From IMG/VR virus record IMGVR_UViG_3300025648_000100, positions 1 to 22,126 of that record: a stretch of 22,126 nucleotides of DNA; one strand, given 5' to 3'. This document shows, piece after piece, positions 1 through 22,126 of the stretch (positions are counted from its first letter, which is position 1; each line of letters begins with the position of its first letter). The notes below the pieces were generated by a model. That model was given only the letters and a program-made list of their open reading frames with translations, ran no database searches and had not been told where the DNA came from. The position numbers and the translations under genes are program-made. This DNA is from a virus.

Positions 1-238
1 CCGGCGTGGCCGGCCGGCGGGTCGCCGCCAGGGGAAACGGCATTTTGACTTCGCTGCCGTAAAGCATCCGCATTTTATCCACGGCCACGCGCCGGCCATC
101 CGTCCAGAAGAACCGGGTGTCGGCGACGAAATTCAAAAGGAAATTCTGTTCCCACGTGGAAAGCATCAAATCGCTGCCGTCCAGCTTGCGCAGAAACTCG
201 GCGCGCTCGGCATCGGTGATGTTTGGGTTGGGGATCAT
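1..238 (-). CDS. Small phage protein, 3' part missing (runs off left edge)
   Basis: The reading frame opens with ATG at 238-236 and stays open to the window edge, giving 79 residues without a stop. The start overlaps the stop of the preceding gene as ATGA, which fits translational coupling in the leftward operon. The protein begins MIPNPNITDAER and contains a TWEQNFL stretch about 30 residues in, followed by basic and aromatic residues. A WExxFL segment is familiar from small uncharacterised phage proteins, but I cannot name a family. The function is unknown. The position downstream of the Gam-like gene suggests an accessory early function. Confidence 0.6.
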   Translation of the reverse strand, partial: MIPNPNITDAERAEFLRKLDGSDLMLSTWEQNFLLNFVADTRFFWTDGRRVAVDKMRMLYGSEVKMPFPLAATRRPATP

Positions 239-432
239 TTTTTCGTGCCGCGCGCCGTCAACCCGGCTGCATAAAGCTTGGCCCGGTGCAGGCGCGTATA
301 TTCGGTGGCGGTCAACTGCCCCTTGCGATATTTCCGGGGCTGACCCTTCTGGGTGAAGCCGCGTTCCGGTACCGCCGGCAATTTTATTAGGCCCAGCTGG
401 ACACAGAGCTGAATGTTGGGATGGTCATTCAT
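235..432 (-). CDS. Hypothetical small basic protein (65 aa)
   Basis: The start ATG at 432-430 overlaps the preceding stop as ATGA, and the gene ends in TGA that overlaps the next start in the same way. The frame is open further upstream, but coupling makes 432 the best start. The product is 65 residues and strongly basic in its second half, with GQPRKYRKGQ followed by an EYTRLHRAKLYAAG segment that reads like an amphipathic, possibly nucleic-acid-binding helix. No known family is recognised. It is one of a chain of small early genes after Gam. Confidence 0.6.
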   Translation of the reverse strand: MNDHPNIQLCVQLGLIKLPAVPERGFTQKGQPRKYRKGQLTATEYTRLHRAKLYAAGLTARGTKK

Positions 433-563
433 TTGCAGCGCGCCTCCAGCTCGTCGTGTTTGAGCGCCAGATACTCCTCGGCGGTTTCCCAGGCACAACA
501 GCAGCAGACCAGACCGCACAACGCGATCAGGAACAAGCCGGGTGCATGGAAGAGACGTTTCAT
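429..563 (-). CDS. Tiny Cys-rich membrane or exported peptide (44 aa)
   Basis: The frame runs from ATG 563-561 to TGA 431-429 and encodes 44 residues. It begins MKRLFHAPGL, followed by a hydrophobic stretch of about 15 residues that ends in four consecutive cysteines and AW. The rest is a charged tail with two ETAEE/DELEA-like acidic segments. A basic N-terminus, hydrophobic core and charged tail look like a single-pass membrane peptide or a short signal sequence; one of the cysteines could be lipidated, though no clean lipobox is seen. The stop overlaps the next start as ATGA and the start lies 2 bp after the upstream stop at 566, so it fits the operon. Spanin-like and toxin-like roles are both possible and neither is shown. 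Confidence 0.55.
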   Translation of the reverse strand: MKRLFHAPGLFLIALCGLVCCCCAWETAEEYLALKHDELEARCK

Positions 564-565
564 AA

Positions 566-781
566 TCAAATCCCGCTCTCCATGCAGGCCGGGCAATAGT
601 CGCCGCCGTTGACTCGGCCCCAGCCAGCCGATTTGGCTTCCTTGCGAAGTTCCTTCGCCGTGTTCCCTTTGATCAGCACCTGCTTGATTTTGAATGAATC
701 CATATTGTCAATGTCCGGGAAACAAACATCGCCTGTGCCATGCTCGTTGTCGCAAAACAGGATGCGGGCGTTGTTGATCAC
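566..781 (-). CDS. Small zinc-ribbon-like phage protein (71 aa)
   Basis: I chose GTG at 781-779. It overlaps the preceding TGA as GTGA and has an AAGGAGG ribosome site 7 nt upstream. The longer open frame above this lies inside the upstream gene. The 71-residue product has cysteines at residues 10 and 20 near the start and a C-terminal DYCPAC motif preceded by a TAKELRKEAKSAGWGR helix. The arrangement of a helix with an AGW turn followed by DYCPxC is common in small phage and mobile-element proteins that probably bind zinc. The biochemical role is unknown. It sits in the translationally coupled chain after Gam. Confidence 0.65.
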   Translation of the reverse strand: MINNARILFCDNEHGTGDVCFPDIDNMDSFKIKQVLIKGNTAKELRKEAKSAGWGRVNGGDYCPACMESGI

Positions 782-1125
782 GATTGCACCTCCTTGGCCT
801 TCGCGCGTTGCAGGCGGTCGATCTCGGCGGCGATGAGCGCGCCGGCCTTGACCAGATTGCGGATCGGATCGCCGGACGGTTTCCACCACTCTTTTTCAAA
901 CGGCCAAAACAATCTTGCCGTTCCAACATATCCAGCGTTGAACCCACTGAATGGATGACGACCAATCGTGGCATAAAGCTCGTCCCGCCCGCTGCCTCTT
1001 AATGCATAAGCTGCCGCCGCCAGCGCCAATTCATTCCGTTCGTGCCGGTCATCATGCTGCGGCGTCCAGCCTTCGTCGGCGACTTGACGCGTGCGCTCGG
1101 CGGCGATGAGTTGAATGCCATTCAC
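778..1125 (-). CDS. Conserved phage protein with WPFEKEWWKP motif (115 aa)
   Basis: The start is GTG at 1125-1123, overlapping the upstream stop as GTGA and preceded by GAGG at normal spacing. An ATG at 1121-1119 is in another frame. The product begins with a LIAAERTRQVADEGWTPQHD helix, then an Ala-rich NELALAAAAYALR helix, the aromatic WPFEKEWWKP segment, and ends with a VKAGALIAAEIDRLQRA helix. This layout (an ERxRQ...GWTxxHDD start, WPxxxxWWKP in the middle, LVKAGALIxAEIxRL at the end) is a recurrent uncharacterised family in phages and mobile elements. I know of no confirmed activity. It is co-translated with Gam upstream and a zinc-ribbon protein downstream. Confidence 0.75.
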   Translation of the reverse strand: MNGIQLIAAERTRQVADEGWTPQHDDRHERNELALAAAAYALRGSGRDELYATIGRHPFSGFNAGYVGTARLFWPFEKEWWKPSGDPIRNLVKAGALIAAEIDRLQRAKAKEVQS

Positions 1126-1679
1126 GATTGCACCTCGCTTTCCACCGCGTCCTTCAGGAGCGCGGCCACGGTCTTCTCGATCTCGCTGTCGGTGGGTTTG
1201 ATCACCACCACGTCGCCGGTGTCAATCACCGTCGCGCCGATCTTCTTCAGCTCCGCCGCCGGCATGTCGGCCAGCATCTTCTTGTCCGGCGTTTCCACCG
1301 TGCGGATGTAGGCGATGGCCTCGTCGCCAAAGTGCTTGCGGATGAGCGCCAGCGTCTTCTCCACGTCGGCGAACTCAATGCCGCCCTTGCCCTTCTGGAA
1401 GCCCACCTTGACGCCGTGGAATATCTGCGTGCGCGGTTTCTCGAACAGCGCGGGCGAGCCGGCGATGGCCGTGTGCAGCGTGAGTTTGGCCTTGGCCGTG
1501 CGGGCCACCGCGCCGCGCAGGGGCTGGAGGTGCTTGCGCTTGATGGCCTCCATCTCCAGTTGCATCTTCTCCACGATGCCGGCGAGACAGGCGTGTTCGT
1601 CGGCAAAGGCTTTGGTGAGGGCTTCGATGGTGGCCAGGCTGGCGGCGGTGCCGCCGGAGTTTTCATGGGTGCTGATCAT
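1122..1679 (-). CDS. gam: Mu Gam-like host-nuclease inhibitor / DNA-end-binding protein
   Basis: The product from ATG 1679-1677 is 185 residues. Residues 10-70 are a long helical, coiled-coil-like region. The core follows: a TQIFHGVKVGFQKGKGG segment, a helical stretch with LALIRKHFGDEAI, then PDKKMLADMPAAELKKIGA and a VVVIKPTDSEIEKTV end. This helix plus KVGFxKGKG plus VVIKPxDSEI layout matches the Gam family of Mu-like phages. Those proteins bind double-stranded DNA ends and block exonucleases, protecting replicating or linear phage DNA. The start has no clear Shine-Dalgarno site, only an A/T-rich leader; the frame stays open upstream to 1754 but that part does not look like Gam. The last codons encode VQS and carry the ribosome site of the next gene. 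Confidence 0.8.
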   Translation of the reverse strand: MISTHENSGGTAASLATIEALTKAFADEHACLAGIVEKMQLEMEAIKRKHLQPLRGAVARTAKAKLTLHTAIAGSPALFEKPRTQIFHGVKVGFQKGKGGIEFADVEKTLALIRKHFGDEAIAYIRTVETPDKKMLADMPAAELKKIGATVIDTGDVVVIKPTDSEIEKTVAALLKDAVESEVQS

Positions 1680-1710
1680 ATTTATTTGGATTGATGGGTT
1701 GATACAAAAC

Positions 1711-2247
1711 TCAAAGCGACACAACCTGGTAGGTGGCCTCTTTGCCGTCGCCATCCTTGGTGAGTTTCCCGGTCTTGGTCCAGTAGGCCAGGTTGCCGTA
1801 GAACGTCGACTCGCCGGCAGCCTCGAAGAGTTTGGCGAAGTCGGCGTCCGCTTCGAGTTGCTCGACGATCTGCGCCTGCGTGAAGGTCTTTAACGACCGG
1901 GCGATTTGTTTCATTGCCCCCCCCAATGTGTCCGGCTTGTTCGACATAATCGCCTCGGTGGAACGCACTGGTGTTCCCGGTTTGGCCTTGGCGCTGGATC
2001 GGATATCCAAAGCCGGCGCGGGATTGATGCGCTCGGTTTTTGCCGCGCGTTTTTTGTAAGGGCGTTTGCCGGCCTTTGGCGCGCATTCTGGTTCCGGCGC
2101 TGCCGGTGCCGGCGAATCGATGCCATAAAGTTCGCGCAATGACGCGCGTGTGGCGGTCAGTTGGCTGATCTCCATTTCGCGCTCTTTGATTTCTTGGTCG
2201 AGGTTTTCCAGGACCACTTGGGCACTGGCGGTGATTTTATCTTTCAT
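1711..2247 (-). CDS. Coiled-coil plus winged-helix-like protein (178 aa)
   Basis: I start at ATG 2247-2245 (MKDKITASAQ); an A-rich leader with no clear ribosome site precedes it, and the longer open frame upstream is a shadow of the neighbour. Residues 1-35 form a predicted coiled coil with alternating charged and hydrophobic residues (NLDQEIKEREMEISQL). Residues 40-105 are a Pro/Ala/Lys-rich linker with basic patches such as KRPYKKRAAK. Residues 110-178 look like a small winged helix: GGAMKQIARSLKTFTQAQIVEQL, then a YGNLAYWTKTGKL turn and a short beta end. A DNA-binding regulator or nucleoid-type factor is a fair inference, with no named family. It lies just before gam in the early operon. 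Confidence 0.6.
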   Translation of the reverse strand: MKDKITASAQVVLENLDQEIKEREMEISQLTATRASLRELYGIDSPAPAAPEPECAPKAGKRPYKKRAAKTERINPAPALDIRSSAKAKPGTPVRSTEAIMSNKPDTLGGAMKQIARSLKTFTQAQIVEQLEADADFAKLFEAAGESTFYGNLAYWTKTGKLTKDGDGKEATYQVVSL

Positions 2248-2273
2248 TATTTTGTTTGGTTTTGGGTTGAGGT

Positions 2274-2459
2274 TTAGGCCGCGAGCTGCTCGCGGAGTTT
2301 TTTCAGGAAAGCGATTTTGTCGCGGCAATCGTCGCGCTCGGCTTCGGTGCGGCTGCGGCCGAACCATTCGCCGGCCTGGTTGATTTTCTCGTCGCACGCG
2401 GCGACGGTGGTGATTTTGCGGAGCTGGTTCGCTTCCCAGAGGTTGTTGGCTTTGAGCAT
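2274..2459 (-). CDS. Hypothetical small helical protein (61 aa)
   Basis: The frame from ATG 2459-2457 encodes 61 residues and starts 2 bp after the stop of the MazG-like gene. It is almost all charged helix: NLWEANQLRKITTVAACDEK, then EWFGRSRTEAERDDCRDK and a Leu/Lys-rich end. The spacing of hydrophobic residues suggests a two-helix hairpin. There are no signal peptides, membrane segments or known motifs. The longer open frame reaching to 2618 overlaps the neighbour and is not needed. The function is unknown. Confidence 0.55.
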   Translation of the reverse strand: MLKANNLWEANQLRKITTVAACDEKINQAGEWFGRSRTEAERDDCRDKIAFLKKLREQLAA

Positions 2460-2461
2460 AA

Positions 2462-2776
2462 TTATTTCACGTGGCGAACCACGCCGTGCGCATCTGGCGG
2501 CAGCCACTCGCGCCGGTCGTTGATGTCCATCTTGGCATGTGCCAGGGCGACGAGGTTGGACGCGGTGTAGCCGTAGATCGCCGCGCAGCTGAGGAAGAGG
2601 ATGAAGACATCCGCCCACTCCATGTCGTCATCCACGTCGAGCTTGAGTTCGGTCACTTCCTGGCCGAGATGCCGCAGCTTGGACGACAGCAACTGGTCGG
2701 GGAATTTAGCCAGGTGGAATTTCTGGATGCGGTCCTGCAACAGTTGCAGTTCGGATTTTTTGGCGGCGCGGCTCAT
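2462..2776 (-). CDS. MazG-like / DUF550-like NTP pyrophosphohydrolase (104 aa)
   Basis: The start ATG at 2776-2774 has GGAGG 4 nt upstream and overlaps the preceding stop as ATGA. The 104-residue all-helical product carries the hallmark acidic pairs of MazG-type nucleotide pyrophosphohydrolases: an EVTEL segment at about 40-44 followed by an EWAD segment at about 53-56, then a YTASNLVALAHAKMDIND helix and a short WLPPDAHGVVRHV tail. That tail after the last helix is typical of phage MazG/DUF550-type enzymes. The expected reaction is hydrolysis of an NTP or dNTP to the monophosphate and pyrophosphate with Mg2+. In a phage this may clean or rebalance the nucleotide pool, or lower (p)ppGpp-type signals. 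The substrate is not deducible. Confidence 0.75.
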   Translation of the reverse strand: MSRAAKKSELQLLQDRIQKFHLAKFPDQLLSSKLRHLGQEVTELKLDVDDDMEWADVFILFLSCAAIYGYTASNLVALAHAKMDINDRREWLPPDAHGVVRHVK

Positions 2777-3264
2777 GCTTCCTCCCGTTTGATTTTCGGC
2801 GCGAGCAGGATCATCTGGCCGAAAAGTTTCAGTTGTTTCCGCGCGTTGGGCACGCTGGCGGCGATCCGCATCACCAGGTCTTCGTAGACGGCGTTTTCCA
2901 GTCCGGTCAAACAGGCGGTGCAGACGTCCACACCGGCCACCCACGCGCAGCCGCCGGCACAGGCGCGATCCTCGGTGCAGCCGCAGCGCTTGCACGCGCG
3001 TTCTTTTTTAGCGCTCATTTTTTTCCTCGCTTCCAGAATGGACAGGCAGCGCCGGCAGTCCGGGTCCGTGAACACTTCCTGCCACTGGGCGCTGCGCGCC
3101 GAGTTGCCGCCGCCGCAGAGCGGCTGGCAGCCGCCGGCCATCATCACGTGGGTGCGATGGCTGCCGGTCTTGCTGTTTTTCGTCAGGAATTTCACAGAAC
3201 CCCCCCCTGAAAACCGCGATAGGAGTGCGCGCGAGGTTGGCGAGATGGCTTCGTCGAGAGTCAT
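2773..3264 (-). CDS. Double Cys-cluster (zinc-binding) phage protein, possibly two or three joined ORFs
   Basis: The frame starts at ATG 3264-3262, which overlaps the preceding stop as ATGA behind GGAGGTG, and encodes 163 residues. Cluster one has C46/C50 (QPLCGGGNSARS) and C70/C73 (DPDCRRC). Cluster two has CKRCGC at 91-96, C102, C106 and C115/C118 (VCTAC). Each cluster is typical of separate small phage zinc proteins. An internal ATG at 3018, behind GAGG, begins a plausible stand-alone second protein (MSAKKERACKRC). An internal GTG at 3195 begins a plausible first one (VKFLTKNSK). A G8 tract lies just before that GTG, and removing one G would create a stop overlapping it as GTGA. The gene may therefore be a natural fusion, a frameshifted locus, or a set of nested starts. 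Confidence 0.6.
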   Translation of the reverse strand: MTLDEAISPTSRALLSRFSGGGSVKFLTKNSKTGSHRTHVMMAGGCQPLCGGGNSARSAQWQEVFTDPDCRRCLSILEARKKMSAKKERACKRCGCTEDRACAGGCAWVAGVDVCTACLTGLENAVYEDLVMRIAASVPNARKQLKLFGQMILLAPKIKREEA

Positions 3265-3476
3265 GACGCACCTCCGGCGATGGCTTTGAACCGTTTTTCA
3301 GAATCCCGCAGCGCCGCCGCCAAATCAAATTCCTGGGCGCAGATGGCGTGTTCTTTCAGAGCGCGGCACATTCTGGCCCGGTTGCGCGCCTTGCTCTTGA
3401 AGGTTGTTAAAGCCCGCGTGTAGCTGCCATTTTTCGGCGACAGTTTTTCAATGGTGAGGGAAACGAAGTTTCTCAT
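3261..3476 (-). CDS. Hypothetical basic helical protein (71 aa)
   Basis: ATG 3476-3474 lies directly behind GAGGAGG, and the upstream stop overlaps it as ATGA, so the start is well supported. The 71-residue product is basic in its first half (KSKARNRARMCRALKEHA) and has an EFDLAAALRDSEKRFKAIA helix at the end. The two helices could form an HTH-like or coiled-coil unit, but no family is recognised. Its MRN start resembles that of the preceding 51-aa gene, which may only reflect chance. It is part of the cassette after MuB. Confidence 0.6.
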   Translation of the reverse strand: MRNFVSLTIEKLSPKNGSYTRALTTFKSKARNRARMCRALKEHAICAQEFDLAAALRDSEKRFKAIAGGAS

Positions 3477-3628
3477 ATCGCCTCCTCGGTTTCCGTGCCG
3501 AAGAGCACGGCGTTGATGGAGCGGCGCAGCTCGCGGCGCTCGTGGTGGTGCAGGCGCTTCTTGGCGGAGGTTTTCGGGCGCTGCCGTTCAGAAATAATGC
3601 GGCGAAAAGTCTTGGTGAGATTTCTCAT
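3473..3628 (-). CDS. Hypothetical very basic small protein (51 aa)
   Basis: This short frame runs from ATG 3628-3626 to TGA 3475-3473 and overlaps the next start as ATGA. It encodes 51 residues rich in Arg, Lys and His, with KTSAKKRLHHHERRELRRS in the middle and a short acidic end (TETEEAI). The last codons (GAG GAG GCG) supply the ribosome site of the next gene. The high positive charge suggests binding to nucleic acid or to an acidic partner. No family is recognised. It is the first gene after the 52-bp spacer that follows MuB. Confidence 0.5.
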   Translation of the reverse strand: MRNLTKTFRRIISERQRPKTSAKKRLHHHERRELRRSINAVLFGTETEEAI

Positions 3629-3680
3629 AATTAAGTCGCGTTTAATTAGGGGTTAATGGTGGGAGGCAACGTCACGTTGC
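3629..3680. promoter_or_regulatory. Spacer after MuB with palindrome GCAACGTCACGTTGC
   Basis: Positions 3666-3680 read GCAACGT-C-ACGTTGC, a perfect 7-bp inverted repeat around one base. It directly abuts the stop codon of the MuB-like gene at 3681. The rest of the spacer is AT-rich (TTAATTAGGGGTTAATGG). No T-run follows on the minus strand, so it is a poor intrinsic terminator. The core AACGTSACGTT recurs at 5090-5102, which favours a protein-binding site or a repeated RNA element. Confidence 0.45.
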
Positions 3681-4658
3681 TCATGCCAATGACCAGTCGC
3701 GGATCAACTTGGTTTGCGCGGCGTGCACGGCCTGCACGAGCGTGATTTCCTTCTTGGACCGCGCCTTGATCTCCGTGGCCAGCTTCAACTGCTTGTGCAC
3801 GGCGCGATAGCAGCCCGCGTGCTCGGCGATCTGTTCGCCGAGGTCGCAGACCTGCTCAAACTCGCCGTTGACATCCGGCGCGAGCGACTTCACCAGGTGT
3901 TCGATCAGGGCGCGCGGTTCCGTGGGCTTGATCTCGTAGCGCAGGCCCGTCCGGCTGAAGCGCTGGCTGTCCGCGCCCAAATTCGCCTCCAGGTCAAAGG
4001 TGCCCACCAGGGCGACGGGCGACTGCGTCACATCATGGAAATCGAACAGCCATTGCAGCGCCGGCTTGGTGAGCTTGTGCGCGTCGTCCACGATCAGCAG
4101 CCGGTCCGAGCCGGTGAGCTTGTCGCACATGAATTCGGCGCGCTTGATCGTGTTGTTATAGCCCGCCGATCCCACCGCCCGGAACATCGCGCCCTCAATG
4201 CTGCCCAGGTCGCGCGACCAGCTCCGCACATGGAACACGATGCAGGTGGGGTTGGCTTTCTTGTAGAGTTCAATCGCGCGCGACTTGCCCTCGCCGCTGT
4301 GCGCGAGGATTTCGCCGACGTCGTTGGTCTTGCGGATGAACTCCAGCGCGGCGTGCAACTGTTCGCTCTCGGAAGTCGTCACCGTCTCCACGCCGCTGGC
4401 CTGGCGGCGGGCGTCGTTCTGAAACGAGTCCTGCAAGCTCTTCTCGAACTTGGCGAGATCGCCGGTGAATTTCTTCGGGTCGAAATCCGGCTGGCAATAC
4501 TGGCTGACGTAGCTGGAATTCATGCCCAGGCGTTTGGCCAGTTTGTTGTTGGAGTAATATTCCTTGGTCGGCCCCGCCCGGAATTCGAGCAGGCGCTGGC
4601 GCAGGGTTTCGTTGAATTTAACCGGCGAGGCCGGCGTGGTTAATGATGTCGCGTTCAT
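3681..4658 (-). CDS. MuB-like AAA+ ATPase, transposition target-DNA activator
   Basis: The product from ATG 4658-4656 is 325 residues, close to MuB size. Residues 37-56 form an N-terminal HTH (NKLAKRLGMNSSYVSQYCQ), as in MuB. The Walker A motif is AHSGEGKS (119-126) and Walker B is LLIVDDAH (187-194), followed by an ALVGT sensor strand (216-220) and an SQRFSRTGLR arginine region near 231-240. The C-terminal 80 residues are helical. MuB-type proteins polymerise on target DNA with ATP, recruit and stimulate the transposase, and set target choice. The frame is open to 5042 but that extension is a shadow of the upstream gene. The leader is purine-poor on the plus strand and A-rich in the mRNA, with no Shine-Dalgarno site. 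Confidence 0.85.
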   Translation of the reverse strand: MNATSLTTPASPVKFNETLRQRLLEFRAGPTKEYYSNNKLAKRLGMNSSYVSQYCQPDFDPKKFTGDLAKFEKSLQDSFQNDARRQASGVETVTTSESEQLHAALEFIRKTNDVGEILAHSGEGKSRAIELYKKANPTCIVFHVRSWSRDLGSIEGAMFRAVGSAGYNNTIKRAEFMCDKLTGSDRLLIVDDAHKLTKPALQWLFDFHDVTQSPVALVGTFDLEANLGADSQRFSRTGLRYEIKPTEPRALIEHLVKSLAPDVNGEFEQVCDLGEQIAEHAGCYRAVHKQLKLATEIKARSKKEITLVQAVHAAQTKLIRDWSLA

Positions 4659-4682
4659 TTTTGTTTTTGTTTGTTTGGTGGC

Positions 4683-4698
4683 CGCACCGCTAGGTGCG
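4683..4698. promoter_or_regulatory. Hairpin between the A-B interval ORF and MuB
   Basis: CGCACC-GCTA-GGTGCG is a perfect 6-bp stem with a 4-base loop. It sits between the stop of the 129-aa gene (4700) and the MuB-like start (4658). In the leftward mRNA it is followed by an A/C-rich leader, not by a U-run, so it looks more like an mRNA-processing or translation-tuning hairpin than a terminator. Confidence 0.4.
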
Positions 4699-4699
4699 T

Positions 4700-5089
4700 T
4701 TAAGCAAGCGATAGTTCCGCCTGCAAAATCATTTTGCCGTTGCGCCGCAGGAATTCCTCGGCGAGCGTCTGGCTGGTCAGGGAATAAACATTCAGCCAGC
4801 CGGCGTTGCGGCTGCCGCGCGTGGACTTCATCCGGTGCGCGTAAAAGACGCCGCCCTGGGTCACGCCGATGGGCTTGACCAGGTTCGCGTTCTTCAGCAG
4901 CTCGATCACCGTGCCGGCGATCCCGGTGCCGGTGCCGCGCTCGGTGTCGGGGACAATGTCGGTGGTGAAATTCTGACCGTTCAACGCCAGCGCGTGCTTG
5001 ACGAGCGCCACGGCGAAGTTCTGGACTTCGGGATTCTTCCACACGATCTCCGCGTGGATGGCCTGCTGGAATTTCTGGTCGGGGTTCAT
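4700..5089 (-). CDS. Hypothetical wHTH-like protein between transposase A and ATPase B (129 aa)
   Basis: ATG 5089-5087 encodes 129 residues. An N-terminal helical half (FQQAIHAEIVWKNPEVQNFAVALVKHAL) is followed by a region resembling a winged helix: GIAGTVIELLKNANLVKPIG, then a strand-turn-strand GGVFYAHRMKSTRGSRN and WLNVYSL. The RMKSTRGSRN wing is basic, as expected for a DNA contact. No family name is certain. In Mu, A and B are adjacent, so a gene between them is a distinctive feature and suggests a partner of transposition or replication. The start codon is directly preceded by a 13-bp palindrome that would overlap the ribosome landing site. Confidence 0.6.
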   Translation of the reverse strand: MNPDQKFQQAIHAEIVWKNPEVQNFAVALVKHALALNGQNFTTDIVPDTERGTGTGIAGTVIELLKNANLVKPIGVTQGGVFYAHRMKSTRGSRNAGWLNVYSLTSQTLAEEFLRRNGKMILQAELSLA

Positions 5090-5102
5090 AAACGTGACGT
5101 TT
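5090..5102. promoter_or_regulatory. Palindrome AAACGTGACGTTT abutting a start codon
   Basis: AAACGT-G-ACGTTT is a perfect 6-bp inverted repeat around one base. It occupies positions -1 to -13 of the ORF between A and B. It shares the AACGTSACGTT core with the palindrome at 3666-3680. No Shine-Dalgarno sequence is visible, so the element itself occupies the translation start region. Either a protein operator in DNA or a translational control element fits. Confidence 0.45.
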
Positions 5103-5116
5103 AATCCAATAATTAT

Positions 5117-7330
5117 TTAAAGTTCCAATGCTTCGCGCGCGATCCGTTCGTCGTCATCGCGGCGCTGCTGGAGTTTTTTGGTTTGCTGCTTCTCGCCCCT
5201 GACCGCGATTTGATGCGCGGCCACCGGCGATGTGACTGCGTCACGGCCACGAGCCTGCGGCTGGACCACGGTCACGAAGCCGTTGTTGTGGTCGCGCATG
5301 GCTTGCAGGCTGGCCTGCTCGCCGGCAGCGAGTTCGGTGGCGCGAGCCTTCGCCACATTGAGCGCGCCAACGGAATGCCGGATGGCGGCAGCCACGGCGT
5401 CGTGATCCGCGTGCCGGGCGAGGCCGCGCCGCAGCCAGGTGCCGAGAATGCCGCCGCGTCCGTCGGTCAGGGTGAGGAAGCGCGGATCGTCGGGGTTGAA
5501 ATAACAGAGGCACTTCGTTTCCGGTGCCAGGGCAAACTCCGGTGCCGGCGGCGCGAAGCGCAGAATCTTGCCCTCGTGCATGAACTCGATCTGGCCGTTG
5601 GCCTCGACGGGCCGGCGGCGCTGCGAGTGTTCGTAAAACGCGGTGATGATTTCCGGCGAGACACGCGTGAACCGGTTGGCATCGGGTCCGCCGATGGACA
5701 GCAGCCGGCCGGCGCGTTCGACGGGCGATTCCATCCGCACCCGGACTTTGCTGCCTTCCGGCGTTGCCCGGTGGCCGTCCGCCAGGACCCAGCAATCGTT
5801 GGTGGCATCATGCCACTCGACGATTTCCTCGAAGCCCTCGCAGTTGTGATCCGTGCGGAGATTTTGCAGCTTGAAGACCTCGAACAATTTCTCGCGCGCC
5901 TGGCTGATGGTCAGGACGGGATAGACCAGCTCCGCGCGATCCTCCGGGCGATGACTGGCCCAAATCTCCCTGGCCTCGTTCTCGCGGGCGGTGAGTTCCG
6001 CCGGGCGCTTGCCGTAGTGCGCGCCGATCTGGCCGGGGAAGTGCGAGGTCATCATGTGCTGAAGGCGGTTGAGGCTTTCCAGCATCGCCTTGCCCTTGGA
6101 ATTGCCCACGGCCTTTTCCCGGTAGCCCGCCGAGGATTTGCCGCCGATCATGGACGAGTAGGAGACGCCGATGCGGTCGCCGAGCATTTCCTCCAGCGCC
6201 ATGCGCGTGGCGTCGGCGAGCGTGGCCGTGCCGTGCTCGATCTTGGCGATGAGTTTCCACGGCGGCAGGCCGTAGGTTTCCAGCAGCCAGCCGAAGAGCT
6301 GCTTCATGTCCTGCAACTTCAGATGCTCCTGCGTGCCGTCGTCGCGGGCCAGCGCCGGCCGCATCCCGAAGCCGAGGAGCATCGTGGTGGCCACGTCGCG
6401 CGCGATCAAAATCCAGAGGTCGCAAATCTGCCCGGTCGCAATATCAATGACGCGGAAATCGCAGCGCACGTCGTCGAACTGGATCAGCTCCATGAATCGC
6501 AGCCCGGCGCGGGTGGAATGGGTTTGGGGCAAATAGGCCCGTGCGGCAGAGCACCCCTCGTGCCGGAGCGCCTTCACGGCTTTGGTGAACTTGGCGCGGG
6601 CCTTGAGCTGTTTGCGGATGTTGGACGATTCCCAACCGGCCGGCAGCAACGCGCGCTGCCGCAGCTCCCAATTTTCCTCGTAGCCTTTCACCGGCTCGGC
6701 CACTCCCTTGTTCGTCCGGCCCGTCGCCCACTGGCGGTGGATGGAGAGGATCGCCTGCTCGCCGGCATCGCCGCGCTTGAAGTCGCCCATGCGCGCGGAC
6801 ACATAATCCAGGAACGCATCCGGCAACCCGCGCTTCGATGCCTGCCACGCCGCGCCGGCCTTGGCGCGATTAACGAGCGTCAGCCAGTCCTGCTGCTTCA
6901 GCCACAGATCATATTTGCCGCGAAAGGTGTTGAGCGGGCCGAACTCGGTGTAGATCGTCAGCGCCTTGCGGCAGGCCGGCTGGACTTTGATGGCCGTTTT
7001 GCCGGTCGTTAATGCCTGGACAAACAGGACCGCCGCCTGCAAGCGCCGGACCGAGCCGCGCAGCTCCAGCGGCAGCCGGTAGAACAGGAACGGCTCCAAT
7101 TCCCACTTGGCCAGCGGCGCGCGGTTGCGGAGATATTCGCGCACGTCGGCGACCGGCTGTTCGGTCGCGCTGACCGTTCCATGTGGAACCAGCAAGCTGC
7201 TGGCGGCGGCGTTCAAAGAAACAACCGGCGCAGGCAACTCGCTCACGCGAGATTCGTGCAGGGTGACATCTTTCGGTTGTCCCTCACTTGAGCTTTGGGC
7301 CGGTTGAAAATTAGAGAGGTCGGAGATCAT
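5117..7330 (-). CDS. MuA-like DDE transposase
   Basis: The product from ATG 7330-7328 is 737 residues, near MuA length. Residues 60-270 are helical with basic segments, fitting the end-binding and catalytic-linker regions. The RNase H-like core starts at MELIQFDDVRCDF (about 280-292), with candidate first catalytic Asp 286 or 287 and the parallel strand CDLWILIARD. The second motif is KIEHGTAT (363-370), where an Asp is expected but Glu365 is seen. The last is KGKAMLESLNR (412-422), with Glu418. Spacings of about 79 and 53 residues resemble those of MuA. A Mu-type beta-barrel follows (about 515-595), and the C-terminus (about 640-737) is charged and helical, the region that contacts MuB in Mu. 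It catalyses strand transfer for replicative transposition. Long antisense open frames here are GC-driven shadows. Confidence 0.88.
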   Translation of the reverse strand: MISDLSNFQPAQSSSEGQPKDVTLHESRVSELPAPVVSLNAAASSLLVPHGTVSATEQPVADVREYLRNRAPLAKWELEPFLFYRLPLELRGSVRRLQAAVLFVQALTTGKTAIKVQPACRKALTIYTEFGPLNTFRGKYDLWLKQQDWLTLVNRAKAGAAWQASKRGLPDAFLDYVSARMGDFKRGDAGEQAILSIHRQWATGRTNKGVAEPVKGYEENWELRQRALLPAGWESSNIRKQLKARAKFTKAVKALRHEGCSAARAYLPQTHSTRAGLRFMELIQFDDVRCDFRVIDIATGQICDLWILIARDVATTMLLGFGMRPALARDDGTQEHLKLQDMKQLFGWLLETYGLPPWKLIAKIEHGTATLADATRMALEEMLGDRIGVSYSSMIGGKSSAGYREKAVGNSKGKAMLESLNRLQHMMTSHFPGQIGAHYGKRPAELTARENEAREIWASHRPEDRAELVYPVLTISQAREKLFEVFKLQNLRTDHNCEGFEEIVEWHDATNDCWVLADGHRATPEGSKVRVRMESPVERAGRLLSIGGPDANRFTRVSPEIITAFYEHSQRRRPVEANGQIEFMHEGKILRFAPPAPEFALAPETKCLCYFNPDDPRFLTLTDGRGGILGTWLRRGLARHADHDAVAAAIRHSVGALNVAKARATELAAGEQASLQAMRDHNNGFVTVVQPQARGRDAVTSPVAAHQIAVRGEKQQTKKLQQRRDDDERIAREALEL

Positions 7331-7363
7331 GGTGAATTTACGATTTAAGATTTACGATTTCTG
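7331..7363. repeat. AT-rich gene-end repeat, copy 1
   Basis: Read on the minus strand this is ATCGTAAATCTTAAATCG followed by TAAATTC. It shares the TCGTAAATC core with 9187-9212 and 11932-11957. It encodes the last residues (IVNLKS) and stop codon of the GNAT-like gene and fills the gap before the transposase start. The low GC contrasts with the flanks. Confidence 0.55.
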
Positions 7364-7640
7364 ATTTTGGCAGCCATTCAAACTCGGTGTTGCCGACGGC
7401 ATCTCTGCCGGCTGAACAAAAACCCAGCCGCCGATAGAAACGATGAAGGGCTGATTTTTTTCCAACCTCTGGAATGGCAGTCAGCCGGATCGCCAAGCCG
7501 AACTGTTGCAGGCCGAGAATGGCGCTGGTGCCGAGACCGCTGTTGCGATGCTCATGCCTCACGATCAAAAGGGTGACTTCCAGATGATCCGCGTGGTGGC
7601 GGACATTCATCGTGACTCCCGGCAGGTGGATTTTAATCAC
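7338..7640 (-). CDS. Minimal GNAT-like acetyltransferase (100 aa)
   Basis: ATG 7640-7638 overlaps the upstream stop as ATGA. The 100-residue product has the acetyl-CoA-binding motif of GNAT enzymes, HRNSGLGTSAILGLQQF (about 31-47, RxxGxG type), a beta strand with LTAIPEV, and the closing LHRFYRRLGF helix (about 65-74) typical of the family's C-terminal motif. The N-terminal GNAT part is short, so this is a minimal or trimmed domain. The acetyl acceptor is unknown. The last residues (IVNLKS) are encoded by a short AT-rich repeat that also supplies the stop. A role in modifying a host factor, or cargo status, is inference. Confidence 0.7.
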   Translation of the reverse strand: MIKIHLPGVTMNVRHHADHLEVTLLIVRHEHRNSGLGTSAILGLQQFGLAIRLTAIPEVGKKSALHRFYRRLGFCSAGRDAVGNTEFEWLPKSEIVNLKS

Positions 7641-8380
7641 TTGCCACCTCCGTGGTGTTTGATGTAGCCGCGCGCGGTTTCCATCGCCTTGTCGAGCGCC
7701 GCCAGCTCCGGCGTGCCGACGATCTCGCCGAGGCCGGCGTCGTCGCTCATCTGCAAAAGCCAGTCCGCAATCTCCTGCGCCTTCAGCGTGCGCTCGGTGA
7801 TGCGCTCCTGGCGTTCGAGTTCCTCGGCATTCGCCCGCTGCTCCTTCGTCGCGCCGCCTTCGCCCCTGCGCCGGCCGGCCTTGGGTTTTGTCGGGTCATC
7901 CTCGTTGGCCTGCTTCAATTCCAAAAACAACTGGCGGTAACTCTTGCCCGCGATCTCGGCGTCTATCTGTTCCCGCACCGCCTTCAATTCCGCCGGCACT
8001 TTTTTCAGCGGCAGCGCCAGCACTTCGTGGAGTTTATATTCGAGCCGCTGCTTCAGCGTGATGCCGAGCGCGTCGCCGACACCGGCCGCGACTTGTTTCC
8101 AGCGCTGAACCGTTCGCCAATTGCGTTTGCAGTTTGCCTCCACCCACGGGCCGAGCTGGCCATGCGGCAGATCGTCAGCCAGGCATTCAAGGAAAAATCC
8201 GACCTTCAAAATCCGGCATAGACCGGACTCGGCATCCTTGATAAGTTTATTCAGCTCCTTGGCGCGCTTCGCGTCGTTGCCGTGTTTCAGCGTCGGCACC
8301 TTGCCGATGACGGCCGGCAAATGCGTCTCACGAGACGTATTTGGCGACGGTCTTGATTTCTCAATTTTGTGATAGCTCAT
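7637..8380 (-). CDS. DUF3102-like phage protein (247 aa)
   Basis: The gene starts at ATG 8380 inside the end of the upstream gene (20-bp overlap) and ends overlapping the GNAT start as ATGA. Residues 38-110 contain ELNKLIKDAESGLCRILKVG, DLPHGQLGPWVEANC and WRTVQRWKQVA. This matches the DUF3102 pattern: a helix, then HGxFxxWxE, then an HTH-like helix that begins with S/TxRTxQRY-type residues. A basic linker KPKAGRRRGEGG (about 167-178) joins it to a C-terminal coiled coil with EELERQERITERTLKAQEIAD. DUF3102 proteins occur in phages and plasmids and are thought to bind DNA. The exact role is unknown; a regulator or replication partner is a fair guess. Confidence 0.65.
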   Translation of the reverse strand: MSYHKIEKSRPSPNTSRETHLPAVIGKVPTLKHGNDAKRAKELNKLIKDAESGLCRILKVGFFLECLADDLPHGQLGPWVEANCKRNWRTVQRWKQVAAGVGDALGITLKQRLEYKLHEVLALPLKKVPAELKAVREQIDAEIAGKSYRQLFLELKQANEDDPTKPKAGRRRGEGGATKEQRANAEELERQERITERTLKAQEIADWLLQMSDDAGLGEIVGTPELAALDKAMETARGYIKHHGGGK

Positions 8381-8684
8381 AGTGGCAGGCGGTAAATTCT
8401 TCCTTGGCGCGGAGCACGCCGTCTTCGATCAGGGCGCGGTCAATTTTTGAGAGCTGGCAGAACTTCTCGAAGTCGCCCTCATTCAGCAGCGCCTTGGCGG
8501 AGTAATACAAACTGTCGAGCATCCCGTTGACGTTGCTGATTTCTCCGGCAAGCTTCGTTAGCTCCTTGTTGTCCCAGGCGGCATTCTCGCCGCATAGTTT
8601 TTCCGACTTGATGAGCAGCGCGCCGAACTTCACGGCCAGCGCGTGCGCGTCGCCGGCAAGTTGGAGTGTGGTGGGATTGCTCAT
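8361..8684 (-). CDS. Hypothetical helical protein (107 aa)
   Basis: ATG 8684-8682 lies behind GGGGAGG and overlaps the upstream stop as ATGA, so the start is firm. The 107 residues are predicted mostly helical: HALAVKFGALLIKSEKL, then ELTKLAGEISNVNGMLDSLYYSAKALL, then EKFCQLSKIDRALIEDGVL. No membrane segment, signal or known motif is seen. The C-terminus overlaps the next gene by 20 bp in a different frame. The function is unknown. Confidence 0.6.
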   Translation of the reverse strand: MSNPTTLQLAGDAHALAVKFGALLIKSEKLCGENAAWDNKELTKLAGEISNVNGMLDSLYYSAKALLNEGDFEKFCQLSKIDRALIEDGVLRAKEEFTACHYELSQN

Positions 8685-9184
8685 TGCATCCTCCCCTGGA
8701 GAAATTTCTCGAAGCTCTCGCGGCTGATCGTCCACGTGCCGCCGGGGCCGGGCTGTGATTTCTTCAGCGCCACGAGCTGGCCGGCCAGGATCAGGTTCTC
8801 CACGTGGCCCCGGTCGCAGAGCAGCGCGCGGCGGATTTCCAGGCCGGTGACGACGGGTTTCTTGTGCGGCACCACGAGCCGGAAAATCTTGTCCCATTCC
8901 AGCTCGTGGTATTTGTTGCCGCCGGTCGCGCGGAAAAACTCAATGCTCTTGGTCAGCACGCGCAGCTCGCATTTGCCGAGATCGTCCACCGCGATGTTGA
9001 AGCCGATGAGGAAGCGGGACTCGACGAGTTCGCGTATCTGCTGCACGTCGATGTCGAACTCGCCGAGGTCGCGCAGGACGGTCTTCACATCGCTCACCGG
9101 CCGGAAGCGCGGATCGCGCAGGCCGAGCTGCGTCTGGATGCTGGGCGGCAGGAACTGAACCGGCTTGTCGGCGAGGGCGAGCAT
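8681..9184 (-). CDS. HTH/excisionase-like DNA-binding protein (167 aa)
   Basis: I start at ATG 9184-9182 (MLALADKPVQFLPP); the frame is open to 9241 but that part overlaps the AT-rich repeat. The N-terminal 100 residues include a DVKTVLRDLGEFDIDVQQIREL helix pair and a strand-rich region of uncertain fold. Residues 108-165 form a winged HTH resembling excisionase/MerR-like domains: VVTGLEIRRALLCDRGHVENLI, a GQL turn, a wing with PGPGGTW, and an ISRESFEKFLQ recognition-support helix. It probably binds DNA as a regulator or an accessory recombination factor in the early operon. Confidence 0.65.
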   Translation of the reverse strand: MLALADKPVQFLPPSIQTQLGLRDPRFRPVSDVKTVLRDLGEFDIDVQQIRELVESRFLIGFNIAVDDLGKCELRVLTKSIEFFRATGGNKYHELEWDKIFRLVVPHKKPVVTGLEIRRALLCDRGHVENLILAGQLVALKKSQPGPGGTWTISRESFEKFLQGRMQ

Positions 9185-9186
9185 AG

Positions 9187-9212
9187 GGCGATTTACAATT
9201 GATGATTTACGA
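9187..9212. repeat. AT-rich gene-end repeat, copy 2
   Basis: Minus-strand reading is ATCGTAAATCATCAATTG followed by TAAATCG. It encodes the last residues (IVNHQL) and the stop of the membrane-protein gene ending at 9193, and fills the gap before the HTH gene. The TCGTAAATC core is shared with copies at 7331-7363 and 11932-11957. Confidence 0.5.
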
Positions 9213-9369
9213 TGGCCGAGATCAGGGAGCAGATGCCCCACGCCACCAGCACGGAACCGATGACGCCGACAACGACGCCGACCAGAAAAACATTTCCCGC
9301 GCGCCGCCGGTCCGGGTGCGCATCCCAGGGATGCTTGATCGGCAGAAACTGGATGGGTTCATTATTCAT
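9193..9369 (-). CDS. Single-pass small membrane protein (58 aa)
   Basis: ATG 9369-9367 has GGAGG 5 nt upstream and lies within the end of the preceding gene (8-bp overlap). The 58 residues have a polar, basic N-terminal part (PWDAHPDRRRAGN) and one strong transmembrane helix at about 27-53 (VFLVGVVVGVIGSVLVAWGI). Basic residues before the helix favour an N-in orientation. The tail after it, IVNHQL, comes from the AT-rich repeat. The function is unknown. Superinfection exclusion or a membrane anchor for replication are possibilities without direct support. Confidence 0.6.
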   Translation of the reverse strand: MNNEPIQFLPIKHPWDAHPDRRRAGNVFLVGVVVGVIGSVLVAWGICSLISAIVNHQL

Positions 9370-9739
9370 GGGTTCCTCCTTTGTGATGCTTCTTGTTTGA
9401 TGCCTCGACACGTTCGCGGTCGGCGAGTTTTTCCCGGCGGATGCGTTTCCACTCATTGATGTCCTGCAACAGCAGCTTGACGCACCAGAGGCCGATTAGC
9501 ACCGCGATCAGAACCACGATGGCTACGATGGCCCCGGTCAAAATCCAGAGCGGGTTGCGCGCGGGAACGGTGATGATGGCGGTGGAAAAGAGGGCAGCCG
9601 ATGGGGACGTATCCGCGCTCGGCAAACACACGGTCAGAAGTGCGCTGCTGGCAACTGGGGAAGATGCCGTGGACCAGCAGCGCGCCACCGTCCCCTGACG
9701 GAACCCTAAACCACGGCAAATTTTGGAAATCGTTTTCAC
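9362..9739 (-). CDS. Membrane protein with C-terminal TM and charged tail (125 aa)
   Basis: The chosen start is GTG 9739-9737, overlapping the Ner-like stop as GTGA and preceded by GGAGGTG. The open frame extends to 9934 but would cover the whole Ner-like gene. Residues 1-60 are Ser/Ala-rich with moderately hydrophobic stretches. A strong membrane helix spans about 64-88 (LWILTGAIVAIVVLIAVLIG). The tail is charged (WKRIRREKLADRERVEASNKK). It resembles small phage membrane proteins but has no clear family. It and the next gene are two membrane proteins placed at the head of the early operon. Confidence 0.6.
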   Translation of the reverse strand: MKTISKICRGLGFRQGTVARCWSTASSPVASSALLTVCLPSADTSPSAALFSTAIITVPARNPLWILTGAIVAIVVLIAVLIGLWCVKLLLQDINEWKRIRREKLADRERVEASNKKHHKGGTHE

Positions 9740-9897
9740 CGCGCACCTCCGTTTTTCAGGGCGTGGTAGCGGTTGGAAAGTGAGCGGCTGGAGCGGTGGC
9801 CGCGCAAGACCCGGTTGAGATGCTCGCGGGTGACCCCCAAAATGGCGGCGGCCTGCGTTTGAGATAAAGGCTTGTAAGTTTTCTTTCGGACTGACAT
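9736..9897 (-). CDS. Ner/Cro-like small HTH regulator (53 aa)
   Basis: ATG 9897-9895 gives 53 residues (MSVRKKTYKP); the frame extends upstream to 9918, but that start would fall at the expected transcription start. The core is LSQTQAAAILGVTREHLNRVLRG, a compact HTH with the A..LGVT turn, followed by a short basic tail. It is the first gene of the leftward operon and lies opposite the XRE repressor, the place held by ner in Mu. Ner-type proteins repress both early and repressor promoters during lytic growth. One copy of the TTGTAAGTTTT repeat lies within its first codons (9872-9882). Confidence 0.75.
   Translation of the reverse strand: MSVRKKTYKPLSQTQAAAILGVTREHLNRVLRGHRSSRSLSNRYHALKNGGAR
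9872..9882 (+). promoter_or_regulatory. Operator-like repeat TTGTAAGTTTT, copy 1
   Basis: This 11-mer recurs in inverted orientation at 9933-9943 (exact) and 9966-9976 (one mismatch). All three lie within 105 bp around the divergent switch. This copy is inside the first codons of the Ner-like gene, downstream of its proposed promoter. Confidence 0.45.
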
Positions 9898-9906
9898 TGT
9901 TGCGTA

Positions 9907-9918
9907 GTGACGGGTCAC
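9907..9918. promoter_or_regulatory. Palindrome GTGAC-GG-GTCAC at the early transcript start
   Basis: This is a perfect 5-bp inverted repeat around GG. It falls at about +1 to +12 of the proposed leftward transcript. It could be a second operator or a leader hairpin. Confidence 0.4.
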
Positions 9919-9924
9919 AAGACG

Positions 9925-9952
9925 AATGTAACAAAACTTACAACCTCGTCAA
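9925..9952 (-). promoter_or_regulatory. Leftward early promoter with overlapping operator
   Basis: On the minus strand the -35 box TTGACG (9952-9947) and the -10 box TACATT (9930-9925) are 16 bp apart. They match the sigma-70 consensus 5/6 and 4/6. Transcription would start near 9918, about 20 nt before the Ner-like start codon. The inverted repeat TGTAA-CAAAAC-TTACA (plus 9927-9942) covers the spacer and half of the -10 box, where a bound repressor would block polymerase. Confidence 0.55.
9933..9943 (-). promoter_or_regulatory. Operator-like repeat, copy 2
   Basis: Read on the minus strand this is TTGTAAGTTTT, identical to 9872-9882. It overlaps the right half of the TGTAA/TTACA inverted repeat inside the proposed early promoter. 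Confidence 0.45.
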
Positions 9953-9958
9953 CAGATT

Positions 9959-10336
9959 ATGAAAGAAAAGTTACAATTTGCGGATCGGCTGTCCGAGTTA
10001 ATGCTCAAGCATGGAGGTTTGAACGCGCACCAGTTGAGCAAAGTCGTGGGCCTTTCCCATGTCACCATCGGGAATTATCTGGTGGGGAAGCCGCCGAAAT
10101 CACTGCACCTGGTAAGCATCGCGCAATATTTCCATGTCTCCACGGACTGGCTGCTGGGTTTGAGGGGTGAGGGAATGTATGATGAGAAGGGCGGCATCAA
10201 GCCGGGCTTTGAAACGGGAATGGTTTTAAATGATGCGCCGCCTAAAAAAGAAATTGCCCGGCTGACTAAAATCGCCGACGGTCTCGCTGATCAACTGTCC
10301 GAATTAAGAAAAACCATCAAGGAACTTGAACCATGA
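9959..10336 (+). CDS. XRE-family phage repressor (C-like, 125 aa)
   Basis: ATG 9959 begins a 125-residue protein. Residues 5-67 are a canonical XRE helix-turn-helix: FADRLSELMLKHGG, HQLSKVVGLSHVTIGNYLVGK, and the closing LVSIAQYFHVSTDWLLGL signature. Residues 70-97 are a linker and 98-125 a predicted coiled coil (IARLTKIADGLADQLSELRKTIKEL) that could dimerise it. There is no LexA/CI-type peptidase domain, so classic RecA-triggered self-cleavage is not expected. It is divergent from the Ner-like gene, the arrangement expected for an immunity repressor. Its first codons contain a third operator-like repeat (9966-9976), which suggests autoregulation. The next gene overlaps its stop as ATGA. Confidence 0.8.
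   Translation: MKEKLQFADRLSELMLKHGGLNAHQLSKVVGLSHVTIGNYLVGKPPKSLHLVSIAQYFHVSTDWLLGLRGEGMYDEKGGIKPGFETGMVLNDAPPKKEIARLTKIADGLADQLSELRKTIKELEP
9966..9976 (-). promoter_or_regulatory. Operator-like repeat, copy 3
   Basis: Minus-strand reading is TTGTAACTTTT, one base different from copies 1 and 2. It lies at codons 3-6 of the XRE repressor gene and could mediate autoregulation. Confidence 0.35.
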
Positions 10337-10641
10337 AAAATCTATTCTGCCTCATCGTCGCTGGTGCGCTGCTCGGCGCTTTCTCAACCAATGCCCAGGA
10401 CGACTCGATTCAAATTACAAACAGCGACTTAAAAATTCCATCGAACTGGCGGCTCGTAACTGTGGTTAAAGACAGGGAGGTTGCCGGCTTGATTGGATAC
10501 ACGCTCTGGTTCCAGGACCCATCTGGATCAGTTCACGCGATTAGCACAAGCCGTGACTTAATGGGCAAATATAAAATCACTCCCGAAATCACGGTGTTTT
10601 CTTCCACTACTAATTCTACTGCCCAATTATCACCAAAATAA
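10333..10641 (+). CDS. Secreted small protein co-transcribed with the repressor (102 aa)
   Basis: ATG 10333 overlaps the repressor stop as ATGA. The first 22 residues form a clear signal peptide: MKN, a hydrophobic core LFCLIVAGALLGAF and an STNAQDD cleavage region with A at -1. The mature part, about 80 residues, looks strand-rich (WRLVTVVKDREVAGLIGYTLWFQD, then GSVHAISTS) with Ser/Thr-rich ends. No family is recognised. Coupling to the repressor implies expression in the lysogen, so a lysogenic-conversion or superinfection-exclusion role in the periplasm is an inference from position. Confidence 0.65.
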   Translation: MKNLFCLIVAGALLGAFSTNAQDDSIQITNSDLKIPSNWRLVTVVKDREVAGLIGYTLWFQDPSGSVHAISTSRDLMGKYKITPEITVFSSTTNSTAQLSPK

Positions 10642-10677
10642 TTCCCGCCATAGATAAGTAAATCTCCCGCACAAAAA

Positions 10678-11202
10678 ATGAACTGGTGGTTTCCTCTCGC
10701 GATGGTTTGCATCGCGGCTGGCTTAATTTTCTTCGCGGGCTGGATCGCAGAAAAAAAACGGAATCAAGACAGCTTTGAAGCGCCGAAACCGCAAATTGAA
10801 ATTCCAAAAATAAAAGTGAGCTTCGGGCGTTCTGCTCCGACGCCGGATGCTGAAGCTGAAAAGAAATGGGTGGATTTAGTAGGTGAGAAAGTAATCTCTG
10901 ATATAAACCGAAAGTCGGCGGAGGCGCGAAAAAAGCAGGATAAGTTTTACGATCATCTAGCCAAACTGAAATATCCTCTTAGCAAACCTTCGGTCAGAAA
11001 ATTCACCAGGTTCCGGCTTCAAGAAATGCGGGACGCGGGAATTGAATTCGTGAGGTTGTTGCCAAGCCCCAATCCGCCCATGCGCTGCGCCTCGTGTCTG
11101 GAGTTGCAGGGAATGCGGATTCCGATTGCGGACGCGACGCTCCTGCCATTTCCCGATTGCGACGCCAAACATTGCGGCTGCATTTGGCTCGCTGTCAAAT
11201 GA
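10678..11202 (+). CDS. Membrane-anchored protein with C-terminal Cys/His cluster (174 aa)
   Basis: ATG 10678 follows a 36-bp spacer. Residues 3-23 form one membrane helix (FPLAMVCIAAGLIFFAGWIA) followed by KKR, favouring a cytoplasmic C-terminus. Residues 28-60 are a Pro-rich linker and 58-118 charged helices. The C-terminal 55 residues hold C137, C140, C161, H165, C166 and C168 around a GIEFVRLLPSPNPPMRC strand and an LPFPDC turn. The C-x2-C plus C-x3-HC-x-C pattern resembles the Cys-rich tails of MuF/SPP1-gp7-type proteins and probably binds zinc. The function is unknown. It belongs to the probable lysogen-expressed group with the repressor and the secreted protein. Confidence 0.65.
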   Translation: MNWWFPLAMVCIAAGLIFFAGWIAEKKRNQDSFEAPKPQIEIPKIKVSFGRSAPTPDAEAEKKWVDLVGEKVISDINRKSAEARKKQDKFYDHLAKLKYPLSKPSVRKFTRFRLQEMRDAGIEFVRLLPSPNPPMRCASCLELQGMRIPIADATLLPFPDCDAKHCGCIWLAVK

Positions 11203-11273
11203 CGCCGCCGGAGTATAAACCCTTTTCATAAAATCTTGCCAAAGACAGTAGGTTTCTGATTTAGTGGCAGCAC

Positions 11274-11287
11274 GGCCCGGCCGGGCC
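11274..11287. repeat. Perfect GC palindrome GGCCCGGCCGGGCC
   Basis: A 14-bp perfect palindrome in the 296-bp spacer. There is no loop and no T-run, so it is not a standard terminator. It may be a protein site or, as part of a longer RNA, a stem. Confidence 0.35.
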
Positions 11288-11414
11288 CTTGATTCTTCCT
11301 TCGCCGGCCATTTCCAGAAAAACCGCGAGACCGCGATGGTCGCGTATTATCTTTTCCGACTTCTGGCATTGTTGCGGCCGTGAACAACGCGACATCCGTT
11401 CAACTCAAAACTCT

Positions 11415-11477
11415 CCCTCGCCTGGGACTTTCCTCCGGTGCGCGGTCGCGCGCGTCCCACTCTGTCCTGGGCGAGGG
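11415..11477 (+). promoter_or_regulatory. Nested stem-loop RNA leader of the lipoprotein gene
   Basis: CCCTCGCC (11415-11422) pairs exactly with GGCGAGGG (11470-11477). Immediately inside, TGGGAC (11423-11428) pairs with GTCCCA (11454-11459). Within that, GCGC (11440-11443) pairs with GCGC (11448-11451) across a GGTC loop. The structure ends about 21 nt before the ATG at 11499, a good place for a translation-control or mRNA-stabilising leader. Confidence 0.5.
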
Positions 11478-11498
11478 GTATTCAACCAAAGGCTAAAC

Positions 11499-11930
11499 AT
11501 GAAAAATAAAATCGTTTCCCTATTTAAAAAAGGCGGCATCGCGCTGGCGTTGGTGGCCACCACGCTAGTGGTCGGCTGCTCCACGACGAACAAGCAGCAG
11601 ATCGTCAACACCATTTCCGGCGACGGTGTTTACGGCAAGGTGGCGGTGCCCATCACGTCGTCCACCTCCATCGGTGCCAGCCTCTTCGTGGGCCGGATGA
11701 ACAACACGACCGTGGTGCAACCCACGGACACGAACAAAGTCTATGCGCCGAGCCTCACGGTGGCGGCGGCCGGCGCGGGCAAGCAAAGCGTCTCCGGCGG
11801 CACCACCAACACCGCCTCGGCGGGGATCACCGACGGCAGCCGCGATGTGAGCATCCTCACCACGGGCGACGCCGCGCTCTCGGCCGGCAGCGGCACCAAC
11901 ACGCTGCTCAATATTACGGGTGGAAAATAA
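11499..11930 (+). CDS. Lipoprotein (143 aa)
   Basis: ATG 11499 gives MKNKIVSLFKKGG, then a hydrophobic core, and a LVVGC lipobox at residues 23-27, so Cys27 should be lipidated after cleavage by signal peptidase II. The mature part, about 116 residues, is rich in Ser, Thr, Ala, Gly and Asn (VSGGTTNTASAGITDGSRDVS) and looks like a flexible or beta-rich surface domain. It contains VYGKVAVPITSSTSIGASLFVGRMN, which suggests strands. No family is recognised. A structured leader precedes it and the lipase follows 30 bp downstream. An envelope-modifying cargo role or a lysis role is possible. Confidence 0.7.
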   Translation: MKNKIVSLFKKGGIALALVATTLVVGCSTTNKQQIVNTISGDGVYGKVAVPITSSTSIGASLFVGRMNNTTVVQPTDTNKVYAPSLTVAAAGAGKQSVSGGTTNTASAGITDGSRDVSILTTGDAALSAGSGTNTLLNITGGK

Positions 11931-11931
11931 A

Positions 11932-11957
11932 AAAATCGTAATTCGTAAATCTTAAAT
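11932..11957. repeat. AT-rich gene-end repeat, copy 3
   Basis: Plus-strand reading includes ATCGTAATTCGTAAATC followed by TTAAATCG. It lies just after the lipoprotein stop and just before the TTG start of the lipase, and shares the TCGTAAATC core with the copies at 7331-7363 and 9187-9212. Confidence 0.5.
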
Positions 11958-11960
11958 CGC

Positions 11961-12761
11961 TTGAACCTCGTCACCAACCAATTCGACCTCGGCAACGCGC
12001 AGGCGTGCGCGGTGCTTTCGATGGTGGCTTATGGCCGCAGCGGCGCGCTGGCGGCGTCGCAGGTCATGCTCTCGGTGCCGGAGACGGACACGTATTGTCT
12101 GGTTCAGGAATCCGACGACTGCATTGTGGTGGCGTTTCGCGGCACGGACAGCATCCGCGACTGGATCACGGACGCGAAGTTTTTCCGCGAGCTATACATG
12201 GTCACTGCCGGCGTGAATGTAGAAGTCCACGAAGGTTTTCTTGAAGCTTGGCGCAGCATCCTTCCGGTGCTCAACGCACATCTAAAAAAAATCTCGGTGG
12301 CCGACCGCAAGATATTCATCACCGGCCATTCGCTTGGCGGCGCGCTCGGCATTCTCTCGGCGCTGCAACTGAAATGCCAGGGTTTCCAGATCGCGCAGGT
12401 TTACACCTTTGGGCAGCCGCGCGTGGGCAACGGCGCGTTCAAGCGCCTGTATGACGCCGCGCTGGGCAATGTGACGTTCCGGCTGGTGTATCAGGAAGAC
12501 ATCGTGCCGCGCCTGCCGCACCTGCCGTCGGTGCGCGATCCCTACCGGCACTGCGGCCGGGAGGTCTTCATCTCCAGCACGACGCCGGTGCGTCAAGTCG
12601 CCGACTTGTGGATCAATCCGCCGGTGTGGCGGCTGCTTATTTCGGATGCCTGGGGAATCTACCGGGCGTTCACCATCTCGAAGTTCGCGGGCGCGCTCGA
12701 CCCGATCCGGGATCATTTCATCATCAACTACACGAGGGCGCTGGAAGGGATTCAATCATGA
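11961..12761 (+). CDS. Class 3 lipase-like serine hydrolase (266 aa)
   Basis: The best start is TTG 11961; the first ATG is at 12020 and would cut the conserved N-terminal helix. The alpha/beta-hydrolase features are complete: the oxyanion region VVAFRGTDSIRDW (about 56-68), the nucleophile elbow ITGHSLGGALG with Ser124, the VYTFGQPRVGN strand (147-157), catalytic Asp180 in YQEDIVPRLP and His197 in DPYRHCGREVF. This order and spacing is that of Lipase_3 enzymes, which hydrolyse acylglycerols or phospholipids. There is no signal peptide, so it is either cytoplasmic or released at lysis. Phage lipases are rare; cargo, envelope degradation at lysis, or an immunity-related role are all open. It overlaps the next gene as ATGA. 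Confidence 0.85.
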   Translation: MNLVTNQFDLGNAQACAVLSMVAYGRSGALAASQVMLSVPETDTYCLVQESDDCIVVAFRGTDSIRDWITDAKFFRELYMVTAGVNVEVHEGFLEAWRSILPVLNAHLKKISVADRKIFITGHSLGGALGILSALQLKCQGFQIAQVYTFGQPRVGNGAFKRLYDAALGNVTFRLVYQEDIVPRLPHLPSVRDPYRHCGREVFISSTTPVRQVADLWINPPVWRLLISDAWGIYRAFTISKFAGALDPIRDHFIINYTRALEGIQS

Positions 12762-13075
12762 TGCTCGCTCTTTTCGATCCGGCCACTGACAGCGTAATGG
12801 AAAAAGTTTCCGTGACGGCCGGCGGCATCTTCGCCGCGATCTATTACGCCAAGGAGATTTTTTATCCACGCAAACAGTCCAGTCAGCTCGACGTGAACAT
12901 CGTGGAAACGCTCGCCACCAAAAACGAGCTGAAGGAAGTCGAGCGGGCCACCAAGGCGGAAGATGCGATCCTGCACAAGCGCATCACGGATCAGGGGACA
13001 AACATCCAAAAAACCATCGCGCACATTCCGCACGAGCTGATGGCGCTGTTGAAGAATGCGGGAATCATCCACTGA
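12758..13075 (+). CDS. Small TM plus coiled-coil protein, DUF2730-like by position (105 aa)
   Basis: ATG 12758 overlaps the lipase stop as ATGA; a second ATG at 12761 is also possible. Residues 17-38 are moderately hydrophobic (VSVTAGGIFAAIYYAKEIFY) and may form one membrane helix. Residues 44-85 are a coiled coil (VETLATKNELKEVERATKAEDAI). The tail is amphipathic. A TM helix followed by a coiled coil just before a small wHTH protein and the terminases is the layout of Mu gp25/DUF2730 proteins, so I name it by position only. A holin-like or packaging-associated role is conceivable. Confidence 0.55.
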   Translation: MMLALFDPATDSVMEKVSVTAGGIFAAIYYAKEIFYPRKQSSQLDVNIVETLATKNELKEVERATKAEDAILHKRITDQGTNIQKTIAHIPHELMALLKNAGIIH

Positions 13076-13078
13076 TTT

Positions 13079-13336
13079 ATGATTGACCAGGACATAAAAA
13101 AATTTGTGCTGCGGCGGCTGCTGCAAAAGAACAGCGAGCCGGCCACGGCCACCGAGATCAAGCTGGCGATCCGCTCGGCTTTCGCCGCCGCGTTCACCGA
13201 GGGCGATCTCGACAGCTATCTCGCGCAGCTCGAAGCCGACAGCTACATCGCCGGCACCAGCGACGATTTGAGCGGCACGCTCTGGGCGCTCACGCCCAAG
13301 GGAAAAATCCGCGCACAGCAACTGTTCAAGGCATAG
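13079..13336 (+). CDS. Winged-helix small phage protein (85 aa)
   Basis: ATG 13079 lies 3 bp after the upstream stop. The 85-residue product has a wHTH pattern: IKKFVLRRLLQKN, TATEIKLAIRSAFAAAF, EGDLDSYLAQLEADSYI as recognition and support helices, then a short wing LSGTLWALTPKGK. The SGT.WALTPKG end is typical of small phage winged-helix proteins encoded just upstream of terminase genes in Mu-like phages. A role in packaging or late regulation is inferred from that position. Confidence 0.65.
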   Translation: MIDQDIKKFVLRRLLQKNSEPATATEIKLAIRSAFAAAFTEGDLDSYLAQLEADSYIAGTSDDLSGTLWALTPKGKIRAQQLFKA

Positions 13337-13348
13337 CTCCACCAGTGA

Positions 13349-14014
13349 ATGAAAACAGCACCAACAAAAACAGCCGCCTGGGAACAGGATTCGTTCTGGC
13401 GCGAAGTGGTCGCCGTGCTGACGGGCGGCAAAAAGCTGCGCGGCGAACATTACTTGCAGTCGTTGTCCGGCGAGGAATTGGAGCAGTTGCGCTCGGCCTT
13501 GGCCTTTGCTGGCACGCTATTGGAACAGCAGAAACTTTGTCCGCCGCGCCGGGGCGGAGCGACGGACGGATCGCTGCCGCCGGTTTCGCTGCTGTCGGAA
13601 ATTTCGCAGGCGGTGCGCGAGGTGCTAACGCTGCGGTCGCTGCAACGGCAGGACCTGGTCAGCGCGGCGACGAAGGATCGCTGCGGGCAGCTCGGACTGG
13701 ACCCGCAACTGACGAACGCCGTGGTGCGCGTGGTGGCCGAGGAGGCGTTGCGCCAGCAGGCGGAGAACCAGGTGGGCAACTTTGCGATCTCGGCGGCGAA
13801 CGTGCTGCTGATGGCCGAGGGGATGCGCACGAAGGGCAAACTCGAAGAGGTGAAGGTGGATTTGCGCAAACAGAAACTGAAGCTCGACGAGCGGCACATT
13901 GCGATGCTGGAAAAGAAAGCCGCGCAGGCGGAAGCCGCGAAGGGGATTTTGGGCGACAAGGCTTTGACCGAGGATCAGAAACGTCAACGGATGCTTTCAC
14001 TGTTTGGAATGTAA
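13349..14014 (+). CDS. Small-terminase-like (DUF3486-like) protein (221 aa)
   Basis: ATG 13349 gives 221 residues; the stop TAA shares its last base with the ATG of the large terminase (TAATG). The N-terminal 50 residues are helical with YLQSLSGEELEQLRSALAF. A Leu-rich centre SLLSEISQAVREVLTLRSLQ follows, and a long C-terminal coiled coil with VDLRKQKLKLDERHIAMLEKK (about 170-195) ends in LTEDQKRQRMLSLFG. That helical C-terminus and the placement directly before the large terminase match the Mu gp27/DUF3486 small terminase group, though the N-terminal HTH is not obvious. Expected role: recognition of the packaging start and loading of the motor. Confidence 0.55.
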   Translation: MKTAPTKTAAWEQDSFWREVVAVLTGGKKLRGEHYLQSLSGEELEQLRSALAFAGTLLEQQKLCPPRRGGATDGSLPPVSLLSEISQAVREVLTLRSLQRQDLVSAATKDRCGQLGLDPQLTNAVVRVVAEEALRQQAENQVGNFAISAANVLLMAEGMRTKGKLEEVKVDLRKQKLKLDERHIAMLEKKAAQAEAAKGILGDKALTEDQKRQRMLSLFGM

Positions 14015-15540
14015 TGGCCAACACCAAATCCATTTCCAAAAAAGAAGCCTTCGAGATTCTGCGCGCGAAGAAAGAGGCGGCGCTGAAGACCGCCGGTGTG
14101 GCGTTGCGCGAGGTGCCGCTGGACGAGCTGGAGAAACGTGCCGCCGGCCACAAGCTCGGCGTGAACTGCAACGGCTGGGAGAATCCCTACGCCAAAGACG
14201 ATCCGCGCAATCTGCTGCTCGAATATCAGTTTGCGATCCGGGAGGACAAAAGCCGCTTCAAAATTTGTTTGCAAGCCCGCCAGACCGGCAAGGATTTCAC
14301 CAGCGAGAGCGAGGCCGCCGAGGATTGCCAGGTGAAAAAAACCGAGTGGATGATCGCCGCGCCGTCCGAGCGTCAGGCGCTAGACTCGCTTGACCAGGGG
14401 AAAGTATGGGCGGAGGCGTTCGACCTGAAGGTGGCGGATTACGACGAGCAGCGCGAGGGCGGCAACAGTGAGACCCTGCTGAAGAGCGCCGAGATTATTT
14501 TCAGCAACGGCAGCAAGATGCGCGCAGTGCCGGGCAAGCCGAACACGGTGCGCGGCCGCAGCGCCAATTTGCTGCTCACGGAATTTGATTTCTTTGAAGA
14601 CCCGCCGGCGACGTGGCGCGCGGTCCTGCCGTCCATCACCAACCCGCTGCGTGGTGGTGAAAAGAAAGTCCGGCTCATCTCCACGCCGAACGGTTCCGGT
14701 TCGGCCATGCACAAAATCTGGACCAAGACCGACAGCGACAAGATGAAATGGTCGCGCCACCTGGTGACGATCTATCACGCGGTGCTGATGGGTTTGCCGG
14801 TGGACATCGAGCAGCTCCGCCAGGCGTTTGACGATGCGGACGGTTTCGCGCAGGAATTTCTCTGCCAGTTTCTCGACGGGTCCAATGTGCTGCTGCCTTA
14901 CGACCTGATCGCAATGGCGGAAAGCGCGGACGCCACCGAGATGTGGAACCTCGCTGACAGCGGCAAATCCAATCCGGTTTTTTGCGGGGTGGATTTCGGC
15001 CGCACCAATGACCCAACCGTCTGCTGGACCTTGCAGCAGGTTGGCGATGTGTTGTGGACGCGCGAGGTTTTGGTTTTGAAAAGCATCAGCTCGCCGGATC
15101 AGGAACAGATTTTGAAAAGCCGGTTGCAGGCCGCGCAGCGCACCTGCTTCGATTATACCGGGCCGGGCATCGGCCTCGGCGATTACCTCGTGGATGAAAA
15201 ACGCGGCGGCTTCGGCCAATGGAAACCAGCCGAGCATAAATTTGGCAAGGTGGAACTGTTCACCTTCTCCGCGCAATCCAAGCGGCTGCTGTTTCCGACG
15301 CTGCGTTCCCGGTTCAAGGATGCGCAGGGCGCTTGCAAAATCCGCGTGCCGATTTCCACCACCATCCGCGAAGACCTGCACGAAATGCAGCAGGTCATCA
15401 CGAACGGTGAATATAACTATTGGAGCCGACGCACGCGCGAAGGCCATTCCGACCGCTGCACCGCGCTGGCCCTGGCCGTCCGTGCCGCCGGTGATCTGCA
15501 CCGCGTCTGGGGCGGCGGGAAAGGGAGCATACTAATATGA
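14014..15540 (+). CDS. Terminase large subunit, Mu gp28-like ATPase-nuclease
   Basis: The product from ATG 14014 is 508 residues. The adenine/Walker A region is KICLQARQTGKDF (83-95); the usual Ser/Thr after GK is Asp94. Walker B is LLLTEFDFF (186-194), and coupling motif III is probably LISTPNGSG (221-229). The RNase H-like nuclease has VDFGRTNDPT (Asp327), a FDYTGPGIG segment (Asp380) and GHSDRCTALALA (Asp480), so all three metal-binding acids are in place. This is the packaging motor that pumps and cuts DNA. The frame stays open upstream through the whole preceding gene, but that is GC shadow: protein quality changes sharply at 14014. The stop overlaps the methylase start as ATGA. Confidence 0.85.
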   Translation: MANTKSISKKEAFEILRAKKEAALKTAGVALREVPLDELEKRAAGHKLGVNCNGWENPYAKDDPRNLLLEYQFAIREDKSRFKICLQARQTGKDFTSESEAAEDCQVKKTEWMIAAPSERQALDSLDQGKVWAEAFDLKVADYDEQREGGNSETLLKSAEIIFSNGSKMRAVPGKPNTVRGRSANLLLTEFDFFEDPPATWRAVLPSITNPLRGGEKKVRLISTPNGSGSAMHKIWTKTDSDKMKWSRHLVTIYHAVLMGLPVDIEQLRQAFDDADGFAQEFLCQFLDGSNVLLPYDLIAMAESADATEMWNLADSGKSNPVFCGVDFGRTNDPTVCWTLQQVGDVLWTREVLVLKSISSPDQEQILKSRLQAAQRTCFDYTGPGIGLGDYLVDEKRGGFGQWKPAEHKFGKVELFTFSAQSKRLLFPTLRSRFKDAQGACKIRVPISTTIREDLHEMQQVITNGEYNYWSRRTREGHSDRCTALALAVRAAGDLHRVWGGGKGSILI

Positions 15541-16313
15541 CCGCCAACATCACCAAACCCGTTCTCCGCTGGCAGGGCAGCAAGACGCGCCTGCTCAAAC
15601 AGATCATGCCACTGATCAAGCCGCACGTCTGTTACTGCGAGCCGTTCTTCGGCGGCGGCGCGGTGCTGTTTGCGAAGGAACGTTCCTCGGTCGAGGTCAT
15701 CAACGACATCAACGGCAACCTGGTCGCGCTGTATCGCAACCTGCAATTTCATCTGCCGGCGCTGCTCAACGAACTGGACTGGCTGTTCGCCAGCCGGCAG
15801 AACCTGAAGGACTTCATTGTGCAGCCCGGCCTCACGGAGTTGCAACGGGCCGCGCGCTTTCTCCTGGTGAACCGCACGAGCTTCGGCGGCAACATGAATT
15901 CCTTCGGCGTCGCCAAGACGAAAGGCGGCGGCGTCGGCTTCGAGCACAAACAGGTCGGCGATCTGCTCGGCGCGGCGAAGCAACGGTTGAACGGCGTGGT
16001 GGTGGAAAACATCCCGTTCGAGCGCGTGTTCAAAAATTACGACTCGAAGGACACGCAGTTCTTCATCGACCCGCCGTATGAGAATGCGACCAACGGCGCT
16101 TACGCCGGCTGGGATAAAAACCAGCTCACCCATTTTCGCCAGGAGGTGGCGCGGCTCAAAGGCAACTGGATTGTGACCCTCAACGACAGTCCGCTGACCC
16201 GCGAGCTTTTCAAAGACTGCCAATTGCGGCCGGTGGTGACCTCCAACCGGGCCGTCAACCGCCGGACTCATGGCAGCCAAACCTTCGGCGAATTACTTAT
16301 CACGCCCAAATGA
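15537..16313 (+). CDS. Dam-type (D12 class) DNA adenine-N6 methyltransferase
   Basis: The 258-residue product has the class signature in order: LRWQGSKTRLL (motif X, 10-20), EPFFGGGAVLF (motif I, S-adenosylmethionine binding, 35-45), VINDINGNLVALY (54-66), and FIDPPY (176-181), the DPPY catalytic motif. It should transfer a methyl group to adenine in a short target, often GATC. The gene starts as an ATGA overlap with the terminase stop and ends in an ATGA overlap with a 58-aa ORF, so it is a firm part of the packaging operon. No partner restriction enzyme is seen. Likely roles are marking virion DNA against host restriction or controlling packaging or transposition; these are inference. Confidence 0.9.
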   Translation: MTANITKPVLRWQGSKTRLLKQIMPLIKPHVCYCEPFFGGGAVLFAKERSSVEVINDINGNLVALYRNLQFHLPALLNELDWLFASRQNLKDFIVQPGLTELQRAARFLLVNRTSFGGNMNSFGVAKTKGGGVGFEHKQVGDLLGAAKQRLNGVVVENIPFERVFKNYDSKDTQFFIDPPYENATNGAYAGWDKNQLTHFRQEVARLKGNWIVTLNDSPLTRELFKDCQLRPVVTSNRAVNRRTHGSQTFGELLITPK

Positions 16314-16486
16314 CTTCCCACCCCTCCATTTTTGCCCGCTGGCAGCCCGCAGGGGCGGTTTCCGCCTCTCTCCGTGGCCGGGCGGGCGTCCAATCGCTCT
16401 CGCGGGCGATTAAGCCCGTTAACACCCCGTTAAAAGATTCGTTCAGGAAGCCCTTGGCGGGTGGTTTTAGGGAGGTGGGCGCATGA
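16310..16486 (+). CDS. Hidden 58-aa ORF coupling methylase to portal
   Basis: ATG 16310 overlaps the methylase stop as ATGA, and the TGA 16484-16486 overlaps the portal ATG (16483) in the same way. The product is 58 residues and basic: MTSHPSIFARWQPAG, then SLRGRAGVQSLSRAIKP and a KDSFRKPLAGGFREVG tail. The last codons supply the GGGAGG ribosome site of the portal gene. There is no signal or TM and no known family. Double coupling and lack of internal stops are the main support; it could also be only a translational bridge. Confidence 0.6.
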   Translation: MTSHPSIFARWQPAGAVSASLRGRAGVQSLSRAIKPVNTPLKDSFRKPLAGGFREVGA

Positions 16487-18753
16487 ATCCGGACTTCTCC
16501 ACGAAAGCGGCCACTTTTCTGCGCACCCAGAACGCGATGAAAGCCTGGCATGTGGCGGCCGTCGGGAACTGCATCACCAAGGATGTGTCCGACGCGGTGC
16601 TGGGCACCGGCAATTTCACCCAGGGCGTGCCGGCCTTCTGGTTTGCCAGGGGAATTGACGGCGGGAGCGGCGATGGTTTGCACGCGCCGTATGCCGCCAG
16701 CGCGTGGGTGCGCCGCGCCATCAAATATGTCGCCGGCCCGATCTCCTCGGTGGACCTGGTGTTTTCCAAGCCGTCCGGCAGCTCGGCCATGCGCCGCCAT
16801 CGCGGCAAGGGTGCGCGCCTGTTCACCAGCCGTGGCATCGTGGCGCGCGACACCAGCGCGGAGGTGGAGCTGCCGCAAATCCGGGAATGGCTGAAGGAAC
16901 CGATGGCCGGCCTGACCTACGAGGATTTTGTTGAGGCGAGCATCGGCTGGTATAAATTGCAGGAATGTTTCTGGGTGCTGGCGGATGACGGCGCGCGGGT
17001 GCCGTTCCCGGAAGTGAAGACCAATCCGTTTGCGCCCATCATCGTGGCCCGGCCGGACCGGATGCGGCCGACGGTGGCCGACGGCAAGGTCACCGCCTGG
17101 AATTTCACGGACGCCAACGGCAAGGTCTGGGAACTCGAACCCGAACAGGTCGTCCGGCTCTTCGGCTGGAATCCCTACGATCCGCATCGCGGCCTCGGCG
17201 ATTACGCCAGCGCGCATCTCGCCGCCGAGACGCATCACCTGTCCAGCAAGTTCAAGCGCAACCTCACCGGCGACAACGACACCGCGCCGATCATCTCCGC
17301 CAAGAACGGCTCGCCGTCCGACACGCAGATCGAACAGATCAAGATGTCGCTCATGGACCGGCGCGCGGCCCGGATGCGCGGCAACTCCAAGGCGCTCTTC
17401 CTGCCGGGCGAAGTGGATGTGCATGATCCGAAGATTCTGTCGGTGGACGCGGCGTTCATCGCCGGGATGCTGGAGGACCGCCACGAAATCTTCATCGCCT
17501 TCGGCGTGCCGCCGAGCCTGGCGGATGTGAAGGCGAGTTACAGCATCGGCCAGGCGAGCGACTGGTTCGCGCTGATCTTCAACACCTGCATCCCGGAGGG
17601 GAATAAATTCTGCGCGGCGCTGGAGCAGCTCATCTTCCGCATGAGCGGCGAACGCGTCGAGGTCGGCCTGAACTGGGACGAGCACTACGTCATGCAGCAG
17701 GTGCGCAGCGAGCGGATGAAGGACGCCGACAGTTTGTTTTCCAAGGGCGTGCCGATGATGGCGATCAACGAATACCTGAACCTCGGCCTGCCGCAGTATG
17801 AGGAATGGAACCAGGGTTACATCCCGATCAACCTCGCGCCGGTCAGCGCGGAGGCCAACAAGGCCGCGCAGGCACCGGCACCCAAGCCGGACGAATTTGC
17901 CGAGGGAGAGGGGAAAGACAAAACCGACAAGGCGCTTCATCTCATCCGCTCGGCGTTCGCCTTCCGCGCCGCCGGTCCGACGCCGGAACAAAAATCGCTT
18001 TGGGAAAATCACATGCGCCTGCGCAGCCGGGCAGTGAAACTTTACCAGGGCAAAGTGTCCAAGGTGCTTTTTGATTATCGCGCGAAGGCGCTGCGGAATC
18101 TGGAAGCGGCCTCGCAAAAATCCCTCACGCAAAGATCATTGGTGGACGTCCTGTTCGATCCGCAGTCGTTTGTGCGCGATCTGCTCGCCTCGCTGTCGCC
18201 GGCCCAGCGCGAGGTGCTGGAGCAGGCGGTGCGCGAGCTGCACGACGAAATCGGACAGCCCGACGATCCGTGGACGCTGCCGCCGGCGTCGGTGAAGGAT
18301 TTCATCGCCGACCGCGAAAACAAACTGGCCGGCGTGGGCGACACGGTGTTCGAGAAAATCAAGGCCGCGCTCCAGGAAGGCATTGATGCCGGCGAATCCA
18401 CCGAGAAGCTCGCCGCGCGCATCAAGGCGGCGTTCAATGAACTTTCCAACTACGAGGCCCGGCGCATCGCCATGACGGAGACGAGCGCGGCCTACGGCTT
18501 CTCGCGCAACGCGGCGATGGTCGCCGCCGGCATCACGCACAAGTCCTGGCTGTCCAATCACGGCCCGCACGTCCGGGCGGCGCATCGCGCGGCGGAGGCG
18601 CTCTATGGTTCGCCGGAGCAGGCCATCCCGATGAACGAGCCGTTCGACGTCGGCGGCGAGGCGCTGATGTATCCCGGCGATCCCGCCGGCTCGGCGGGCA
18701 ATGTCATCAACTGCCACTGCATCCAGATCGCAAGAAAGGAACCAAAATCATGA
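16483..18753 (+). CDS. HK97-type portal protein fused to MuF-like head morphogenesis domain
   Basis: ATG 16483 has GGGAGG upstream. Of 756 residues, about 1-430 are an HK97-family portal: SAWVRRAIKYVAGPISSVDL (helix and strand), YEDFVEASIGWYKLQE, EQVVRLFGWNPYDPHRGLG, then HLSSKFKRNLTG and an IFIAFGVPPSLAD/QASDWFALIF segment before the clip and wing. Residues 455-480 are an Ala/Pro/Glu-rich linker. Residues 480-756 are MuF/SPP1-gp7-like, with an AARIKAAFNELSNYEARRIAMTET helix near 650, His701 in VRAAH and an INCHC motif at 742-746. Portals form the dodecameric vertex through which DNA is packaged; MuF domains act inside the head or as minor head proteins. The fusion in one chain is less common. 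The stop overlaps the next start as ATGA. Confidence 0.85.
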   Translation: MNPDFSTKAATFLRTQNAMKAWHVAAVGNCITKDVSDAVLGTGNFTQGVPAFWFARGIDGGSGDGLHAPYAASAWVRRAIKYVAGPISSVDLVFSKPSGSSAMRRHRGKGARLFTSRGIVARDTSAEVELPQIREWLKEPMAGLTYEDFVEASIGWYKLQECFWVLADDGARVPFPEVKTNPFAPIIVARPDRMRPTVADGKVTAWNFTDANGKVWELEPEQVVRLFGWNPYDPHRGLGDYASAHLAAETHHLSSKFKRNLTGDNDTAPIISAKNGSPSDTQIEQIKMSLMDRRAARMRGNSKALFLPGEVDVHDPKILSVDAAFIAGMLEDRHEIFIAFGVPPSLADVKASYSIGQASDWFALIFNTCIPEGNKFCAALEQLIFRMSGERVEVGLNWDEHYVMQQVRSERMKDADSLFSKGVPMMAINEYLNLGLPQYEEWNQGYIPINLAPVSAEANKAAQAPAPKPDEFAEGEGKDKTDKALHLIRSAFAFRAAGPTPEQKSLWENHMRLRSRAVKLYQGKVSKVLFDYRAKALRNLEAASQKSLTQRSLVDVLFDPQSFVRDLLASLSPAQREVLEQAVRELHDEIGQPDDPWTLPPASVKDFIADRENKLAGVGDTVFEKIKAALQEGIDAGESTEKLAARIKAAFNELSNYEARRIAMTETSAAYGFSRNAAMVAAGITHKSWLSNHGPHVRAAHRAAEALYGSPEQAIPMNEPFDVGGEALMYPGDPAGSAGNVINCHCIQIARKEPKS

Positions 18754-18941
18754 GCAAGAAATTTACCAGCGCGTTGCGCCCGGACATCAAGGTCCGGCGC
18801 ACCGGGATCTTCGGCTTCGGCCGGAAGATCGAAGTCAGCGGCGGCGGCGTGAAATACACCGTGGACCGTCGCGGCGCGAATGAAGAGACCGCGCGTGCCA
18901 TCAACAGCCGCATCCCGGTGGCCACCTTTCGCAGACCATGA
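18750..18941 (+). CDS. Hypothetical small basic protein (63 aa)
   Basis: ATG 18750 overlaps the portal-MuF stop as ATGA, and its own stop overlaps the next start as ATGA. The 63 residues are basic and Gly-rich, with IKVRRTGIFGFGRKIEVSGGG and a YTVDRRGANEETARAINSRI segment that may form a strand-helix unit. No family is recognised. A small head accessory or assembly role is suggested by the position between portal and protease. Confidence 0.6.
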   Translation: MSKKFTSALRPDIKVRRTGIFGFGRKIEVSGGGVKYTVDRRGANEETARAINSRIPVATFRRP

Positions 18942-19216
18942 GCAAAATAATTTATCACGACAAAGGCTCGCTGAAGGCTGTGCGGCGCGAGCTGCGCTTT
19001 GCCAACGCGGCCGACGTGGTGGCGGTGCAGCTCTCGCTGAAGAATTTCTGGAAGCCGCTGGTCCTCTGGCGCGCGGTGAAATTTGTTTTCAAAAACCAGC
19101 GCCGCAAAAAAATCCTCGCGAAGATGTCGCGGGCGAAGATGGGTTTCAACTGGCGCGATTCCCGTCCGCTCAAACTCCAACGCCGGCTGGGCCTGCGCCC
19201 GCAGGTTGCAAAATAA
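18938..19216 (+). CDS. Hypothetical basic protein (92 aa)
   Basis: ATG 18938 overlaps the preceding stop as ATGA. The 92 residues are very basic, with a hydrophobic helix in the middle (LSLKNFWKPLVLWRAVKFVF) and a Lys/Arg-rich end (NQRRKKILAKMSRAKMG). The helix is amphipathic and might lie on a membrane. No family is recognised. It precedes the protease by 1 bp (stop at 19216, next ATG at 19218). Confidence 0.55.
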   Translation: MSKIIYHDKGSLKAVRRELRFANAADVVAVQLSLKNFWKPLVLWRAVKFVFKNQRRKKILAKMSRAKMGFNWRDSRPLKLQRRLGLRPQVAK

Positions 19217-19217
19217 T

Positions 19218-19943
19218 ATGAACGCACAACTCATTCAAAAACTTGGCTACGGCGGCACGCTGCGCCGCGCGATCCATCCCGAAATCCGCGTCATCGATGA
19301 AAAGACCGGCATCGTGGAATACATCGCCACCGACGAATCGCTCGACAGCTACAACGAGATCGTCAAGGCCAGCGGCGCGCGGTTCAACCGCTTCCAGAAA
19401 AACGCGCCGTTCGTGGACTCCCACAATTACGAGGGCATCGACTGCCTGGTGGGCAAGGTGCTCGACTGGAAAATCCAGGGCAAGCGCGTGGTGGAGACGG
19501 CGAAGTGGGCGATTGACGCCGGGCTGCCGGAGGATCACCTGGCGAACATCGGTTTCAAGATGACCGTCGCCGGCTACCTGAAGGCGGTAAGCATCGGCTT
19601 CATGCCGGTCCAATACGTGAGCAAATGGGACAGCAACCCCACGCAGTTCCAAAACGAGCTGGCCCTGATGGAGATCGCCGCCGGCACGGATGTGCGCGTG
19701 ATCTTCACGGAGTGGGAGCAGATCGAATTGAGCGTCTGCATCATCGGCGCGAATCCCAACGCCGTGGCCAAGGCTTACAAGGCCGGCATCATCAGCGACG
19801 CCACGCTCGAAAAAATTTCATCAGAGATAGCCAGACGCAAAACCGCCGACTCGACCGACGATCCCGCTGATGTCGAGAAGGCCCAGCAGCGGGTGCGGAT
19901 GGCGACCATGATGGAATTCAAAACCAAAATCAACCGTCTGTAA
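19218..19943 (+). CDS. HK97-type prohead serine protease (S78/U35-like)
   Basis: I start at ATG 19218 (MNAQLIQKLG); the frame is open to 19083 but that part overlaps the neighbour in another frame. The 241-residue product has the prohead-protease core: PFVDSHNYEGIDCLVGKV with His69, LKAVSIGFMP with nucleophile Ser125, and IELSVCIIGANPNA (about 169-182), the EL.E.S..I..NP.A type end seen in HK97 proteases, with Glu170 as a candidate third residue. After that comes an alpha-helical tail with AKAYKAGIISDATL. The enzyme cuts scaffolding or capsid N-termini during head maturation. The capsid gene follows 5 bp later, in the usual order. Confidence 0.85.
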   Translation: MNAQLIQKLGYGGTLRRAIHPEIRVIDEKTGIVEYIATDESLDSYNEIVKASGARFNRFQKNAPFVDSHNYEGIDCLVGKVLDWKIQGKRVVETAKWAIDAGLPEDHLANIGFKMTVAGYLKAVSIGFMPVQYVSKWDSNPTQFQNELALMEIAAGTDVRVIFTEWEQIELSVCIIGANPNAVAKAYKAGIISDATLEKISSEIARRKTADSTDDPADVEKAQQRVRMATMMEFKTKINRL

Positions 19944-19948
19944 CAAAT

Positions 19949-21454
19949 ATGAAAAACAAATATAAAATTCTGAAATACGCGGCCGCGCCCGTTCTGGCGC
20001 TGGCGGCGCTCCCGCTCCTGTGCATGATCGCCGCGCTCGCGTGCCTCTTCTCCATTCCGGTGGTGAAGGGCGCAACCTGCGCCATCGCGCCGCTGGTGAT
20101 TCCGCAAAAGGGCAAGGCGCTCACCGACGACGAGTTCCAGGCCACGCTGTTCGGCGGCGTGAATGCGCTGATCGAAGAACAGGGCACGTTCAAATCCGCG
20201 CAGCAAAAAGTGTTGGATGATCTCGGCCGCGCCGACAAGGAAGTGAAGGCCGCGATGGAAGAGCTGACCAAGGTCAAGAACGGCGTCAACACCTCGCACG
20301 AGACCTTCATGAAACAGATGGAGAAGGTCCAGCGCCAGGTGGCGTTGAACGCCAAGTCCAGCTTCCTCTCGCCGGTCGCGCGCTTCCTTGCCAGCGAGGA
20401 AAACAGTTTCGCGTTGAACGCGATGGCCCGCTGCGTCCTCGGCCTCCACAAGGATGCGCCGAAGACCGACCCGGCGTTCGTGAAGTATGTCGAGGAAAGC
20501 AACGCCAAGGCCAAGGCGCTCACCGGCGTGGACGCCGGCCTCGGCCAGGCCACGGTGCCGACCGACACCTTCAGCGAGATTTATGATCTGCTGCTGGAAT
20601 ACGGCGACTACTCCACGCTGGGCGTCCAGCGCGTGGGCGCGCGGTTGAACGTGCTGCCCATCGCCACGAGCCGGCCGCAGTTCTACTGGATCGGTTCGCA
20701 GTCCACGCTGGCGGAAGGTTCCACCATCAACAGCGGCGCGTTCCAGGGCGGCCAGGTGCTCAACGTGATCAACACCTGCGCGGTGCTGATGTATGTCGCC
20801 CGCGAGCTGCTCGCGGACTCCAACTCCAACCTTGCGCCTTATGTCCTGAACCAGATGATCGAAAGCTCCAACTGGGGACTCGACACCGCCGCCTTCATCG
20901 GCAACGGCAACCAGGACACCACGAACGCCGGCTACGTCGGCCTGTTCAACGCCGCGCTCGCCAACACCAACCTCGGCGTCAGCGGCGGGGCCGGCCGCAC
21001 CACGGCCAGCACGCTGAAGCTCGATGACTTCGTGGCCACGATCCTGAACGTGTCGCCGCAGGTCCTCAACCGCAAGCCGATGTGGTGGATTCATGCGCAG
21101 ATGATCGCGCGCATCGCGCTCATCCGCGACAACAACGGCCGCCCGATCTTCCAGACGTGGCAGGAAGTGCCCACGCCCGGCAGCATTGGCAGCATCCTCG
21201 GCTACAAGGTCCATCCGACGGCCATCGCGCCGACCACGGACGGGGCCGCGCAACCGGTCGCCGCGTTCGGCGAGGGTGCCGCGCAGTCGGTGCTGATCCG
21301 CGAAGACCTGGAACTCGCCACGAGCGACGACATCGGCTTCCCGCAGAACCTCCGCGCCTTCCGCGCGCTGGTCCGCGCCGGTGTGAAAATGAAAACGCTG
21401 CCCGGCAGCACCACGCTCAAACCGTTCGCCGTCCTTTCGACGGCGGCGGCCTGA
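19949..21454 (+). CDS. HK97-type major capsid protein with N-terminal hydrophobic segment
   Basis: ATG 19949 gives 501 residues. Residues 10-38 are strongly hydrophobic (AAAPVLALAALPLLCMIAAL, then ACLFSIP), like one or two membrane passes or an uncleaved signal. Residues 70-135 are a scaffold-like coiled coil with FKSAQQKVLDDLGRADKE. Residues about 190-501 form the HK97 fold: TDTFSEIYDLLLEYGDYSTLG, a Gly/Ser-rich E-loop region, ARELLADSNSNLAPYVLNQM (spine-helix-like), the domain with GYVGLFNAAL, and the closing AFGEGAAQSVLIREDLELAT and RAFRALVRAGVKM. The N-terminal part is probably the removable delta-like domain, cut by the upstream protease. A hydrophobic start on a capsid precursor is unusual. 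Confidence 0.85.
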   Translation: MKNKYKILKYAAAPVLALAALPLLCMIAALACLFSIPVVKGATCAIAPLVIPQKGKALTDDEFQATLFGGVNALIEEQGTFKSAQQKVLDDLGRADKEVKAAMEELTKVKNGVNTSHETFMKQMEKVQRQVALNAKSSFLSPVARFLASEENSFALNAMARCVLGLHKDAPKTDPAFVKYVEESNAKAKALTGVDAGLGQATVPTDTFSEIYDLLLEYGDYSTLGVQRVGARLNVLPIATSRPQFYWIGSQSTLAEGSTINSGAFQGGQVLNVINTCAVLMYVARELLADSNSNLAPYVLNQMIESSNWGLDTAAFIGNGNQDTTNAGYVGLFNAALANTNLGVSGGAGRTTASTLKLDDFVATILNVSPQVLNRKPMWWIHAQMIARIALIRDNNGRPIFQTWQEVPTPGSIGSILGYKVHPTAIAPTTDGAAQPVAAFGEGAAQSVLIREDLELATSDDIGFPQNLRAFRALVRAGVKMKTLPGSTTLKPFAVLSTAAA

Positions 21455-21460
21455 CTCACG

Positions 21461-21497
21461 CCCTCTCCCTGACCCTCTCCCAGCCGATGGGAGAGGG
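21461..21497. repeat. REP-like hairpin and direct repeat between capsid and the next ORF
   Basis: CCCTCTCCCA (21473-21482), loop GCCGA, TGGGAGAGGG (21488-21497): a perfect 10-bp stem. CCCTCTCCC also occurs 12 bp earlier (21461-21469), so a second, alternative pairing is possible. The palindrome resembles the CCTCTCCC/GGGAGAGG repeats widely seen in bacterial intergenic regions. It could end or attenuate capsid mRNA, or stabilise it. Confidence 0.5.
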
Positions 21498-21542
21498 AAC
21501 GGGAAAGGGAAAACCAATTAAAACATTTTGATTATTTAAAAA

Positions 21543-22126
21543 ATGAAAACTGAAAACGAAATCAAGGCTCTTCCGCTGGAAGAGAAACAGAAGCTCGTCG
21601 TCGAGCTGCGCGCGGTCAAGCCGGGTGACAAGGCTTATCCGAACGCCAAGGCCATCATCGAACTCATCACCTCCGACAAGAAGTGGAAGGACCCGGTGAA
21701 GATCAAGGTCAAGAACATCGCCGGCCACGAGGTGGTCGCCGACGAGACCAAGATCGCGAAGGATGCCGAGGCCGAGGTTTACCTCTGGCAGTATCACGCG
21801 CTCGCGCGCTTCCTGGAACCGGAAGAGGACGTGAAGTTCCAACTGGAAGAGGCCGGCGAGAAAGGCCGCGCCGCCGACGCGAAGAATGTCGTGAAGGAAG
21901 CGCCGGCCGTGGACGTGGCCAAGGCGATTGCCGACGGCATTGCCCAGGGCATGGCGGCGGTCAAGAAAGCCGCCGCGCTGGTCCTGTTCGCGTTCCTGCT
22001 CACGTTCGGCTTCGCGGCCGGCGCGCAGACGCAGACCACGCAGACTGGTTCAGCGGGTAATTACCATGTGTATTACATCGCCGGCCTGAACGGCTCGGTC
22101 GGTCTCACCGGGACCAACTCGTTCAC
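21543..22126 (+). CDS. Hypothetical protein, 3' end missing, with internal signal-like segment
   Basis: ATG 21543 (after an A/T-rich leader) opens a frame that remains open to the window end, so 194 residues are visible. Residues 1-95 are charged and Lys/Glu-rich, with PLEEKQKLVVELRAVKPGD and YLWQYHALARFLEPEEDVK, and read like a small soluble head-related domain. Residues 138-160 are a typical signal sequence: AVKKAAALVLFAFLLTFGFAAG followed by AQTQTTQTG, with a good AxA-type cleavage site. An internal ATG at 21951 would start a normal secreted protein in the same frame. It may be a real fusion with a membrane segment, or two overlapping starts. The family is unknown. Confidence 0.6.
   Translation, partial: MKTENEIKALPLEEKQKLVVELRAVKPGDKAYPNAKAIIELITSDKKWKDPVKIKVKNIAGHEVVADETKIAKDAEAEVYLWQYHALARFLEPEEDVKFQLEEAGEKGRAADAKNVVKEAPAVDVAKAIADGIAQGMAAVKKAAALVLFAFLLTFGFAAGAQTQTTQTGSAGNYHVYYIAGLNGSVGLTGTNSF

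Follow-up and report, generated by a model that had tools for sequence, protein, structure and literature searches.

We describe a class 3 lipase that sits in the endolysin slot of a Mu-like phage and that probably serves as a late lysis enzyme. Specifically, our reading, which we hold with moderate confidence, is that the genes following the repressor of this temperate Mu-like phage form two units: the first comprises the repressor with gene A (and gene B, if it belongs there), and the second is a lysis-packaging operon that runs from gene C through the lipase and genes E and F to the terminase small (TerS) and large (TerL) subunits. The original prediction had instead placed A, B, C and the lipase together in one envelope-directed cargo cassette. 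We infer the late expression of the lipase, its lipid substrate and its part in lysis, and likewise what A, B, C and E do.

The window, by which we mean the whole stretch of DNA analysed, is a 22,126-base IMG/VR virus record and is a fragment of a Mu-like phage that ends in the head genes. Leftward genes encode a Mu Gam-like protein (1122-1754), a MuB-like protein (3681-5042) and, at the position of MuA, a long protein (5117-7330), while rightward genes encode the repressor, TerL, a Dam-like methylase, portal/Mu F and capsid proteins. The Gam-like, MuB-like and portal/Mu F genes bear out the earlier description of the phage as Mu-like, and all four genes of the proposed cassette are present in the sequence where they had been placed. 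Gene calls came from simple codon scoring, and the contigs compared are incomplete. The features discussed below are as follows.

9959-10336, + strand: repressor, HTH_3/BetR-like (Pfam HTH_3, 7.9e-7; PHROG transcriptional repressor)
10333-10641, + strand: gene A, small secreted protein with a signal peptide; its ATG overlaps the repressor stop
10678-11202, + strand: gene B, N-terminal transmembrane (TM) segment and C-terminal Cys cluster (from sequence)
11203-11498, no strand: intergenic region of 296 nt between the repressor-side unit and the putative lysis unit
11499-11930, + strand: gene C, lipoprotein with a VVGC lipobox, ATG start at 11499, just upstream of the lipase
11961-12761, + strand: class 3 lipase, no signal peptide, in the endolysin slot (PF01764, 1.2e-33)
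12758-13075, + strand: gene E, N-terminal TM segment followed by a coiled coil; overlaps the lipase stop by ATGA
13079-13336, + strand: gene F, small winged-helix protein at a Mu gp26-like position (weak wHTH match)
13349-14014, + strand: gene G, terminase small subunit at a Mu gp27-like position (assigned by position)
14014-15540, + strand: terminase large subunit, TerL (PF03237, 2e-9; phrog_2, 5e-35)

An intact lipase without an export signal

The lipase scored 116.5 bits against Lipase_3 (PF01764; E 1.2e-33), where the curated cut-off is 22, and its triad (S124-D180-H252, with a GHSLG elbow) is invariant in 21 viral homologues, so that the full-triad class 3 lipase expected from the original prediction is confirmed as a family assignment. 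The predicted model (pLDDT 88) has a class 3 lipase/feruloyl-esterase fold, the closest folds in the PDB being feruloyl esterase A and fungal lipases (E about 1e-13), and its putative activity is lipolytic or that of an esterase. The gene begins with TTG, a start supported by the ATG or GTG that relatives have at the same site. No export signal was seen on the lipase in the window or in its relatives. Thus, the "envelope-directed" label stands for A, B and C, which carry a signal peptide, a TM segment and a lipobox, respectively, but not for the lipase.

Elsewhere among phages, the Cylindrospermopsis phages Cr-LKS4 and RM-2018a have a Lipase_3 domain with about 35% identity over 146 aa to the window lipase; the match covers 55% of the latter, and those phages are about 100 kb. 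A literature search on class 3 lipases in phages returned no relevant paper.

Conservation of the lipase locus among Mu-like phages

A single lipase sequence gave no match in IMG/VR, and an alignment was needed to find homologues: a search with a two-sequence lipase alignment yielded 31 viral loci, while TerL as bait yielded 67 loci. In about 25 distinct loci, homologues of MuA, portal, capsid or TerL flank the lipase and mark the phage as Mu-like; this holds down to the most divergent cases, the TerL identity of lipase contigs to the window running from 81% to about 25%. In most of these loci the order is exported gene, lipase, TM/coiled-coil gene, wHTH gene, TerS and TerL. The gene that follows the lipase is tightly coupled to it, starting -4 to +31 nt from its end in most loci and overlapping it by ATGA in the window.

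Alternatively, the lipase might serve auxiliary metabolism or late host takeover, freeing fatty acids from host lipids while being dispensable for lysis. It is, after all, an intact enzyme without an export signal, from a family that also has many cellular members. Yet its place in the endolysin slot is fixed despite the very divergent terminases, and it is accompanied by an exported gene but never by a recognised endolysin, so we regard this alternative as distinctly unlikely.

Two further observations concern the surroundings of these lipases. In L089 (1854-2627), L099 (8822-9544) and L100 (8648-9397), a Dam-like methylase separates the lipase from the genes that lie downstream; it is 65-79% identical to that of the window, which instead follows TerL. 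Separately, two Verrucomicrobiota genomes encode a protein of 560-600 aa with a class 3 lipase domain (L213 and L225; G027 C177 and G423 C36), and the one in G423 is followed by a SIR2-like gene, in what could be a defence locus.

The lipase in the endolysin slot

The lipase unit directly precedes gp26-, gp27- and TerL-like genes, as the Mu-type lysis region does. In lipase-free sister phages, the corresponding slot holds an M15 peptidase (L006, L027, L035, L047, L077 and L072), an Amidase_3 protein (L026, L028, L069 and others) or a CHAP protein (L062, L063 and L042). Muralytic Pfam families were found in at least 8 of 104 slot proteins of lipase-free relatives versus 0 of 119 slot-region proteins that came nearly all from lipase phages (Fisher p 0.002), and many sister phages without the lipase likewise have no recognised endolysin in the slot. 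No locus held both a lipase and a recognised endolysin, in a comparison that is not fully unbiased, since the lipase served as bait for its own loci and sequences of the comparison set seeded the local endolysin profiles. The slot gene of the window gave Lipase_3 only, with no muralytic domain found. Further, in the complete prophage G027, from a Verrucomicrobia subdivision 3 MAG, and the near-complete, 41.7-kb G016, the only such enzyme among the Pfam matches listed (25 of 36 families) was the NlpC/P60 of the tail module. As the window record stops in the head genes, its own endolysin may lie beyond its end. Nor did the lipase phages reveal a holin.

In L002 (7963-8643) and L040 (7216-7959), the place of the lipase is taken by a second, unrelated-looking hydrolase with an H-S-N-G motif; it gave no significant fold match, from a poor model (mean pLDDT 52). 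In L005, a response-regulator receiver domain protein (8758-9201) is found among the lysis and packaging genes.

Taken from sequence comparison, the best reading is that the lipase acts as a lysis enzyme in the place of the endolysin or as the helper of an unrecognised one, the second being the more cautious of the two. The "lysis aid" that the original prediction had listed as one option for the lipase is supported by its position in the endolysin slot, with the packaging genes immediately downstream, and this same placement of the exported-protein/lipase pair speaks against the lysogenic role also offered for it. In the mechanism that we propose, the lipase would be synthesised in the cytoplasm at a late stage of infection, would reach the membranes via a membrane lesion or through E as a releasin-like protein, and would hydrolyse envelope lipids or esters, helping the cell to open; the product of gene C would go to the outer membrane.

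How much of lysis falls to the lipase can be read in two ways. One is that it performs an accessory outer-membrane step, as spanins or LysB do, with a classical endolysin that is unrecognised or encoded elsewhere. The lipoprotein or beta-barrel-like partner upstream of the lipase would suit such a step, and LysB sets the precedent of an esterase in lysis cassettes (PMC5707550); against it, Pfam revealed no second enzyme close to the lipase at any of its loci, nor one in the complete prophage G027 among the matches listed. We treat this version as a tentative but substantial possibility. The other, which we consider unlikely, is that the lipase replaces the endolysin as the main lytic enzyme: once freed or activated by way of a releasin-like membrane protein, the cytoplasmic lipase would break the membranes, leaving host autolysins to finish the wall. 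That endolysins can be unrecognisable counts against our reading.

A virion-borne entry enzyme would also fit a late-operon position before the packaging genes, but the tail module carries an NlpC/P60 protein of its own, and the lipase lies not there but in the lysis slot; no support for an entry role emerged, and we judge it extremely unlikely.

Neighbours of the lipase within the putative lysis operon

An exported gene precedes the lipase in all lipase loci examined. Judged by eye across 25 loci, this partner is either a lipoprotein or a protein of beta-barrel-like character whose last residue is F/Y, and it passed a strict hydropathy test in 17 of 18 cases. Gene C has a homologue, 52% identical, beside the lipase in L087, and the lipoprotein before the L099 lipase is 66% identical to the L002 lipoprotein that precedes a different hydrolase-like gene. 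On the other side, E matches the Mu releasin gp25 in size, position and predicted topology, with its counterparts predicted to be N-out/C-in in 17 of 17 cases; as a candidate member of DUF2730 (PF10805), it was set aside, as 0 of 39 records exceeded the cut-off and none did so in the window record. When the pair was considered as a two-component spanin, C is a lipoprotein, whereas E is predicted N-out/C-in and the inner-membrane coiled-coil partner needs N-in/C-out, so no i-spanin was identified. Homologues of gene F, 39-55% identical, follow the lipase in L081, L087, L093, L094 and L097, and PF11985 (Phage_Mu_Gp27) matches two counterparts of gene G in lipase phages.

Between B and C, approximately 140 nt of the gap (11314-11455) are conserved immediately ahead of the exported gene in L084 and L096, where blastn gave identities of 70% over 149 nt and 78% over 100 nt. 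The stretch is possibly a control element of the late operon. L002 and L099 share a stretch similar to this segment. A short motif, TTCCTCCGG...GGTCGCGCG, is common to the gap of the window, L084, L096 and L099; in IMG/VR and two MAGs, its other matches looked like chance. A search of Rfam gave no match, and a terminator between B and C was considered and dropped, as the stems present were not clearly above those of shuffled sequences. The repressor and the second unit point in the same direction, so transcription from the repressor may read through into it.

Repressor-side genes as candidate envelope proteins

The start of gene A and the stop of the repressor overlap by ATGA (10333-10336), precisely the coupling that had been predicted. 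Gene A (GC 46.3%) and gene B (GC 50.1%) both have atypical codon use and negative codon scores, the composition of the repressor is atypical as well, and GC3 is 51-55% in A and B versus 79-83% in C and the lipase (73-83% when the packaging genes are included). A single-sequence search of IMG/VR and the comparison loci revealed no relatives of gene A. For gene B, the single-sequence IMG/VR search gave no match, and its sole relative is a C-terminal stretch of 80 aa in L055 (35% identity, E 4e-8). The repressor itself has a 45% identical counterpart in L002. With A lacking relatives and B matched only at its C terminus, the four-gene set does not co-occur in Mu-like relatives: the pair of exported gene and lipase recurs, but A and B are absent, and the proposal of a single four-gene cargo cassette accordingly falls.

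In most Mu-like relatives, the gene adjoining the repressor (an HTH or ribbon-helix-helix protein) encodes an exported or membrane-bound product, although the sequences are unrelated, and it often overlaps the repressor by ATGA or GTGA (L002, L013, L027, L035 and L096). By eye, about 21 of 24 repressor-adjacent genes are of this kind, with L011 and L012 as exceptions. A strict automated hydropathy test found an N-terminal TM segment in 10 of 21 genes from a hand-picked list of repressor-adjacent genes versus 57 of 517 in the background (p 5e-5); gene A of the window fails this test, although inspection by eye shows an obvious signal peptide. These results support a repressor-coupled slot for variable envelope proteins, in which gene A belongs with the repressor unit, as gene B probably does. 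Plausibly, judging by the ATGA coupling and the positional trend, A (and perhaps B) would be an envelope protein that the lysogen produces to exclude superinfecting phages or to alter the cell surface.

The conversion or superinfection-exclusion locus of the original prediction thereby survives as a candidate reading of the A/B half, which fits such a slot given the exported repressor-adjacent genes of most relatives, but not of the lipase. To extend it to A, B, C and the lipase as one lysogen-expressed cassette, one could point to the shared direction of all four genes downstream of the repressor, the ATGA coupling of A and the recurrence of exported genes beside repressors. However, the lipase recurs without A and B, a 296-nt gap with a conserved stretch precedes C, codon use differs between A/B and C/lipase, and the lipase is coupled to the lysis and packaging side and lacks an export signal. 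We consider the single cassette very unlikely and retain the two-unit arrangement.

Other proteins are found in this region of relatives. Membrane-anchored, zinc-ribbon-like (Cys) proteins recur between the repressor and the lysis unit, which is the place of gene B: L002 (6133-6534), L081 (6700-6888), L084 (6404-6913), L093 (6792-7181), L100 (6665-7090) and L102 (2141-2740). In two lipase phages, L096 (6396-6788) and L091 (6410-6850), the repressor is followed by a lipoprotein, and the two lipoproteins have a similar DUF4177-like stretch.

Host range

Lipase prophages were found in MAGs named as Verrucomicrobia subdivision 3 (L113) and Verrucomicrobiales (L156). On the basis of two MAGs, the host of the window phage is probably a member of the Verrucomicrobiota. 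Among 384 genomes drawn from the same class, 25 had a match to the lipase profile at 1e-20, only some of them phage-like. Our results suggest that some Verrucomicrobiota phages lyse their hosts with help from a lipid-cutting enzyme, and the lipase loci offer a view of lysis in these phages.

Comparison with known lysis and exclusion systems

Tailed phages are described as lysing diderm hosts with a holin or releasin, a muralytic endolysin and a spanin or disruptin. The lysis cluster of Mu comprises the endolysin gp22, the spanins gp23/gp23.1 and the releasin gp25, with DUF2730 genes located no more than five genes downstream from the endolysin (PMC9239132). The window shares with this region its place in the genome, a small N-out/C-in TM protein after the enzyme and a lipoprotein nearby. 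However, the Mu enzyme is a muralytic SAR endolysin, gp22, and that of the window a class 3 lipase; the exported gene comes before the enzyme in the window and after it in Mu; and gp25 is a DUF2730 releasin, whereas E has no DUF2730 match. The likeness thus concerns place and architecture and does not extend to the protein families.

On the repressor side, lambda rexAB are repressor-linked exclusion genes, and gene A is like them in lying beside the repressor. Ltp-type proteins are surface lipoproteins (PMC3952083), with which gene A would share export to the surface. The repressor-coupled slot would be a ready source of candidate exclusion proteins.

For the lipase, the closest parallel is mycobacteriophage LysB, a mycolylarabinogalactan esterase in lysis cassettes (PMC5707550). 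Both are lipolytic or esterase enzymes at a position typical of lysis genes; LysB acts on a lipid layer, and the lipase of the window phage would do so too. LysB works beside the LysA endolysin in mycolate hosts, whereas the window has no recognised endolysin and its probable hosts are diderm Verrucomicrobiota. If our reading is correct, lipid hydrolysis would join the ways in which phages open a Gram-negative-type cell, beyond the mycobacterial example of LysB.
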